Shown one piece after another: positions 1-64,000 of a DNA stretch of 64,000 nt. The DNA lies in NCBI RefSeq assembly GCF_028736035.1, contig NZ_CP117866.1:9775001-9839000 (forward strand), in the 5' to 3' direction. The DNA comes from Streptomyces sp. T12 (GTDB lineage Bacteria > Actinomycetota > Actinomycetes > Streptomycetales > Streptomycetaceae). The position numbers and the translations under genes are program-made. The notes below the pieces were generated by a model. That model was given only the letters and a program-made list of their open reading frames with translations, searched no databases and was not told the origin of the DNA. Within the stretch, counting starts at the first letter, position 1. Every line of letters begins with the position of its first letter.

Positions 1-1273
1 CGTCGCCGTCGATGAAGTTGACGTAGCCGCCCTCCATGGAGTGCGGTTCGAGCGCCTGGTGGAAGCCGCGCACCCAGTCCTTCTGGGCCTCGCAGTCCGC
101 ACGGGTCGTGAGGGTGCCGCTGAGGGCGAACGAGTAGCCGGCGTCCCGGTAGGAGAAGGCGGACTCCTCCGGTCCTACGCGGTGGCAGGCGCCGTCGAGG
201 GGGTAGGCGACGGTGACGCTCTGGATGGACGGGGTGGTGGCGCCGTGCTCGACGCAGGCGTCGATGGCGCCGTCCGGCAGGTCCTGGGTGAAGATGCCCT
301 TCCAGTAGTGGTAGAGCCCCGCGGGGACCAGGTCGTCGAAGAGCGTGTTGATCACCGGGTAGGGGATGCGCTCGAGGTACTGGCCCAGCACCGGCCCGAG
401 CGCGGCGAGGCGGTCCCGGATCCGGTCGTCCTCGTCCTCCGAGCCGGTCCAGCAGGCGATCACGCCGCACAGGGGCCGTCCGTGCCAGCGCTCGGGCAGG
501 AACGGCACGGGCGGACCGAGCCCGACGACCAGCAGCGCGCCGAGGCTCTCGTCCCCCTCGGCGACCAGCTCCCGGTAGCGGCGGATCACGTCGCCGTCGA
601 GCGGGAAGAAGACCGGCCCGCCGAGGATGTCGGCGATGGGGTGCAGCCGGTATGCGAAGGAGGTGACGACCCCGAAGTTCCCGCCGCCCCCGCGCACGGC
701 CCACATCAGGTCGCTGTGCTGCTCGTCCGTGCAGGTCAGGAAGGTGCCGTCGGCCGTCACGAGGTCCACTGAGACCAGGTTGTCGCAGGCCAGACCGCAG
801 CGGCGGGACAGGTAGCCCATGCCGCCCCCGGTCGTCAGGCCGCCCACGCCGGTGGTGGAGACGACCCCGCCGGTGGTGGCAAGACCGAAGGCGTGCGTGG
901 CGTGGTTGACGTCCGCCCAGGTGCAGCCGCCCTCGACCCAGGCCGTCCGCGTCTCGGGATCGACGCGGATGCCGCGCATCAGGCCGAGGTCGAGGACGGC
1001 ACCGCCGTCGCAGGTGCCGTAGCCGGGGACGCTGTGGCTGCCGCCGCGCACGGCGAGCGGCAGGCCCTGGTCGCGGGCGAAGTCCACCGTGGCGATGACG
1101 TCGCCCGCGTCGACGGCCCTGACGATGATCGCCGGCCGCCTGTCGTGCATGGCGTTGTAGACCTTGCGGGCCTCGTCGTAGGCCGGGTCGCCGGGCTCGA
1201 CGATGTCGCCGCGCACGGCTCCGCGCAGCCGGTCCAGCAGCCGGTCGTCGAGGGTCGGTGTGTAGGTGGTCAT
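1..1273 (-). CDS. FAD-binding oxidoreductase, berberine-bridge type (C-terminus cut off)
   Basis: About 424 residues are visible; the 3' end lies outside the window. The N-terminal half is a PCMH-type FAD-binding domain. RGGSH near residue 77 is the usual site of covalent FAD attachment through His, followed by CDGGAVLDL and by the glycine-rich stretch TGGGMGYLSRRCGLACDNL. The later part fits the BBE-family substrate domain. Relatives oxidise alcohols, sugars or secondary-metabolite intermediates with oxygen, so the substrate cannot be named. The ATG at 1273 is preceded by GCAGG. The gene is read towards the window edge, and 151 bases separate it from the LuxR-type gene upstream, so co-transcription is possible but not shown. 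Confidence 0.85.
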   Translation of the reverse strand, partial: MTTYTPTLDDRLLDRLRGAVRGDIVEPGDPAYDEARKVYNAMHDRRPAIIVRAVDAGDVIATVDFARDQGLPLAVRGGSHSVPGYGTCDGGAVLDLGLMRGIRVDPETRTAWVEGGCTWADVNHATHAFGLATTGGVVSTTGVGGLTTGGGMGYLSRRCGLACDNLVSVDLVTADGTFLTCTDEQHSDLMWAVRGGGGNFGVVTSFAYRLHPIADILGGPVFFPLDGDVIRRYRELVAEGDESLGALLVVGLGPPVPFLPERWHGRPLCGVIACWTGSEDEDDRIRDRLAALGPVLGQYLERIPYPVINTLFDDLVPAGLYHYWKGIFTQDLPDGAIDACVEHGATTPSIQSVTVAYPLDGACHRVGPEESAFSYRDAGYSFALSGTLTTRADCEAQKDWVRGFHQALEPHSMEGGYVNFIDGD

Positions 1274-1424
1274 GATCGGCACCTGCTTTCCGCTCCTGAG
1301 CGGGGAAGGGGCTGCCTTGTCGGGAAGGATCACTGCCTGGTCTACGCCGGAGCGGTGGCGGGTGCATCGCCGGAATCGCCCATCCTCGGTGACCCGGCAT
1401 GGGCAGAACGGCCCATGCGCGGCG

Positions 1425-3098
1425 TCAGGTGAGGCCGTGCCGGTACGCGTACGCCGTCGCCGCCGCCCGCGAGGACACGTCGAGCTTGGCGAAGATGTTG
1501 TTGAGGTGCCGGGCGACGGTGTGCTCGCTGATCACCAGCTCCCCGGCGATGGCCCGGTTCGTGCGCCCCGCGGCGACCAGCCGCAGCACCTGGATCTCAC
1601 GCTCGGTGAGCCCGCCGGGCCGGCGTCGGCGCACATCGGCGAGCAGGGCCGCCGCCCGGCGCGCGTCCGGTACGGCGCCGAGCTGCCGGAAGGCCTGCTC
1701 AGCGGCCCGCAGCTCCAGCCGGGCACCCTCGTCGTCCCCGGCGGCCCGGTCGGCGGCGGCCAGCGTCATCCGCACCTGGGCGGCCTCGTACGGGACCCGA
1801 AGCTCCAGCCACAGCGTCAGCGCCCGGCGCAGCAGGGACAGTGCGCGATCGAGGTCACGGGCGGCGAAGGCCACCGCGCCGCAGGCCGCCGCGGCGCTCG
1901 CGTGCAGCAGGGTCCTGTCCGAGCCGCACCGCCGCTGCCAGTCCCGGGCCAGCGACCGGAGCCCCTCGGCAGCCGTGCGCGCCTGGTCCGTCCGGCGGAG
2001 CGCGAGGCACACCTCCACCTGGGCCGCGAGCAGCCTGCACCGCTCGAGACCGCCGGCCTCGGCTCCGCTGGCGAGGGCGAGCCCCAGGGCCGTCGCAGAG
2101 GCGTCGGCCTTCCCCTGGGCCAGCCGCAGCAGGGCGAGTCCGGGCTGCGGGTCGCGACCGAGCTCATGGGTACGGTCGTACGACTCCTCGGCCGCCGCCA
2201 GCTCTCCGCGCCGCCGCTGGATCTGGCCGACCAGGTAGACCGCCTCGGCGGCCATCCGACGTTCGTACGGCAGCAGTTCCTCGCAGGTCCGCACGGCCTC
2301 GGTGAGCGCCTCGGGCCAGCTTCCGCGCAGTTCGAGGACCTCCACGCGGTGCACCCGGCACAACCCGCGGTAGTTGTTCTCGGCCGGCATCGCCGCGCAC
2401 CACCGCATGGCCGCGTCGGTCCACTCGGCGGCGCGTTCGAGATCGACGCAGGCCATGGCCTGCTGGAGGCCCAGGCAGTAGACCCACCCGGTGAAGAAGG
2501 AGCTGAGCTCACCTGCCATGGCCGCGCACATGGCGTCGTCCAGGAGATCGAGTCCGTCCCCGACGCGCCCCTGGGCCACCAGGACGCCCGCCTGCGCCTG
2601 GACGCTCATGGCCAGCAGATCCGGGCTGCCGCAGCGCCGGGCGATCCCGGACATGCCCCGGGCCGCGGCCATCGCCTCGTCGAACGCACCGCGCTCCTGA
2701 GCGTGCTCCGCGTCGATCCAGGCGAGGTAGCACTGCTCGACACACTCCGGCTCACCCCGCAGATGCCGCCGGGCCCGGCGCAGCCAGCCGGCGGCCACGG
2801 CCGTGCGCCCCGCGAGCTGGTGCTCGTAGAAGAGGAGCCAGGCCATGAGCCCCGCCTGCCGGGCCGCGCCCGCCGCGACATATCCGGAGTAGGCCCGCAT
2901 CCGCTGGACGATCGACTCGTCGATCCTGCTCGTCCACCAGGCGGCGTCGGCGAACGCGGCGCAGTCGTCGGGGGTGAGGCGGGTGGCGTCCAGGCGGCCC
3001 AGCAGCCGGTACGCCTCGCCCCACACCTCATGGGCAGCGGCGTCCCTGGCCCGCCGCAAGGTGTCCGCGGCCGCCCTGTCGATCGTCCGCTCGGTCAC
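1425..3098 (-). CDS. LuxR-family transcriptional regulator with helical repeat N-terminus
   Basis: A 557-residue protein. The last 65 residues form a clear LuxR/GerE DNA-binding domain: GLTEREIQVLRLVAAGRTN, then EHTVARHLNNIF. The preceding 490 residues are Ala/Leu/Arg-rich helical repeats resembling tetratricopeptide repeats. I see no Walker A motif, so this is a short LAL-like regulator without the ATPase. I chose the GTG at 3098 (VTERTIDRAA) because AAGGGAG lies 6 bases upstream. A longer open frame to 3536 only overlaps the neighbouring GTPase gene. It lies between the FAD oxidoreductase and the zinc-stress pair; control of the oxidoreductase is a guess. Confidence 0.85.
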   Translation of the reverse strand: MTERTIDRAAADTLRRARDAAAHEVWGEAYRLLGRLDATRLTPDDCAAFADAAWWTSRIDESIVQRMRAYSGYVAAGAARQAGLMAWLLFYEHQLAGRTAVAAGWLRRARRHLRGEPECVEQCYLAWIDAEHAQERGAFDEAMAAARGMSGIARRCGSPDLLAMSVQAQAGVLVAQGRVGDGLDLLDDAMCAAMAGELSSFFTGWVYCLGLQQAMACVDLERAAEWTDAAMRWCAAMPAENNYRGLCRVHRVEVLELRGSWPEALTEAVRTCEELLPYERRMAAEAVYLVGQIQRRRGELAAAEESYDRTHELGRDPQPGLALLRLAQGKADASATALGLALASGAEAGGLERCRLLAAQVEVCLALRRTDQARTAAEGLRSLARDWQRRCGSDRTLLHASAAAACGAVAFAARDLDRALSLLRRALTLWLELRVPYEAAQVRMTLAAADRAAGDDEGARLELRAAEQAFRQLGAVPDARRAAALLADVRRRRPGGLTEREIQVLRLVAAGRTNRAIAGELVISEHTVARHLNNIFAKLDVSSRAAATAYAYRHGLT

Positions 3099-3172
3099 TC
3101 GCGGCTCCCTTCTCGCGCTCTGCGAGCAGGACCGGCCTCTCACCAGAATAGGCAGGCAGGCGGCCGCGGGAC

Positions 3173-4360
3173 TCAGTGAACGGACACCTCCAGCGGCGCC
3201 GCATGCTCGTGCTCGCAGGCGTCGTCGATGCCGTACGTGTCCCAGGCCGGGAACGGATCGGCGGCCGCAAGGCCCTCGCCGTCCGCCTCCGCCATGAGGC
3301 ACTCGGCCAGGGCGGCCCGGAGCGCCTCCGCACGCAGATGCGTGCCGATGAAGACCAGCTCCTGCGCGTACGGGGCGTCGGTGTCCCGCGCGGCGCTGGG
3401 CTCGAAGCGGGCGACGGAACCGGCCTGTGACCACAGCCCCGTCACCTGAGGGCGGCTGGCGAGGGTGAAGAACCCCTTGGAGCGCAGCACCTTCCCGTAC
3501 GCGCCGCTGTCGAGCTCCTCGGTGACGAAGGACCACAACCGCCCCGGGTGGAAGGGGAGTTCGGAGCGGAACACCGTGGACGAGATCCCGTACTCCTCGG
3601 TCTCGGGGACGTGGTCGCCGTTGAGCTCCCGTACCCAGCCGGGAGCCTGCTGGGCGCGCTCCAGGTCGAACAGCCGCGTGCCGAGCACCTCGTCGAGAGG
3701 TACTCGTCCCCGCACGGCGTCGACGATCCGCGCGGCGGGGTTGAACCGGGTGAGTGCGGCCCGCAGCCGGTCCGCCGTCGCGTCATCGACCAGGTCGAGC
3801 TTGTTCAGCACGATGACGTCCGCGAACTCGACCTGGTCGACGAGGAGATCGCTGACGGTGCGCTCGTCTTCTTCGTACTGGTCGAGGCCGCGCTCGGCGA
3901 GTTCGTCGCCACTGTCCAGCTCGGACAGGAAGTTGGCGGCGTCCACGACCGTGACCATGGTGTCCAGCAGGGCGAGATCGCCGAGGGTGGCGCCGTCGTC
4001 GCGGGCGAAGGCGAAGGTGGCCGCGACCGGCATGGGTTCGGAGATGCCGGACGACTCGATGAGGAGATGGTCGAAGCGGCCCTCGCGGGCGAGGCGGTCG
4101 ACTTCCTGGAGGAGATCGTCGCGCAGGGTGCAGCAGATGCAGCCGTTGGTCATCTCGACCAGGCGTTCCTCGGTCCGCGACAGCGCGGCCTCGCCGCCCC
4201 GCACCAGCGCGGCATCGATGTTGATCTCGCTCATGTCGTTGACGATGACCGCCACGCGCAGTCCCTCGCGGTTCGCCAGGACATGGTTGAGCAGGGTCGT
4301 CTTGCCCGCCCCGAGGAAGCCGGACAGGACGGTGACGGGCAGACGGCTCTCGTACGGCAT
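3173..4360 (-). CDS. COG0523 GTPase, putative zinc metallochaperone (CobW/ZigA-like)
   Basis: A 395-residue G3E-family P-loop GTPase. GFLGAGKT (residues 14-21) is the Walker A motif, the CxCC metal motif is at residues 74-77 (CICC), and NKLD is the guanine-specificity motif. A CobW C-terminal domain follows. COG0523 proteins deliver metals; those next to zinc-free ribosomal paralogues and Zur sites are zinc-starvation chaperones. Here the gene starts only 6 bases after rpmF, which sits behind a Zur-like operator, so a zinc role is well supported by context. The protein ends in a short acidic tail with His residues ([14 protein letters not shown]) that could bind metal. Confidence 0.9.
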
Positions 4361-4366
4361 CCCCGG

Positions 4367-4537
4367 TCAGCCCTCCGGGCGCAGCAGCCCGCGCTCGTAC
4401 GCCTTGACCAGGTGCTGCGGCACGAGGTGGCTGACGCCGTCGATGGTGACGGGCACGAGCTGCGGCGTGCTCGCCTTCCACTGCGCGCGGCGGTGGCGGG
4501 TGTTGCTGCGGGACATCTTCCGCTTGGGGACAGCCAT
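4367..4537 (-). CDS. rpmF: Zinc-independent ribosomal protein bL32
   Basis: A 56-residue protein starting [20 protein letters not shown], the bL32 signature. The four zinc-ribbon cysteines of the zinc-binding form are absent (no Cys at all), so this is the C-minus paralogue. In actinobacteria such paralogues replace zinc-bearing ribosomal proteins when zinc is scarce and are repressed by Zur. ATG at 4537 is preceded by GAGGT. It is the first gene of a two-gene operon with the COG0523 GTPase, and a Zur-like promoter lies about 30 bases upstream. Confidence 0.93.
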
Positions 4538-4568
4538 GACGGACCTCCTCGGTGGGTGAACACCGAGG

Positions 4569-4598
4569 ACGCTACATGAAAATGGATCCCATTAACAA
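4569..4598 (-). promoter_or_regulatory. Promoter with probable Zur box for rpmF and the COG0523 GTPase
   Basis: On the minus strand TTGTTA (4598-4593) and TAGCGT (4574-4569) are spaced 18 bases apart as -35 and -10. Between and over them lies an imperfect palindrome at 4577-4597: arms TGAAAATGG and CCATTAACA around ATC, with 7 of 9 pairs matching. This resembles the actinobacterial Zur operator (TGAAAATGATTTTCA type). Its position would block polymerase when zinc-bound Zur is present. The site and the regulon logic agree, but binding is inferred. Confidence 0.7.
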
Positions 4599-4620
4599 TT
4601 GCGCGGAGTGCGGCGGTGGG

Positions 4621-5028
4621 TCAGCGGCGGGACCGCACCCGTGCGTCCCGTGGCGGCCGGATGAACTGCAGCTCCAGCGTGACGGGCGGATCGGCCAGGC
4701 CCGGTCCGCCCGCGGCCGCCCACCGCACGATCTCCTCCGCGCCCTCGTCGTCCATCGCGAAGCCCACCCACGTGGCCCGCCCGCCGGCCCGGCGCCCCGC
4801 GGCCGACGGCTGGACGACGATCACGTTGGCCTGGTCGCAGGGGCCCAGGCAGTCGGTCGTACGGACCTGGAACCCGTGCTCGGCCCCGGCGGCCCGCAGC
4901 CGCTCCAGCTGCCCGGCGTGATCGGTGCCGGGGTGCTTGCGCGGATCGCCGCAGCAGCAGCCCCGGCAGACGACGAGCGTGCAGGGGCGCTCGCGGGCGG
5001 CGCCGATCAGGAACGTATGAGTGGGCAT
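4621..5028 (-). CDS. Thioredoxin-like [2Fe-2S] ferredoxin-domain protein
   Basis: A 135-residue small protein. Cys21 and the CRGCCCG cluster, followed by DCLGPC (Cys60, Cys64), match the (2Fe-2S) thioredoxin-like ferredoxin fold. The C-terminal 60 residues are basic and less conserved. Its role is unknown. It starts 14 bases after the symporter gene ends and is probably the last gene of the DUF485-symporter operon. ATG at 5028 is used; AAGGAG lies 15 bases away, which is long, so the start is slightly uncertain. Confidence 0.75.
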   Translation of the reverse strand: MPTHTFLIGAARERPCTLVVCRGCCCGDPRKHPGTDHAGQLERLRAAGAEHGFQVRTTDCLGPCDQANVIVVQPSAAGRRAGGRATWVGFAMDDEGAEEIVRWAAAGGPGLADPPVTLELQFIRPPRDARVRSRR

Positions 5029-5042
5029 GACAGAAGCATCTC

Positions 5043-6644
5043 TTACTCCTTGGCGCCCACCAGCATCCGCACCTCGAACTCCTCGTACGCGGCTGCCTCC
5101 TGCGGCTCCTGGCGGTTGCCCAGCACGGTGCCGAGCCAGCCGAGGAAGAAGCCCGCCGGGATGGAGACGATGCCGGGGTTCTGCAGCGGGAACCAGGCGA
5201 AGTCGGACTCCGGGTAGAACGAGCCCGGGGTGGAGGAGACGACGGGGGAGAACAGGACCAGCAGGACCGAGCAGACCAGGCCGCCCCAGAGGCTGAGCAG
5301 TGCCCCCTCGCCCGTGAAGCGGCGCCAGAAGAGGGTGTACACGATCGTCGGCAGGATCGCGGACGCCGCGATGGCGAAGGCGAGGAAGGCGAGCGTGGCG
5401 GTGTTGGCGCCCCAGGAGACGAGGGCGAGCAGCATGGCGAGGACGCCGATGACGGCCGCGGACAGCCGGGCCACCATCAACTCCTCGGTCTCGCTCGCGC
5501 GGCCCTTGCGGATCACCTCGCCGTACAGGTCGTGCGCGAGGGACGAGGCGGCGGCGAGGGTGAGGCCGGCCGCGACGGCGAGCAGCGTGACGAAGGCGAG
5601 GCAGGACAGCAGGGCCGTGAGGATGCCGCCGCCGAGGGCGTTGGCCAGGAGCAGGACCGCGGAGTCACCCTTGTGGTCCGTCTCCGCGATGGTCTCCCGC
5701 CCGACGATGGCGGTGGCGCCGAGGCCGAGGATGCCGGCCGCCAGGCAGACCAGGCCGACCAGGCCGACCGCCCAGACCAGGGAGGAGCGCAGTACGTCGA
5801 TCTTGCGCGGGGCGAGCATGCGCATCAGGACGTGGGGGAGTGCGGCGAGGCCGAGGACGATGGCCAGTTCCAGGCTGAAGAAGTCGAGCTTGCTGGTGGT
5901 GCTGACGCCGTAGCGCAGTCCGGGTTCGAGGAACTGCGTGCCGGTGCCGCTGTGGTTCGCGGCCGCGGACAACAGGGCGCCCGGGTTCCAGTCGTAGTGG
6001 TGCAGCACCATGACCGCGGTGACCGTCACGCCCGCCACCAGCATCAGGGCCTTGATGATCTGGATGACCGTGGCGCCGGGCGCGCCGCCGATGGCGGCGT
6101 ACACGATGACGATGGTGCCGATCACGACCACGCACAAGGTGCGCGTAGCGGCGCTGGGTTCGCCGGTGAACTGGGTCAACAGGGCCATGCTGCCGACCAG
6201 TTGGGCCACCAGATACAGGGTCGTGATGGCGAGGGTGCACACGGCGAGGGCGAGCCGCGCCGGGCGCTGGAGCCGGGTCAGGCGCAGGGCCAGGGTGTCA
6301 CCCAGGGTGAACTTGCCCGTCCGGCGCAGGGGTTCGGCGATCAGCAGCAGCACCATCATCCAGGCGACGACGGTGCCGCCGAGGTAGAGCAGTCCGTCGT
6401 ACCCGTTGAGGGCGACCAGGCCGGTACTGCCCAGCAGGGTCGCGGCCGACAGATAGTCGCCGCACATCGCGAGGCCGTTGCGCAGCGGGGACATGGTGCG
6501 GTTGCCGAGGTAGAACTCGCCGAGCTCGTCACGCTGAGGGGCCGTCAGCAGCGCCATGAACAGCGTGACCACGACCACCGACAGGAACAGCACGAACGTC
6601 AGGTTCAGGCTGAACCGGTCGACGATGCCTGCGGACATGGTCAC
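5043..6644 (-). CDS. Sodium:solute symporter, monocarboxylate/acetate type
   Basis: A 533-residue SSS-family permease with about 13 hydrophobic segments. Conserved stretches include FYLGNRTMSPLRNGLAMCGD near the N-terminus and GGAPGATVIQ in the middle. SSS proteins paired with a DUF485 protein are typically acetate, pyruvate or propionate importers (ActP/MctC group). The GTG at 6644 overlaps the stop of the DUF485 gene (GTGA) and has AGGGGGT upstream; ATG at 6638 is an alternative. The pairing supports a monocarboxylate substrate, but the exact one is unknown. Confidence 0.85.
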   Translation of the reverse strand: MTMSAGIVDRFSLNLTFVLFLSVVVVTLFMALLTAPQRDELGEFYLGNRTMSPLRNGLAMCGDYLSAATLLGSTGLVALNGYDGLLYLGGTVVAWMMVLLLIAEPLRRTGKFTLGDTLALRLTRLQRPARLALAVCTLAITTLYLVAQLVGSMALLTQFTGEPSAATRTLCVVVIGTIVIVYAAIGGAPGATVIQIIKALMLVAGVTVTAVMVLHHYDWNPGALLSAAANHSGTGTQFLEPGLRYGVSTTSKLDFFSLELAIVLGLAALPHVLMRMLAPRKIDVLRSSLVWAVGLVGLVCLAAGILGLGATAIVGRETIAETDHKGDSAVLLLANALGGGILTALLSCLAFVTLLAVAAGLTLAAASSLAHDLYGEVIRKGRASETEELMVARLSAAVIGVLAMLLALVSWGANTATLAFLAFAIAASAILPTIVYTLFWRRFTGEGALLSLWGGLVCSVLLVLFSPVVSSTPGSFYPESDFAWFPLQNPGIVSIPAGFFLGWLGTVLGNRQEPQEAAAYEEFEVRMLVGAKE

Positions 6645-7087
6645 CACGTGCGGTACCCCCTGGGGCCGGGCTGGACGGTCTGTGCGGCCTCGCCGCGGTG
6701 CGCGGCGGAGCGGAGCGAGTTGGCCTCGTGCTGGTCCAGCCGCGAGCCCAGGCCGCGGGCGAGCGGGTCGACCCGGGTGCGCATGTGCCGGACGTAGCAC
6801 CAGGCCGTCACGCCCATCACGACGAACTGCCCGAGACCCAGGGCGAGACCGAGCGTGAGGTGGCCGAGCAGACGCTGGTTCATCAGGCCCGGGACGGAAT
6901 GCGAGAGCAGTACGTACAGCAGGAATCCGCCGACCGACAGGATCGTCGCGCGGACACCGAACCTGCGCTGTGCGCGGCGCAGTGAGTGAAATTCGGGGTC
7001 TTCGGATATGCGCCGGGACGGCGCGGGTTCATTTTGCGGGGAACTGGATGTGAAAGAATTGTCGTGCCAGGGTGAAAATTCGGGCAC
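6641..7087 (-). CDS. DUF485 membrane protein, symporter partner
   Basis: A 148-residue protein with two transmembrane segments, ATILSVGGFLLYVLLSH and LGHLTLGLALGLGQFVVMGV, and the ending AWCYVRHMR. This is the DUF485 pattern, and such genes nearly always precede acetate-type SSS permeases. A 45-residue polar N-terminus and a 40-residue C-terminal extension are longer than the core family. Start GTG 7087 has AAGAAGG about 8 bases upstream. It is translationally coupled to the symporter by a 4-base overlap. Confidence 0.88.
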   Translation of the reverse strand: MPEFSPWHDNSFTSSSPQNEPAPSRRISEDPEFHSLRRAQRRFGVRATILSVGGFLLYVLLSHSVPGLMNQRLLGHLTLGLALGLGQFVVMGVTAWCYVRHMRTRVDPLARGLGSRLDQHEANSLRSAAHRGEAAQTVQPGPRGYRTW

Positions 7088-7324
7088 AGGCGCACCTTCT
7101 TTGCTGCGGCATGCCGGACATACGGGGGCGCGGTTTTGTGATGGGGAGTGGGCGAGCGGCGGCGGGTCCGGAAGCCGGAGTATGGCAGCGGGCTCTTTGA
7201 AGAATCAACCGCCGAGCTGAATTGCCGTACTCCGGTGGCGCATTCATGCCCCTCGTGATCATTTCGCGGCCTTGTGTGGCCTGCGAAAAGGGCCCTCCGG
7301 GAAATAGTCCGGACCATTTCTTTC

Positions 7325-7367
7325 GGCCGGACTGTCTCAAACGCGACCCGTGCGGGACAGTCCGGCC
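7325..7367 (-). terminator. Hairpin terminator after the pectate lyase gene
   Basis: A perfect 12-base inverted repeat (GGCCGGACTGTC at 7325-7336 and its complement at 7356-7367) encloses a 19-base loop. It begins 10 bases after the lyase stop codon. There is no long T run, which is common in Streptomyces terminators. The rest of the gap, 7088-7324, holds no recognisable gene and must carry the DUF485 operon promoter. Confidence 0.75.
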
Positions 7368-7376
7368 GAGCGCGGC

Positions 7377-8600
7377 TCAGAACCGGGCGCCGACAGCCGC
7401 GCCGCTCCGCGGCACGAGGAAGTTCGGGGCCGACGGCAGCGATCCGTCGGCGGAGCGCGGGCCGGTGATCGGGGCCGGGTCGGTGCTGAGCACCGAGGAG
7501 GCGTTCCAAGTTTCGCCCAGGTTCCAGGAGTTGCCGCTGGCGACCGTCCCCGAGCCGACGGCCGCCGCGCGTGCGTCGTCGACGGACAGGTTGGCGGTCA
7601 GAGTGGCGGCGCCGCCCGGGATGTCGGCGTCGAAGCCGGTGCCGGCGTTGGCCCAGGTCGTGTTACGGGTCAGCGTCATGGCGCCGGGATTGCCGTTGTC
7701 CGTGACACCGTGCGCCGCGTTCCGATACGAGATCGTGTTACGCAGGATGTGGGCCACCGCCGGCGCCGGGCTGCCGCCGCCCATCTTGAAGCCGTTGCCG
7801 TCGCCCGAGAAGTCCGGGAAGTTCCAGCGGTTGTAGCCGTTGCCGTACGCGATCGTGTTCTCGATCTGAATCGGCGAGGCGAACTTCCAGGCGTCGAACC
7901 CGTCGTCGACGTTGTTCCACAACCGGGCCCCGCGCACCACGTTCCCGGTTCCGCTGCCCTCCTTGATGGCCAGACCGTCGGCGCTCTCACCGTTCTTGCG
8001 CGGGTCGCGATTGCCGTAACTGTCCAGATTCAGGATCTGATTGTTGCTGGAGGATCCTTGGAGCTGGAAGCCGGACTCGTAGTTGTCGTGCGTCGACAGC
8101 CGGGAGAAGACGTTGTTGTTGCAGCCGTCGCAATAGATGCCGTACGGGCCGTTGACCAGCTCCAGGCCGGAGATCCGCCAGTGGGAGGCCTCCATGTGGA
8201 TCGCCCCGCGTTCGGCCCGGGGGATGCTGCCGCCCACCGGCGTGTGACTGGCGGGCAGTTGCTCGCCGTCGACGACCACGCGCTCGCCCTGGTAGGGGCC
8301 GAGGCTGATCGGCTGGGAGGCGGTGCCCGAGGTGGAGATGGTGATGTTGTCGGTGAGGGCGTAGGTGCCGCCGCGTACGGTGATGACGTCGCCGGGCTTC
8401 GCCAGGTCCACGGCCCGCTGGATGGTCCGCAGCGGCTGGGCCAGGGTGCCCGGCGCCGCGTCGTTCCCGTCGGAGGCGACGACGAGCGTCGCCGCGCCGG
8501 ACGCCTCGCTCGCCGGGCCCAGTACCGTCAGCAGGGCCGCGCCCACCGCCGCCGCCGTCCAGATCGCCGTACCGCGCATGCCGCTCGCTGTGCTGCCCAT
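7377..8600 (-). CDS. Secreted pectate lyase, polysaccharide lyase family 9
   Basis: A 407-residue protein with an N-terminal signal peptide (hydrophobic residues 12-32, cleavage near GAA) and a right-handed beta-helix. The PL9 active site is visible: Asp208 (SADG), Asp232, Asp233 and Asp236 (VDDGFD) form the calcium site and Lys272 (GNGFKMGG) is the catalytic base. The numbering is one off from Erwinia Pel9A. It should cleave polygalacturonan by beta-elimination outside the cell. I chose ATG 8600 (MGSTASG) because the longer frame adds an Arg/Pro-rich stretch before the signal peptide. It is convergent with no partner gene and followed by a hairpin terminator. Confidence 0.88.
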   Translation of the reverse strand: MGSTASGMRGTAIWTAAAVGAALLTVLGPASEASGAATLVVASDGNDAAPGTLAQPLRTIQRAVDLAKPGDVITVRGGTYALTDNITISTSGTASQPISLGPYQGERVVVDGEQLPASHTPVGGSIPRAERGAIHMEASHWRISGLELVNGPYGIYCDGCNNNVFSRLSTHDNYESGFQLQGSSSNNQILNLDSYGNRDPRKNGESADGLAIKEGSGTGNVVRGARLWNNVDDGFDAWKFASPIQIENTIAYGNGYNRWNFPDFSGDGNGFKMGGGSPAPAVAHILRNTISYRNAAHGVTDNGNPGAMTLTRNTTWANAGTGFDADIPGGAATLTANLSVDDARAAAVGSGTVASGNSWNLGETWNASSVLSTDPAPITGPRSADGSLPSAPNFLVPRSGAAVGARF

Positions 8601-8776
8601 CGGGGCCTCCCGCCTCCGCCTGCGTGCCGTGTCGCAGAGCAGTGGCCGCCCGGCGCGCGGAGGTTGCCGGGGTACGGGGGCCAGGTGACGCGGCGACAGG
8701 CGTCGCGGGGCAGGCGCCACGGGGCAGGCTTCACGGGGCGGGCGGGAATGGTCAGACAGGCCCTAGGGTGAGGGGC

Positions 8777-9268
8777 GTGACCGACAGCGACAGACTCCCG
8801 CTCGCCGTGTTCGACCTGGACAACACCCTCGCCGACACCGGACACCGGCAGCACTTCCTGGAGCGCACACCGCGCGACTGGGACGCCTTCTTCGCGGCCG
8901 CCCCGCAGGATCCGCCCCTCGCGCAGGGCGTCGCGCTGGTGCTGGAGAGTGCGAAGGAGTGCGAGGTCCGCTATCTGACCGGACGGCCCGAGCGCTGCCG
9001 GCGTGACACGCTCGACTGGCTCGCGGCACACGGGCTGCCCGAAGGGCGCTTGTACATGCGGCGCAACGACGACCGCAGGCCCGCCCGGCGCACCAAGCTG
9101 GAGATCCTGCGCCGCCTCGCCGGCACCCGCGAGATCCGGGTGCTGGTGGACGACGACGAACTCGTCTGCGAGGACGCCGAACGGGCCGGTTTCACCGTCG
9201 TACGGGCGCGCTGGACCGCCCCTTCCGCCGCGCTGAAGGTGGCGCAGGAGCGGGAGGGGCGGACCTGA
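8777..9268 (+). CDS. HAD-superfamily phosphatase
   Basis: A 163-residue protein. DLDNTLADT at residues 11-19 is HAD motif I with the nucleophile Asp. LTGRPE supplies motif II, a Lys follows in RRTKLEIL, and LVDDDELVCEDA is motif III. The size suits a small HAD phosphatase with a minimal cap, resembling polynucleotide kinase 3'-phosphatase domains. The substrate is unknown. GTG 8777 is chosen because it sits just before the conserved core; upstream frame residues 8624-8776 look non-coding. Confidence 0.8.
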   Translation: MTDSDRLPLAVFDLDNTLADTGHRQHFLERTPRDWDAFFAAAPQDPPLAQGVALVLESAKECEVRYLTGRPERCRRDTLDWLAAHGLPEGRLYMRRNDDRRPARRTKLEILRRLAGTREIRVLVDDDELVCEDAERAGFTVVRARWTAPSAALKVAQEREGRT

Positions 9269-9293
9269 GGGCCCGGCGGGCGTGCTGCCCGGC

Positions 9294-9500
9294 CTACTCC
9301 AGGCGGAAGCCGACCTTCATGGTCACCTGCCAGTGCGCGATCTGCCCCTCCTCGAGCTGGCCGCGCACTTCACTCACCTCGAACCAGTCCAGGTTGCGCA
9401 GGGTCTGCGAGGCGCGCTCGATACCGTTGCGGATGGCCTGGTCCACGCCCTCGGGTGAGGTGCCGACGATGTCCGTGACCCGGTAGGTGTGATTCGACAT
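9294..9500 (-). CDS. Dodecin
   Basis: A 68-residue protein, the standard dodecin length. MSNHTYRVTDIVGTSPEGV, then the conserved LDWFEVSEVRGQ with the flavin-stacking Trp, and the ending WQVTMKVGFRLE. Dodecins form hollow 12-mers that store or buffer flavins, or bind CoA in bacterial types. ATG 9500 was chosen over the longer frame because conservation starts there. It is convergent with the HAD gene. Confidence 0.95.
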   Translation of the reverse strand: MSNHTYRVTDIVGTSPEGVDQAIRNGIERASQTLRNLDWFEVSEVRGQLEEGQIAHWQVTMKVGFRLE

Positions 9501-9587
9501 GCGGGTGCTCCTCTCACACACGTCACTCCACCGTGCCCCAAGGCGGGGCAACGCGCGAGCTGTCCCGGAGAGCCTGTGGACAGGCGC

Positions 9588-10550
9588 TCACCGCGCCACG
9601 CTCAGCGACAGCGCGAAACGGCCCTGACCGTCCGTCCACCAGTGCGCCAGCTCCATCCCGGCCGCCGACAGTTCCGCGCGGACGCCGTCCCTGCGGAACT
9701 TCGCCGACACCTCGGTGCGCATCTCCTCGCCCGCCGCGAAGTCGACGGCGAGATCGAGCGCGGGCACCTTCACCGTCTGTGCCGTACGGGAGCGCAGCCG
9801 CATCTCGATCCACTCGTGGTCCGCGTCCCAGAGCGCCACGTGGTCGAAGGCGCCGGGATCGAAGTCGGCGCCCAACTCGCGGTCGATCACCGTCAGGACG
9901 TTCTTGTTGAACGCGGCCGTCACCCCGGCCGCGTCGTCGTAGGCCTCGACCAGGACCTTCTCGTCCTTGACCAGATCCGTGCCGAGCAGCAGCGCGTCAC
10001 CGGGGGACAGCAGCGCCCGGACCGAGGCGAGGAACGCGGCGCGCTCGACCGGCAGCAGATTGCCGATCGTGCCGCCGAGGAACGCCACCAGCCGGGGACC
10101 CGGCGCCTGAGGCAGGGCCAGTCCGCCGGTGAAGTCGGCGATCAGCGCGTGCACGTCCAGCCCCGGCCGCTCCTCGATCAGCGCCTGTCCGGCCTGGGTG
10201 AGGGCGCTGTCGCTGACGTCGACGGGGATGTACGTGTGCAGCCCGGTCAGCGCGTCGATGAGGTACCGCGTCTTCTCCGAGGAGCCGGAGCCCAGCTCGA
10301 CCAGGGTGCGGGCACCGGTGACCGCGGCGATCTCCCCGGCCCGGTCGACGAGGATCTCGCGCTCGGCGCGGGTCGGGTAGTACTCGGGCAACTCGGTGAT
10401 CTGCTCGAAGAGTTCGCTGCCCTGTGCGTCGTAGAACCACTTCGGCGGCAGCGTCTTGGGCGTGCTCGTCAGGCCCTTGAGGACGTCGGCGCGCAGTGCG
10501 GCGTCGGTGGCGTCCTCGGGCAGGGTGCGGGTGAGAAGGAACGGACTCAC
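9588..10550 (-). CDS. egtD: L-histidine N-alpha-methyltransferase EgtD
   Basis: A 320-residue SAM-dependent methyltransferase that trimethylates histidine to hercynine, the first step of ergothioneine synthesis. Visible: PPKWFYDAQGSELFEQIT, the SAM motif LVELGSGSSEKTR, and FLGGTIGN, all hallmarks of the family. GTG 10550 overlaps the egtC stop (GTGA). It is last in the egtABCD operon. Confidence 0.96.
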   Translation of the reverse strand: MSPFLLTRTLPEDATDAALRADVLKGLTSTPKTLPPKWFYDAQGSELFEQITELPEYYPTRAEREILVDRAGEIAAVTGARTLVELGSGSSEKTRYLIDALTGLHTYIPVDVSDSALTQAGQALIEERPGLDVHALIADFTGGLALPQAPGPRLVAFLGGTIGNLLPVERAAFLASVRALLSPGDALLLGTDLVKDEKVLVEAYDDAAGVTAAFNKNVLTVIDRELGADFDPGAFDHVALWDADHEWIEMRLRSRTAQTVKVPALDLAVDFAAGEEMRTEVSAKFRRDGVRAELSAAGMELAHWWTDGQGRFALSLSVAR

Positions 10551-11338
10551 GTGCTGGGCTCCTTCGGTCGTGCGTGCGCCGGGGCGTCGCTCGGGTCTTT
10601 GAGCGGGGTGAGCAGCACATCGGTGCGGCTCGCCGCGAGGAGGGTGTGGTCGGGGACCTCCTGCCAGTGCGGATCGTCGTCGTAGGGCTCGGAGGCCACG
10701 ACGGTGCCGCCGCCGGGCCGGTGCAGGTACCAGAGCGTGTCGCCCCAGGCGGTCGCGGCGATGGTCTCGCCGTTGGTGAGCAGCAGGTTGAGCCGGGAGC
10801 CGGGAGCCGCCTCGGCGACCTCCAGCACGGTGTCGGCCAGTGCCTGCCCCTCGTCGTCGCCGCCGCGCAGCCGGGCCAGGACCAGCGCCCACACGAGCGC
10901 CGAGTCGTTGCGGGCCTCCATCGACAGCAGGTCCACCGCGGGCAGGCTCGAAACGAGCGGTGCCAGTGAGCCCGGCCAGCCCTTCACGGCGCCGTTGTGG
11001 CTGAACAGCCAGGGACCCGCGGCGAACGGCGCGGCCGCGGCCTCCGCGTCGGCGCCCGCCAGCGTCGCGTCCCGTACGGCGGCGAGCAGCGCGGTGGAGC
11101 GCACCACCCGGGCCAGATCCGCGAAGGACAGATCCGCCCAGACGGGCCCGGCCCGGCGGTACCGCGCCGGCACCGGGTCCCCCTCGGCGTACCAACCGAC
11201 TCCGAAACCATCGGCGTTGACCGTCCCGTACCGCTGTCGCCGAGGCGCCCACGACTGGCGGTACAGGGCGTGCGCGGGCTCCACGAGGAGTCTGCCGAGC
11301 GGCTCCTCGGGGCCCAGATAGGCGAGATGACGGCACAT
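10547..11338 (-). CDS. egtC: Gamma-glutamyl hercynylcysteine sulfoxide amidohydrolase EgtC
   Basis: A 263-residue class II glutamine amidotransferase-fold hydrolase that removes the glutamyl group from gamma-glutamyl-hercynylcysteine sulfoxide. MCRHLAYLG puts the nucleophile Cys at position 2. Further motifs are NADGFGVGWY, FSHNGAVKGW and EARNDSALVW. ATG 11338 shares a base with the egtB stop (TGATG), which shows translational coupling. Confidence 0.95.
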   Translation of the reverse strand: MCRHLAYLGPEEPLGRLLVEPAHALYRQSWAPRRQRYGTVNADGFGVGWYAEGDPVPARYRRAGPVWADLSFADLARVVRSTALLAAVRDATLAGADAEAAAAPFAAGPWLFSHNGAVKGWPGSLAPLVSSLPAVDLLSMEARNDSALVWALVLARLRGGDDEGQALADTVLEVAEAAPGSRLNLLLTNGETIAATAWGDTLWYLHRPGGGTVVASEPYDDDPHWQEVPDHTLLAASRTDVLLTPLKDPSDAPAHARPKEPST

Positions 11339-12657
11339 CAGACGTCCCCCACGGAGCGGGCCGTACGGAACCCGGAGAAGATCTGCCGCCGGATCGGATA
11401 GTCCCAGTTGCGGAAGGTGCCCCGGCAGGCGACCGCGTCCACGGCGAACGAACCGCCGCGCAGCACCTTGTACTCGGGCCCGAAGAACACCTCCGAGTAC
11501 TCCTTGTACGGGAACGCCTGGAACCCCGGGTAAGGCAGGAAGTCGCTCGCCGTCCACTCCCACACGTCACCGATCAACTGCCGTACGCCGAGGGGGGATT
11601 CGCCCTCCGGGTAGCTTCCGGCCGGTGCCGGGCGAAGGTGCCGCTGTCCGAGGTTGGCGTGTTCCGGCGCCGGGTCGGCGTCGCCCCACGGGTAGCGCAT
11701 GGAGCGGTCCCCGGCCGGGTCGTGGCGGGCGGCCTTCTCCCACTCGGCCTCGGTGGGCAGCCGACGCCCGGCCCAGCGGGCGTAGGCGTCGGCCTCGTAC
11801 CAGCACACGTGCAGCACGGGTTCGTCGGGCGGCACGACCTCGGTGACGCCGAAGCGGCGCCTGAGCCACTGCTTGCCGTCCCGGCGCCAGAACAGCGGGG
11901 CGTGGACGGAGTTCTGGCGGATGTGCGCCCAGCCCTCCGCCGTCCACCAGCGGTCGTCTTCGTAGCCGCCGTCCTCGATGAACGCCTGGTACGCGGCGTT
12001 CGTCACCGGGGTCGTGTCGATGAAGAACGGCGGTACTTCGCGCACGTGGGCCGGGCGTTCGTTGTCCAGCGCCCACGGCTCGGTCGAGGTGCCCATGGTG
12101 AACGGGCCGCCGGGGACCAGCACTTCGGACGGCCCCGTGTGCAGGGGCGCCGGCTCCGGGTCGGGGGCGGTCAGGGCCTGCGGGCCCTTGCGCAGCTGAT
12201 GGGTGATCAGCATCGTCTCGTCGTGCTGCTGCTCGTGCTGCGCGATCATCCCGAAGGCGAAGCCCGCCTCGGTCAGCCGCGTCCCGTGGAAGGCCGTGCT
12301 CTCCAGGAGGTCCAGCACCCGGCCGCGCACCTCGGACGCGTAGTGCCGGGCCTCGGTCGGCGGCAGCAGCGGCAGCGAGGGGCGTGCCGCGCGCGGGTGC
12401 TCGAAGGCGTCGTAGAGGCCGTCGATCTCGGGCCGCATCGCCTCCCGCCCGGCGACCGCCCGGAGCAGCCACTGCTCCTCCTGGTTGCCGATGTGCGCGA
12501 GGTCCCACACCAGCGGGGACATCAGCGGCGAGTGCTGGGCGGTGAGGTCGGGGTCGTCGACGCAGCTGGTGAGCAGGGTCGTCCGGGCACGGGCGGTGGT
12601 GAGGGTGGTCACAGCCCGCTCGCGGAGCGTGTCGGCGTCGAGGGCGGGGTCGGTCAT
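11338..12657 (-). CDS. egtB: Ergothioneine sulfoxide synthase EgtB
   Basis: A 439-residue non-haem iron enzyme joining hercynine to gamma-glutamylcysteine with oxygen. The N-terminal DinB-like domain carries WDLAHIGNQEE and the iron-binding AQHEQQHDE. The C-terminal FGE-sulfatase domain carries VPGGPFTMGT, RRLPTEAEWEKAAR and RGGSFA. ATG 12657 overlaps the egtA end by 4 bases. The use of gamma-glutamylcysteine fits the neighbouring egtA. Confidence 0.96.
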   Translation of the reverse strand: MTDPALDADTLRERAVTTLTTARARTTLLTSCVDDPDLTAQHSPLMSPLVWDLAHIGNQEEQWLLRAVAGREAMRPEIDGLYDAFEHPRAARPSLPLLPPTEARHYASEVRGRVLDLLESTAFHGTRLTEAGFAFGMIAQHEQQHDETMLITHQLRKGPQALTAPDPEPAPLHTGPSEVLVPGGPFTMGTSTEPWALDNERPAHVREVPPFFIDTTPVTNAAYQAFIEDGGYEDDRWWTAEGWAHIRQNSVHAPLFWRRDGKQWLRRRFGVTEVVPPDEPVLHVCWYEADAYARWAGRRLPTEAEWEKAARHDPAGDRSMRYPWGDADPAPEHANLGQRHLRPAPAGSYPEGESPLGVRQLIGDVWEWTASDFLPYPGFQAFPYKEYSEVFFGPEYKVLRGGSFAVDAVACRGTFRNWDYPIRRQIFSGFRTARSVGDV

Positions 12658-13958
12658 GTCCGGAAGTCCTTCCCGTGCAGGGTGCGGTCCGTGCCGTAGA
12701 GCTCGTCCAGCAGGTCGTCGGCCGGGCAGCGGCCCTTGCTGACATAGCGGTCCCGGTACGCCGCCACGGCGTCCGCCACCTCGGTCGTGGCCCCCAGCCG
12801 GGGCAGTGCCTCCAGCGCCGCCGTGAAGCAGGTGTCCGCCACCTCCCGCAGCTCCGGGTCGGCGAGGCCCGAGCGGGCCGCGTCGATCCACAGCGGATTG
12901 TGCGGCGCGGGCAGCGACAGGGAGCGCTCGGCCAGGGGCTTCACGGCGCGATAGGCGGTCTCCGCGGCCTCGGGGTCGTCGAAGAGCGCGGTCGTCACGG
13001 CGAGCGGCACGATCCAGCCGTCCTCGCCGGGCTGCGCGTCGATCATGCGCAGCTCCAGATGGCCACGCGGCCTGACCGGCGGGAACAGCGTCGTGAGGTG
13101 GTAGTCGAGGTCCTCGTGCATCGGCGGCCTGGGCACCCCGGACCTGGTCCACTCCCGGAACGTCAGCCCGTCCGGGACGTGCCACGGGCCGCCGTCCTGT
13201 CTGACGCACATCACCGGGGCGTCCAGCACGTGCCGCGCCCAGACGGCCCGCGGATCGCCGTCCAGCGGGGGTGCGCCCGCGCGGCCCGCACCGATCTCCA
13301 TCCACAGCAGCTGCCGGGTGGAGAGCCAGCCCGTGGGCTCGTGCCCGGCCAGCGGGGAGTTGGCGAAGGCGGCGACCAGGACCGCGCCCAGCTGGTGCGC
13401 CAGCCACCAGCGCCGCCCGTGCCCCAGCGGGCCGGGCTCCTCGTATCCGGCGTCCAGGCACACCTGCACGGAGGCCGAGGTGCACATCATGGCGCGGCCG
13501 GCCGGGCCCGTGCGGTCCAGACAGGCCTCCATGGCGTCGTACCGCGGTTCGCGCAGGAACCGGCGGGGCGAGCGCCAGGGGTCGTTGCCGATGCCGACGA
13601 GACCGAGATCGTGCTTGCGCAGTACCGCGCGGGCGGCGGCGAGGTCGGCGGAGACGGTACCGATGCACTCCATCAGGGAGGCGGCGGGCGGCGAGCTGAG
13701 CTCCAGCTGGCCGCCGGGCTCGACGGTGAGCGCCGACCTCAGGGGCACGGTCCGTAGTGCGGCGTAGGCCGCTTCGAGTCGTTCGGGTGTCACGGGGAGC
13801 TGCGGGCTTCGCAGCTCATGGACGAGCCATTCCACTTCGACCCCGAGGGTGCGGGGTGGGCCGGTCTTGAAGCAGATGCCCCTGACCAGGGCCTCCACCT
13901 CGGCTTCGGTGACGGCGGAGCGGGGTTGCTCCGTACAGTCACTCACCGAATCGGACAT
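12654..13958 (-). CDS. egtA: Glutamate-cysteine ligase EgtA
   Basis: A 434-residue GCS2-family ligase making gamma-glutamylcysteine for EgtB. Visible family features include GVEVEWLVHE, EPGGQLELSS, the CTSASVQVCLD stretch and a C-terminal HLELRMIDAQPG. ATG 13958 follows a strong AGGAGG eight bases upstream. It is the first gene of the tightly overlapping egtA-B-C-D operon. No EgtE lyase gene is present here; in Streptomyces the last step is usually encoded elsewhere. Confidence 0.95.
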   Translation of the reverse strand: MSDSVSDCTEQPRSAVTEAEVEALVRGICFKTGPPRTLGVEVEWLVHELRSPQLPVTPERLEAAYAALRTVPLRSALTVEPGGQLELSSPPAASLMECIGTVSADLAAARAVLRKHDLGLVGIGNDPWRSPRRFLREPRYDAMEACLDRTGPAGRAMMCTSASVQVCLDAGYEEPGPLGHGRRWWLAHQLGAVLVAAFANSPLAGHEPTGWLSTRQLLWMEIGAGRAGAPPLDGDPRAVWARHVLDAPVMCVRQDGGPWHVPDGLTFREWTRSGVPRPPMHEDLDYHLTTLFPPVRPRGHLELRMIDAQPGEDGWIVPLAVTTALFDDPEAAETAYRAVKPLAERSLSLPAPHNPLWIDAARSGLADPELREVADTCFTAALEALPRLGATTEVADAVAAYRDRYVSKGRCPADDLLDELYGTDRTLHGKDFRT

Positions 13959-14256
13959 GTCGCGATCCTCCTGAGAGTCCACGGTGCCGCCCGGCCCGGA
14001 TCTTGTGGGCGGGCCGGCACACTCGTCCCACCCAAGACCCTCTCGTCGCTTCGCACAAGGGTGCGTACCGGCACGTTCCGCGTCGGTAATCTCCGCTCTC
14101 CGGGGGTTCGCAGGGACTTTCCCGGCAGTTTTCGGTCGGCTGTGGGGCCCGGGAAACTCTGTTGCACCGCACGACCAGCATCGCTCACGATGCCTGCGTC
14201 AGCACGACGGGGGAGACCGCGTGCGGCCGACGCGGCCGCACGCCGTCGACGCGGTC
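13959..14256. other. egtA upstream region, no gene seen
   Basis: About 300 bases between the egtA start and the hairpin at 14257. It must hold the egt promoter (minus strand). I could not pick a convincing -35/-10 pair. Open frames here are overlapping GC-rich shadows without recognisable motifs. Confidence 0.5.
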
Positions 14257-14297
14257 GCACGCTCATGGCGCGCACGGGGGTGGCGCCATGAGCGTGC
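14257..14297 (-). terminator. Strong hairpin after the PemK-like gene
   Basis: A perfect 15-base inverted repeat, GCACGCTCATGGCGC at 14257-14271 and its complement at 14283-14297, with an 11-base loop. It lies 53 bases after the stop of the minus-strand PemK-like gene. No T run follows, as is common in Streptomyces. Confidence 0.65.
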
Positions 14298-14349
14298 GGG
14301 CGCGGCATCGCGCCGGGGACGGAAAATCGCCGAAAGGAAGCGGTGGCGG

Positions 14350-14796
14350 TCAGCTCCAGCCGTACCGCTCGTGCAGCCGGTGCCGCACCAGGTTGAACCG
14401 CCCGCGGTCCAGCGCGCACGCCTCCCGGCGCATCCCCTCCTCGTGCAGACGCAGGATGCGGTCCACGTCCACCCAGGAGTCGCGGCCGGACCGGTCCCAG
14501 GGCCCGCTGCCGATGGCCACCCACTCGCGGTCCCCGTCATGCCGCTTGCTCGACAGCTGCACGGCCAGGAAGGTGCCGGCCGCCTCCCGGGCCACCACGA
14601 GCACCGGGCGGTCCTTGCCCCGCCCGTCGTTCTCCTCGAAGGGCACCCAGGTCCAGACGATCTCCCCGGGGTCGGGGTCGCCGTCGTGCGCGGGGGAGTA
14701 CTCGGTGCGCACCTTGCCGACCTCGCGCGGGTCGGCCTCAGCGGTGGCGGTGGGGCCGTAGCGGCCCGGGACGTTCTCGTCGGTAAACGTGCTCAC
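14350..14796 (-). CDS. PemK/MazF-like protein without a visible antitoxin
   Basis: A 148-residue protein. The core GEIVWTWVPFEENDGRGKDRPVLVV resembles the PemK/MazF fold entry strand, and SWVDVDRILRL resembles the later family strand. A 40-residue N-terminal extension precedes the core. MazF-type toxins cut mRNA. No antitoxin-sized gene lies on either side: the flotillin gene is upstream and egtA downstream. It is therefore either a solitary domesticated member or uses an unlinked partner. ATG 14796. Confidence 0.65.
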   Translation of the reverse strand: MSTFTDENVPGRYGPTATAEADPREVGKVRTEYSPAHDGDPDPGEIVWTWVPFEENDGRGKDRPVLVVAREAAGTFLAVQLSSKRHDGDREWVAIGSGPWDRSGRDSWVDVDRILRLHEEGMRREACALDRGRFNLVRHRLHERYGWS

Positions 14797-14839
14797 GGGG
14801 GCACCTTAGGGGCTGCCCCCGTGAGTTACGCGTGAAGGG

Positions 14840-16321
14840 TCACTTCTCGTCCATCGGCACGTCCATCGGTACCTTCTGGGCGAGCCCGTTGAGCGGCGAA
14901 GCCTCCTTCGACGCCTGCCCGTTCTGGTTCATCGAGGCGAGCAGCTGACGGGCCAGCCCGAGTCCCGTGCCGCCCATGGTCAGCGCCTTGGCGAACATGT
15001 CCGCCATGCCGTCGGCGCCGTTGAGCAGCACCATGTTGTCGACGTTGCCGAACGCGGACGCGCCGGCCCTGACGATCTCCGGCCAGTTCTCGGCGAGTTG
15101 CTGGGCGACCACGGCCTCCTGGTTCTCGGCGAGGGCGGTGGCACGGGCCTTGATGGCCTCCGCCTCCGCGAGGCCCTGCGCCTTGGTCGCCTCGGCCTCC
15201 GCCAGACCCCTGGCCTGGGCCGCGGCCGCTTCGGCCTCACCGGTGGCCCGGGTGGCGGCCGCCGTGGCCGCACCGCGCGTCTTGGTCGCCTCGGCCTCGG
15301 CACCCGCGGCCGTCTTGACCCGGGTCGCCTCGGCCGCGGCAGCCAGCTCCGTCTCCTTCGCCTTGGCCTGCGCCGCCGAGATCCGCGCGTCGCGCTCGGC
15401 CTCGGCCAGCGTGCGCTTCTCGTACGCCTGCGCGTCCGCGGGCTTGCGGACATCGGCCTGGAGCTGCTGCTCGCGCCGGTGCGCCTCCAGTTCGGCGACC
15501 CGCGTCTCCTGGACGACGACCTCCTGCCGGGCGGCCGCGTCGGCGAGCGGACCGGCCTGCCGGGCCTTGGCGCCAGCCTTGTCGCGCTCGGCCTGGTAGC
15601 CGGCCTGCAGGATCTCGCTGTCCCGGGTCGCCTCGGCCATCCGCGCGAACGACTGCTGCTCCGCCTCCGTGGCCAGCCGGTTCGCCTCCGCCTGCGCGAT
15701 GCGCGCGTCCCGCTGGACGGCCGCCGCGTGCGGCATGGCGAGGTTCTGGATGTACCCGGTCGGGTCCTCGATCTCGTGGATCTGCAGCGAGTCGACGATG
15801 AGCCCGAGCTTCTCCATCTCCGTACCGCACGCCGCACGCGTCTGCCCGGTGAGCTTCTCGCGGTCGCGGATCATGTCCTCGACCGTCAACCCGCCCACGA
15901 TGGACCGCAGATGACCGGCGAAGACGTTGTGCACCCGCTCCGACATCAGCTTCTGCTGGTCCAGGAAGCGGCGGGCCGCGTTCGCGATCGACACGAAGTC
16001 GTCGCCCACCTTGAAGATGACCACGCCCCGCACCTTCAGCGGAATGCCCTGGTGGGTCACGCAGTCCACCTGCAGCTCGGTCTCGTTCAGGTCCAGCGAC
16101 AGCTTGCGCACCGCCTGCACACCGGGCAGCACCAGGGTGCCGCGCCCGGTGACGATACGGAAGCCCATGCCCTCCTCGATGCCTTCCGTACGGTGCTTGG
16201 AGCCGGAGATGATGAGCGCCTCGTTCGGCTCCGCGACCCGCCACATCATCTTGAACACACCGATCAGAACGAGGACGGCGGCAACTGCCGCCCCCGCAAC
16301 GACGCCGACAACCATCGGCAT
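14840..16321 (-). CDS. Flotillin-like SPFH-domain membrane protein
   Basis: A 493-residue protein with one N-terminal transmembrane helix (VVGVVAGAAVAAVLVLIGVF), an SPFH domain to about residue 200, and a long Ala/Glu-rich coiled coil. The coil includes repeats such as GLAEAEATKAQGLAEAEAIK, followed by a flotillin-type C-terminus. Flotillins organise ordered membrane patches. I prefer ATG 16321 (MPMVVG) with AAAGGGGG just upstream; ATG 16336 is possible. The NfeD-like gene at 16455 precedes it on the same strand, which matches the common NfeD-flotillin pairing. Confidence 0.9.
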   Translation of the reverse strand: MPMVVGVVAGAAVAAVLVLIGVFKMMWRVAEPNEALIISGSKHRTEGIEEGMGFRIVTGRGTLVLPGVQAVRKLSLDLNETELQVDCVTHQGIPLKVRGVVIFKVGDDFVSIANAARRFLDQQKLMSERVHNVFAGHLRSIVGGLTVEDMIRDREKLTGQTRAACGTEMEKLGLIVDSLQIHEIEDPTGYIQNLAMPHAAAVQRDARIAQAEANRLATEAEQQSFARMAEATRDSEILQAGYQAERDKAGAKARQAGPLADAAARQEVVVQETRVAELEAHRREQQLQADVRKPADAQAYEKRTLAEAERDARISAAQAKAKETELAAAAEATRVKTAAGAEAEATKTRGAATAAATRATGEAEAAAAQARGLAEAEATKAQGLAEAEAIKARATALAENQEAVVAQQLAENWPEIVRAGASAFGNVDNMVLLNGADGMADMFAKALTMGGTGLGLARQLLASMNQNGQASKEASPLNGLAQKVPMDVPMDEK

Positions 16322-16454
16322 GCGCCCCCTTTGCATGGTGCCCTTTCGGCACCGAACGAAGGGAGTGTGCGCCTGCGCGAGGCCCGGGTACAGGCGCTGA
16401 CGGATCCTTGTCGAAACCTTGACGCAGACGGCTCTCACCTGCGCCTGCGCGGGC

Positions 16455-16673
16455 TCAACTGTCGTATGCGGCCTGGACGTAGACGGTTCTGGGCGGCAGG
16501 TACTCCACCACCATCACCACCGTGCCCCGCTCGATGCGGTCCGCGCCCGAGGCGGGATAGGCGAGGAAGTGCTCGGCGCCGCCGCGCACCCGGACGATCA
16601 CCTCGCCGACGAGTCCCGGCCCGATCGTCCCGGTGACCCGCCCCATGAGCCCGACCATCGACACGTCGTCCAT
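16455..16673 (-). CDS. Short NfeD-like OB-fold protein
   Basis: A 72-residue protein resembling the soluble OB-fold of NfeD: MGRVTGTIGPGLVGEVIVRV, then a hydrophobic stretch ending GTVVMVVEYLPPRTVYV. It lacks the protease and membrane parts of long NfeD. Position just upstream of the flotillin gene supports the assignment, since short NfeD partners are encoded beside flotillins. A 133-base gap separates the two genes. Confidence 0.72.
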   Translation of the reverse strand: MDDVSMVGLMGRVTGTIGPGLVGEVIVRVRGGAEHFLAYPASGADRIERGTVVMVVEYLPPRTVYVQAAYDS

Positions 16674-16719
16674 GGCCCCAGGGTAGGGCCTGGGCCGGAG
16701 GGTCGGTGTCGGCGTCGCC

Positions 16720-18144
16720 TCAGCCGACCGCGACGGGTTCCTCCTCGCCCTGCTGCGGCGGCCACAGCTCGTGCCAGCGCAGCTCCGCCTCCAACTGCGC
16801 GGCCAGCGAGATCAGCAGGGGCTCGCTGTTCGCCGGCCCCAGCAACTGGGCGCCGACGGGCAGCCCGTCCACGAATCCGGCCGGGACGTTGACGCCGGGC
16901 CAGCCCAGCACGTTCCACGGCCAGGCGTAGGGGCAGGCGGCGATCATCGCGCGGTCGGTGGCGAAGCCGCCGAGCCCGAGCATCGCGCCGATCCGGGGTG
17001 GGGGAGCGGCCGTGGTGGGGGTCAGGATCACGTCGTACGACTCGTAGAACGCGCCGATACGACGGTGCAGAACCGCCTCCGCGCGCCGGGCCGCGCGCAG
17101 CGGCACCCCGCCGAGGAGCCGGCCCAGCCGGGCGGCGCCCCGGGTGCGCGGGTCGAGGAGCGCGGGGGACGGGGTCACGCTCACCCACTCGGCGATGCCG
17201 ACCGTCGCGCGGGGGACGAAGGTCAGTCCGATCTGGCCGTACGGCGGATCCGCCTCCTCGACGGTGTGCCCCAACGCGCTTAGTTTCTCGGCGAGTTGGA
17301 CGACCCTGGCCCGCACCTCGGGTTGCAGCCGGGCGGGCACGGCGGTGAAGGGCGGCTTGAGCGAGAGCGCGATGCGCAGTCGGCCGGGGTCGCGGCCCAC
17401 GGCCTCGGAGGCGTTGATCGCCGGTGGCCGGTGCGGGTCGAGATCGTGGTTGCCGGCGGCCGCGTCCAGCAGGAGGGCCGCGTCGGCCACCGTACGGGCG
17501 AGGGTGCCGTTGACGGTGATGCCCTGGAACGACTCGCCGCGCGGCCAGGTGGAGATGCGGCCGCGCTGTGGCTTGATGCCGATCAGATGGGTCCAGGACG
17601 CGGGGATCCGCACCGAGCCGGCGCCGTCCGAGCCGAGCGCGGCGGGCACCAGGCCTGCGGCGACGGCGGCCGCGGAACCGCCGGACGAGCCGCCCGGCGT
17701 GTGGTCCGGGTGCCATGGATTGCGGGTCGCGCCGAAGGCGGGCCCCTCGGTGAACGGCCACTGCCCCAGCTCGCAGGTGTTGGTCTTGCCGACGATCACG
17801 GCACCGGCGGCGCGCAGCCGCCGTACCGCCTCGCCGTCCTCGGTGACCGGCGGGAACTCCCCACCGCAGCCGAACGCGGTCGGCTCGCCCGCCACGTCCA
17901 TGTCGTCCTTCACCGCGACCGGTACGCCCAGCAGTGGCCTGCGCACCCCGGCGGCGAGCTCCGCGTCGGCGGCCTTCGCCTCGACGAGGGCGGCCTCGGC
18001 CCGGACCACCCGGAAGGCGTTGAGGGTCCCTTGGGTCGCCTCGATCCGCGCCAGCGCCGCCGCGACGAGCGCCCGTGACGTCACCTCCCCGTCAGCCAGC
18101 GCTCGGGCGGACTCGGCGAGGCCTGCGGCACGGTCGCGTGTCAT
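16720..18144 (-). CDS. Amidase-signature family hydrolase
   Basis: A 474-residue amidase. The Ser-cisSer-Lys triad is visible: Lys79 (VAVKDD), Ser154 in GGSSGGSAA and nucleophile Ser177 in GSDGAGSVRIPAS. Relatives hydrolyse varied amides or act in tRNA-dependent amidotransferases. No gatB/gatC neighbours exist, so it is a stand-alone amidase of unknown substrate. ATG 18144 has GGAGGT upstream. It is divergent from the GH43-AbfB gene. Confidence 0.9.
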   Translation of the reverse strand: MTRDRAAGLAESARALADGEVTSRALVAAALARIEATQGTLNAFRVVRAEAALVEAKAADAELAAGVRRPLLGVPVAVKDDMDVAGEPTAFGCGGEFPPVTEDGEAVRRLRAAGAVIVGKTNTCELGQWPFTEGPAFGATRNPWHPDHTPGGSSGGSAAAVAAGLVPAALGSDGAGSVRIPASWTHLIGIKPQRGRISTWPRGESFQGITVNGTLARTVADAALLLDAAAGNHDLDPHRPPAINASEAVGRDPGRLRIALSLKPPFTAVPARLQPEVRARVVQLAEKLSALGHTVEEADPPYGQIGLTFVPRATVGIAEWVSVTPSPALLDPRTRGAARLGRLLGGVPLRAARRAEAVLHRRIGAFYESYDVILTPTTAAPPPRIGAMLGLGGFATDRAMIAACPYAWPWNVLGWPGVNVPAGFVDGLPVGAQLLGPANSEPLLISLAAQLEAELRWHELWPPQQGEEEPVAVG

Positions 18145-18367
18145 GCGGGGCACCTCCGGGACGACATTGTCTACCGAACGGTAACCTCCGGGGGTCGGCT
18201 GCGGAACGGTTTCGCCCGGTGCGGCTCCCAGGTTCACCACAGGTTTCTCCCAGGCCCCGTCTCCTCATGTGCAAACCATTGACGTGCCCGGACCTCACGC
18301 CTACCTTCTGATCGAATTTCCGAACTGCGTTCGTGATATCGAACATGTGTTGAGGGAGAGCCGCCCC

Positions 18368-19756
18368 GTGACCAGACGTCCCCACACCCCGTCCCGCCGC
18401 AGCTTGCTGCGCGCGATGGCCGCCCTGCCCGCCTCGGCGCTGATCCTGGGCGAGGCCCCCGGCCTGCTCGGCACGGCACTGGCGGCCGCACCGCCGAGCG
18501 GCTCGGCCACCCGCTACACGATCGTGCCGTTCCTGAACAGCAACGACGGGACCGTGAACGTCTATCAGTCGGACGACGCCACCGACTTCCGTCTGACCAA
18601 GGCCTCCGCCTACACGCCGCCCAGCAATCGCATCCGCGACGCGAGCATCTTCAAGCACACCAACGGCTACTACTACATCACCTACACCACCCACACCTGG
18701 CAGGACACCAGCACCACCATCGGCTTCGCGCGCAGCACCGACCGGGTCAACTGGACGTTCCTGTACGACTACACGGTCCCGATCGCCAATCTCTCCCGCG
18801 CCTGGGCGCCGGAGTGGTTCGTCGACAGCGACGGCAGCGTGAACGTCATCGTGTCCTGCTCGACCACCAACGACGAGTGGATCTTCACGCCGTATCTGCT
18901 GAAGGCCACGAACTCCGCCCTGACGGCGTGGAGTTCACCGGTGGCGCTGGCCGGCATCGGCGCGAACCACATCGACACGTTCCTCGTGAAGATCGGCTCG
19001 ACCTACCACGCCTTCACGAAGAACGAGACGACGAAGTACATCGAGTACGCGACGGCGTCGAACCTCACCGGCCCTTACACGATCTCCCGCACGGGCAACT
19101 GGGCGGGCTGGGGCAGCTACCGCGAGGGCCCCGCGCTGGTCCAGCTCGACAACGGCGGCTGGCGGCTCTTCTTCGACGGCTACGGCGACGGCACGTACTA
19201 CTACACCGACAGCTACGACACCTTCGCCACCTGGTCCGCCCCGGCCGCCCTGCCCGCAGTCTCCGGAACGGCCCGCCACTTCACGGTCATCAAGGAGACC
19301 GTCTCGGGCGGCCCGACCCTGGCGAAGAACGTCACCCGCTCCTTCCAGTCGGCCAACTACTCCACCCGGTACTGGCAGGTGCAGTCCTCCCTGCTCAACC
19401 TCCCGGTGGTCAGCAGCTCGAGCGCCACCGCCGAGAAGCAGGCCTCGACGTTCACGGTCGTGCCCGGCCTCGCCGACGCCAACGGCTACTCCTTCCGCGA
19501 CTCGTCCGGCAGGTATCTGCGCCACTGGGACTTCCGGGCCCGTTTCGACGCCAACGACGGGACGTCGACGTTCGCCAAGGACGCCACGTTCGTCGCCCGC
19601 ACGGGCACGTCGAGCGGTTCGATCCGCTTCGAGTCGTACAACTACCCCGGTTACTACCTGCGGCACTACAGCTACCAGCTGCGGGTCGAACGGTCGGACG
19701 GAACGGACCTGTTCCGGCAGGACAGTTCGTTCGTGCCGGTGACTTCCTGGGCGTGA
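18368..19756 (+). CDS. Secreted GH43-like beta-propeller protein with AbfB (CBM42) domain
   Basis: A 462-residue protein with a Tat signal (SRRSLLRAMAALPASAL). Residues about 45-320 form a GH43-type five-bladed propeller: RDASIFKHTNGYYYITYTT, AWAPEWFVDSDG and REGPALVQLDNGGWRLF. The last 140 residues are an AbfB arabinose-binding domain (SFRDSSGRYLRHWDF, and repeats of the YLRHY type). It probably acts outside the cell on arabinose-decorated polysaccharide as an arabinofuranosidase. GTG 18368 has GAGGGAG upstream. Confidence 0.85.
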   Translation: MTRRPHTPSRRSLLRAMAALPASALILGEAPGLLGTALAAAPPSGSATRYTIVPFLNSNDGTVNVYQSDDATDFRLTKASAYTPPSNRIRDASIFKHTNGYYYITYTTHTWQDTSTTIGFARSTDRVNWTFLYDYTVPIANLSRAWAPEWFVDSDGSVNVIVSCSTTNDEWIFTPYLLKATNSALTAWSSPVALAGIGANHIDTFLVKIGSTYHAFTKNETTKYIEYATASNLTGPYTISRTGNWAGWGSYREGPALVQLDNGGWRLFFDGYGDGTYYYTDSYDTFATWSAPAALPAVSGTARHFTVIKETVSGGPTLAKNVTRSFQSANYSTRYWQVQSSLLNLPVVSSSSATAEKQASTFTVVPGLADANGYSFRDSSGRYLRHWDFRARFDANDGTSTFAKDATFVARTGTSSGSIRFESYNYPGYYLRHYSYQLRVERSDGTDLFRQDSSFVPVTSWA

Positions 19757-20624
19757 CCTGCACCCCTGCTGACCTGGGCAATCTCGGTAGCGGATTCGGA
19801 GTAGTTCCCTCCACTTCCCGGGATTGCCCAGGAGTTCCCGGCCGAGTGTGCACTGGTTGTGCATGGGGAATTTTGGCTAAGGTCTTCCAGAAATGTAAGG
19901 AGGACCATGTCCGACCTGGCCCGGTACTTCGTCGTGCTGGTGGTCCTGCTCCGGGCATACCGCGCCTGTTGACTACGTCTCGGACTGAACGGCTGGTACA
20001 GCGGCAGAAATCGTATGGGTGCAGATCGAGGCTGCGGCTGCTCATTGATGCGTTGGGTGGTCGGGGTCGTATCTGGTCGAATCCGCCTTCCCCTTGCTCT
20101 GATCGTTGGGTTGTTGCAGGTCAACGACATGATCAGCTGCCGTGGAGGCGAATCGCCGGAGCGGCAAGGGGCTGAGGGGCGGTCGTAGGGTGGCGTTCCC
20201 GTCCCTGCCCGCGGGGGCGTCGTAGCCAGTGTGTCGTGGTTGGGGGCAGGGGCAGGGCGGCTGCGGCCTTGGCGCACGGCGCCTTCTGCCGGGCGGGAGG
20301 AGACCTGCGAAAAGGGCAAGGCCGACGTTGGGTGATCCGGTTTGATCACCAGCGCGGGTGCCGGGTCGCACTGCTGATCGGTTCGAACCCGAAGCGGGCG
20401 GAAGCGGCTGTGACGCAAGTCGAGTCGGTGCGCGGCTGTCGGTGCCACCGGTGATGCGGATGCCGACACCGGCGCAGTAGCTCTGACATGGTGAGGGTTC
20501 TGCGTCTGCGGGTAAACACGGCCTCGCCCACCGCTGTTAGCGATCATGCTGGCGAACGGCGTCGCTATCGGGAGACCGAACTCGACTGGCACTCGCGGCC
20601 CATCGGTCGTGTGCCCTGATCATG
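19757..20624. other. 868-base stretch without a recognisable gene
   Basis: Several open frames exist on both strands, but none matches a family I know, and their composition is mixed. A 7-base inverted repeat (GGTGATC...GATCACC, 20331-20350) and a possible 21-codon frame at 19907 are the only local signals. It is probably decayed DNA at the edge of the 19.8-26.4 kb degenerate zone. Confidence 0.5.
19907..19972 (+). CDS. Possible 21-residue small ORF with a strong ribosome site
   Basis: ATG 19907 follows AAGGAGGA with a short 3-base gap. TTGTGC (19857) and TAAGGT (19878) upstream are weakly promoter-like with a 15-base spacer. The peptide begins MSDLARYFVVLVVLL, a hydrophobic stretch, and ends in Cys. 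It could be a leader peptide, a small membrane peptide, or the surviving start of a lost gene. No homologue is recognised. Confidence 0.3.
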   Translation: MSDLARYFVVLVVLLRAYRAC

Positions 20625-21203
20625 TCAGGGCCTGATCCGGCTCTCGTACTCCTGTCCGCTGATCCTGGCCACGGTGCAGGACCTGCCGTTACCGGAAACG
20701 GTGGGCTCCTTGCCCTCGGTGCCCTTGACCCAGCGCACGGTGACGAAGACGGCGCCGTCCAAACGGATGGCGCCGACAGTCTCCGCGATCACCGTGCTGG
20801 AGTTGCCCGTGATCTTGATGGTGTCGGCCGCCTCCACGGTGACCATGTTGAACCGGCCGCCGATGGTGACCGTTCCACATCGTCCGGTGAGCCCGACTGT
20901 GCTCGCCTGGCCTTCGATGACGACGTCGCGCCCTGTGCAGTCGGTGGCCCGCGTGCTGTAACTGCTGCCGATGGTGAGTGCCGTGTCACCGCCGGTGGCA
21001 GCGGCTGCGGTTGAGCCCGGGATGCTCTTCGAACCGGCAGCGGCCGAACCGGTGCCGCCAGCGGCACGCGCCGCGTCGGGGCTACCTGTCGCCGCCCCGG
21101 GGCTCGGGGCCGGAGCCGGTTCCGACGCGTTGTCGGAGCATCCGACCATCATCGAGAGTGCCAGAGCGATGAGGGTGCGGGAAAGCAGTGTCGCCTTGCG
21201 CAT
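20625..21203 (-). CDS. DUF3060-containing lipoprotein
   Basis: A 192-residue protein. A lipobox ends in Cys22 (ALALSMMVGC), followed by an Ala/Pro/Ser/Gly-rich linker to about residue 90. A compact repeat-rich domain ends the protein: DVVIEGQASTVGLTGRCGTV and GGRFNMVTVEAADTIKITG. These short strand repeats match DUF3060, found in secreted actinobacterial proteins of unknown role. ATG 21203 has AAAGGGAA upstream. Confidence 0.8.
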   Translation of the reverse strand: MRKATLLSRTLIALALSMMVGCSDNASEPAPAPSPGAATGSPDAARAAGGTGSAAAGSKSIPGSTAAAATGGDTALTIGSSYSTRATDCTGRDVVIEGQASTVGLTGRCGTVTIGGRFNMVTVEAADTIKITGNSSTVIAETVGAIRLDGAVFVTVRWVKGTEGKEPTVSGNGRSCTVARISGQEYESRIRP

Positions 21204-21343
21204 GGCGGGAGTTCCCTTTCGGTGGTGATTTTGCAGAGCGCCGGCACCGGGCGGCTGTGGATGTCGCACTGTCGTCGCTCCCGTAACCGCCGCTGCTTGC
21301 TGAACCTGCGCGGGAACGGAACTCGACGAGCTGGTACGGCCGG

Positions 21344-21724
21344 TCAGTCCGACGCTGGTGCGCCGGCCGCAGGGAAGTGCTCCTCCGCCCACACGATCAC
21401 GGCAGCGAGGGGAATGAGGAAGGCATTGCCGTGCGGTGAGAGTGCGTAGAGGGTTCGCGAGGACGGGTCCGGCGGGACAGTTCGGGTCACGAGGTCAACC
21501 GTGGCCAGTTCCCGGAGGCGTTCGGCGAGCAGGCGGTCGCCGATGCCGGGGATTCGATCGCGAACCTGGGCGAAGTCGGCTGGACCTTTGCCCAAGGCCG
21601 CGATGATCAGGCCGTTCCAGGGTTTGCCCAGCAGGGCGAGGGCCCGATCAGCGGCCAGAAGGGATTCGGGCAGCCGCGGGGCGTCGGACCGGTGCTCCCG
21701 CTGAGTGCAGCGCGGGGTGTTCAT
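21344..21724 (-). CDS. HxlR-family transcriptional regulator
   Basis: A 126-residue winged-helix protein. ALALLGKPWNGLIIAALGKG, then FAQVRDRIPGIGDRLLAERL (recognition helix) and TVPPDPSSRTLYALSPHG (wing) are the HxlR pattern. Such regulators often control adjacent transport or stress genes. It lies 151 bases downstream of the MFS exporter on the same strand, so control of or co-transcription with that exporter is plausible. ATG 21724 has GAAGGA upstream. Confidence 0.85.
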   Translation of the reverse strand: MNTPRCTQREHRSDAPRLPESLLAADRALALLGKPWNGLIIAALGKGPADFAQVRDRIPGIGDRLLAERLRELATVDLVTRTVPPDPSSRTLYALSPHGNAFLIPLAAVIVWAEEHFPAAGAPASD

Positions 21725-21875
21725 GATGGCTGTTCCTTCTCCGTGGGCGCTTGGCAGCACGATGCGATGCCTCGCGCCCCACATCGTTCTGGCCGTCTTG
21801 AGGTTCGGTTGGGCCACCCGGCCGCCCAGCTGGGAATGTCGTCCCCGCGCAGGCGTGAGCTCGCCCTCCGCGAGG

Positions 21876-23408
21876 TCAGCCCATGTGGGCGGGCGCCGCG
21901 CCTTCCGTGTGCTGCTGCTTGCCGGCGTTCACGGCCAGGGTTGTGACCACTGCGCCGACCAGGAACATGGCGCCCGCGCCGACGAAGGCCATGGTGTAGC
22001 CGTGTGTCAGCGCCTCACTCGCCTTCGAGACCAGGCCGAAGTCCTTGGTGGCGAGGCCCCGGTACAGGCGGGAAGCCGCCTCGGGCAGCTTGTCGTCTGC
22101 TGCCGACGTGGAGATCGTTGACAGAACCGCGAGACCGAGCGCGCCGCCGATCTGCTGGGCAGTGTTCAGGAGCGCCGAGGCGACGCCTGTGTCCAGGTGG
22201 TCCACGCCGCTGACCGAAGTCACCGTCAGCGGGACGAAGGCCGCCCCCAGTCCTACGGCGGTGACGAACATTGCGGGCACCAGGTGAGCTGCGTACGAGG
22301 AGTCGGTCTCCAGGGTGGCGAACCAGAACATGCCTGCCGCCCCAATCGTCAAGCCCAGTGCGGCGATCAGCCGCGGTGCGAAGTGGGCAACCAGCTTGGA
22401 GCTGACGCCTGCGGCAGCGGACATGCCGATGCTGAAGGGCAGATAGGCGAAGCCGGTCTTGATCGCGCTGTAGCCCAGGACCAGCTGCATGTACAGCGTC
22501 AGGAAGTAGAACGTGGCGAACATGCTCGCACCGATCAGCAACATCGTGGCGTAACTACCGCTGCGATTGCGGTCCTTGAACATGCGCAACGGCATCATCG
22601 GGTCCGATACGCGGGACTGGAGGACCAGGAACACACACAGCAGCAGGGCGGACACTACGAAGGAGGTCAGCGTCAGGCCGTTCGCCCAACCGTGTTCCCC
22701 GCCTCGGGTGATGGCGTAGACGAGGGCGATCAGGCCACCCGTGCCCGTGATCGCGCCGGGGATGTCCAGGCGGCCGGGGTGGCGTTCGGCCTCGACCAGG
22801 CTCTTCGTTCCGGCGAGGACAGCCAGGCCGATGGGGATGTTGATGAAGAACACCCAGCGCCAGCTGAGGGCGTCGGTCAACGTACCACCCAGCAGCATTC
22901 CGACCGTGGCGCCGACGCCACCCATAGCCGCATACACACCCATGGCCGTGTTGCGTGACCTGCCCACCGGGAAAGTGGTGGTGATCAGAGCCAGCGCGCT
23001 GGGAGCGGCAATCGCGGCGCCGACCCCCTGCAACACTCGGCCGCCGAGCAACAGCCCTTCGTTCGGGGCGAGTCCGCCCAACAAAGAGGCCAGGGTGAAT
23101 ATGAGGATGCCGATCTGAAACATCCGCAGTCGTCCGAACAGGTCGCCGGCCTTGCCTCCGAGCAGGAGCAGGCCGCCGAAGGCGAGGGCGTAGGAGTTGA
23201 CGATCCAGGCCAGATTCGCGTCGGAGACGCCGAGGTCGGTCTGGATGGCGGGCAGGGCGATGTTGGTGATGGTGCCGTCAAGGACCATCATCAGCTGGGC
23301 CGCGGCGATCACGAAGAGCGCTATGCCGAGGTGTCGGTTGCCCGGGGACGCCCCAGTCGCATCGGCACCCGCCTGAGCGGGAGTGGTGATCGTACTGTCG
23401 GCAGACAA
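21876..23408 (-). CDS. DHA2-family MFS drug exporter (14 segments)
   Basis: A 510-residue EmrB/QacA-type transporter. ALFVIAAAQLMMVLDGTITN is the first helix with motif D1, GGKAGDLFGRLRMF is motif A, and RVLQGVGAAIAAPSALAL is motif C-like. It likely exports toxic or antibiotic compounds using protons. I chose TTG 23408 because AAGGAG lies 7 bases before it and the length then fits the family. ATG 23477 (MFHFSFSL) lacks a good ribosome site. The HxlR gene is downstream. Confidence 0.85.
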   Translation of the reverse strand: MSADSTITTPAQAGADATGASPGNRHLGIALFVIAAAQLMMVLDGTITNIALPAIQTDLGVSDANLAWIVNSYALAFGGLLLLGGKAGDLFGRLRMFQIGILIFTLASLLGGLAPNEGLLLGGRVLQGVGAAIAAPSALALITTTFPVGRSRNTAMGVYAAMGGVGATVGMLLGGTLTDALSWRWVFFINIPIGLAVLAGTKSLVEAERHPGRLDIPGAITGTGGLIALVYAITRGGEHGWANGLTLTSFVVSALLLCVFLVLQSRVSDPMMPLRMFKDRNRSGSYATMLLIGASMFATFYFLTLYMQLVLGYSAIKTGFAYLPFSIGMSAAAGVSSKLVAHFAPRLIAALGLTIGAAGMFWFATLETDSSYAAHLVPAMFVTAVGLGAAFVPLTVTSVSGVDHLDTGVASALLNTAQQIGGALGLAVLSTISTSAADDKLPEAASRLYRGLATKDFGLVSKASEALTHGYTMAFVGAGAMFLVGAVVTTLAVNAGKQQHTEGAAPAHMG

Positions 23409-23533
23409 CGGAGAACTCCTTAAGGACAGCCAGAAGGTGCGGTAATTCCACGGGAGCGAGAAAGAGAAGTGGAACATCAATTGAAGTTCCGGGAGATTCC
23501 AGACAGTGGGTTGGGCATGACAGTGGGCGCTGC

Positions 23534-23560
23534 TGTCAAGCTCTGTTGCCCGATTGTCAA
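23534..23560 (-). promoter_or_regulatory. Two TTGACA boxes upstream of the MFS gene
   Basis: TTGACA occurs twice on the minus strand (23560-23555 and 23539-23534), exactly 21 bases apart, or two helical turns. Either could be a -35 box for the exporter, or the pair could be an operator half-site repeat. No clear -10 was found. Confidence 0.35.
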
Positions 23561-23899
23561 TAGAGCTGGACGCGGCACACAGGCCCGTCTCGGGACCGAA
23601 TGAACCGTAACACCTCGGTTCTCGACGACGGGCGCCCTCCCTTATGTGATTGTTTTCGCGCTTGACGGGGGCGACGGATTTGTGATCGAGCGGCAAGATA
23701 TCGAAATTGCTCGAGCATGAATAGGTGATGCTGTCAAACGCAGAATCGCTTCCGCAGTTGTTGTATACGAACACCGGCGACCGCCGCGCTGAGGTCGGCC
23801 GTGGTCGGGCGGGAGCTGGACTGTGCGTGCGGCGCGACACGCGTGAAACTGAAATCCGCTGCCAACAGCGGGCGAGCCAGGGGTCCACCGCTTTGCCGG

Positions 23900-24098
23900 A
23901 AGGAGCTCGATGGCTGGCGCACGGCCCAGGCGTGCGGACACTTCCCCACCGAGAGTGTCGCCTTCAAGTTCCTCTACGTGGCCACTCTTGCCTGGCCCCA
24001 CCGGCCGCGGCCGCCGACGCCGGAACAACCGTTGGAATGCCGCACTCAACGAGTTCGACGTCCTCTTCGGCGGCCGCCTTGCCGCTACACGAGCGTAG
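23900..24098 (+). pseudogene. C-terminal scrap of an IS256-family transposase, frameshifted
   Basis: One frame reads GHFPTESVAFKFLYVATL (about 23937-23991). A second frame reads RNNRWNAALNEFDVLFGGRL and stops at 24098. Together these match the end of IS256-type transposases (GHFPTE..A...L..., then W..ALN.F...F..RL). The DDE catalytic part is absent and a frameshift lies between 23991 and 24020. This is a dead remnant, marking past insertion activity in the decayed zone. Confidence 0.75.
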
Positions 24099-24843
24099 AC
24101 CGATCAGCCCTTCGAATAACGTTGCTGAGAGATCACGAAATTTCCGGACAGGGATCCAGCAGGGTCTTCCTGAAACAGGAAATGAGGAAGAAATGGCGTC
24201 GCCCTCAGACCAAAAGGCGAACTACACGTGATTCCTGATAGGCCCGTCCCAACGTGACATCAGCAGCACCTGGAGATCGATCCGAACGGGCCGGAACCAG
24301 GCCCTGAACCGATCGAAGCTTCTCGCCCCCGTGGTCGAGACCCGGCCCCGTACCGGTGTCGCGGCGTCCACGCGCGGCGCCGATGTCGAGGCACCCGCCA
24401 TGACTGACGACGCCGGACGTGTCTGAGCACCTGCTCGCGGAAGGTGTGTCGGCTGCCGCGCGTGTGACACACCAGACGCCGAGACGACTTCGCCTGCGAT
24501 ATCGGAAACCCGAAGAACTCCACGTAACGGATGCCGAGGAACTCCGAGCCTCAGGGAAGACAAGGAAGCCCTCGGCGGAGCCCTGCACCAAGGCGTGACC
24601 GAGAACCGGCACCTGCGTCAACAACTCGACGGCCGCCATGCGGACATCGGCCGACTGCCGACGTAGGTCCCTCTCGGTAGGTAGCAGACCCTGTGCCGCC
24701 GACAGCCGGGCTGAGGTTTTGTTCTCACCCCGGCTGTCGGTTCTCATCGGTGCCGAGGCTCAGCGTTTGCTGAGTGCTCTGACACCGATGGTCGTCGGCC
24801 TCGTGCGTGCCCGCCCCGCTGAGCGTGGCCGCGCGGGAGCTGC
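24099..24843. other. 745 bases with no recognisable gene
   Basis: A 180-codon minus frame (24205-24747) and several plus frames exist, but none has recognisable motifs. One plus frame contains a short coiled-coil-like stretch near 24550-24660. I treat the whole as decayed sequence between the transposase scrap and the FAD monooxygenase remnant. Confidence 0.5.
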
Positions 24844-25726
24844 CTACTGGGGCAGCGGCAGGTGGCCGATCACCTTCTCGCCCACCGCCGCGGACATCCG
24901 AAGAGCCTTGTACCCGTAGTCCCGCATGGCCTCTTCATGGGCGCCGATGCGTCTGCGACGCCCCTCTCACCCCGCGCGGCGGCGCGCAGTTCTCCTCCCT
25001 GAACGTGTGCGTCGCGCAGCGCGGTGTCGGCGCCGATGCCGCAGGACGGGCTCATGGCATGGATCGCGTCGCCCGCCACGGTGACGTTCGAGGGCTCCCA
25101 GGCACTGACGGGCACACAGTTCTTGGTGGCTTCGTCCTGGAAACTCGGCTCCTGGTGGCGTGCGGCCAGGTCGGCGACCCGCACCTGCGGCAACCTCTGG
25201 GCCCGCACGCCGGAGTTGATGCCGTCGGCGGGGATCAGTACGTCGGCCTCGACACTCTCAGCGTTGTCCAGGAGCACGGCGACGGTGCCGTCGGGGTTGG
25301 ACCGGTATCCGGTGACCTTGGCACCGAAGTGCATGGCCTTCTCCAGGCCCAGGTAGAGGATCCGGCGCAGCGTCGAGCGGCACACCACCAGGTGCCCGGG
25401 GATGCCGGTGGGTACCCCGGTGCCCTCGGTGGCGGGCTTGTCGCGGCCGGGCCGGAGGTTGAGCTGCTCGTCGAACAGCAGCATGTCGTCGTTCGGCATT
25501 GCCGGAGGTCGCGGGGAACAGCTCCCACAGCCGCGACTCCACCGGTACCTCCGCCCTGCACGCCGCGCTGGAGCCGATGGAGGTGTCACGCTCGTAGACG
25601 GCCACGTCCAGGCCGTGCCGGTTGGGGTAGTGGGCGAGCGTCATCCAGGCAAGACCGCCGACGGCGATGACAATACGCGCCGCGGTCCAGCCGGCGTACG
25701 GACGCGGTCTTGATGATGGTGGTCAC
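24844..25726 (-). pseudogene. Broken FAD-dependent aromatic monooxygenase
   Basis: Pieces of one gene lie in successive frames. They are: a GTG start at 25726 (VTTIIKTASV); an FAD-binding strand ARIVIAVGGLAWMTLAHYP with the GxGxxG motif degraded; MPNDDMLLFDEQLNLRPG onwards in another frame; NVTVAGDAIHAMSP (the GD motif); and a C-terminus DYGYKALRMSAAVGEKVIG in a third frame ending at 24844. The parent was a TetX/PHBH-like flavin hydroxylase. At least three frame changes make it non-functional. Confidence 0.8.
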
Positions 25727-25827
25727 CCCTCGTTCCTCTCCAGTCCACGGTCGTGCGTCGATCGACACCAGGTCGCGTCCCGGTGAATGGGTGCCCTCCG
25801 GCGTGCAGCTTTACCTTGCACTCCCTC

Positions 25828-26343
25828 GACGTGCCCACCGACTGCCCGCAGCGCGACGAGCGCCTGGGCTGGACCGGCGACGCCCAGGTCTTCGCACCCA
25901 CCGGCGCCTTCCTGTACGACGTCCGGGACTTCCTCGCCTCCTGGCTGCGGGACCTGGCCGCCGAACAGGCCGCGGACGAGGGCGGTGCGCGGTGGAAGGT
26001 GAAGCGGGGCTCCCACTCCTCTGGCTCCGCGTCGCCCCGCAGGACATAGCGGTCGGTGGCCTCGGCGCCTCCCAGTGAGCGGGCGGACTGGTTCGCCTGC
26101 TCCGACCCCTCCCTGGAGCGGCTGCACGAGAACCTTGCCCGGCTTCAACGGTGGCACCCCGGAACCTGTACGGCTCGCGCACCGGCCTGCTCGCGGAGTT
26201 CAGGGGCGAGGGGTTGAGCCTGCCGTCGGTCAGTACGGCATCCCAGCGTCCCGGCGGACCGGCGGGCTGCCGGCGGGGAAGAGGACGGACGGGTCGAAGC
26301 TGCCGAGGACCTGCACCGGCGGCCAGGCGGAGTCGTCGAATCC
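25828..26343. pseudogene. Scrambled fragments of a GH78 alpha-L-rhamnosidase
   Basis: Four recognisable GH78 segments lie within 520 bases, but on alternating strands and out of order. They are DVPTDCPQRDERLGWTGD (+, 25828 on), RYVLRGDAEPEEWEPRFTFH (-, 26054-25980), SERADWFACSDPSLERLHEN (+, 26074-26140) and GFDDSAWPPVQVLGSFDPSV (-, 26343-26250). In an intact enzyme the order is the last, second, third, first. This shows inversion-type rearrangement followed by loss. Rhamnosidases remove rhamnose from plant glycans, in line with the neighbouring polysaccharide genes. Confidence 0.8.
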
Positions 26344-26480
26344 CGGTACGCGGGATCACGTCGAGGCAGTTCTTCCCGGACCTCCACCTCGCACGTTCCG
26401 TGCGGAACAGGTCGCACGGATCGGCGCAAAGGAGTGCTTGTTTCTCATGTTCGAACGACAGTCCTGACGGGATCGTCCCG
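26344..26480. other. Short tail between the rhamnosidase scraps and GH42
   Basis: No gene is seen. This segment follows the GH42 stop codon at 26481 on the minus strand. No convincing terminator hairpin was recognised. Confidence 0.4.
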
Positions 26481-28487
26481 TCAGCCGTGCCGCGGCTCGC
26501 GCACCACCGCGATCTCTCCCGGTGCCAGCGTCACCGAACCCGGCGTCGCCTTGCCGGTGAGGAGTTCGACCGCGTCCTCGGCGACGGATACCGCAGCGCC
26601 GCGGCCCCCGTGGTCGATGAGGAACAGGTAGTCCGCGGACGGCGATCGGCGGCGCACCACCTCGACGCCCTCGGGTGCCGTGTGGACCGGCTCCACTCCG
26701 GCCTCGGTGTACACCGTGGTGAGGAGGGACGCGAGGGTGGCCGGGTCAGGGTGCGTGGCCAAGTACCAGGCCGTGCCGTCGCCGTACGTGTTCCGGGTCG
26801 CGGCGGGGACGCCCGTCATCAGCCCGTCGGTGTACGTCGTCACCGCCTCCGCTCCCGCCAGGCGCAGGCGTTCCGACCACAGTGAGCCCGTACCGCCCCC
26901 GCTCAGTCCGATCGTCTCGCCGGGCTGGAGCGGGAAGTACTCGTCCGAACTGACGCCCAGCACCTCGCGGAACGCTCCGGGGTAACCCCCCAGCCGGACA
27001 TGGCAGTTCTGGTCGACAGCTCCGCTGTGGAAGCCGACCGCGAGGGCGCCGCCCCGCTCAGTGAACCCCGCCAGGTTCGCCGCGCCCTTGTCGTCGACCA
27101 GGTACAGGCCCGGAACCAGGACCAGCCGGTACGACGACAGGTCCGCGTCCGGGCGTACGAAGTCCACGGCGACGCCCGCCCGCCACAGCGGCTCGTACCA
27201 GGAGCGCACCAGGTCCACATAGCGCAGTTGGCTGTTGGGCTGGGCGGGGAACTCCAGGGCCCAACGGGCGTTCCAGTCCCAGGTGATGGCCACCTCGGCG
27301 GTGCCGGTGCTGCCGCGCACCTCGGCCAGCGCCCCGAGGTCGGTGCCCAGTCGGACCACGTCCCGCCAGATCTGGCTGTCGGTGCCGGCGTGCGGAACCA
27401 TGGCCGAGTGCCACTGTTCGGCGCCGGCCTTCGACGCCCGCCACTGGAAGAACGCGATGCCGTCCGCGCCGTGGGCCACGTGTGCGAGGGCGTTGCGGCG
27501 CAACTCGCCAGGCGTTTTCGGCCGGTTGACGGTGTGCCAGTTCAGCGCGCCGGTGGAGTGCTCCATCAGGAACCAGGGGCCGCCCGCCAGCGACCGCATC
27601 AGGTCGCTGCTCAGCGCGATCTCGGTCTCCGGCTCGGGGTCGGTGGACATCGTGTAGTGGTCGTTCGCCACCACGTCCAGCTCGGGCGCCCAGCGCCAGT
27701 AGTCCAGCGCGTCGGTGATCGCCATGAGGTTGGTGGTGACCGGAGTGGCGGGGGTCGTCTCCCGCACCAGATCCCGCTCCGCCTTGTACAGCGACAGCAG
27801 TTCGTCCGAGCAGAAGCGGCGCCAGTCCAGCAGGTTGGACGGGTTGGGGCCGGCGGCGCTCGCCCGTGGGGGCAGGATCTCGTCCCAGTCGTAGTACCAC
27901 TGGCCCCAGAAGGTGGTGCCCCAGGCGTCGTTCAACGCCGCCAGGTCGTCGGCGTACCTCGTACGCAGCCAGGCCCGGAACGCCGCCGCGCTGGTGTCGC
28001 AGTAGCAGGCGCTGTTGTGGCAGCCGTACTCGTTGTGGATGTGCCACATCGCCAGCGCCGGGTGGCCGGCGTACCGCTCGGCGAGTGCGCGCGTGATGCG
28101 CAGGGCGGCCTCGCGGTAGACGGGGCTCGACGGGCAGAGCGTCTGGCGGCTGCCGTACGAAAGCCGGCGGCCCTCCTTGTCGACCGGCAGCGCATCCGGG
28201 TGGGCACGGTAGAACCACGCCGGGGGCGCCGCGGTCGGGGTCGCGAGGTCGGCTGCGATGCCGTTCTCGTGCAGCAGGTCCAGGATCCTGTCCATGCGCG
28301 AGAAGTCGTACACGCCCTCCGAGGGCTCCAGCAGGGCCCAGGAGAAGATGCCGACGCTGACGATGTTGACGCCGGCCTGGCCCATGAGGCGCATGTCCTC
28401 GACCCACACCTCCTCGGGCCACTGTTCGGGGTTGTAGTCGGCGCCGTAGGCGATGCCGGGGACGGAGAGGACGGGGCGCGTGGTCAT
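26481..28487 (-). CDS. GH42 beta-galactosidase
   Basis: A 668-residue intracellular glycosidase with no signal peptide. The GH42 barrel starts at GADYNPEQWP. The acid/base is Glu153 (HIHNEYG) and the nucleophile Glu309 (LMEHSTG). Cys118, Cys156, Cys161 and Cys163 fit the structural zinc site. A trimerisation domain and a C-terminal beta domain follow. It releases galactose from short galactosides or galactan fragments imported by the upstream ABC system. ATG 28487. Its upstream end lies in a duplicated segment (see repeats). Confidence 0.93.
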   Translation of the reverse strand: MTTRPVLSVPGIAYGADYNPEQWPEEVWVEDMRLMGQAGVNIVSVGIFSWALLEPSEGVYDFSRMDRILDLLHENGIAADLATPTAAPPAWFYRAHPDALPVDKEGRRLSYGSRQTLCPSSPVYREAALRITRALAERYAGHPALAMWHIHNEYGCHNSACYCDTSAAAFRAWLRTRYADDLAALNDAWGTTFWGQWYYDWDEILPPRASAAGPNPSNLLDWRRFCSDELLSLYKAERDLVRETTPATPVTTNLMAITDALDYWRWAPELDVVANDHYTMSTDPEPETEIALSSDLMRSLAGGPWFLMEHSTGALNWHTVNRPKTPGELRRNALAHVAHGADGIAFFQWRASKAGAEQWHSAMVPHAGTDSQIWRDVVRLGTDLGALAEVRGSTGTAEVAITWDWNARWALEFPAQPNSQLRYVDLVRSWYEPLWRAGVAVDFVRPDADLSSYRLVLVPGLYLVDDKGAANLAGFTERGGALAVGFHSGAVDQNCHVRLGGYPGAFREVLGVSSDEYFPLQPGETIGLSGGGTGSLWSERLRLAGAEAVTTYTDGLMTGVPAATRNTYGDGTAWYLATHPDPATLASLLTTVYTEAGVEPVHTAPEGVEVVRRRSPSADYLFLIDHGGRGAAVSVAEDAVELLTGKATPGSVTLAPGEIAVVREPRHG

Positions 28488-28591
28488 GGTGCGGCTCCGG
28501 GATCGGCAGAGTCGGTTACTTGGGTCGGGACGTGGCGGTGCCGGTGACGAAGGCATGCCGCAGGGTCAGGAACAGGGTCAGCGAGGGCACG
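28337..28591 (-). repeat. Direct repeat copy A: GH42 start plus relic of permease 3' end
   Basis: This segment matches 30961-31219 at roughly 80 percent by eye and in the same orientation. It contains the real first 50 codons of the GH42 gene. Just upstream (28488-28591) is a degraded copy of the last codons of the MalG-type permease. The intact permease end is in copy B. Confidence 0.75.
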
Positions 28592-28707
28592 ACGCACCGG
28601 AGCCGACGGCGGCGGCCAGGCAGCGGCGCCGGTCGAGGGCAGGGTGTGTGCGAGGAGGACGGCGCTGGGAGTCGCGGCGTCACCGGCGGCCCGCTCGTCG
28701 GGCTCCT
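28592..28707 (-). other. Relic region with a twin-arginine signal scrap
   Basis: Minus-strand codons near 28650-28590 read LDRRRCLAAAVGSGAS, very like the LDRRRFLAAS signal of the binding protein encoded at 34342. No intact gene follows. It seems to be debris from a duplicated operon segment between GH31 and GH42. Confidence 0.45.
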
Positions 28708-30732
28708 TCACCCACGTGCAGCTCCCGCCTGGAACTCCTTGAACGCGTCCGTGACGGCGGCGCCTTCGCGGACGAAGACGGGGATGCGGTCCAGTGGCGC
28801 GGTGGCGTCGAGCGTGGTGCCGCCTCCGTGGAGCTTGCCGGTTGCGGTGTCGGTCCAGCGGGCGCCGGCTGGGAGGTGGACGGTGCGGCTGCGGGCGCCG
28901 GCTGCTGCGACCGGCGCGACGAGGATGTCGGGTCCGAGGAGGAACTGGTCGTCGACGGTCCAGGCGTGCGCGTCCTCGGGGAAGCCGAAGAACAGGGGAC
29001 GCATCACCGGCGACCCGGTGCGGTGTGCCTGTTCGGACAGCTCAAGTAGGTAGGGGCGCAGGCGCTCGCGCAGCCGCAGGTGCGCGGTCAGGATGGGGTA
29101 TGCCTGTGGGCCGTATGACCAGACCTCGTTCGGTCCACCGGTCATGTCCGCGGAGAAGGTGGGGTGGTTCGGCGCACGGTCGCCGTGCAGTCGCATGATG
29201 GGGCTGAAGGTGCCGTACTGGAACCATCGGACCAGTACTTCCTGGTATGCCGGGTCGGTGGGGTCGCCGCCGAGGAAGCCGCCGATGTCGGTGTGCCACC
29301 ACGGGATGCCGCTCATCGCGACGTTCAGCCCGGCCCGGATCTGCTGGGCCAGTGACTCGAAGGTGGGCTTGATGTCGCCGGACCACAGTGCGGCGCCGTA
29401 GCGCTGGCTGCCTGCCCAGGCTGAGCGGACGAGGCTGAGCGGGCGCTCGTCGCCGGACTCGGTCAAGCCTTCGGCGACGGCACGGGCGACCAACTTCCCG
29501 TAGAGGTTGCTCACCTGGACACCGGGGCCCGCCGAGTAGTCAGCGCGGGCGGCCAGTTCGAGGGGCATGTCCGGCTCGCAGGCGTCGAGCCAGAAGGCGG
29601 AGACACCGAGCGAGTGGTAGTGCTCGCTCAGCTGCTGCCAGAGGTGGCGGCGGGCAGCCGGATGGGTGGCGTCGACGTAGGTCATCGGCTGGTGGTCCGT
29701 GCCGTGGTCGCGGGCGGGCCAGGGGAAGGCCAGCAGGCCGCCGTGGCTGTCGTCGACGAGGAGTCCGCCGTCGTGCAGTGTGTGGTGGTTGCGGCTTCCG
29801 GCGTCCACGGTGGGCCAGACGGACACCGCCAACTTGACGTTGAGCGACTCCAGTTCCTTGATCATGGCGCCCGGGTCGGGCCAGTCGGCGGGGTCGAAGT
29901 CCCAGTCGCCCATGTGGGTCCAGTGGAAGAAGTCGCAGACCATCACCGACAGCGGCAGTCCGCGTTCCTTGTACTCCCGGGCGACGGCCAGGAGTTCGTT
30001 CTGCGTGCGATAGCGCAGCTTGGACTGCCAGAAACCGGCTGCCCATTCGGGCAGCAGCGGCGGGTGCCCGGTGGCCTCGGCGTATGCCTCCATGATGTGG
30101 GCCGGGGTGTCGCCCGCGGTGATCCAGTAGTCGATCTGGCAGGCCGAGTCGGCGACCCAGCGGGTGGCGTCCCTGCCCAGCTCGACCCTGCCCATCGCGG
30201 GGTTGTTCCAGAGCAGGCCGTAGCCGCGGGAGGAGTGCAGGAACGGGATGGTGACCACCGTGTTTCCCTGGACCAGATCGATCACCAGGCCCTTCTGGTC
30301 GAGGTAGCCGTGCAGATGCTGGCCCAGGCCGTGGATCCGCTCGCCGTCGTATGCCCCGAAGCGCTGCTCGACGCGGTGGCTGCCGTCGGCGAGTGGCGCG
30401 TAGGAGCGCGCCTGCGGGCACGCCTGGTAGGGGCGTTTGTCGCAGAGCAGCTCGCGGCCCGTTGCGCTGTGCAGGAAGCGCAGCGAGCCGTCCTCGTCGG
30501 CCTCCACGGTGAGGCGGCCGTTGACGATGCGGGCGCCGCCGTCGGCGTGCGCGGTCACCGTGGCGGCATGGGCGGTGACGGGAACGTCCAGGGCGCCGGG
30601 GAGCGTGTCGTCCGGAGCCTGGCCCGGGCGGGCGCGGACTCGTACCGACTGCGGCCCGCAGGGCTCGATGAGGAGGACTTCGTGTGGGGTGCGTCGTTCG
30701 AGTCCGCTGCCTTGTGCGGTGAAGACGTCCAT
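28708..30732 (-). CDS. GH31 family alpha-glycosidase
   Basis: A 674-residue GH31 enzyme with an N-terminal beta domain, a barrel and two C-terminal beta domains. The nucleophile Asp383 lies in FWLDACEPD and the acid/base Asp453 in WSGDIKPTFESL. HTDIGGFLGGDP and MRLHGDRAP are further family markers. GH31 includes alpha-xylosidases, alpha-glucosidases and alpha-galactosidases, and I cannot choose among them. No signal peptide. ATG 30732 has AGAAGGA 9 bases upstream. It sits between the two copies of a 255-base duplication, suggesting it was inserted into an older permease-GH42 operon. Confidence 0.9.
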   Translation of the reverse strand: MDVFTAQGSGLERRTPHEVLLIEPCGPQSVRVRARPGQAPDDTLPGALDVPVTAHAATVTAHADGGARIVNGRLTVEADEDGSLRFLHSATGRELLCDKRPYQACPQARSYAPLADGSHRVEQRFGAYDGERIHGLGQHLHGYLDQKGLVIDLVQGNTVVTIPFLHSSRGYGLLWNNPAMGRVELGRDATRWVADSACQIDYWITAGDTPAHIMEAYAEATGHPPLLPEWAAGFWQSKLRYRTQNELLAVAREYKERGLPLSVMVCDFFHWTHMGDWDFDPADWPDPGAMIKELESLNVKLAVSVWPTVDAGSRNHHTLHDGGLLVDDSHGGLLAFPWPARDHGTDHQPMTYVDATHPAARRHLWQQLSEHYHSLGVSAFWLDACEPDMPLELAARADYSAGPGVQVSNLYGKLVARAVAEGLTESGDERPLSLVRSAWAGSQRYGAALWSGDIKPTFESLAQQIRAGLNVAMSGIPWWHTDIGGFLGGDPTDPAYQEVLVRWFQYGTFSPIMRLHGDRAPNHPTFSADMTGGPNEVWSYGPQAYPILTAHLRLRERLRPYLLELSEQAHRTGSPVMRPLFFGFPEDAHAWTVDDQFLLGPDILVAPVAAAGARSRTVHLPAGARWTDTATGKLHGGGTTLDATAPLDRIPVFVREGAAVTDAFKEFQAGAARG

Positions 30733-30960
30733 GACTGGGATTCCTTCTCGGATCCGGAAGTTGACGGTGCTCGACGGTGACAGTTCGAATGCCGTTCCAG
30801 GAGCGGGGAGGCAGCGAGGAGGACAGCACGCGTCCTGGAACGGGCCGGAAGAAGGAGTACCGGAGCAGGGGAGTGCTTGCCACGAGTGCTCGTTCTTCTC
30901 GCCCGAGCAGCCCGGCAGCGGGCCCCCTCGTCGACCGCGTCCTCGGCACGGGTCACCTCA
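30733..30960 (-). other. GH31 upstream region with an inverted repeat
   Basis: No gene. A perfect 9-base inverted repeat, GTTCCAGGA (30794-30802) and its complement (30833-30841), lies 60-110 bases before the GH31 start and could be a regulatory site or part of a terminator after the permease operon. The LacI-type GAAACCGGTTTC site was not found here. Confidence 0.4.
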
Positions 30961-31219
30961 GGGCTCAGGAGCAGATGCCGACACCGACGAAGTCGGCGCC
31001 GGCCTCGCGCATGAGGCGCCTGTTCTCGGCCCACACCTCCTCGCGGCGTTGTCTCGGGGGTGCAGTCGGCGCCGTGGGCGATGCCGCGGACGGAGAGGAA
31101 GGGGTGCGTGGTCAGTGTGCTGCTCCGGGATAGGCGGAGTCGGTCACTTGAGTCCGGACGTGGCGGTGCCGGCGACGAAGCCGCGCTGCAGGATCAGGAA
31201 CAGGACCAGCGAGGGCAGG
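30961..31219 (-). repeat. Direct repeat copy B: permease 3' end plus relic of GH42 start
   Basis: Counterpart of copy A. Bases 31144-31219 are the genuine end of the MalG-type permease. Bases 30961-31140 are a decayed GH42 N-terminus on the minus strand: starts resembling the GH42 leader, then frame loss. The pair brackets the GH31 gene. Confidence 0.75.
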
Positions 31220-31965
31220 ATGTACAGGATGGCGCCCGCTCCGACGACGGTGTAGAGGCCGGTTCCGTGCTCGTTGACGTAGCCGGTGGCCATCTTCACG
31301 GCGAGCGTGGTGCGGTCGTCGTCCAGCAGCAGGGCGGGGGCGATGTAGTCGCCCCAGCTCCAGCTGAAGGAGAGGACCAGGCTGGTGGCGATGACGGGCC
31401 AGGACTGCGGGAGGAAGATCCGCCAGAAGATACGGATCTGGCCGCAGCCGTCGATGATCGCCGCCTCCTCCAGTTCCTTGGGCATGTTGGTGAAGAACTG
31501 CCGGAAGAGGAAGATCAGGTACGGCGCTCCGGCCAGCCCCCACAGCACCCACGGCACATAGGTGTTGGTCAGCCCGGCCTTGGCGAACAACAGGTAGGTC
31601 GGGATGAGGGTGATGATCTGTGGCGTCATCATCGTGGACAGCACCAGGCCGAAGATGATCCGCTTGCCCGGCCCGGTCAGCCGGGCGAAGCCGTAGCCGG
31701 CCCAGGCCGAGGCCAGGGTGATCAGCACCGAGTAGATGCCGGCGATTGTCAGTGAGTTGCGGGCGTAGCCGAAGAAGTCGAAGAGGGTCAGGGCGAGGTG
31801 GAAGTTCTCCAGGGTCGGGTGGTGCGGCCACCAGTGGATGGGCACCGCGCGCAGTTCGGAGGGGTCCTTGAACGCGCTGATCAGCAGCCAGCCGAAGGGG
31901 CTGAGCATGAGCACCAGGATCGCGACCAGGAGCATGTAGACGACTTTGCGTCGGGCCAGGACCAT
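31144..31965 (-). CDS. Sugar ABC transporter permease, MalG type
   Basis: A 273-residue inner-membrane permease with six predicted segments. The EAA loop that contacts the ATPase reads KELEEAAIIDGCGQIRIFWRIFLP. MVLARRKVVYMLLVAILVLM starts the first helix. ATG 31965 overlaps the stop of the partner permease (TGATG). No ATPase gene is in the operon, as usual in Streptomyces, where a shared MsiK-type ATPase serves many importers. Confidence 0.93.
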   Translation of the reverse strand: MVLARRKVVYMLLVAILVLMLSPFGWLLISAFKDPSELRAVPIHWWPHHPTLENFHLALTLFDFFGYARNSLTIAGIYSVLITLASAWAGYGFARLTGPGKRIIFGLVLSTMMTPQIITLIPTYLLFAKAGLTNTYVPWVLWGLAGAPYLIFLFRQFFTNMPKELEEAAIIDGCGQIRIFWRIFLPQSWPVIATSLVLSFSWSWGDYIAPALLLDDDRTTLAVKMATGYVNEHGTGLYTVVGAGAILYILPSLVLFLILQRGFVAGTATSGLK

Positions 31966-32993
31966 CAGTTGTCTCCGATCGTCCGGGGCTTGTTCTTCGT
32001 CTGTTCGGGATCGACGGAGTAGAAGACCACTCCCTTGCTCATCTTGAAGACGAGGAAGGTGACGGCCATGACGAACGCGAAGAGCACCCAGAGCAGGGCG
32101 GAGGCGTAGCCGTAGCGGCCGTTGGAGAAGTACTGCGCGAAGACGTCGATCATGATCAGCTGGTTGCTCTCGGGTACGGCCGCCACCCCTTTGGGGGTGG
32201 GGTCGACCGCGATGAGGAGCGGCAGGAAACTCTGCAGGGTGGCGATGATCTGGGTGACCAGCTGGAAGAACAGCACGGGGGAGAGGAGGGGGAGGGTGAT
32301 CCGGGTGAAGGACTGCCACCAGTCCGCCCCGTCCACCCGTGCCGCGTCGAGCAGTTCCGCGGGGATGTCCTGCAGGCCCGCCAACGAGATGATCATGACG
32401 TTCCCGCAGCCCCACACGGTCAGCGTGATGAGCACCCAGCGGGCGTAGGGATCCTGCAGCCAGGCGAGTCCGTTGACGTCGAAGATGTCCAGCAGGCCGT
32501 TGGCCGAACCCGAGTCACGGTCGAAGATCAGCTTGAAGGTGAGGGCGGCACCGACCGGTGGCACCACGGCAGGCAGATAGACCAGTGTGCGGAACACGCC
32601 CCGGGCGCGGATCGGCTGGTTCAGAAGCACCGCGAGGAACAGTCCCGACGCGATCGTCAGCGGCACCGTGATCGCGGCGAACAGGCCGGTGCGGGCCAGG
32701 GAGGCCAAGGTGTCCGGGTCGGAGAAGACCTCCCGGTAGTTGGCCAGTCCGACGAAGCGGGCGTTCGGGGACAGGCCGTCGGAGTTCGTGAAGCTCAGCC
32801 ACAGCGCGTAGCCCAGCGGGAAGACCGTCATGCCGAGGAAACCCAGCAGCCAGGGGCCGGCGAACACATAGAAGGCCCCGGCCCGGCGGGCCCGCAGCGA
32901 GCGGGGACGGCGCGTTCGCGTTGAGCCGGGCCGGGTGACGGCCGCCCCCATCGACGAACGCGCGTCCGGACCGGCGAGTTGGTCGGTGCTCAC
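31965..32993 (-). CDS. Sugar ABC transporter permease, MalF type
   Basis: A 342-residue permease. A polar 45-residue N-terminus precedes FYVFAGPWLLGFLGMTVFP. The EAA loop reads PAELLDAARVDGADWWQSFTRITLP. GTG 32993 overlaps the binding-protein stop (GTGA) and its end overlaps the next permease, so the three importer genes are translationally coupled. The importer probably brings in galactose- or arabinose-containing oligosaccharides. Confidence 0.93.
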   Translation of the reverse strand: MSTDQLAGPDARSSMGAAVTRPGSTRTRRPRSLRARRAGAFYVFAGPWLLGFLGMTVFPLGYALWLSFTNSDGLSPNARFVGLANYREVFSDPDTLASLARTGLFAAITVPLTIASGLFLAVLLNQPIRARGVFRTLVYLPAVVPPVGAALTFKLIFDRDSGSANGLLDIFDVNGLAWLQDPYARWVLITLTVWGCGNVMIISLAGLQDIPAELLDAARVDGADWWQSFTRITLPLLSPVLFFQLVTQIIATLQSFLPLLIAVDPTPKGVAAVPESNQLIMIDVFAQYFSNGRYGYASALLWVLFAFVMAVTFLVFKMSKGVVFYSVDPEQTKNKPRTIGDN

Positions 32994-34342
32994 CCCACCA
33001 GCTCCTTGCCCCGCGCGAGCTGTTCGTTGATCTGGGAGTTGAGCATGTCGGCGATCTTCCCGGCCTTGCTGCCGGACTTGACCGCACCCGGCAGCACCTT
33101 GGTGAGTACCATGTTGAGGGCGTCCACCTGGGCGTACGGGCTGACGGGCAGCACCGAGAAGTGGGCCAGCTCCCGTTGCTGGACCTCGTAGGACTGCTTG
33201 TGGAACGCGGTGTCCCGCGGCATCTTCGAGCGCAGCGAGTTCAGGGAAGGGATGCCCCAGCCGGTGGTCGCGCGGTCCTGGGCGCCCTTGCCGCCGAAGT
33301 ACCACTCGAAGTACTTCCAGGCGGTGTCCTTGTTCTTGGCCTCCTTGGGGATCCAGTAGCCGGTTCCGCTGAAGCAGGGGCTGACGCGGTGGCTGCCGAG
33401 CTGGGGCGCGGGGGCGAACCGCGAGACCTCGGAGATCTTGGCGTCGCCGCCGATGGTGCCGCCGAACCAGTAGCCGTCGGTGGCCATCGCCATACGATTT
33501 GCCTGGTAGGTGGGCCAGTCCCAGCCGTCCGGGTTGGGGTTGACGACGCTCGGGCCGATGTCGGCCTTCGCGTAGTCCAGGTACCACTGCAGTGCCTTGA
33601 GCGCTTCGGGTGAGGAGAAGTCCACCGTCGCCAGGTCCTCGGAGAACAGGCTCCCGCCGGCCGACGCGGCCATCCACATGACCTGAGTGAGGGGGCCGCC
33701 CAGAGGCGTGCCGCTGAGGCCGTACACCTTCACCTTGCCGAGCCGGCGCTTGACCAGGCGCTTGCCGAGGTCCAGCCACTCGTCACAGGACAACGGTTCG
33801 GTGTCGCTGGGAAGTTCCAGTCCGGCCGCCTCGAACATGTCGGTGCGGTACCAGAACATGCAGTCCTGCGAATAGTCCTTGGCCATGCCGTAGCGGGGGC
33901 CGGTGCCCTGCTTCTTGGTCGTGCCGTCGTAGCGCCACACGTCGTTGGCCGGGGCGAGGTCGGAGGGCTTGAGCGCGTCGCTCTTGGCGAAGTACGGGTC
34001 CAGGTCAGCCATCAGCCCGCGCGCGGCGAAGTAGGGCACGTCCGTCGCGCCGATGCCGCGGACCACGTCCGGCGGGTTCTTGCCGGCCAGCATGGCGTTG
34101 AGCTTGGTGACGTCGTACGTGACGATCTCGAGGTTCATGCCGAGCTCGCGTTCGGCGTTCTGCCTGTCCTTCTTGGTCCAGGCGGTGTCCATGACGGTGA
34201 GCGTCTCCTTGGCACCCTTGGCGCCGCTCCCCGAGTCGACGGAGGCGGCACATCCGGGCAGGGCGGCGGCCGAGAGAGCGGCACCGGCGGAGGCGGCCAG
34301 GAATCGGCGCCGGTCGAGGGAGCCTCTGGATGAAACGGGCAT
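32990..34342 (-). CDS. Sugar-binding lipoprotein of the ABC importer, Tat-exported
   Basis: A 450-residue family 1 solute-binding protein. A Tat signal (LDRRRFLAASAGAALSA) runs into a lipobox ending LPGC. The mature part shows the bilobed SBP pattern: NPPDVVRGIGATDVPYFA, WYRTDMFEAAGLELPSD and FSGTGYWIPKEAKNKDTAWK. First gene of the minus-strand arm. ATG 34342. A promoter with a LacI-type operator lies 230-290 bases upstream. Confidence 0.92.
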   Translation of the reverse strand: MPVSSRGSLDRRRFLAASAGAALSAAALPGCAASVDSGSGAKGAKETLTVMDTAWTKKDRQNAERELGMNLEIVTYDVTKLNAMLAGKNPPDVVRGIGATDVPYFAARGLMADLDPYFAKSDALKPSDLAPANDVWRYDGTTKKQGTGPRYGMAKDYSQDCMFWYRTDMFEAAGLELPSDTEPLSCDEWLDLGKRLVKRRLGKVKVYGLSGTPLGGPLTQVMWMAASAGGSLFSEDLATVDFSSPEALKALQWYLDYAKADIGPSVVNPNPDGWDWPTYQANRMAMATDGYWFGGTIGGDAKISEVSRFAPAPQLGSHRVSPCFSGTGYWIPKEAKNKDTAWKYFEWYFGGKGAQDRATTGWGIPSLNSLRSKMPRDTAFHKQSYEVQQRELAHFSVLPVSPYAQVDALNMVLTKVLPGAVKSGSKAGKIADMLNSQINEQLARGKELVG

Positions 34343-34573
34343 GACGATGAAGCCTTTCGTGCGGGTTGAGAGCAGGGGTGTGCTGGAACGGCGCTCCCGC
34401 GCGGTGGAGGACGCGCGGGGCAGGACGCCAAGTCGCCGAGAAGGAAGCGCTGTTGTGTTCCCGGTGGTGGTGCGCAGCCTCGTCGACTGCTGCCGCAACG
34501 CACCGGTGAGTGCTTGGCGTTGACGGACCGGTGCTTCGTCTGGGCGGCGTCACGCCCCGAGACGCCCGCCACA

Positions 34574-34629
34574 GAAACCGGTTGGGAGAATTTCGGCGAA
34601 CGCTAGGTGTGGTCTTTGGGCGGTGTCAA
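34574..34629 (-). promoter_or_regulatory. Promoter and LacI-type operator for the ABC importer operon
   Basis: Minus-strand TTGACA (34629-34624) and TAGCGT (34605-34600) are spaced 18 bases apart. About 17 bases past the -10 lies GAAACCGGTT (34574-34583), 10 of 12 bases of a GAAACCGGTTTC palindrome also found at the divergent promoter. The position suits repression by a LacI-family protein, most likely the one encoded at 45004. Confidence 0.65.
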
Positions 34630-34702
34630 GAGGTCGGAACCTCCCAAAACCGCACGGACAACCGGGCATTGACTCCGCCGACATGACGTTGGCGCAAGCC
34701 TC

Positions 34703-34759
34703 TTGACTCTTTCGGTGCGGCGGTGGCAGTTTTTTGTATCGCTACAGGAAACCGGTTTC
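34703..34759 (+). promoter_or_regulatory. Promoter and LacI-type operator for the arabinofuranosidase operon
   Basis: GAAACCGGTTTC at 34748-34759 is a perfect 12-base palindrome with the central CG step of LacI/GalR operators. Upstream, TTGACT (34703-34708) with a weak CAGTTT (34727-34732, spacer 18) would place the start about 9 bases before the operator. It faces the other operator at 34574, so one repressor could control both arms. Confidence 0.65.
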
Positions 34760-34898
34760 TAAACGTTTCGACATCTCGAACGAAGCAGTCAGGGTCGGTA
34801 TCCGCCGCGCCACTCCCTGCTCGCGACCCGGCACAACGCCCCGCAAGCCATCGCGCCCTCGCAGCACGCCCCACACACATCGACGCAGGAGTTCGTCC

Positions 34899-36410
34899 GT
34901 GCCCAACGCCACCGCGGTCATCAACCTCGACATCGAGGGCCCGACGATCAGCCGCCACCTCTACGGCCACTTCGCCGAGCACCTCGGCCGCTGCATCTAT
35001 GGCGGCTTCTGGGTCGGGGAGGACTCGCCGATACCCAATGAAGGAGGCATCCGCCTCGACGTCGTCGAGGCGCTACGAGCCCTGAACATCCCCAATCTCC
35101 GCTGGCCGGGGGGTTGTTTCGCCGACGAGTATCACTGGAAGGACGGCATCGGCCCCCGCGAGCAGCGCCCCCGCATGGTCAACACCCACTGGGGCGATGT
35201 CGAGGAGAACAACCACTTCGGCACCCACGAGTTCATGGCCCTGTGCGAACTGCTCGGCGCCGAGCCCTACATCAGCGGCAACGTCGGCTCCGGCACCGTC
35301 CAGGAGATGAGCGAGTGGGTGGAGTACCTCACCCGCGACGGCGACAGCCCCATGGCCAGGCTGCGCCGGGCCAACGGCCGTGACGAGCCCTGGCGCGTGA
35401 AGTTCTGGGGCATCGGCAACGAGACCTGGGGCTGCGGCGGCAACATGCGCGCCGAGTACTCCGCCGACCTGGCTCGCCAGTACGCCACGTACTGCCGCGA
35501 CCACGGCGACAACAAGCTGTACCGCATCGCCTCGGGCGCCTCCAACGACGACTACAAGTGGACCGAGACGCTGATGCAGCAGATCAGCTGCTTCGGCTGC
35601 GAGGCCGCCCCGAAGAACTTCTTCCAGGGACTGTCCGTCCACTACTACACGATCGCCGGCCCCTGGGAGGCCAAGGGCAGCGCCACCGACTTCGACACCG
35701 ACGACTACTACCGCACGATGGTCGCGGCCCGTCGCACGGACCGCATCCTGACCGGCCACTCCACGGTCATGGACGTCTACGACCCCGGCCGTACGGTCGG
35801 CCTGGTGCTGGACGAGTGGGGCACCTGGTGGGACGTGGAACCGGGCACCAACCCCGGATTCCTGTTCCAGCAGAACTCCCTGCGCGACGCGCTCGTGGCC
35901 TCCACCCACTTCGACATCTTCCACAAGCACGCCGCCCGCCTGCACATGGCCAACATCGCCCAGACCGTCAACGTCCTCCAGGCGGTGATCCTCACCGACG
36001 GCGACGCGCTGGTCCTGACCCCGACCTACCACGTCTTCGAGATGAACAAGGGGCACCAGGACGCCGCCTCGCTCGCCGTGCACCTGTGCGGCGACGGCAT
36101 CCGGCGCGCGGTCGGCGACGCGGAGCTGGAGACCCTGTCCGCCTCCGCCAGCGTCAAGGACGGTCACATGCTCATCTCGCTGTCCAACCTCGACGCCGAG
36201 GAGCCCGTCGAGCTGACGCTCGACCTGCGGGGCCGCTCCATCGGCGAGCCGACCGCCCGCATCCTGACGGCCGACCGCCTCCAGGCCCACAACACTCCCG
36301 GCACACCGGACACGGTCAGTCCGCGCCCCTTCGACGACCTCAAGACGACCGACCGGGGCCTCGCCCTGACGCTGCCGCCCCACTCGTTCGTCACGGTCAG
36401 CGCCAGCTGA
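34899..36410 (+). CDS. GH51 alpha-L-arabinofuranosidase (intracellular)
   Basis: A 503-residue enzyme that removes terminal arabinofuranose. The acid/base is Glu175 ([11 protein letters not shown]) and the nucleophile Glu306 ([11 protein letters not shown]). [14 protein letters not shown] is the typical opening. No signal peptide, so it acts on imported arabino-oligosaccharides. GTG 34899 is chosen because AGGAG lies 8 bases upstream and conservation starts at once. First gene of the plus-strand arm. Confidence 0.95.
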
Positions 36411-36467
36411 ACTGACGCAACGTCAATTTCCTTTCACTCAAGCATTTCAACCGGCAAGGAGCCGCAC

Positions 36468-38006
36468 ATGACGACTGACCTGACCCGTCGCAGAACCCTC
36501 CAGGCCGCCGGAGCCGCCGCCCTCGCCGCCGGCCTGTCCTCCATGACCGCCGGGGCCGCCCACGCCGAGGACACGGCGGCCGGCACGGACAACTCCGCGC
36601 CGAAGCTGGTCACCTACCCGCGGCCGGCCGATGTCGCGACCAACACCAGCTTCAAGGTGCGGGTACGCACCGCGCCCGACGGCGAGTGGCAGACCCTCGA
36701 CATCTACCTGGCGCGGGTGAAGGAGATCAACGCCACCACCGGCTCCGGTCCGGTCCGCAACTCGTCGATGGCGTACTTCGACTTCCAGGGCTCCGTGGAG
36801 TTGGAGGTCACCTACCTCAAGGGCGGCACCACCAAGGCGCGGGTACGGCCGGACTCGCTCGGCATCAAGCCCGAACTCCTCGGCGACACCCTGCGGTTCA
36901 CCCTCGACGAGCCGAAGGACATCGTCGTCCAGATCAACGACGAGGTCTTCGACTGCCTGCACCTCATCACCAACCACATCGACCCGAACCCGCCGGCCGC
37001 TGACGACCCGGACGTCATCTACTTCGGCCCCGGCAAGCACACGGTCGACGGCGGCATCCTGAACGTGCCCAGCGACAAGACCGTCTACCTGGCCGGCGGT
37101 GCCGTCCTCAACGCGCAGATCGACTTCACGGAAGTCGAGAAGGCCTCCCTCAGGGGCCGCGGCGTACTGCAGACGGTGAGCAACTCCATCGGCCACGTCC
37201 ACATCCACCACAGCAAGAACATCCGCGTCGAGGGCGTCATCCTCCTCGGGTGTGGCCTGGGCCACGGGATGTCCGAGAACGTCCTGATCAAGAAGACCCG
37301 GGTGTTCACCTACGGGCAGTGGGGCGACGGCTTCCCCGTCTACTGCTCGAAGAACATCACCTTCGACGGCTGCTTCGTGCGCAGCTCCGACGACAGCTTC
37401 TCCATCTACGCCCACCGCGACCAGTGGTACGGCGACACCCGCGACATCACCATCCAGAACACCACCATCTGGGCGGACGTCGCGCACCCGATCCAGGTCG
37501 GCACGCACGGCAACAGCGACACCCCGGAGATGATCGAGAACCTCGTCATCAAGAACGTCGACATCCTCGACCACCGCGAGCCCCAGATGAACTACCAGGG
37601 CTGCATCTCCCTCAACGCCGGCGACTCCAACCTGATCAAGAACGTCCGGGTCGAGGATGTCCGGGTCGAGGACTTCCGCTGGGGACAGCTCCTCAACTTC
37701 CGGGTCATGTACAACACGAAGTACAACACCTCGGTCGGCCGCGGCGTCGAGGACGTCTACATCAAGAACCTCACCTACACCGGCACCCGCGCCAACCCGT
37801 CGCTGTTCCTCGGCTACGACGCCGACCACGCCGTCAAGAACGTCACGTTCGAGAACCTCGTGGTCAACGGCGTGGTCATCGCCGACTCGATGCGCAAGCC
37901 GCGCTGGTACTACACCACCGACATGGTGCAGTGGTACGCCAACGAGCACGTGATCAACATGAAGTTCCTCACCACCGCCGAGGCCGACGCGGCCGCCGCC
38001 TCCTGA
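36468..38006 (+). CDS. Secreted beta-helix glycosidase, GH28-like (possibly GH49-like)
   Basis: A 512-residue protein with a Tat signal (TRRRTLQAAGAAALAAGL). A small beta domain comes first, then a long right-handed beta-helix from about residue 190. Acidic motifs QWGDGFPVY and SSDDSFSIYAHRDQWYGD resemble the catalytic Asp cluster of GH28/GH49, and GTHGNSD resembles the later GH28 His motif. The N-terminal beta domain is more like GH49. It probably cuts a plant polysaccharide outside the cell. It starts 57 bases after the GH51 gene. Confidence 0.7.
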   Translation: MTTDLTRRRTLQAAGAAALAAGLSSMTAGAAHAEDTAAGTDNSAPKLVTYPRPADVATNTSFKVRVRTAPDGEWQTLDIYLARVKEINATTGSGPVRNSSMAYFDFQGSVELEVTYLKGGTTKARVRPDSLGIKPELLGDTLRFTLDEPKDIVVQINDEVFDCLHLITNHIDPNPPAADDPDVIYFGPGKHTVDGGILNVPSDKTVYLAGGAVLNAQIDFTEVEKASLRGRGVLQTVSNSIGHVHIHHSKNIRVEGVILLGCGLGHGMSENVLIKKTRVFTYGQWGDGFPVYCSKNITFDGCFVRSSDDSFSIYAHRDQWYGDTRDITIQNTTIWADVAHPIQVGTHGNSDTPEMIENLVIKNVDILDHREPQMNYQGCISLNAGDSNLIKNVRVEDVRVEDFRWGQLLNFRVMYNTKYNTSVGRGVEDVYIKNLTYTGTRANPSLFLGYDADHAVKNVTFENLVVNGVVIADSMRKPRWYYTTDMVQWYANEHVINMKFLTTAEADAAAAS

Positions 38007-41039
<3,033 letters not shown>

Positions 41040-41159
41040 TCACCGAGTCGCGTACACCGGCCGGTTCACGCCCTCAGGCACCCCCCACAGTTCGACCGAT
41101 ATCGACCTCACCGCCCGATCAGAGCCGTTCGGGCCCGTCCGATTGGAGTCGCACATCCC

Positions 41160-42473
41160 ATGAGCCGCAACGATCTCCCCCCACTTGATGAAGGCGGACC
41201 CCAACGCCTGCGCGCCGAGCTGCTGAGCCGACGAGGCGTCCTGCGCGCCGCCGGCGGAGTCGCTCTCGCCGGCGCGCTCGGTGCCGCCTCCGTACGGTCC
41301 GCCGACGCCGCCGGCAAGCGGCATGGCGTCCGCGACCTGGCCCTTGCCGCCGCGCCGACCGTCTGGAACCACCCCGGCGGGATACACCACCCCGGCGACA
41401 TCAACCGCGCCAAGGTCAAGGTGGCCGCGCGTATCGAGCCGTGGTACTCGGGCTGGCAGCGGCTGACCGCCAACGCCCACTCCGCCTCCACCTGGACGGC
41501 CAACCCCCAGGCGACCGTCTACCGCGGCGGGAGCTACCCGCAGAACTACTCGATCCTCTACAACGACATCGCCGCCGCCTACCAGAACACCCTGCGCTGG
41601 CTGATCAGCGGCGACACGGCCCACGCGGACTGCGCGGCCGCCATCTGCAACGCCTGGTCCAGCACCCTGACCACGATCTCGGGCAGCACGGACGGAATCC
41701 TGGTCGCGGGCCTCCAGGGGTGGCAGTTCGCCAACGTGGGCGAACTGCTGCGCGACTACAAGGGATTCGACCTCAAAGCATTCCAGCAGATGATGCTGAA
41801 CGTCTTCTACCCGATCAACCACGGCTTCCTCAGAGACCACAACTTCACCTGCATCACCCACTACTGGGCCAACTGGGATCTGTGCAACATCGCGTCGATG
41901 CTGGCCATCGCCATCCTCTGCGAGGACGGCGCCAAGTTCGACGAGGCCGTCACCTACTTCCAGAGCGGCGTCGGCAACGGCTCCATCGCCCACGCGGTCC
42001 CGTACCTCTACACGGACAACGACGGCTACGCGCTGGGCCAGTGGCAGGAGTCCGGCCGCGACCAAGGGCACTGCCTGCTGGGGATGGGCCAGATGGGCGT
42101 GATCTGCGAGATGGCCTACAACCAGGGCGTCGACCTGTACGGCTACGACAACAACAGGTTCTTCAAGGCCGCCCAGTACGTCGCCAAGTACAACATCGGC
42201 CTGGACGTGCCCTACACCACCTACAGCTGGGGCAGCGGCACGAGCTGTACGTACAACGAGCAGACGGTCATCTCCTCGTCCGGCCGCGGAGGCATCCGCC
42301 CGGTGTGGGCGATGCTCCACTACCACTACAACCGGATCAAGCGCCTGGACGACAAGTACATCTGGGCCATGTCCAACGACCTCGTCGGCATCGAGGGAGG
42401 AGGCGGCGACTACGGCACCACCAGCGGCGGCTACGACCAGCTCGGCTTCGGCCAGTTGATGTACGCCAAGTAG
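41160..42473 (+). CDS. Secreted alginate-lyase-like (alpha/alpha toroid) protein
   Basis: A 437-residue protein with a Tat-like signal (LLSRRGVLRAAGGVALAGAL). NHPGGIHHPGDINRAKVKVA and HYWANWDLCNIASMLAIAI are typical of the Alginate_lyase toroid family, and RDQGHCLLGMGQMG holds likely active-site residues. Bacterial relatives include PL5/PL38-type lyases acting on uronates. In this locus the target may be a uronic-acid-bearing plant glycan rather than alginate. ATG 41160. It starts 121 bases after the GH2 gene. Confidence 0.75.
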   Translation: MSRNDLPPLDEGGPQRLRAELLSRRGVLRAAGGVALAGALGAASVRSADAAGKRHGVRDLALAAAPTVWNHPGGIHHPGDINRAKVKVAARIEPWYSGWQRLTANAHSASTWTANPQATVYRGGSYPQNYSILYNDIAAAYQNTLRWLISGDTAHADCAAAICNAWSSTLTTISGSTDGILVAGLQGWQFANVGELLRDYKGFDLKAFQQMMLNVFYPINHGFLRDHNFTCITHYWANWDLCNIASMLAIAILCEDGAKFDEAVTYFQSGVGNGSIAHAVPYLYTDNDGYALGQWQESGRDQGHCLLGMGQMGVICEMAYNQGVDLYGYDNNRFFKAAQYVAKYNIGLDVPYTTYSWGSGTSCTYNEQTVISSSGRGGIRPVWAMLHYHYNRIKRLDDKYIWAMSNDLVGIEGGGGDYGTTSGGYDQLGFGQLMYAK

Positions 42474-42553
42474 TCCGGGGCGGCCCCGCGCTCCCCCGCG
42501 GGGCCGCCCGTCACACCGTTCACGCAACGCCACACCCACGCAGGAGTATCTCC

Positions 42554-45010
42554 GTGCCCGACGCCAGCCCCCCTGTCGAGACGGTCGTGGAGGTGGACAC
42601 CCGGACTCCGGGCACGGCCATCTCCACCGATCTGTTCGGCGCGTTCTTCGAGGACCTCAATTACGCGGCGGACGGCGGCCTCTACGCCGAGCTGGTGCAG
42701 AACAGGTCCTTCGAGTACGGCCCGGCCGACCGGCCCGAGTGGCACTCCCTCACCGCCTGGGAGCTGCTGGAGCGGGACGGCGCCGCCGGATCACTCACGG
42801 TCGCCACCGACGACCCGCTGCACCCCGCCAACCCGCACCACGCGGTACTCACCAGCACCACCATCGAGGGTGCGGGCCTGCGCAACGAGGGGTTCGACGG
42901 CATCCCGGTCCGGGCGGGGGAGGCGTACGACGTCAGTCTCTTCGCCCGCCTGGCCGAGGGCGCGGACACCGTCGGCCGGCTGGTCGCGCGGATCGAGAGC
43001 CGGAACGGCGAACGCATCCACGGGCAGGCGGAGTTGGGTCCGCTGGACGGCTCCTGGAGGCGCCGCGCGGCGGTCATCACCTCTGAAGTCACCGACCCCG
43101 ACGCTCGCCTCACCCTCACGGCGACCGGGCCCGGCACCGTCCACCTGGACCTGATCTCGCTCTTCCCGCGGAAGACCTTCAAGGACCGGCCGAACGGCCT
43201 GCGCGCCGACCTCGCGCAGGCCATCGCCGACCTGAAGCCCAAGTTCCTGCGTTTTCCCGGCGGTTGCCTGGCCCATGGTCAGGGGCTCGGCAACATGTAC
43301 CGCTGGTCCCAGACCGTCGGGCCGCTGCACGAGCGCCGGCAGCAGTTCAACATCTGGCACTACCACCAGTCGATGGGCCTCGGCTACTACGAGTACTTCC
43401 AGTTCTGCGAGGACATCGACGCCAAGCCGGTGCCCGTCGTCCCGGCCGGGGTCTGCTGCCAGAACAGCGACGTCACGGGCCAGGCCGGCCTCCCCGAGGA
43501 GCAGATGGACGACTACGTGGCCGAGGTGCTGGCGCTGGTGGAGTGGGCCAACGGCCCCGCCGACTCGCCCTGGGGCGCCCTGCGCGCCGCCGCCGGACAC
43601 CCCGAACCCTTCGGCCTCGAATACCTGGGCGTCGGCAACGAGGACACCATCACCGACACCTTCCGCGACCGCTTCTCCCGCATCCACGACGCCCTGCGCG
43701 AGCACCACCCCGAGATCACGGTCATCGGCACCCTCGGCCCGGCCACCTTCGGCGAGGACTGGGAGAAGGGCTGGGCGTTCGCCCGCGAGCGGAACCTGGC
43801 CGTCGTCGACGAGCACTCCTACAAATCGCCGCGCTGGCTCCTGGAGAACAGCCGGCGCTTCGACACCATGGACCGCGAGGGCCCGCACCTGTACATCGGC
43901 GAGTACGGCAGTTGGTGCAACGACGGCCGCGGCGCCCTCGCCGAGGCCCTCTACATGATCGGCATGGAGCGCAACGGCGACGCCGTCCGGATGGCCTCCT
44001 ACGCCCCGCTGCTCGCCAAGCGCGACCACACCCAGTGGCTGCCCGACCTGATCTACTTCGACAACACGCACGTCTGGACCACCCTCAACTACCACGTCCA
44101 GCAGATGCATTCGCTGAACTCGGGCGACACCGCCCTGCCCGTCACGGTCACCGGAGCGCCCGAAGCTCCGGCCGTCCAGGTGAGCGACCGGCACGACATC
44201 CGCGTCGGTACCGGATCCGACACCCACGCCGAGTTCACCGACGTCCTGTGCGGGCCGGTCGGCGGTGAACTCGTACCGGCCCCCGACTTCCGCAACTGGC
44301 GGACAGAGTCGGGCACATGGGACCTGACGGGCGGGTCACTGGCCGGTACCGGTGCTGGACCGGTGCTCATGGACGCGGTGCGCGGAACGTCGTACGCCTT
44401 CTCCGTGCGAGCCAGGAAGGGGGACGGAGCCGAGGGGTTCGTCCTCTCCTTCACCGGCACGACGTCCGAGCGCCGGTACCAGTGGCGGCTCGGCGGCTGG
44501 GGCAACCGGGCGACCTGGCTCCAACGGGTCGAAGACGACGTGGGGGAGGACCTCGGCGAGCGGGTCCTCGAAGGCGTGGAGAGCGGTCGCTGGTACGACC
44601 TGCGGGTGGAGGTGGACGGCCTGCGCGTGCGCTGTTTCCGCGACGGTGAGCTGCTGCACGACGTCGAGGACGTCCGGCCGGACCCGGAGGTGTTCGCGGT
44701 CTCGGCCGTCCGTGACAGTGACGCGGGCGATGTGATCGTCAAGATCGTGAACACCACTTCCCACTCCGTCCCGGTCCGGCTGCGCATGTCCGGGGCGGAG
44801 GGCGTCGAGACCGGTTACGCCCGCACGACTCTCACTGTTGCCCCGGGCGCCGCCAGCCGGTTCGGGCCCGCCCCGGCCGCCCCCGTCCACGACCGGCTGA
44901 CCGGCACGCTCTGTGCCGTCCCGCCGTACTCTTTCACCGTCCTGCGCACGGACGCGCGGCATAGCATGCGAGCGGGTACCGAGACCGCAGACCAGGGGCG
45001 AGCGTGGTAA
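42554..45010 (+). CDS. Large GH51 alpha-L-arabinofuranosidase with inserted beta-sandwich
   Basis: An 818-residue enzyme. An N-terminal carbohydrate-binding-like domain (about 60-200) precedes the barrel with acid/base Glu363 (GVGNED) and nucleophile Glu450 (YIGEYG). A concanavalin-like, DUF1080-type domain (about 580-720) splits the C-terminal beta domain. Its substrate range probably differs from the short GH51 at 34899. No signal peptide. GTG 42554 has AGGAG upstream. Its last codons overlap the start of the LacI gene by 7 bases. Confidence 0.9.
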   Translation: MPDASPPVETVVEVDTRTPGTAISTDLFGAFFEDLNYAADGGLYAELVQNRSFEYGPADRPEWHSLTAWELLERDGAAGSLTVATDDPLHPANPHHAVLTSTTIEGAGLRNEGFDGIPVRAGEAYDVSLFARLAEGADTVGRLVARIESRNGERIHGQAELGPLDGSWRRRAAVITSEVTDPDARLTLTATGPGTVHLDLISLFPRKTFKDRPNGLRADLAQAIADLKPKFLRFPGGCLAHGQGLGNMYRWSQTVGPLHERRQQFNIWHYHQSMGLGYYEYFQFCEDIDAKPVPVVPAGVCCQNSDVTGQAGLPEEQMDDYVAEVLALVEWANGPADSPWGALRAAAGHPEPFGLEYLGVGNEDTITDTFRDRFSRIHDALREHHPEITVIGTLGPATFGEDWEKGWAFARERNLAVVDEHSYKSPRWLLENSRRFDTMDREGPHLYIGEYGSWCNDGRGALAEALYMIGMERNGDAVRMASYAPLLAKRDHTQWLPDLIYFDNTHVWTTLNYHVQQMHSLNSGDTALPVTVTGAPEAPAVQVSDRHDIRVGTGSDTHAEFTDVLCGPVGGELVPAPDFRNWRTESGTWDLTGGSLAGTGAGPVLMDAVRGTSYAFSVRARKGDGAEGFVLSFTGTTSERRYQWRLGGWGNRATWLQRVEDDVGEDLGERVLEGVESGRWYDLRVEVDGLRVRCFRDGELLHDVEDVRPDPEVFAVSAVRDSDAGDVIVKIVNTTSHSVPVRLRMSGAEGVETGYARTTLTVAPGAASRFGPAPAAPVHDRLTGTLCAVPPYSFTVLRTDARHSMRAGTETADQGRAW

Positions 45011-46005
45011 CGATCCAGGACGTGGCGAAGGCGGCCGGAGTCTCGCCGATGACCGTGTCGAACGTCATCAACGATCATCCGAACGTCCGCCCGTCGACGC
45101 GCGAGAAGGTCCTTCAGGCGATGGCGCGGCTCGACTACCGGGTCAACGTCGCCGCCCGCAACCTGCGCAAGGGCCGCACCGGGATCATCGGTCTCGCCGT
45201 GCCCGAGGTCAACAGTCCCTACTACGGACGGCTCGCGGCCGGCATCATCGACGCCGCCGAACGGCGCGACCTCCGGGTGAGCATCGAGCAGACCGCTTCC
45301 CGGGAGAACGAGCTGGACGCGCTCTCCCTGTCCCGCAACCACCTCTACGACGGGCTCATCCTCACCGCCGCCGGTATGAGCCAGGCCGACGCCGAGCGGC
45401 TCAAGGTGGAGCACCCGGTGGTCGTCCTGGGCGACCGGATCTTCGGCGGACCCGTCGACCACGTCGCCATGCCCAACCTGGAAGCGGCCCGGGCGGCCAC
45501 CAGCCATCTGATCGAGCGGGGCTGCCGGCGCATCGCGTTCCTGTGCGGGGCGCTGAAGGAGGTCGACACCTCCAGCTTCCGCCTCACCGGCTACCGGCAG
45601 GCGCTCGAGAGTGCGGGCCTTCCCGTGGACCGCGCCCTGATCCAGCAGGTGGACCGGCTCGGCATGCGCGAAGGTGCGCAGCGCGCCCGGGAGATGACGG
45701 AGCGCGGGCTCGACTTCGACGGAGTGTTCTGCATCACCGACTCCCTGGCCATGGGCGTGCTGCGGGGCCTGGCCGACGTCGGGATCCGGGTGCCCGAGCA
45801 GGTCAAGGTGATCGGCTTCGACAACGTCTCGGAGAGCGAGTTCTTCATCCCTTCCCTCTCCACCGTGGACCCGGATCACGACGGCATGGCCGAGCGCGCG
45901 GTCGACCTCCTGATCCGCCGCATCGAGCAGACCGAACCCTCGACGCGGCATCAGGACCACATCGGCGACTTCGCCCTGGTGGTCCGGGAGTCGACGGGAG
46001 GCTGA
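45004..46005 (+). CDS. LacI-family transcriptional repressor
   Basis: A 333-residue regulator. The HTH with hinge reads TIQDVAKAAGVSPMTVSNVI and the hinge helix region VNVAARNLRKGRTG. A periplasmic-binding-like sugar-sensing domain follows. GTG 45004 lies inside the end of the GH51 gene, so it is in the plus-strand operon and would be self-regulated. It is the best candidate to bind the GAAACCGGTT-type sites at 34574 and 34748; the inducer is probably an arabino- or galacto-oligosaccharide. Confidence 0.93.
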   Translation: MVTIQDVAKAAGVSPMTVSNVINDHPNVRPSTREKVLQAMARLDYRVNVAARNLRKGRTGIIGLAVPEVNSPYYGRLAAGIIDAAERRDLRVSIEQTASRENELDALSLSRNHLYDGLILTAAGMSQADAERLKVEHPVVVLGDRIFGGPVDHVAMPNLEAARAATSHLIERGCRRIAFLCGALKEVDTSSFRLTGYRQALESAGLPVDRALIQQVDRLGMREGAQRAREMTERGLDFDGVFCITDSLAMGVLRGLADVGIRVPEQVKVIGFDNVSESEFFIPSLSTVDPDHDGMAERAVDLLIRRIEQTEPSTRHQDHIGDFALVVRESTGG

Positions 46006-46072
46006 ACCCGCCGCGCCGCGCCGCGCCGCGCCGCACGAGCACGAACCACGAGCACGAACAAGGGAGAACCCC

Positions 46073-47080
46073 GTGCACCCCCTGGCCGACGCGCCACTCT
46101 TCCGCGACCCGATCTACGACGGGGCCGCCGACCCCACGGCCATCTGGAACCGCCGGACCGGCGAATGGTGGCTCGTGTACACCAACCGCCGCACCACCGC
46201 CCCCGGCCCAGGCGTCTCCTGGGTCTACGGCACCGACCTGGGTGTGGCCGCGTCCGCGGACGGCGGCCGCACCTGGAACTACCGGGGCACCCTGACCGGC
46301 CTGGAGACCGAATGGGGCCGCAACACCTTCTGGGCGCCGGAGATCGTCTGGCACGACGGGCTGTACCACATGTACGTCAGCTACATCCAAGGCATACGCG
46401 ACGACTGGAACGGCGCCGCCTCCATTCGCCACTACACCAGCCCCGACCTGATCGACTGGACCCATCACGGGGCCCTGGACCTCGGCTCCGACCGGGTCAT
46501 CGACGCCTGTGTGTTCCCGCTGCCGGACGGCGGCTGGCGCATGTGGTTCAAGGATGACACCCACGGCTCGCTGACCTGCGCCGCCGACAGTCCCGACCTG
46601 TACCACTGGCGGCCCACCGGCCTGGCGGTGGGCCATCGCCCGCACGAGGGCCCCAACGTCTTCGAGCTCGGCGGCCACTACTGGATGCTCGTCGACGAGT
46701 GGCGAGGCCAGGGCGTGCTGAGGTCCGACGACCTGACCACCTGGGAACACCGGGGACTGATCCTCGACAAGCCCGGCAGCCGCCCCGACGACGGGACCAT
46801 CGGCCTCCACGCCGACGTGGTCGTCCAGGGCGGGACGGCGTACGTCTTCTACTTCACCCACCCGGGGCGCGTCGCCCCTGTCACCGACGACGACGGCACC
46901 TACGCGACCCGCCGTTCCTCCCTCCAGGTCGCCGTCGCACGGGTCGTCGACGGCACCCTGCGCTGCGACCGCGACGAGCCCGTACGGCTCGATCTGCTTG
47001 GGGCCGGAGCCGTGGGTGACACCCGGACATCGGTGGAGTCGGACTATTGGACCGGGATGCGGGTGAGAACCTCGTCCTGA
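46073..47080 (+). CDS. GH43-like intracellular beta-propeller glycosidase
   Basis: A 335-residue five-bladed propeller without signal peptide. YDGAADPTAIWNRRTGEWWLVY supplies the first-blade Asp. WAPEIVWHDGLYHMYVSYI and RVIDACVFPLPDGGWRMWFKD carry later motifs, and HEGPNVFELGGHYWMLVDEW a Glu. It resembles GH43/GH117-related families, so arabinosidase, galactosidase or another exo-activity is possible. GTG 46073 has AAGGGAG upstream. The gap before it (46006-46072) has a short GC repeat and no operator. Last intact gene of the locus. Confidence 0.78.
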   Translation: MHPLADAPLFRDPIYDGAADPTAIWNRRTGEWWLVYTNRRTTAPGPGVSWVYGTDLGVAASADGGRTWNYRGTLTGLETEWGRNTFWAPEIVWHDGLYHMYVSYIQGIRDDWNGAASIRHYTSPDLIDWTHHGALDLGSDRVIDACVFPLPDGGWRMWFKDDTHGSLTCAADSPDLYHWRPTGLAVGHRPHEGPNVFELGGHYWMLVDEWRGQGVLRSDDLTTWEHRGLILDKPGSRPDDGTIGLHADVVVQGGTAYVFYFTHPGRVAPVTDDDGTYATRRSSLQVAVARVVDGTLRCDRDEPVRLDLLGAGAVGDTRTSVESDYWTGMRVRTSS

Positions 47081-47097
47081 AGACGAGTGCTGCCCTG

Positions 47098-47700
47098 TTA
47101 CCGAGGTCCACCTGTGGCGCAACCGCGAGACAGCCGATGCAGCAGATCCCTGTCGGCCGTGGCCATCAAAGGGGGCACACCGAGGTCACCGAGCATGTCC
47201 GCGGCGGCCTGCATCTCGGCGGTCCGGCGTACGGCGTGCCGGTGGCTGCCCTCGACGAGCCTGCTCAGGGTGGCGGGGTCCGCGCGGGTGAGCTCCTCGG
47301 CGATGATCTCCGGCAGCCAGTCCTCGCAGCCCGCGGCCCGGGCCGCGTCCAGTGCCTCGACGACGGCGGCCGCCAGGCCCTTGTAGAACACGCTGCGCGG
47401 CAGCTTGCGTTCGGCCGCCAGGCCGGCCGGCCCGTCGAGGACGTCCACGTTCAGGCGGAGGGGACCGAGCAGTTCGGCGTAGCGACCGGCCCCCGTCCCG
47501 GAGACGAGCATCGGCGTGTACAACCCTTTCCCGGGCACGGTCGCCATCAAGGACACGTCGGCGAAGGCGATGCCGGCGTCCCCGGCGGTCCTGTCGAGGC
47601 GTCGCTTCAACGCGGGTGACGCGGTGTTGATGTCGGCCCAGACGCAGCCGGGTGTCGTGCCGGCCAGGCCCGCCCGCAGGGCGTCCGCGTGGGGGAGACA
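47098..47700 (-). pseudogene. 5'-truncated NAD-binding 6-phosphogluconate dehydrogenase-like gene (DUF1932)
   Basis: About 200 codons resemble the middle and C-terminal part of 3-hydroxyisobutyrate-type dehydrogenases with a DUF1932 tail. Visible parts are WADINTASPALKRRLD, FADVSLMATVPGKGLYTPML and FYKGLAAAVVEALDAARAAG. The N-terminal Rossmann GxGxxG half is missing; upstream bases belong to the divergent beta-helix gene. It is probably a dead remnant. Confidence 0.75.
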
Positions 47701-47715
47701 TGGAGAGGAGGTCAC

Positions 47716-48692
47716 GTGCCGGCTGCACGCAACGTCCCGTCCGGGCCCGACCCGGTGGTCGAGGCGATCCGTACGGCGATCGACAGCGATGGAGTACTGG
47801 AGTCCTTCGCCGGTGCCACCTTCCACCTGCGTCAGGGTGTGTATGTCGGTGCCGACGGCGTCGTCACCGAGAACTCCGTGCTCTCCGGCGTGCGGGGCGG
47901 CCGCCTCACCGACGCGTACGCGAGGCGCGTCTCCCTGCCCCCCCACCAGCGAGGCGTTCAACGGGTTCTTCCTCGCGGGCGGCGCCTCGTACACCCTGGA
48001 GGCCCACCGGATCGCCTTCGAAGGCAACGGCCGCCTGGATTTCGCCAGTTACGGCGCGGCCGTCACCGGTGCGGGAGACGGCACCCGGCTGGTCGTGGAC
48101 GGCGCGGACATCGACAACCGGGGCGTGGTGCGCACCGGCGTCATCGCCCGTGACGGCGCAAACGTGATCGTCAAGAACTCCGGCATCCGCACCCGCGAGG
48201 GAGTGCTGCCCGACGACCACGAGCCGGGCTTCGGCGCGAACATGATGACGGTGCCCTGGATGCTCGGCCTGGCGGACAACGTCCGCGCGACCAACGTCCT
48301 CGGCGCCAACACCACGGCCACCTACTTCAACTCCCGTATCTCCTCGGAGTCCTGGGGAGTGCTGTCCATGGACTCCGTCCGCAACTCGCTGCTGACCGCG
48401 ATCAACTCCACCGTCACCCTCACCGGCGACTCCGGCTACGGCACCTACGCGGACGGCGGCAGCCGGCAGGACATCACCGGGCAGGAACCGGCCGGGTTCG
48501 AACCCAGGCCGTCGGTCGTTCGCACCCCGTGGGTTCGGCGTGATGTCGCACAGCGGTGACGGCGGCCTGCTGGAGATCGGCGGTGGCACCCGCTTCACCA
48601 CCGCCGAGACGATGTTCCTCGAAAAGGGCGGCTGCCGCGGTGAGTCCCATGACCACTGCCCTGCGCTTCTCAACCGTCTGCTGAATTCGTGA
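47716..48692 (+). pseudogene. Frameshifted right-handed beta-helix protein
   Basis: GTG 47716 has a good GGAGAGGAGG site and opens VPAARNVPSGPDPVVEAIRT. After about 47935 the reading continues in another frame (TSEAFNGFFLAGGASYTLEA through TATYFNSRISSESWGV) and changes again near 48500 (FGVMSHSGDGGLLEIGGGTR), stopping at 48692. The regular strand repeats suggest a beta-helix polysaccharide-binding or lyase protein. Two frame changes make it non-functional unless they are sequencing errors. Confidence 0.7.
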
Positions 48693-48989
48693 GATGTCCG
48701 GTGACCGTGCTGCTTCGCCCGTGCACAAGTGTGTGCGGGGACGGGTGTCGGGGCAGCAGCCGTTGCTGAAGATTTCCCTTGTGACGGCACCGGCATCGGA
48801 AGGAACCGGCCACCGGGTCGGCGGAACCGGGTCGAAACGGCGCCTTGTGCCGATGACAGGACACCGGCCGCGCCGGTGTCCTGAACAGCCCGAGGTGTCG
48901 ACGGGCCGCGGCCGCCAGGGGGCCGACCTGCAGCTGCGCACGACACCCCCGCTCTACGGCGCCACCACATGATCACCGGCCCGAGCCCC
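48693..48989. other. Gap without a gene before the HupE stop
   Basis: About 300 bases. Short frames on both strands lack motifs. It contains the 3' flank of the HupE-like gene; no clear terminator was seen. Confidence 0.4.
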
Positions 48990-50414
48990 TCAACGACTCT
49001 GTGCCGTCGCCGAGTCGGCGGTGTCCACCGACTCGTCCTGATCGTGCGGCTCACCTGTCGCCGCCGGTGGCTCGGCCGTTCCGGGCCGTGCGTGCCGACG
49101 TGTGGCCAGGGTCCAGGCGGTGGCGGCGAGTGCTGTCACCGTGAGGGCGGCAAGCATCGGCGTGGTGTGGGATCCGGCGCTGTCGGCTGCCCGGGCGATG
49201 GGGTTGGGCAGACCGAGGCGGTCGGCCAGCCAGCCGAGCGCCGCCGTGCCGGTGAGCAGGGCGCCGACCAGTCGCAGCATGGGCTGGATGCGCAGGCGGG
49301 CGAGGACCAGCAGCGAGGGCAGTGCCAGGCAGACCAGCAGGAGCTGGACCAGCTCGATGCCGAGGTTGAAGCCGAGAAGACTGGTCACGAGCTGTCCGGT
49401 GGACAGGTGCATCTCGGCCAGGACGAAGGAGAACGCCATGCCGTGACCGAGCCCGAAGACCCCGGCCACGAGTGCCTCACGGCCGGGGAACAGCGGGCGG
49501 ATCGCGTGGACGGCGCCGATGAGGATACTCAGCGCGATGAACGCCTCGACCGGCCAGCCCGGGATGTCCAGGCGGCCGAGCGCGGTCGCGGCCAGCGCGA
49601 CGGAGTGCCCGACGGTGAAGGCGAGCGTGATGCGGCCGATCCGGGCGAGCGCGGACCGCGCGCCCACCAGCCCGCTCCACCGTCCTGCGGTGGCCGCGAG
49701 CGGCGCGGGCAGGAGCAGGATCAGCAGGAAGAGCAGATGGTCGGTGCCGGTGAGGATGTGGTCGCCGCCCAGCTTCACCATGGCGAGGAAGCCGCGCCAG
49801 GCGCTGCCTTCGCCGAGGTCGACCTTCAGGGCCGGGACCTTCATGGTCCGGGTGTCGACCCGGATGGTGCCGACCTGGGTGGCGCCCGCGTCGTCGACCT
49901 GCCCGGCGACCCAGTCCTGACGTACCGTCACCAGGGCTGTGTGTGTGATGACTTGATGCACGATGACGTCGTAGTCGAAGGTGAAGTGCCGTACGTCGGC
50001 GCCGGTCGGCGGGGTGAGCACGGCCTCGGCGATCAGCTCGCGGTAGGGGCCGGTGGAGGTCTGCTCGGTGCTGCTGAGGCTCAGGTCGCCGACGCTGATC
50101 TGCCAGGCTCTGCCCTCGGTGGTGGCCGGGTGGATGTGCCGGCCGAGGTAGGTCCGGATGGCCTTGGCCCTTTTGGACAACGTGGCCTCGGTGGTGTCGC
50201 TCAGGTCGATCCCGCTGGCCCGGGAGAAGTCGTCGGTCGGCAGTTCCAGCCGTGCGCTCACCGACGCCTGGTACACATCGAGTTCCACCACGGAGTGCGG
50301 CATCGGATGCGCGGCGGCCGGCGACGCCCCGAGGAGGAGCGCCGCCGGTACCGCGATCGCGATCCCGGCCACCAGACGCAGTGCTGTGGTCAGCCAGTTT
50401 CGCGGTCCGGTCAT
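48990..50414 (-). CDS. HupE/UreJ-type membrane protein
   Basis: A 474-residue protein. The signal peptide ends ASPAAAHPMPHS. An extracytoplasmic domain of about 200 residues is followed by seven or so membrane segments. GGDHILTGTDHLLFLLILLL carries the His/Asp motif of the HupE_UreJ_2 family, and VFGLGHGMAFSFVLAEMHLS another His pair. Family members are thought to move nickel or other metals. ATG 50414 overlaps the stop of the DUF3500 gene by 4 bases (ATGA), so the two form an operon. Confidence 0.88.
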   Translation of the reverse strand: MTGPRNWLTTALRLVAGIAIAVPAALLLGASPAAAHPMPHSVVELDVYQASVSARLELPTDDFSRASGIDLSDTTEATLSKRAKAIRTYLGRHIHPATTEGRAWQISVGDLSLSSTEQTSTGPYRELIAEAVLTPPTGADVRHFTFDYDVIVHQVITHTALVTVRQDWVAGQVDDAGATQVGTIRVDTRTMKVPALKVDLGEGSAWRGFLAMVKLGGDHILTGTDHLLFLLILLLPAPLAATAGRWSGLVGARSALARIGRITLAFTVGHSVALAATALGRLDIPGWPVEAFIALSILIGAVHAIRPLFPGREALVAGVFGLGHGMAFSFVLAEMHLSTGQLVTSLLGFNLGIELVQLLLVCLALPSLLVLARLRIQPMLRLVGALLTGTAALGWLADRLGLPNPIARAADSAGSHTTPMLAALTVTALAATAWTLATRRHARPGTAEPPAATGEPHDQDESVDTADSATAQSR

Positions 50415-51664
50415 GAGAAGGAGAACTCGCTGCCGTAGTCGCGGGTGTGGTCCCGGTACACGGTGTGGTAGTGGACCTTGTCCCGGTAGACGAAGCCGTT
50501 CTGGCAGACGAACTCGATCCACACGCTCGGGCCGTCGATGCGGACGTAGTCGCCCTGGGTGTCCAGGCCCGTACCGCCGGAGTATCCGACGTAGGTCTGG
50601 TTCAGCTCACGCGCGTACGTCTTCATGAGCTTCTTCGCGGTGGCGTCGTCCACGCCCGCGACCCAGGGGTGGATCGCCGCCAGGACCAGCTTCTGCTGCT
50701 TGGGCGACAGCTCGCTGGCCCTGATGCCCTCCTTGGTCTCCGGGAACTGGCCGTCCTCGCCCGGGCCGAGCAGCACGTCGCTGAACGACTCGGACAGCTT
50801 GGCGGTGGCCAGCTGCTCGGTGCTCAGGCTGCTGGTCAGCTTCAGCAGGCCGTCGCGGAAGTTCGCCAGCGGCGCGTAGGTGGTGCCGTCGTCCGCGGTC
50901 CAGCTGGTGGGCTCCACGCCGGTGAAGAACGGGCTTGCGCCGGAGACCTTGCCGTCCTTGTAGGTGATGTTCACGGCGAGGTGGTGGCCGCCGAAGTGCA
51001 GCTGCCAGGTGCCGTCGACCGACGGGGTGCCCAGGAACGCCAGGAAGTAGATGTCGCTGCCGTACCCGCCGCCCGCGCCGCCGCCTGTGCCGCCGGACGG
51101 CGGGGCTCCCGTCGGGGCGTCACTGGGCGTGGTGCTCGGGTCCGCCGAGGCGTCGCTCGATGCGCTGGCCGTCGGCGCGGCAGGCCCGGAGCCGGAGCTC
51201 TCCGCCGCGGCCAGCTGGTCGTCGGCCAGGAGGGTCTGCAGGACGTGCTCGTAGCCGGTGTCCTTGCCGGTCCCCAGGGCCACCTTCAGCACGTTCTTCA
51301 GGGCGGCCAGCTGCACCTCGCTCAGCGAGCCGGTCTGGATGCCGGGCCGGCAGGACCCGCCGCACGGCAGGTTCGACCAGGCGGTCGCGTTCTCCTGGCT
51401 GAAGTCCAGCAGTGTCTCCGCCTGCTGGTCGGAGTCCAGCGTGTTCAAGAACGTGTTGGCCGCGCTGACCACGGCCGCGACGCCGTTGGCCTTCTTGTTG
51501 ACCGGGTAGTGCACACCCGTAGCCGACTTCTGTGCGTCGCCGGTGGTCGTCGCGGCGTTGGCCGCCACGAACCCGCCCCCGACGAGGACCGCACCGGCGG
51601 CCACGCCGGCTATGACTCGCCAAGTCCGTCGGTTACGGGCCCGACTTGTTCTCTGCTTGCTCAT
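50411..51664 (-). CDS. DUF3500 secreted protein
   Basis: A 417-residue protein with an N-terminal membrane or signal helix (VIAGVAAGAVLVGGGFVAAN) and a Ser/Pro/Gly-rich linker near residues 165-210. The linker splits the DUF3500 domain: TAWSNLPCGGSCRPG before it and YFLAFLGTPSVDGTWQLHFGGHH after it. The function is unknown; conserved His and Cys residues hint at metal or haem chemistry. ATG 51664 is preceded by AGGGAG. Coupled to the HupE-like gene. Confidence 0.85.
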   Translation of the reverse strand: MSKQRTSRARNRRTWRVIAGVAAGAVLVGGGFVAANAATTTGDAQKSATGVHYPVNKKANGVAAVVSAANTFLNTLDSDQQAETLLDFSQENATAWSNLPCGGSCRPGIQTGSLSEVQLAALKNVLKVALGTGKDTGYEHVLQTLLADDQLAAAESSGSGPAAPTASASSDASADPSTTPSDAPTGAPPSGGTGGGAGGGYGSDIYFLAFLGTPSVDGTWQLHFGGHHLAVNITYKDGKVSGASPFFTGVEPTSWTADDGTTYAPLANFRDGLLKLTSSLSTEQLATAKLSESFSDVLLGPGEDGQFPETKEGIRASELSPKQQKLVLAAIHPWVAGVDDATAKKLMKTYARELNQTYVGYSGGTGLDTQGDYVRIDGPSVWIEFVCQNGFVYRDKVHYHTVYRDHTRDYGSEFSFS

Positions 51665-51749
51665 GAACACTCCCTGAAGACAAGGGTGGGGGGACGTTGC
51701 GCCGACTCTGCGGGCGGCGGCGTCCAGAACACGCGCGCGCTGGATGAGA

Positions 51750-51779
51750 GAACTATCAGCAATATTGTTGACAGCTCAA
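51750..51779 (-). promoter_or_regulatory. Promoter with palindromic operator for DUF3500-HupE
   Basis: Minus-strand TTGAGC (51779-51774) and TAGTTC (51755-51750) are 18 bases apart. The spacer holds TCAGCAATATTGTTGA (51756-51771), a 16-base near-palindrome with 14 matching bases. It lies 86-115 bases before the DUF3500 start. An unknown repressor would block this promoter. The rest of 51665-51966 shows no gene. Confidence 0.6.
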
Positions 51780-51966
51780 CGCGCGGGCCTCCGCGCCTGT
51801 CCCGATTGGGCGGCGGTCACCCCGTATGCGGGAAATATGCTGTGCTCATTGACAGGTTGCTCTCAGCGCGGCTTCAGCCGCCGAAACGGGCGCGCGTCAC
51901 GACAAGGCCGCCGTCCCGGCAAAGCCGGCGTAGGCGGCGAGGGGCGAGGGCCGGCTCCCCCTGCTC

Positions 51967-52750
51967 TCAGCCCTGGACGGCGGAGCTGGCCACGCCTTGG
52001 ACGAGCCAGCGCTGGAAGAAGGCGAAGACCATCAGGACGGGCAGGACGAGCAGGACGCCGAAGGCGAGGATCTGGCCCCGGTCGGGGGGGCTGCTGGCCC
52101 TGAAAGACGCTGATCTCCAGGGGGAGGGGGCGCACCGAGGGGTCGGACACCATCAGGACCGGCCACAGGAAGGAGCCCCACTGGATGAGGAAGGTGAGGA
52201 TCGCGACCGAGGCGAACACCGGCTTCGACATCGGGACGATGATCGCGAAGAAGGTGCGCCAGGGTCTGGCGCCGTCCAGCCGGGCGGCTTCCTCGATGCT
52301 CTCCGGGATCCTCCGGAAGAACGTGTTGCGCCGGCCGTTGAACATGTGGAAGAGCGGGACGGCCACCGACTCGAACGGGATCAGCATCAGCAGCAGGACG
52401 AGGGTGAAGACGGCTTCCCGGCCGCGCCACTTCAGCCGCGACAGGCCGTAAGCCGCCATCGAGTTGACGAACAGTCCGCCCGTCACCACCACGAACGCCA
52501 GCAGCACCGAGACGCCCATGAACTGCCAGAAGCAGCCGGTGCTGTCGGAGTTCAGACTGTCGAGCACGGCGGAGTAGTTGTCGAACGGCAGACGGGTGGG
52601 CAGAAAACCGGACAGTCCGTTCAGGACCTCGTCGGACGGCTTGAGGCTGCCCAGGAAGAGATGGAGGACGGGCAGGACGAAGACGAACGCCAGGACGCTC
52701 AGGACGGTGTAGTCGAGGACGCGGCGGACGGGGGTGCGGGTCATGGCCAT
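51967..52750 (-). pseudogene. Degraded sugar ABC permease, MalG type
   Basis: It starts normally (MAMTRTPVRRVLDYTVLSVL) and keeps the EAA loop (PESIEEAARLDGARPWRTFF). About 25-30 residues just before that loop are missing (FHMFNGRRNTFFRRIPE). Near 52085 a run of seven G shifts the frame; the proper ending, ILAFGVLLVLPVLMVFAFFQ to the stop at 51967, is in another frame. It is probably non-functional. Confidence 0.78.
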
Positions 52751-52755
52751 GGATG

Positions 52756-53245
52756 TCAGTCCTCGTTCTCGGGCCGGACGACGTGGCGCTGGACGATCGT
52801 CAGGACGAGGACGATCAGGAAGAAGACGATCAGGAAGAAGACGATCAGGAAGAAGACGATCAGGAAGAAGGCGACGGTGATCGCGGACGCCTGACCGATG
52901 TTGTTCTGGTCGAAGGCGGTGGTGACGGCCTGGTACATCACCGTGCGGGTGGCGTCCTCGGCCAGGCCTCCGTCGTGGATGAGGATGTGCACCTGGTCGA
53001 AGATCCGGAAGGACATCACTGATGTCAGCAGCGCGACGAAGACCGGCGTGCCGCGGATGCCGGGCAGGGTGACATGCCGGAACTGCTGCCGGCGGTTCGC
53101 GCGGTCCAGCTCGGCGGCCTCGTACAGCTCACCGGGGATCTGAAGGCGCCCCAGTTGCCGAAACTCACGGCGTTCAGCAGGGAGTTGACCATGCCCTGCT
53201 CGCTGCGGGCCAGGATCAGGCGCCAGATCACGGCGACCAGCGTCG
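52756..53245 (-). pseudogene. Degraded sugar ABC permease, MalF type
   Basis: Only the second half remains: ILARSEQGMVNSLLNAVSFG in one frame, then IPGELYEAAELDRANRRQQF (EAA loop) in another. About 30 residues between them and the whole N-terminus are gone. The end is stretched by a FFLIV repeat in the last helix. It precedes the MalG-type pseudogene by 5 bases, so this is a decayed second importer. No binding-protein gene is left. Confidence 0.75.
52811..52870 (-). repeat. 15-base tandem repeat, four perfect copies
   Basis: ACGATCAGGAAGAAG is repeated four times without change. On the coding (minus) strand it gives FFLIV four times, lengthening the final transmembrane helix of the degraded permease. 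Confidence 0.9.
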
Positions 53246-53289
53246 CGATTGGCCGTGACGGTGCCGCAGCCGACGGACGGCACAGCGCG

Positions 53290-53660
53290 GCACTTCCAGC
53301 GCAGTGCCAGAGGGCCGGGCTGTCGGACGTTCCCCTGGTCGACCGCGGCGGGGGCGGCTACCTCCTGACCAGCGCGGTGCCGAAGCACGCGGCCCGGATG
53401 CGGCGGCTGGTGGTGTGGAGCGCGTTCGTGCCGAACGACGGCTGGGTCGCTGATCGCGGCCTGGCCGCCGCACTACGGCGAGATGCCCCTCGCGTCGACG
53501 GCAGCCTCCGGGCGACGACACGCTGACGCCGCCGGAGGTGTGGCAGCAGGCCTTCCGGCAGGATGCGGACGAGGGGGCCCGGCGCATCATCGACCTGTGG
53601 CGCATGGATTCCGGGGCCCGGGAGGACCCGGCGGCGAGGGGTGTCGGCCGGATACCCGCA
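53290..53660 (+). pseudogene. Alpha/beta-hydrolase remnant with frameshifts
   Basis: Frame one reads LSDVPLVDRGGGGYLLTSAV and RRLVVWSAFVPNDGW; frame two WPPHYGEMPLA; frame three GDDTLTPPEVWQQAFRQDAD. Together these follow the order of esterase-type alpha/beta hydrolases. The nucleophile elbow (normally GHSYGG) has decayed to DRGGGG. It is dead. Confidence 0.7.
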
Positions 53661-53722
53661 CGGTGTGCCGGGGTACCCGGCCCAGGACCGTCGTCGGCCC
53701 GGCCGGTGGCTCGAGCGTGCCG

Positions 53723-55015
53723 TCAGGCGAGCGTGACCTCGACCGGCAGCTTCTTGATGCCGTTGACGAAGTTCGAGCGGACGCGCGGCACGTCGCCGGC
53801 CAGGCGGATGTCGGCGATCCGCGGGATCAGTTCCTCGAACATGATGCGGATCTCGGTGCGAGCGAGCAGGTTGCCCAGGCACAGGTGGGGGCTGCCCTTG
53901 CCGAAGGTGACGTGGTCGTTGCTCCGGCGGGCCACGTCGAAGTCGTACGGGTTGCCGAAGACCTCCTCGTCGCGGTTGCCGGAGGCATACCACATGACGA
54001 CCTTGTCGCCCTCCTTGATCCGCTTGCCCCCGAGTTCGACGTCCTGGGTCGCGGTGCGGCGGAAGTGGTAGACGGGGGAGGCCCAGCGCAGGAACTCCTC
54101 GACCGCCGTGGGGATCAGAGAGGGGTCGTCCTTGAGGCGGGCCAGTTGCTCGGGGTGCTGGAGGAGGGCCAGCATGGAGTGGGAGATGGTGTGCCGGGTG
54201 GTCTCGTTGCCGGCCACCACCAGGAGCAGGAAGTAGTTGTCGAAGTCCTGCGCGGACAGCGGGATGCCGTCGCGGGGGGTGGTGTTGACGAGCTTGGACA
54301 CCAGGTCGGTGCCGTCGCCGCCGCGCCGCTGCCGGGCCAGCTCCCGGCCGTACTCGAAGACCTCCAGCGAGGCGGGGGAGCGGAAGGGCAGATCGCGGTA
54401 CTTCTCGCTCTCGGCGCTGTGCAGGAGCACGTCGGCGTAGTCGGGGTCGGTGTTGCCGATGATCCGGTTGCCCCAGTCGATGAGCTGTTGGTTGTCCTCG
54501 GGCGGTACGTCGAGGAGCCGGGCCAGCACGTTGATGGGGAAGTCCGCGGAGACCTCCTTGACGAAGTCGAACGTGCCCTTCGCCAGGGCCGCGTCCAGGG
54601 TCCTGGCGGTCAGGCCGCGCAGGAAGTCGGTGTAGCTGTTGATGACCCCGGCGCCGAACTGGCGCTGGATGACGCTGCGCAGGGCTCGGTGGCGGACGCC
54701 GTCCAGCTCCAGGATCGAGGCGCGTTTGCGGATCTGGTCCTCGTCCACCTCTTCCAGGTTCACGAACTTGGTGGAGGTGAAAGTCTCGGCGTCCCGGTCG
54801 ACACGTGCGATGTCCGCGTGCCGGGTCACCGCCCAGAAGCCGGAGTTGGGGGCCTGCTCGGGCTGCCAGTGCACCGGGTCCTCGTGGCGCAGCGTGTGGA
54901 ACATCCGCCAGGGGGTGATCCCGTCGGTGAAGTTGTCCAGGTCGGCGAGATCGACCTGCGCCAGCGGCAGCGGCTCGCGCACATCGGCGGCGGAGAGGTG
55001 GGTCGGGGTGGTCAT
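53723..55015 (-). CDS. Cytochrome P450
   Basis: A 430-residue soluble bacterial P450. The I-helix AGNETT is at 268-273 and the K-helix ExxR at Glu307-Arg310. The haem loop FGKGSPHLCLG has Cys379 as iron ligand; the extra residue before His matches the GPHxCLG type of several mycobacterial P450s. It lies 17 bases after the glutamine-synthetase-like gene in the same operon. The divergent operon opens with ferredoxin and ferredoxin reductase, its probable electron partners. The substrate is likely the amine or aromatic compound handled by the cluster. ATG 55015 has GAGGAG. Confidence 0.94.
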   Translation of the reverse strand: MTTPTHLSAADVREPLPLAQVDLADLDNFTDGITPWRMFHTLRHEDPVHWQPEQAPNSGFWAVTRHADIARVDRDAETFTSTKFVNLEEVDEDQIRKRASILELDGVRHRALRSVIQRQFGAGVINSYTDFLRGLTARTLDAALAKGTFDFVKEVSADFPINVLARLLDVPPEDNQQLIDWGNRIIGNTDPDYADVLLHSAESEKYRDLPFRSPASLEVFEYGRELARQRRGGDGTDLVSKLVNTTPRDGIPLSAQDFDNYFLLLVVAGNETTRHTISHSMLALLQHPEQLARLKDDPSLIPTAVEEFLRWASPVYHFRRTATQDVELGGKRIKEGDKVVMWYASGNRDEEVFGNPYDFDVARRSNDHVTFGKGSPHLCLGNLLARTEIRIMFEELIPRIADIRLAGDVPRVRSNFVNGIKKLPVEVTLA

Positions 55016-55032
55016 GGTCGGGCTCCTCGGCG

Positions 55033-56382
55033 TCACAGGTGGTAGGCGTACTCGTTGAACTCCCAGTCGGTGACGTGCCGTTGGAAGCGTTCGACCTCGT
55101 TGCGCTTGTAGGTGAGGTAGGAGGTGGTGAAGTCCTTCCCGAGCAGCCCGGCCAGGTCGGTGTCGGCCTCCAGGGCGTCGAGCGCGGTGGGCAGGTCCAT
55201 CGGCAGCACGGCCGCCTTGGCGGGGTCGTAGCCGTAGCCCTCCAGAGGGGCGGGGGGTTCCTCTCCGGCGAGGACGCCCAGGAGCGCGGCGGCGGCGGTG
55301 GCGGCGACGGCCAGGTAGGGGTTGGCGCTCGCGTCCCCGAGGCGCAGTTCCAGCCGGGCGCCGGAGCCCCGCTCGGGCGGGACGCGGACCATCGTGCTCC
55401 GGTTGTCCAGGCCCCAGTCGATCAGCCAGGGGGCGAGCGTGTCGGGGCCGAAGCGCTTGTAGGAGTTCACCGTCGGGTTGAGCAGTGCCGCCAGGGCGGG
55501 TGCGTGGGCCAGTACGCCCGCGATCGCGTGCCGGGCGGTGGCCGACAGGCCGTGGGTGCCGTTGGGGTCGTCGAAGGTGTTGCGGCCGTCGGGGCCGGTG
55601 CAGGAGAGGTGCAGGTGGAAGCCGGAGCCGCCGGCGTCGTTGAAGGGTTTCGCCATGAAGGTGGCGAGCCTGCCCTCACGCCGGGCCAGCTCCTTGATCG
55701 CGGCCTTGAAGCGGAACGCCCGGTCGGCGGCCGAGAGGGCTTCGGAGTGGAGCAGGTTGATCTCGAACTGTCCGCCGTCGAACTCGTGGTTCCCGCTCAC
55801 CACGCCGAGGCCCAGGCCGTGGACGTGCCGAAGGGTGCGCAGCAGGTGGTTGTCGGGGTCGGCGCGCAGGCCGGCCGTGTAGACGACGCCGGGGTCGGCG
55901 CCGTAGCGCTGCCAGCCGCCCGCCGGATCCGGGTCGCACAGGAAGTACTCCAGCTCGGGTCCGACGATCGGGCTCAGTCCGTTCTCCTCGCACCGGCCGA
56001 GGACCGAGCGCAGCAGATCGCGCGGTGACTCGGGGGCCGGAACCCCGGTGGCCGGGTCGACGACGTCGGCGAGACAGGCGGCGACGCCGGGCTCCCAGGG
56101 GAGCCTGGTCAGGGTGGACAGGTCCGGCCGTACGCAGATGTCCGGCAGGCCGGCGTCGAGGCCGCCGCCGACCGGGACCACGTCACCCTGGGGACTGGTG
56201 TGGTAGACGGCACGGCAGAAGGCGAGGCCGTGTTCCACGGCCCGGGGCAGCGCCTCGACCAGCACGTCCCGGGCCCGGTCCGTGCCGATCAGGTCGGGAT
56301 ACGTCACCCGCACCACGTCGATGCCGTCGGCGGTGAGCCGCTCCATGTGGCGGCGGACTTCTGACAGGTCTTGAGCGCTCAC
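55033..56382 (-). CDS. Glutamine-synthetase-like gamma-glutamyl ligase
   Basis: A 449-residue protein of GS fold. Motifs include VGPELEYFL, GNHEFDGGQFEINL, FNDAGGSGFHLHLS, NSYKRFGPD and ERGSGARLELRLGDASANPY. It lacks the adenylylation Tyr loop of GlnA and groups with GlnA3/GlnA4, PuuA and IpuC-like enzymes that add glutamate to amines. Here it probably gamma-glutamylates an amine substrate or toxic intermediate. GTG 56382 has GAGGAG. First gene of the minus arm, controlled from the operator-bearing promoter. Confidence 0.88.
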   Translation of the reverse strand: MSAQDLSEVRRHMERLTADGIDVVRVTYPDLIGTDRARDVLVEALPRAVEHGLAFCRAVYHTSPQGDVVPVGGGLDAGLPDICVRPDLSTLTRLPWEPGVAACLADVVDPATGVPAPESPRDLLRSVLGRCEENGLSPIVGPELEYFLCDPDPAGGWQRYGADPGVVYTAGLRADPDNHLLRTLRHVHGLGLGVVSGNHEFDGGQFEINLLHSEALSAADRAFRFKAAIKELARREGRLATFMAKPFNDAGGSGFHLHLSCTGPDGRNTFDDPNGTHGLSATARHAIAGVLAHAPALAALLNPTVNSYKRFGPDTLAPWLIDWGLDNRSTMVRVPPERGSGARLELRLGDASANPYLAVAATAAAALLGVLAGEEPPAPLEGYGYDPAKAAVLPMDLPTALDALEADTDLAGLLGKDFTTSYLTYKRNEVERFQRHVTDWEFNEYAYHL

Positions 56383-56438
56383 CGTTGTCTCCTCGGGCGG
56401 CTGTGGGGACATCTTCCGGACCGTCGGTCCGGCAGTCA

Positions 56439-56478
56439 TTTGAAGCCAAACGGTATGGAGAGGGTGACTCTCCCGCAA
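56439..56478 (-). promoter_or_regulatory. Promoter and operator for the GS-like/P450 operon
   Basis: Minus-strand TTGCGG (56478-56473) and TACCGT (56455-56450) are 17 bases apart. TTTGAAGCCAAACG (plus-strand reading, 56439-56452) overlaps the -10 box. The same sequence is at the divergent promoter and a variant at the permease gene. Confidence 0.65.
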
Positions 56479-56515
56479 GGGGGTGAGGCCAAGAATTTAT
56501 CCATCCGGATAGGTA

Positions 56516-56560
56516 TTGACCAGAGGGTGGGGTCTACCTATCTTGTTTGAAGCCAAACGA
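56516..56560 (+). promoter_or_regulatory. Promoter and operator for the ferredoxin operon
   Basis: TTGACC (56516-56521), 17 bases, TATCTT (56539-56544), then at once GTTTGAAGCCAAACGA (56545-56560), whose core GTTTG-AAGC-CAAAC is a perfect 5-base inverted repeat. A protein bound here would cover the start site. It lies 80-125 bases before the ferredoxin ATG. Confidence 0.72.
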
Positions 56561-56639
56561 GTTCGGGGTGCGGTCTCCCCTGTGATCACCGCACCCCTTT
56601 GCCTCCCCCTTCGTTCCCGCACCTTCAGGAGGACCGGCC

Positions 56640-56828
56640 ATGAAGGTCGTCGTCGACATGAACAAGTGCCAGGACCACGGCCAGTGCGTCTTCGCGGCCC
56701 CGGACGTCTTCTCCATGGACGACACCGGGCACCTGCTCTACGTCTCCGACCCCGACGACGCACTGCGCGACGAGGTCGAGGAGGCCGCCGACGTGTGTCC
56801 GTTGCAGGCCATCCGGATCGAGGGCTGA
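56640..56828 (+). CDS. Small ferredoxin, P450 partner type
   Basis: A 62-residue ferredoxin with CQDHGQC and a later CP (DVCPLQAIRI). The second Cys of the usual 4Fe-4S motif is replaced by His, the pattern of [3Fe-4S]-type ferredoxins that serve P450s in actinobacteria. ATG 56640 has AGGAGG. First gene of the plus arm, five bases before the reductase gene. Confidence 0.93.
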   Translation: MKVVVDMNKCQDHGQCVFAAPDVFSMDDTGHLLYVSDPDDALRDEVEEAADVCPLQAIRIEG

Positions 56829-56833
56829 GCCCC

Positions 56834-58042
56834 ATGACCGCAACGATCGTCGTCGCGGGCGGCTCGATGGGCGGGCTGCGGGCCGCCGAGCAACTGCGTG
56901 CGGCGGGTTGGACCGGGGCCGTCACCGTCGTCGGCGACGAGCCCCACATGCCCTACAACAGGCCTCCCCTGTCCAAGGAGGTCCTGGCCGGCAAGGCTCC
57001 CTTCGAGTCGCTCGCCTTCACCCCGAGGGCGGCCGCCGCCGACGTGGAATGGCGGCTCGGCACGAAGGTCGTCTCCGCCCGGCTCGCCGAGCGGACCGTC
57101 ACACTCGACGACGGCTCGACGCTGTCGTACGACGGTCTCGTCGTCGCCACCGGCATGCGCCCCCGGCGTCTGCGCTGCCCCGGCCCGCTCACCGGCCGTC
57201 ACACGGTCCGCTCCCTCGCCGACGCCCAGGGACTGCGGGACGAGCTCACCCGTCCCGACGCGCGCGTGGTCGTGGTGGGTGCCGGGTTCATCGGCTGCGA
57301 AGTCGCCGCCACGGCCGTAGGGCTGGGCGTGCGTGAGGTGACCGTCGTCGATCCGCTGCCCCTGCCCATGGCCGGACCGCTCGGCGAACTGCTCGGCCGG
57401 GCGTTGCTGCGACGGCACGAGGAGCGCGGGGTGCGCTTCCGGCTCGGCACCTCGGTCGCCGGATTCGAGGGCGAGGACCGGGTCACCGGGGTCGTCCTGG
57501 GTGACGGCGGCGTGCTGCCCGCCGATGTGGTGGTCGAGTCGGTCGGCTCGGTCGCCAACGTCGAGTGGCTGGCGGGCAACGACCTCGACCTGTCCGACGG
57601 AGTGCTCACCTGCGGGCGGTTGCGGGTCGGCGGTAGGCCGGAGGTGGTCGCCGTCGGCGATGTCGCCCGCTTCCCCAACGCCCGCTACGACGCCGTGCCC
57701 CGCCGGGTCGAACACTGGTCGATCCCGACCGATACCGCCAAGCACGCGGCGAAGACCCTCGCCGCCCATCTCGCCGGTGCCGAGACCGACCCGGCGCCCT
57801 TCGCGCCCCTGCCCACCTTCTGGAGCGACCAGCACGACTTCCGGTTGCAGTCCTTCGGAGCGCCGGCGCTCGGCCTCGACGACGTCCGAGTGCTCGACGG
57901 CGACCCGTCGGGAGACGTCCTGGTCGGCTACCACACCGGCGGCCTACTGGTCGGTGTCGTCGCGCTCGGCGGCCAGGCCGCCGCGATGGGCGCCGCCCGC
58001 TACCGCGCCCAGCTGCTGAAGCAGCCCGCCCTCACCGCGTAA
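56834..58042 (+). CDS. NAD(P)H:ferredoxin reductase
   Basis: A 402-residue two-dinucleotide-domain flavoprotein. FAD motif VVAGGSMGGLRAAEQL, EPHMPYNRPPLSK, NAD motif VVVGAGFIGCEVA, and VAVGDVARFPN. It should pass electrons from NAD(P)H through the ferredoxin to the P450 at 53723. The middle residue of the first glycine motif is Ser, still typical of this group. Confidence 0.92.
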   Translation: MTATIVVAGGSMGGLRAAEQLRAAGWTGAVTVVGDEPHMPYNRPPLSKEVLAGKAPFESLAFTPRAAAADVEWRLGTKVVSARLAERTVTLDDGSTLSYDGLVVATGMRPRRLRCPGPLTGRHTVRSLADAQGLRDELTRPDARVVVVGAGFIGCEVAATAVGLGVREVTVVDPLPLPMAGPLGELLGRALLRRHEERGVRFRLGTSVAGFEGEDRVTGVVLGDGGVLPADVVVESVGSVANVEWLAGNDLDLSDGVLTCGRLRVGGRPEVVAVGDVARFPNARYDAVPRRVEHWSIPTDTAKHAAKTLAAHLAGAETDPAPFAPLPTFWSDQHDFRLQSFGAPALGLDDVRVLDGDPSGDVLVGYHTGGLLVGVVALGGQAAAMGAARYRAQLLKQPALTA

Positions 58043-58054
58043 GGAACCTCCGTC

Positions 58055-58861
58055 ATGTCCTCAGTCCGTGGTTACCTCTTCCCCAAGACGGCGAGCGGTG
58101 CCTCGTCTCTGATTCCCTCGCCGCCGTGGCGCTACTCCGGTGACCTGCTCACCGTCGAGTACCGGACCGACCCGGCACGGGTGCGTGAACTGCTGCCCGA
58201 GCCACTGGAGCCGGCCGACGAGGATCCGGGTGCGGTCGCCCTGATCTGGGCCGACTGGCAGTCGTGCGCCGGGGCCGGTGACGAGCTGCTCGACCCTGTG
58301 CTCTCCCAGTACAAGGAGGCGTTCGCGGTCGTCCGCTGCAAGTACCGGGGGCAGACCTACACGCGGTGCGTGTACATCTGGGTCGACAAGGACTTCGCCA
58401 TCGCGCGCGGTCTGCACCAGGGCTATCCGAAGAAGCTCGGATCCATCCACCAGACGCGGCCCCATCCCTACGGCCCCGCGCCGCGCATCGAGGCGGGGGC
58501 GCGATTCGGCGCGACGCTCGCCGCCGCGGACCGGCGTCTCGCCCAGGCGGTGGTCACGCTGCGGGAGCCGTCGGAGACGAACGGGTTCGTCAACGCGCAC
58601 CCCATGGCGCACCACCGGTGGCTGCCGTCGATCGAGAACGGCAAGGGGCTCGCGCTGGACGAGCTGATCGAGTCCGGGGCCGCGTCCTTCGAGGGCGGCC
58701 GACCGTGGGTGGGCGAAGCGGAGTTGGAGCTGTTCGAGGCGCCCACCGAGGAGCTGGCCCGGCTGGAGATCCGGGAACCCATCGCCGCGTACTACCGCCA
58801 GGTCGGCGTGGTGTGGGACGGCGGCCGGCTGCTGGAGTCCGGTACGTCCGGAGCCGAGTAA
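58055..58861 (+). CDS. Acetoacetate-decarboxylase-like protein
   Basis: A 268-residue ADC-family protein. Lys126-Lys127 in GYPKKLGSIH matches the Schiff-base Lys pair (115/116) of clostridial acetoacetate decarboxylase. RGQTYTRCVYIWVDKDFAI is the conserved sheet. Many ADC-like proteins are not decarboxylases of acetoacetate; in a ring-cleavage operon this one may process a keto-acid intermediate. It starts 12 bases after the reductase gene. Confidence 0.82.
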   Translation: MSSVRGYLFPKTASGASSLIPSPPWRYSGDLLTVEYRTDPARVRELLPEPLEPADEDPGAVALIWADWQSCAGAGDELLDPVLSQYKEAFAVVRCKYRGQTYTRCVYIWVDKDFAIARGLHQGYPKKLGSIHQTRPHPYGPAPRIEAGARFGATLAAADRRLAQAVVTLREPSETNGFVNAHPMAHHRWLPSIENGKGLALDELIESGAASFEGGRPWVGEAELELFEAPTEELARLEIREPIAAYYRQVGVVWDGGRLLESGTSGAE

Positions 58862-58895
58862 CCCCCTCACATCGCACAGGACTTGGAGACCGGAC

Positions 58896-60359
58896 ATGAC
58901 CGAGCACACCCTCACGGTGGCCGGGGTCGCCATCGACACCCGGCACTGGATCGGCGGCGAACGCGTCGCCTCCACCGAGACGTTCACCGACGTCTCACCG
59001 ATCGACGGCCGCGCGATCGGTGAGATCGCCCGGGGCACCGTCACGGAGGCCGCCGCCGCCGTCGCCGCCGCCAAGGCCGCCTTCCCCGCCTGGGCCGCCA
59101 CCTCCCGAGCCGAACGCGCCCGCCTCCTGCACGCCATCGCCGACGGGGTCGAGAAGCGGATCGAAGAGTTCGCCATTGTGGAGACCACCGACAACGGGGC
59201 GCTGCTGCGTTCGCATCGGCGCGGTGTCATGCCCCGGGTCGCGCACAACTTCCGCTTCTTCGCCGACTGGTTGCTGAAGCTGGAGCACGAGGACTTCGAG
59301 ACGCGCGGGCACGGCAATCACGTCTCGTGGGACCCGGCCGGGCCCTGCGTGCTCATCACGCCGTGGAACGCGCCCCTGATGCTGGCCACCTGGAAGGTCG
59401 CCCCCGCCCTCGCCGCCGGCGACACCGTCGTCCTCAAGCCTGCCGAGTGGTCCCCGCTGACCGCGTCCCTGCTCGCGGACATCGCGGCCGAGGCCGGGCT
59501 GCCGGCCGGGGTGCTGAACGTCGTGCAGGGCTACGGCTCCGAGGTCGGCGACCCCCTCACCTCGCATCCGGACGTGCGGCGCATCAGCTTCACCGGCTCG
59601 GTGCCGACGGCACAGCGGATCGCCGCCTCGGCGGCCGCGAATCTCACGCCCCTGAGCCTCGAACTCGGCGGCAAGTCACCGCTGTTGGTGTTCGCCGACG
59701 CCGACCTCGACCTCGCCGTCGACCTCGCCGTGGAGCAGTACGACAACGCCGGGCAGGTGTGCCTGGCCGCGACGCGCCTGCTGGTCGAGGAGCCGGTGGC
59801 GAAGGAGTTCACCCAGCGGTTCGTGGCGAAGGCCACGGCGCTGAAGCAGGGCGACCCACGCGACGAGGCCACCGACATCGGGCCCACCATCCACACCCGG
59901 CAACTGGAGAAGATCGACGGCTTCGTGCAGCGTGCCATCGCGGGCGGGGCGCGGGCTGTCATCGGCGGGCATCGCAAGGACGGCCTGTACTACGCGCCGA
60001 CGCTGCTCACCGACGTCGCCCAGGACAGCGAGATCGTCCAGGAGGAGGTCTTCGGTCCGGTCCTGACCCTCCAGACCTTCACCACCGAGGAGGAAGCCGT
60101 CCGCCTCGCCAACGACACCCGCTTCGGCCTGGCCGCCACCCTCGCCACCGGGGACCCCGGGCGCGCCGAACGCGTCACCGCACAGCTGGTCGCCGGCACG
60201 GTCTGGGTCAACTGCTTCTTCGTACGCGACCTCCGGGCACCCTTCGGCGGCTCCCGCCACTCCGGCGTCGGCCGCGAGGGCGGCACCTGGAGCTTCGACT
60301 TCTACTGCGACGTCAAGAACACCGTGACCGCGCCGAGCGGATGGAGCAACCATGGGTGA
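58896..60359 (+). CDS. Aldehyde dehydrogenase, HpaE-like
   Basis: A 487-residue NAD-dependent ALDH. Catalytic Cys289 (AGQVCLA), Glu256 (LELGGKS) and Asn158 (ITPWNAP). It resembles 5-carboxymethyl-2-hydroxymuconate semialdehyde dehydrogenases, which oxidise the product of homoprotocatechuate 2,3-cleavage. The dioxygenase gene right after it (8-base overlap) supports this. ATG 58896. Confidence 0.87.
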   Translation: MTEHTLTVAGVAIDTRHWIGGERVASTETFTDVSPIDGRAIGEIARGTVTEAAAAVAAAKAAFPAWAATSRAERARLLHAIADGVEKRIEEFAIVETTDNGALLRSHRRGVMPRVAHNFRFFADWLLKLEHEDFETRGHGNHVSWDPAGPCVLITPWNAPLMLATWKVAPALAAGDTVVLKPAEWSPLTASLLADIAAEAGLPAGVLNVVQGYGSEVGDPLTSHPDVRRISFTGSVPTAQRIAASAAANLTPLSLELGGKSPLLVFADADLDLAVDLAVEQYDNAGQVCLAATRLLVEEPVAKEFTQRFVAKATALKQGDPRDEATDIGPTIHTRQLEKIDGFVQRAIAGGARAVIGGHRKDGLYYAPTLLTDVAQDSEIVQEEVFGPVLTLQTFTTEEEAVRLANDTRFGLAATLATGDPGRAERVTAQLVAGTVWVNCFFVRDLRAPFGGSRHSGVGREGGTWSFDFYCDVKNTVTAPSGWSNHG

Positions 60360-61278
60360 GATCGTCGGGGCGGGCCTCCTCGCCCACGTCCCCACCATCG
60401 TCCTCCCGCGGCAGGAGCGCCTGGAGCTGAACGAGGGCAAGGAGATCACCCTCGTCACCGGCCTGGAACAGCTGCGCAGGGACGTCTTCGAGCGCGACGA
60501 CTACGACACCGTCGTCGTCCTCGACTCGCACTGGGCGACGACGGTCGAGTTCGTCGTCACCGCCCAGCAGCGCCGGGCGGGACTGTTCACCTCCGAGGAA
60601 CTGCCGCGCGGGATGTGCCGGATGCCGTACGACTTCCCCGGCGACCCCGAACTCGCCCGGAACATCGAGAGGTTCGCCGACCGGCACGGCACCTGGATCA
60701 CCGCGATCGACGACGACCACCTGCCGATCTACTACGCCACCATCAACCTCTGGAAGTTCCTGGGGGAGGGGCTGGCGGACAAGCGGTGGGTGACCATCGG
60801 GGTCTGCCAGACCGGCGACATGGAGGACCACCTCCGGCTCGGCCGGGCGCTCGCCGACGGCATCGCCGCCACCCCGGGCCGCCGCGTCCTGCTGATCGCC
60901 TCCGGCGCCCTCTCCCACACCTTCTGGCCCCTGCGCGAGCTGCGCGACCACGAGGCCAGCGACCCGGTGCACATCTTCACCCCCGAGGCCCGCGAGGCCG
61001 ATCACGAGCGGATCGCCTGGTTCAAGGAGGGCCGTCACGACAAGGTCCTCGACACCATGGACGAGTTCTGGAAGCACAAGCCCGAGGCGAGGTTCTTCCA
61101 CTACCTGATGATGGCCGGCGCCCTCGGCGAGCAGGCCTGCGTGGCCAGGGCCCGCCAGTACGGGGAGTACGAGAACTCGATCGGCACCGGCCAGGTCCAC
61201 CTGTGGTTCGACCGTCCGGCCGACGGCTGGACCGGCACCGGCCTGCCCGCCCCGCGCACCCCGCACAGCAGCGTCTAG
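60352..61278 (+). CDS. Class III extradiol dioxygenase, HpaD/LigB type
   Basis: A 308-residue ring-cleavage dioxygenase. His12 (LLAHVP) and His60 (LDSHW) fit the two iron-binding His of LigB-type enzymes; Glu260 (GALGEQ) is the likely third ligand and His189 (GALSHT) the likely acid/base. E. coli HpaD belongs to this group and opens 3,4-dihydroxyphenylacetate. ATG 60352 overlaps the ALDH end. Confidence 0.87.
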   Translation: MGEIVGAGLLAHVPTIVLPRQERLELNEGKEITLVTGLEQLRRDVFERDDYDTVVVLDSHWATTVEFVVTAQQRRAGLFTSEELPRGMCRMPYDFPGDPELARNIERFADRHGTWITAIDDDHLPIYYATINLWKFLGEGLADKRWVTIGVCQTGDMEDHLRLGRALADGIAATPGRRVLLIASGALSHTFWPLRELRDHEASDPVHIFTPEAREADHERIAWFKEGRHDKVLDTMDEFWKHKPEARFFHYLMMAGALGEQACVARARQYGEYENSIGTGQVHLWFDRPADGWTGTGLPAPRTPHSSV

Positions 61279-61299
61279 CCATACCTCTGGAGCCCCGCC

Positions 61300-62145
61300 A
61301 TGCCCGAATACCGCCGCATCCTCCTCGACGGCGCAGCCGTCCAGGTCACCGTCGACGGGGACGAACTCCTCGCCGGAGACGGCCGCCGCGTCAAGACCGA
61401 CGAGGCGCACCACCTGCCTCCGGTCGTCCCGTCCAAGGTGATCGCCGTCCACCTGAACCACCAGAGCCGGGTCGACGAGTTCCGGATCGACCTGCCCGAC
61501 ACACCCACGTACTTCCACAAGCCGACCTCGTCCCTCAACTCCCACCAGGGCGCCGTTGTCCGTCCCGAGGGCTGCAAATGGCTCAACTACGAGGGCGAGG
61601 TCGCCATCGTCATCGGCAGGACCGCGAGGAACATCTCCCCGGCACAGGCGGGGGAGTACATCGCCGGCTACACCGTCGCCAACGACTACGGCCTGCACGA
61701 CTTCCGTGACACCGACGCCGGCTCCATGCTCCGCGTCAAGGGCTCGGACACGCTCTGCCCGCTGGGTCCGGGACTCGTCACCGACTGGGACTTCCGCGGC
61801 AAGTACCTGCGCACCTACGTCAACGGCCAGGTGGTGCAGGACGGTTCGACCGACGAGATGAAGTGGGACATGCACTACCTCGTCGCCGACATCGCCCGCA
61901 CCATCACCCTCCACCCCGGCGACGTGCTGCTGTCGGGCACCCCCGCCAACTCCCGTCCCGTCCGGCCCGGCGACGTCGTCGAGGTCGAGGTCGAGGGACT
62001 GGGCCGCCTGACCAACCACATCGTCACCGGCCCCACCCCGATCCGCACCGATGTCGGCGCCCAGCCCACCGAGTCCGAGGAGGTGCTGTCCACCGCGCTC
62101 GGCGGCGACTGGGAGTTCCGCGGCATCCGTGCTCCCCGACGGTAG
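61300..62145 (+). CDS. Fumarylacetoacetate hydrolase-family protein, HpaG-like
   Basis: A 281-residue FAH-fold protein. Metal-site motifs NYEGEVAIVIG (Glu-x-Glu type) and YTVANDYGLHDFRD, the lid FHKPTSSL and the ending GDVLLSGTPANSRPVRPGD. HpaG-type members decarboxylate or isomerise the diacid after ring opening and aldehyde oxidation. It starts 21 bases after the dioxygenase gene. The hydratase and aldolase expected next are not in view. Confidence 0.86.
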   Translation: MPEYRRILLDGAAVQVTVDGDELLAGDGRRVKTDEAHHLPPVVPSKVIAVHLNHQSRVDEFRIDLPDTPTYFHKPTSSLNSHQGAVVRPEGCKWLNYEGEVAIVIGRTARNISPAQAGEYIAGYTVANDYGLHDFRDTDAGSMLRVKGSDTLCPLGPGLVTDWDFRGKYLRTYVNGQVVQDGSTDEMKWDMHYLVADIARTITLHPGDVLLSGTPANSRPVRPGDVVEVEVEGLGRLTNHIVTGPTPIRTDVGAQPTESEEVLSTALGGDWEFRGIRAPRR

Positions 62146-62188
62146 GCGCCGAGACCCGCGGCGGTACCCGGCGGGTAGGGTCGCGACC

Positions 62189-62815
62189 ATGACCGAGCCC
62201 GCCGCGACCTCGCAGGAACCCGGAGCCCACGCACGCAAGCGGCTGGGGTACGGGGAGGGGCGCGAGGCCCTGCTCAAGGCCGCGGTCCGGGTCGTGGGGC
62301 GGCGCGGGCTGCGCCACCTGACCTACCGCGCGGTCGCCGAGGAGGCCGGTGTCACCCACGGTCTCGTCGTCCACCACTTCGGCTCCCGCGACGCGCTGAT
62401 CGAGGAGTCCCTCGCCTACGCCGTGCGCACCAGCCTGAGCAGCAGCCTGCTGGAGCCCGGCACCGGCCGGCCCGAGGACTTCGTCGGCGGGCTGACCGCC
62501 ATGGTGGAGGACGACGCCGATCTCCAGGCGTACCAGTACGAGCTGCTGCTGGAGGCCCGCCGCAGCCCGGAGCTGCTGCCGCAGGTGCGTGAACTGTACG
62601 ACGAGTACTTCGGCGCCTCCCGGCGCGAACTGGACCGCATCCTCCCCGAGGGAGCCTCCCCGGCCCTCAACCGGCTGGTGTTCGCCGCGCTGGACGGCCT
62701 CGTACTGCACCAGCTGACCGGTGTAGGAGACCGCGCGGACACCGAGGCGGCCCTCGCCGAACTGCGCTCCGTGCTGCGCACGCTGGGCGGGACGCAGCCG
62801 GGGAACCGCGACTGA
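62189..62815 (+). CDS. TetR-family regulator
   Basis: A 208-residue regulator. The HTH lies at about residues 25-70: LLKAAVRVVGRRGLRHLTYR, then VAEEAGVTHGLVVHHFGSR. The C-terminal ligand domain is not recognised. It is the last gene of the plus arm and a good candidate to bind the TTTGAAGCCAAACG sites, making the cluster self-regulated. ATG 62189. A hairpin terminator follows. Confidence 0.9.
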   Translation: MTEPAATSQEPGAHARKRLGYGEGREALLKAAVRVVGRRGLRHLTYRAVAEEAGVTHGLVVHHFGSRDALIEESLAYAVRTSLSSSLLEPGTGRPEDFVGGLTAMVEDDADLQAYQYELLLEARRSPELLPQVRELYDEYFGASRRELDRILPEGASPALNRLVFAALDGLVLHQLTGVGDRADTEAALAELRSVLRTLGGTQPGNRD

Positions 62816-62830
62816 GCCTGCCCGACCCGG

Positions 62831-62858
62831 CCCCCGTCGCGCCCGCGGCGGGGGTTTT
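62831..62858 (+). terminator. Rho-independent terminator after the TetR gene
   Basis: CCCCCGTCGCG and CGCGGCGGGGG form an 11-base stem (one G-U pair) with a short loop, followed by TTTT. It starts 15 bases after the TetR stop and ends the ferredoxin operon. Confidence 0.85.
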
Positions 62859-62956
62859 CGCTGCCCGCGGTGCCGTACGTGCGTCGGTTTCCCCGGCGTG
62901 AATTCTTCAGCCCAGCCCCTTGCCAGATGGATAGTTCCGGCCCACGATGAGGCAAC

Positions 62957-62974
62957 TCGTTTGGCTCAAAACGA
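62957..62974 (+). promoter_or_regulatory. Third copy of the cluster operator, before the permease
   Basis: TCGTTTGGCTCAAAACGA. Read on the minus strand this gives TTTTGAGCCAAACG, differing by two bases from TTTGAAGCCAAACG at the two other promoters. It lies 34 bases before the permease start. No sure -35/-10 pair was found. Confidence 0.6.
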
Positions 62975-63007
62975 AATCTCTCCCCTTTCCCTCAGCAGGT
63001 GATCCGA

Positions 63008-64000
63008 GTGGACAGTCAGACAGTCGACACCTCTTCGCAGACAGCAGAGGGCACCCGCCCCACTGCGACTCTCAAACGCAACGCCCTGGGTGTCCTCGGC
63101 ATCCTCTTCTTCGTCCTGTCCGCCCAGGCACCGCTGACCGGCATCGCGGGCGCCGTCCCCATCGCCGTCGCGGTGGGCAACGGCCCCGGAGTCCCGGCCG
63201 CCTACGCCGTCGCCGGCGCGGTGATCCTGCTGTTCTCGGTGGGCTTCGTCGCCATGGGACGGCACGTGGTGAACGCGGGCGCCTTCTACACGTACATCGG
63301 CAAGGGCCTCGGCCGGACCACCGGCAGCGCCAGCGCGGCCGTGGCCCTGTTCGCCTACTGCACGGTCCAGGCCGCGATGTACGGGCTGTACGGGGCCACC
63401 GTCAGCGGTCTGGTCGAGCATTACTCCGGTGTCCACATCGTCTGGTGGATCTGGGCGCTGGCCACCATGGTCGTCGTCCAGGTACTGGGTGCCGCCGGCA
63501 TCGAGATCGGCGCCAAGGTGCTCGCCGTGTTCGTGCTGGCCGAGTTCAGCATCCTGCTTGTCTTCGCCCTGGTCACCCTGGTGAAGGGCGGTGGGCCCGA
63601 GGGCCTCGCCGTCACCGAGACCTTCTCGCCGGGCGCCGTGCTGGACGGCGCGCCAGGCGTGGCCCTGATGTTCGCCGTCGCGTCGATGTTCGGCTTCGAG
63701 GCCACCGCCATCTACGGCGAGGAGGCCCGCGAGCCCCACAAGACCGTGCCCCGGGCGACCTACCTGTCAGTGGCCGTGGTCACCGGCTTCTTCGCCTTCG
63801 TCTCCTGGATGCTGATCTCCGCGTACGGGCCCTCGAAGGCCACCGCGGCCGCGGGCCAGGCGCTGGAGAGCGGCGACTCCACGCTGTTCGTCTTCGCGCC
63901 GATCGCCGATCAGTTCGGGGGCTGGGTCAACGACATCCTGCCGATCCTGCTGGCCACCTCCCTCTTCGCAGGCATCCTCGCCTTCCACAACTCGGCCAAC
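63008..64000 (+). CDS. APC-family amino acid/amine permease (C-terminus cut off)
   Basis: The first 331 residues of an APC transporter; the gene runs past the window. LGVLGILFFVLSAQAPLTGI is the first helix, NAGAFYTYIGKGLG the family motif, and FGFEATAIYGEEAREPHKTV follows. About eight membrane segments are visible. The shared operator suggests it imports the amine or amino acid degraded by the cluster. GTG 63008 has AGCAGG upstream. Confidence 0.87.
   Translation, partial: MDSQTVDTSSQTAEGTRPTATLKRNALGVLGILFFVLSAQAPLTGIAGAVPIAVAVGNGPGVPAAYAVAGAVILLFSVGFVAMGRHVVNAGAFYTYIGKGLGRTTGSASAAVALFAYCTVQAAMYGLYGATVSGLVEHYSGVHIVWWIWALATMVVVQVLGAAGIEIGAKVLAVFVLAEFSILLVFALVTLVKGGGPEGLAVTETFSPGAVLDGAPGVALMFAVASMFGFEATAIYGEEAREPHKTVPRATYLSVAVVTGFFAFVSWMLISAYGPSKATAAAGQALESGDSTLFVFAPIADQFGGWVNDILPILLATSLFAGILAFHNSAN

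Follow-up and report, generated by a model that had tools for sequence, protein, structure and literature searches.

A conserved Streptomyces gene cluster that may link gamma-glutamylation of an aryl-ethylamine to extradiol ring cleavage

Why should a glutamine synthetase (GS)-like ligase and a cytochrome P450 lie beside homoprotocatechuate-type ring-cleavage genes in Streptomyces sp. T12? This combination had been pointed out by a sequence-only reading of the window, i.e., the whole 64,000-nucleotide stretch of DNA analysed. All the genes it named between positions 53723 and 64000 were found in good coding frames (Table 1); the cluster, however, does not end at the window edge, since a PuuC-like and a PuuD-like gene continue past it. 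The P450 and GS-like genes overlap by 4 bases, the start codon of the latter being picked by comparison with homologues.

Table 1. Features of the cluster, in window positions; the numbering of locus L007 (this cluster) is window position minus 50000.
Feature	Position	Strand	Evidence
Cytochrome P450, candidate enzyme for ring hydroxylation of the (glutamylated) amine	53723..55036	-	PF00067 73 bits
GS-like ligase, candidate gamma-glutamyl-amine synthetase	55033..56382	-	PF00120 315 bits, cut-off 24
Operator-like site ATTTG-N4-CAAAC, upstream of GS-like gene	56438..56452	.	exact CGTTTGGCTTCAAA on minus strand
Operator-like site GTTTG-N4-CAAAC, upstream of ferredoxin gene	56545..56559	.	exact CGTTTGGCTTCAAA on minus strand
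P450-type single-cluster ferredoxin, 62 aa	56640..56828	+	PF13370 52.6 bits
FAD-dependent ferredoxin reductase	56834..58042	+	PF07992 194 bits, Reductase_C
ADC-fold protein, MppR type, candidate hydratase/retro-aldolase	58055..58861	+	PF06314 197 bits
ALDH1, HpaE-like semialdehyde dehydrogenase	58896..60359	+	HpaE 532 bits, NCBIfam cut-off 638
LigB-type extradiol dioxygenase, HpaD-like	60352..61278	+	PF02900 86 bits, cut-off 26
FAH-family protein, HpaG-like isomerase/decarboxylase	61300..62145	+	HpaG C-terminal 210 bits, NCBIfam cut-off 276
TetR-family regulator	62189..62815	+	PF00440 and PF17940
Weaker operator-like site with 2 mismatches, lying 28 bases 5' of permease gene	62958..62971	+	CGTTTGGCTCAAAA
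APC-family permease	62999..64000, cut by window end; full gene to 64453	+	PF13520 92.5 bits (full gene)
ALDH2, PuuC-like aldehyde dehydrogenase	64511-66001, beyond window		best NCBIfam match PuuC
PuuD-like Peptidase_C26, candidate gamma-glutamyl hydrolase	65998-66702, beyond window		
MarR regulator	66715-about 67302, beyond window	-	
LLM oxidoreductase	67346-68299, beyond window		

Among 295 Streptomyces genomes, a LigB protein of the cluster type was found in 65, the ligase in 67 and both in 65, the first count omitting seven low-scoring LigB matches (E about 1e-118 to 1e-122), which were split off after the scores had been seen and with which the ratio becomes 65/72. Six of these seven neighbourhoods hold no other core gene, and the other (L150) has only a 28% P450 match. 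The ligase accompanies all 65 cluster-type LigB genomes versus 2 of the 230 other Streptomyces genomes. Unlinked genes in relatives had been named beforehand as the outcome that would speak against a joint cluster; linkage holds, the ligase lying at most 15 kb away for 63 of the 68 cluster-type LigB copies in this sample. P450, ligase and ring-cleavage genes also occur together in distant Actinomycetota, as well as on a Novosphingobium plasmid. With identity thresholds for gene presence set by us, the P450 was found in 68 of 80 close loci (the best 80 of 251, hence biased to near relatives, 12 being shorter than 19 kb) and in 14 of 20 distant neighbourhoods, taken from 33 matches outside Streptomyces; the latter hold ADC (11), FAH (10), PuuD (3) and ALDH2 (3) genes, and neither ferredoxin nor reductase (0 each). 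Conservation of the block in relatives excludes chance clustering, and about a dozen genes form a conserved set in this soil bacterium.

The palindrome GTTYG-N4-CRAAC lies upstream of core genes in 16 of the 20 distant loci and, here, between the two arms, where the site preceding the ferredoxin gene is the only one within the 64 kb window; allowing up to two mismatches, the cluster holds three of the six sites of the genome. Of the best 80 of 251 loci, 63 show an APC match together with GS and ferredoxin genes of at least 70% identity; the GS-ferredoxin gap holds at least one site in 61 of these 63, and 41 have one ahead of APC. Of the 27 sites in the 20 distant loci, 24 lie no more than 250 bases upstream of a core gene, while each of 29 permuted palindromes gave at most one such site there, two of them (GTYTG and GYTTG) being weak controls that also match GTTTG and that gave 19 matches versus 23 for the motif in 12 Streptomyces loci. 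Linkage and shared palindrome led us to reject two unrelated operons lying side by side: the amine arm and the ring-cleavage arm are one unit, and the joining of P450 and GS-like ligase to a homoprotocatechuate-type arm stands as first read. The TetR gene is indeed present but is not the sole candidate regulator, as TetR occurs in 71 of the 80 close loci (best 80 of 251) and in none of the 20 distant ones, 11 of which carry MarR. A single protein, most likely MarR, would regulate both arms through the palindrome.

Likeness of the ring-cleavage proteins to HpaD, HpaE and HpaG was borne out, full family membership was not, since all scores lie under the cut-offs (Table 1; 119 bits for the LigB protein against HpaD_Fe, NCBIfam cut-off 316); indeed, no protein of the cluster attains the curated NCBIfam threshold set for its namesake. 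The best solved relatives are 3,4-dihydroxyphenylacetate 2,3-dioxygenase 8iq8 for the LigB protein and HpaG 1gtt for the FAH protein. A LigB domain with putative iron ligands is present, placing the former in the LigB extradiol dioxygenase superfamily; His12, His60, His189 and Glu245 are invariant in 9/9 aligned sequences, and two of the histidines with the glutamate are presumably the iron ligands.

The ADC-like protein falls in the ADC fold family PF06314 although it does not reach the curated acetoacetate decarboxylase model (PRK02265, 39.9 bits, cut-off 150), and a plain acetoacetate decarboxylase identity was rejected on this score and on its nearness to MppR-type chains. It scores 173 bits against the MppR model (cut-off 380), 154-157 bits against MppR and the ADC-like chains 4zbo and 6eej, with which its PKK motif aligns, and 27 and 20 bits against 3bgt and 3bh2, which we take to be true decarboxylases. 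ADC-fold relatives have aldolase/dehydratase activity. Because the protein is far nearer MppR, 4zbo and 6eej than 3bgt and 3bh2, an aldolase/hydratase role appears likelier than the decarboxylation initially proposed.

In the amine arm, CYP125MRCA and CYP124 are the best solved relatives of the P450. The GS-like ligase scores 298 bits against GS III (cut-off 470) and 254 against gamma-glutamylputrescine synthetase, PuuA (cut-off 650). Its flap Glu is replaced (DTLAP), where GlnA of the same genome reads GFEAP and a second GS GGEAP. Ordinary glutamine synthesis was rejected on this loss and on four other GS genes above 240 bits in the genome. GoaS enzymes, in the available part of their description, lose both the flap Glu of true GS and the catalytic Asp50' (PMC11335346); the cluster ligase shares with them the GS catalytic domain and the flap-Glu loss, but keeps the aligned Asp (PDL). 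Peptidase_C26 scores 68 bits against PuuD (cut-off 266) and ALDH2 557 against PuuC (cut-off 850), a likeness that is unspecific, as the ALDH2 of the amine-free locus L135 also best-matches PuuC.

With a probability of roughly 0.55, these genes serve the catabolism of an aryl-ethylamine (tyramine, dopamine or relatives), with glutamate attached first and kept through ring cleavage. Gene families, linkage and palindrome are read from the sequence; from them we infer substrate, step order, chemistry and binding regulator. The amine would be imported by the APC permease and converted to its gamma-glutamyl amide by the GS-like ligase, after which the P450, with ferredoxin and reductase, would turn a tyramine-type ring into a catechol; glutamylation and hydroxylation, earlier offered as alternatives, are thus both retained, as successive steps. 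The LigB enzyme would cut the catechol beside the side chain (2,3-type), ALDH1 would oxidise the semialdehyde and the FAH protein would isomerise and decarboxylate the product. The ADC-fold protein may then hydrate and retro-aldol-cleave it via a Schiff base to pyruvate and gamma-glutamyl-4-aminobutanal, which the PuuC-like ALDH2 would oxidise to gamma-glutamyl-GABA, to be split by the PuuD-like hydrolase into GABA and glutamate. By established Hpa and Puu chemistry, gamma-glutamyl-dopamine passed through the Hpa steps yields exactly the PuuC substrate; the PuuC-like and PuuD-like genes closing the cluster match this carbon accounting and support the route in which the glutamyl group is probably kept through ring fission. 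At about even odds, the compound would stay tagged from start to end, glutamate protecting the catecholamine and the fission product from oxidising or cyclising, converting an aromatic neurotransmitter-type amine into the Puu intermediate and being recovered last, with the ADC-fold enzyme replacing hydratase and aldolase, as one operator-defined regulon across Actinomycetota; an alphaproteobacterial plasmid holds a related set.

Variants of the locus bear on the substrate. Seven Streptomyces variants, devoid of P450 in the stretch examined, have a tyrosine-decarboxylase-like gene; LigB and ALDH1 are retained in them, as mostly are ligase and PuuD. PLP decarboxylases are also present in distant loci, and a solved DOPA decarboxylase counts among the structures nearest to them. 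Both support an aryl-ethylamine; against this, diaminobutyrate decarboxylase ranks first in NCBIfam for the distant enzymes, far below cut-off. P450 and decarboxylase are both missing from the stretch examined in three full-length Streptomyces loci (L086, L142, L152), which speaks against the tagged route, as do the namesake scores, the scarcity of PuuD and ALDH2 in the distant loci, the unspecific PuuC likeness and the Asp kept by the ligase. In L135, a LigB/ALDH1/FAH/ADC/ALDH2 set is fed from HpaB in the absence of ligase and PuuD, which supports the glutamyl-tag reading.

The same variants weigh on a scheme in which deamination comes first: the ligase would form gamma-glutamyl-dopamine, whose N-adjacent carbon the P450 would hydroxylate, releasing glutamine and 3,4-dihydroxyphenylacetaldehyde, ALDH2 would form homoprotocatechuate, the meta route would lead to succinic semialdehyde and the PuuD-like enzyme would only rescue excess amide. 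The pairing of P450 and GS-like genes in 14 of the 20 distant loci is in keeping with it, as are homoprotocatechuate being the substrate of the best solved LigB relative and, in the accessible portion of the source, the amidotransferase being a rescue enzyme in aniline degradation (PMC4539516). The seven variants without P450 would, however, be left with no deaminating step, and the ALDH2 relative kept in L135 without an amine arm places this enzyme at the end of the route, so that we consider the scheme unlikely. Another amine handled by the same logic (benzylamine, aniline-type or methylated), with the tag kept and gamma-glutamyl-beta-alanine, -glycine or similar as end product, is a quite unlikely option: such GS-like enzymes can be broad, NpaA1 taking several anilines and naphthylamines in the part of the report at hand (PMC11335346), and a second P450 is inserted in 14 of the 80 close loci (best 80 of 251), in 10 of them with FolD, hinting at methylated amines in some strains, but the aromatic-amino-acid-type decarboxylases point to aryl-ethylamines and a C4 product best fits PuuC/PuuD.

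An unlinked LigB paralogue was seen in other neighbourhoods in 7 of the 295 Streptomyces genomes, and in S. lunaelactis the set is plasmid-borne, with a condensation-domain gene nearby. Both would suit a cluster for biosynthesis or detoxification in which a catechol amine is altered but not fully degraded, a reading that is nevertheless highly improbable given the degradative gene order, the two aldehyde dehydrogenases, the hydrolase, the uptake-type permease and the recurrence in distant Actinomycetota and on the Novosphingobium plasmid.

Returning to the glutamyl-tagged route, its parts recall several known systems. With the 4-hydroxyphenylacetate/homoprotocatechuate pathway (HpaBCDEFGHI) the cluster shares HpaD-, HpaE- and HpaG-like proteins, here in one operon; none of the 12 complete genes that run from P450 to PuuD is HpaF, HpaH, HpaI or HpaB/C, the ADC-fold protein stands instead, and ligase, P450 and PuuD-like gene are added. 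A standard homoprotocatechuate operon was rejected, as namesake cut-offs are not reached and the genome holds a single HpaB match, below cut-off (22.6 bits, cut-off 35). The Puu pathway of gamma-glutamylputrescine (PuuA, PuuB, PuuC, PuuD) shares GS-like ligase, PuuC-like and PuuD-like enzymes and an amino-acid-type permease; here, P450 and ring-cleavage enzymes come between ligase and PuuC, the PuuA, PuuC and PuuD cut-offs are not reached, and no DAO-type oxidase gene (PuuB) was found from P450 to PuuD. In mycobacterial cyclic-amine degradation, P450, ferredoxin and reductase accompany a GS-like gene, as in this cluster; to our knowledge, no ring-fission arm is joined to them. In aniline and 1-naphthylamine degradation (AtdA, TdnQ, NpaA1; GoaS), as far as the available parts of the sources describe it, a GS-like ligase activates the aromatic amine before oxygenation and an amidotransferase is present, both features resembling this cluster, but a dioxygenase system yields a free dihydroxy ring, the nitrogen leaving before cleavage (PMC4539516, PMC11335346), whereas here a P450 acts and the tag probably stays. 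From P450 to PuuD, no oxygenase other than P450 and LigB is encoded, a two-subunit aniline-type dioxygenase being absent. The Streptomyces GlnA4 ethanolamine cluster (SCO1610-SCO1615) places a GS-like ligase by aldehyde dehydrogenase and amidohydrolase genes, joined by a permease gene in several species, and differs, in the part of the source available, in its aliphatic amine, lack of ring cleavage and regulator EpuRI (PMC6529630).

If the glutamyl-tagged route is true, 65 of the 295 sampled Streptomyces genomes would carry a tyramine-/dopamine-type pathway of which we found no description. Two textbook pathways would be joined through one intermediate, glutamylation would serve to protect the compound while its aromatic ring is opened, and ADC-fold aldolases would gain a catabolic role. 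Ligase substrate, cleavage of the catechol amide and operator binding are testable now, and the gene set could serve biogenic-amine removal.

The cluster (53723–64000 of the window, plus genes past the window end) lies in a host genome of 11.46 Mb in two contigs and consists of two transcription units running apart. The APC permease gene is interrupted by the window end, and reading was extended into the adjoining genomic stretch.

Features of the cluster and of its surroundings, followed by genes of related loci (window numbering, unless a host contig, C1, or a neighbourhood fetched from another genome, L-number, is named)
Feature	Position	Strand	Remarks
DUF3500 protein	50411–51670	−	Upstream of P450; no sign of cluster membership
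ABC-transporter permease	51863–52750	−	Upstream of P450; no sign of cluster membership
Leftward unit: GS-like ligase (GS), then P450		−	4-base overlap
Rightward unit, in order: ferredoxin, FAD reductase, ADC-fold protein, HpaE-like ALDH (ALDH1), LigB, HpaG-like FAH, TetR, APC permease		+	
ALDH2	past window end		Top NCBIfam model PuuC, 557 bits (cut-off 850)
Peptidase_C26 protein (PuuD-like)	past window end		4-base overlap with ALDH2; top NCBIfam model PuuD, 68 bits (cut-off 266)
MarR gene, then F420-type LLM oxidoreductase	66715–68299, outside the window	MarR opposite	After PuuD-like gene
Four host PLP decarboxylase (PF00282) genes outside the cluster	C1:2568095; 3751338; 6065527; 8724558		
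Add-on genes: second P450, ferredoxin, LLM, FolD, PurU, aminomethyltransferase-family gene	L172:14672–24918		
Second class-I glutamine-amidotransferase-type gene	L129:11291–11965; L132:10404–11147; L043:5222–6037		Not PuuD
Histone-deacetylase-fold protein	L013:14336–15457		Between APC and ALDH2

Among solved structures, the closest relative of the extradiol dioxygenase (LigB) is 3,4-dihydroxyphenylacetate 2,3-dioxygenase, and that of the FAH protein is HpaG. In the Hpa route, a catechol bearing a CH2COOH side chain is converted via HpaD, E, F, G, H and I to pyruvate, CO2 and succinic semialdehyde. Neither a hydratase (HpaH) nor an aldolase (HpaI) was seen within the cluster. The ADC-fold protein comes closest to the solved 6eej/4zbo and MppR, with 3bgt and 3bh2 scoring far lower. 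ADC-fold relatives of MppR perform pyruvate aldol condensation with dehydration, the reverse of which is hydration plus retro-aldol cleavage, and the cluster protein, run in reverse, could supply both missing steps. Admitting a substrate with the side chain CH2CH2-NH-gamma-glutamyl, namely gamma-glutamyl-dopamine, Hpa-type steps would release pyruvate and gamma-glutamyl-4-aminobutanal, a PuuC substrate, whose product gamma-glutamyl-GABA would be a PuuD substrate. It is mainly because these predicted products suit the PuuC-like and PuuD-like genes at the cluster end that we infer that the glutamyl group is retained through ring cleavage. An amine other than an aryl-ethylamine is a possible substrate, but the C4 end product suits aryl-ethylamines best.

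LigB profile matches were found in 72 of 295 Streptomyces genomes and matches to the GS-like protein in 67. Seven of the LigB matches, which score low and group apart from the others, lack the remainder of the cluster and were set aside; the ligase was present in all 65 remaining LigB genomes, and LigB in 65 of the 67 ligase genomes (Fisher p about 1e-63, shared ancestry ignored). The ligase lies at most 15 kb from LigB in 63 of 68 LigB copies, the other five having it on another contig (four) or 22 kb apart (one). In the best 80 of 251 LigB loci (close loci, from named genomes, 12 stretches being short) we counted GS in 74, P450 in 68, ferredoxin and reductase in 74 each, ADC in 80, ALDH1 in 80, FAH in 79, TetR in 71, APC in 68, ALDH2 in 71, PuuD in 71, MarR in 43 and LLM in 18. 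An unlinked LigB paralogue, 55–59% identical and without the rest of the cluster, was seen in seven Streptomyces genomes (L144–L150), in one of which (L149) an ORF starting, by eye, like asparagine synthase is directly upstream.

Among 396 Actinomycetota genomes the LigB profile matched 36, of which 33 are outside Streptomyces; 20 of these 33 neighbourhoods were examined (distant loci; LigB identity 41–56%). Gene order is rearranged there, with GS in 15, P450 in 14, ALDH1 in 16, ADC and MarR in 11 each, FAH in 10, APC-like genes in seven, and PuuD and ALDH2 in three each, while ferredoxin, reductase and TetR were found in none of the 20. The set is almost complete in one of them (L129), with P450 and PuuD overlapping by at most ten bases. 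Since LLM relatives (49–64% identity) recur in seven of the 20, the LLM oxidoreductase may be a pathway member. On a plasmid of Novosphingobium (Pseudomonadota), P450, GS, two ALDHs, ADC, FAH, LigB and MarR lie inside about 10 kb, and cluster copies of S. canus and S. lunaelactis are on plasmids too.

In the distant locus L135 (G057:C64), LigB, ALDH1, FAH, ADC, an ALDH2 relative and MarR adjoin HpaB and a flavin reductase; GS, P450 and PuuD are absent across 19.8 kb, and no HpaH or HpaI was seen nearby. An AMP-binding protein is also encoded there. Judged by its genes, L135 looks like an amine-free version of the route, with 4-hydroxyphenylacetate as input; it supports a four-enzyme module with ALDH2 placed at the route end. 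The strongest rival to ring cleavage with the glutamyl group attached is that the P450 cuts the C–N bond of the glutamylated amine, LigB then cleaving ordinary homoprotocatechuate; both the variant loci without P450 and the ALDH2 relative in L135 count against it and weaken it, without making it implausible.

The flap Glu, present in the host GlnA (GFEAP) and second GS (GGEAP), is missing from the cluster ligase (DTLAP) and from every other cluster ligase readable at that position (L129 left out). Glutamyl organic amide synthetases (GoaS) have lost both the flap Glu and Asp50', according to passages of PMC11335346. In the alignment the cluster ligase, without the flap Glu like GoaS, retains the Asp50'-equivalent Asp, unlike GoaS, and thus matches that group only in part.

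In the stretch separating GS from ferredoxin, CGTTTGGCTTCAAA occurs twice without mismatch, and a copy with two mismatches precedes the permease; this operator-like site has the palindromic form GTTYG-N4-CRAAC. The whole host genome holds six sites at ≤2 mismatches, three of them in the cluster, both exact ones included; the reversed control pattern gave five sites in the same genome. Of 63 loci, 61 have one or more sites in the gap separating GS from ferredoxin and 41 have one or more ahead of APC, with another 26 sites elsewhere, many, by eye, close to ALDH2 or MarR/LLM starts. Over the 368 kb of the 20 distant loci, GTTYG-N4-CRAAC was counted 27 times; in 24 cases a core gene starts no more than 250 bases downstream, and 16 loci have such a site. 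L121, L134 and L135 have no site, and L120 has a single one that precedes no core gene. With 29 permuted palindromes, two of them weak controls, at most one such place per palindrome was counted in these loci. As MarR is present in distant loci where TetR is absent, it is the candidate regulator acting at this putative operator.

Glutamylation ahead of oxidation is known from aniline, naphthylamine, polyamine and ethanolamine degradation (passages of PMC4539516, PMC11335346 and PMC6529630), and the gene families of the cluster are already known. In the open-licence literature, mostly titles and abstract beginnings, nothing was found that describes the set of genes in this cluster or ring fission of a substrate still carrying its glutamyl group, and none of the titles on gamma-glutamyl-tyramine or -dopamine concerned bacterial catabolism. 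Streptomyces respond to dopamine and other catechols, as stated in passages of PMC9814775, which do not mention a cluster of this type.

Some strains carry further genes. A second P450 is inserted in 14 of the 80 close loci, in 13 of them with a second ferredoxin beside it; FolD occurs in 10 loci, all among these 14, and PurU in seven of those. S. canus has an extra aminomethyltransferase-family gene, and its second P450 matches the solved 8q5j along its entire length (860 bits); in a figure legend of a review (PMC11355015), 8q5j is named as a Streptomyces scabiei P450 monooxygenase. The add-on gene content hints that these strains carry out one-carbon metabolism or demethylate O- or N-methylated amines. 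The second glutamine-amidotransferase-type gene is near the cluster in 18 of the 80 close loci. The histone-deacetylase-fold protein, with relatives in L017 and L018, may serve to hydrolyse the amide bond of acetylated amines.

Ten of the 20 distant loci hold PLP decarboxylases, of a different kind from those of Streptomyces, eight forming one close group; for that of L121, DOPA decarboxylase is second among the best solved relatives, and the first NCBIfam model is diaminobutyrate decarboxylase, at 194 of 900 bits far under the cut-off. Within Streptomyces, seven loci have a PLP decarboxylase (L043, L064, L076, L084, L143, L153, L154). The top NCBIfam model for that of L084 is tyrosine decarboxylase, its 122 bits falling well short of the cut-off of 905, with MfnA at 121 of 299; among its closest solved relatives, one bears the name aromatic amino acid decarboxylase and others are tyrosine decarboxylases. 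P450 is absent from the stretches read of all seven, those of L084 and L143 being short. In 93 Streptomyces-type loci (the 80 close loci and 13 more), 75 have P450 only, seven decarboxylase only, none both and 11 neither, eight of the latter being short and three (L086, L142, L152) full length. On a simple reading of these gene sets, P450 loci would begin with a phenolic amine and decarboxylase loci with L-DOPA or another catechol amino acid, both leading to a common catechol amine.
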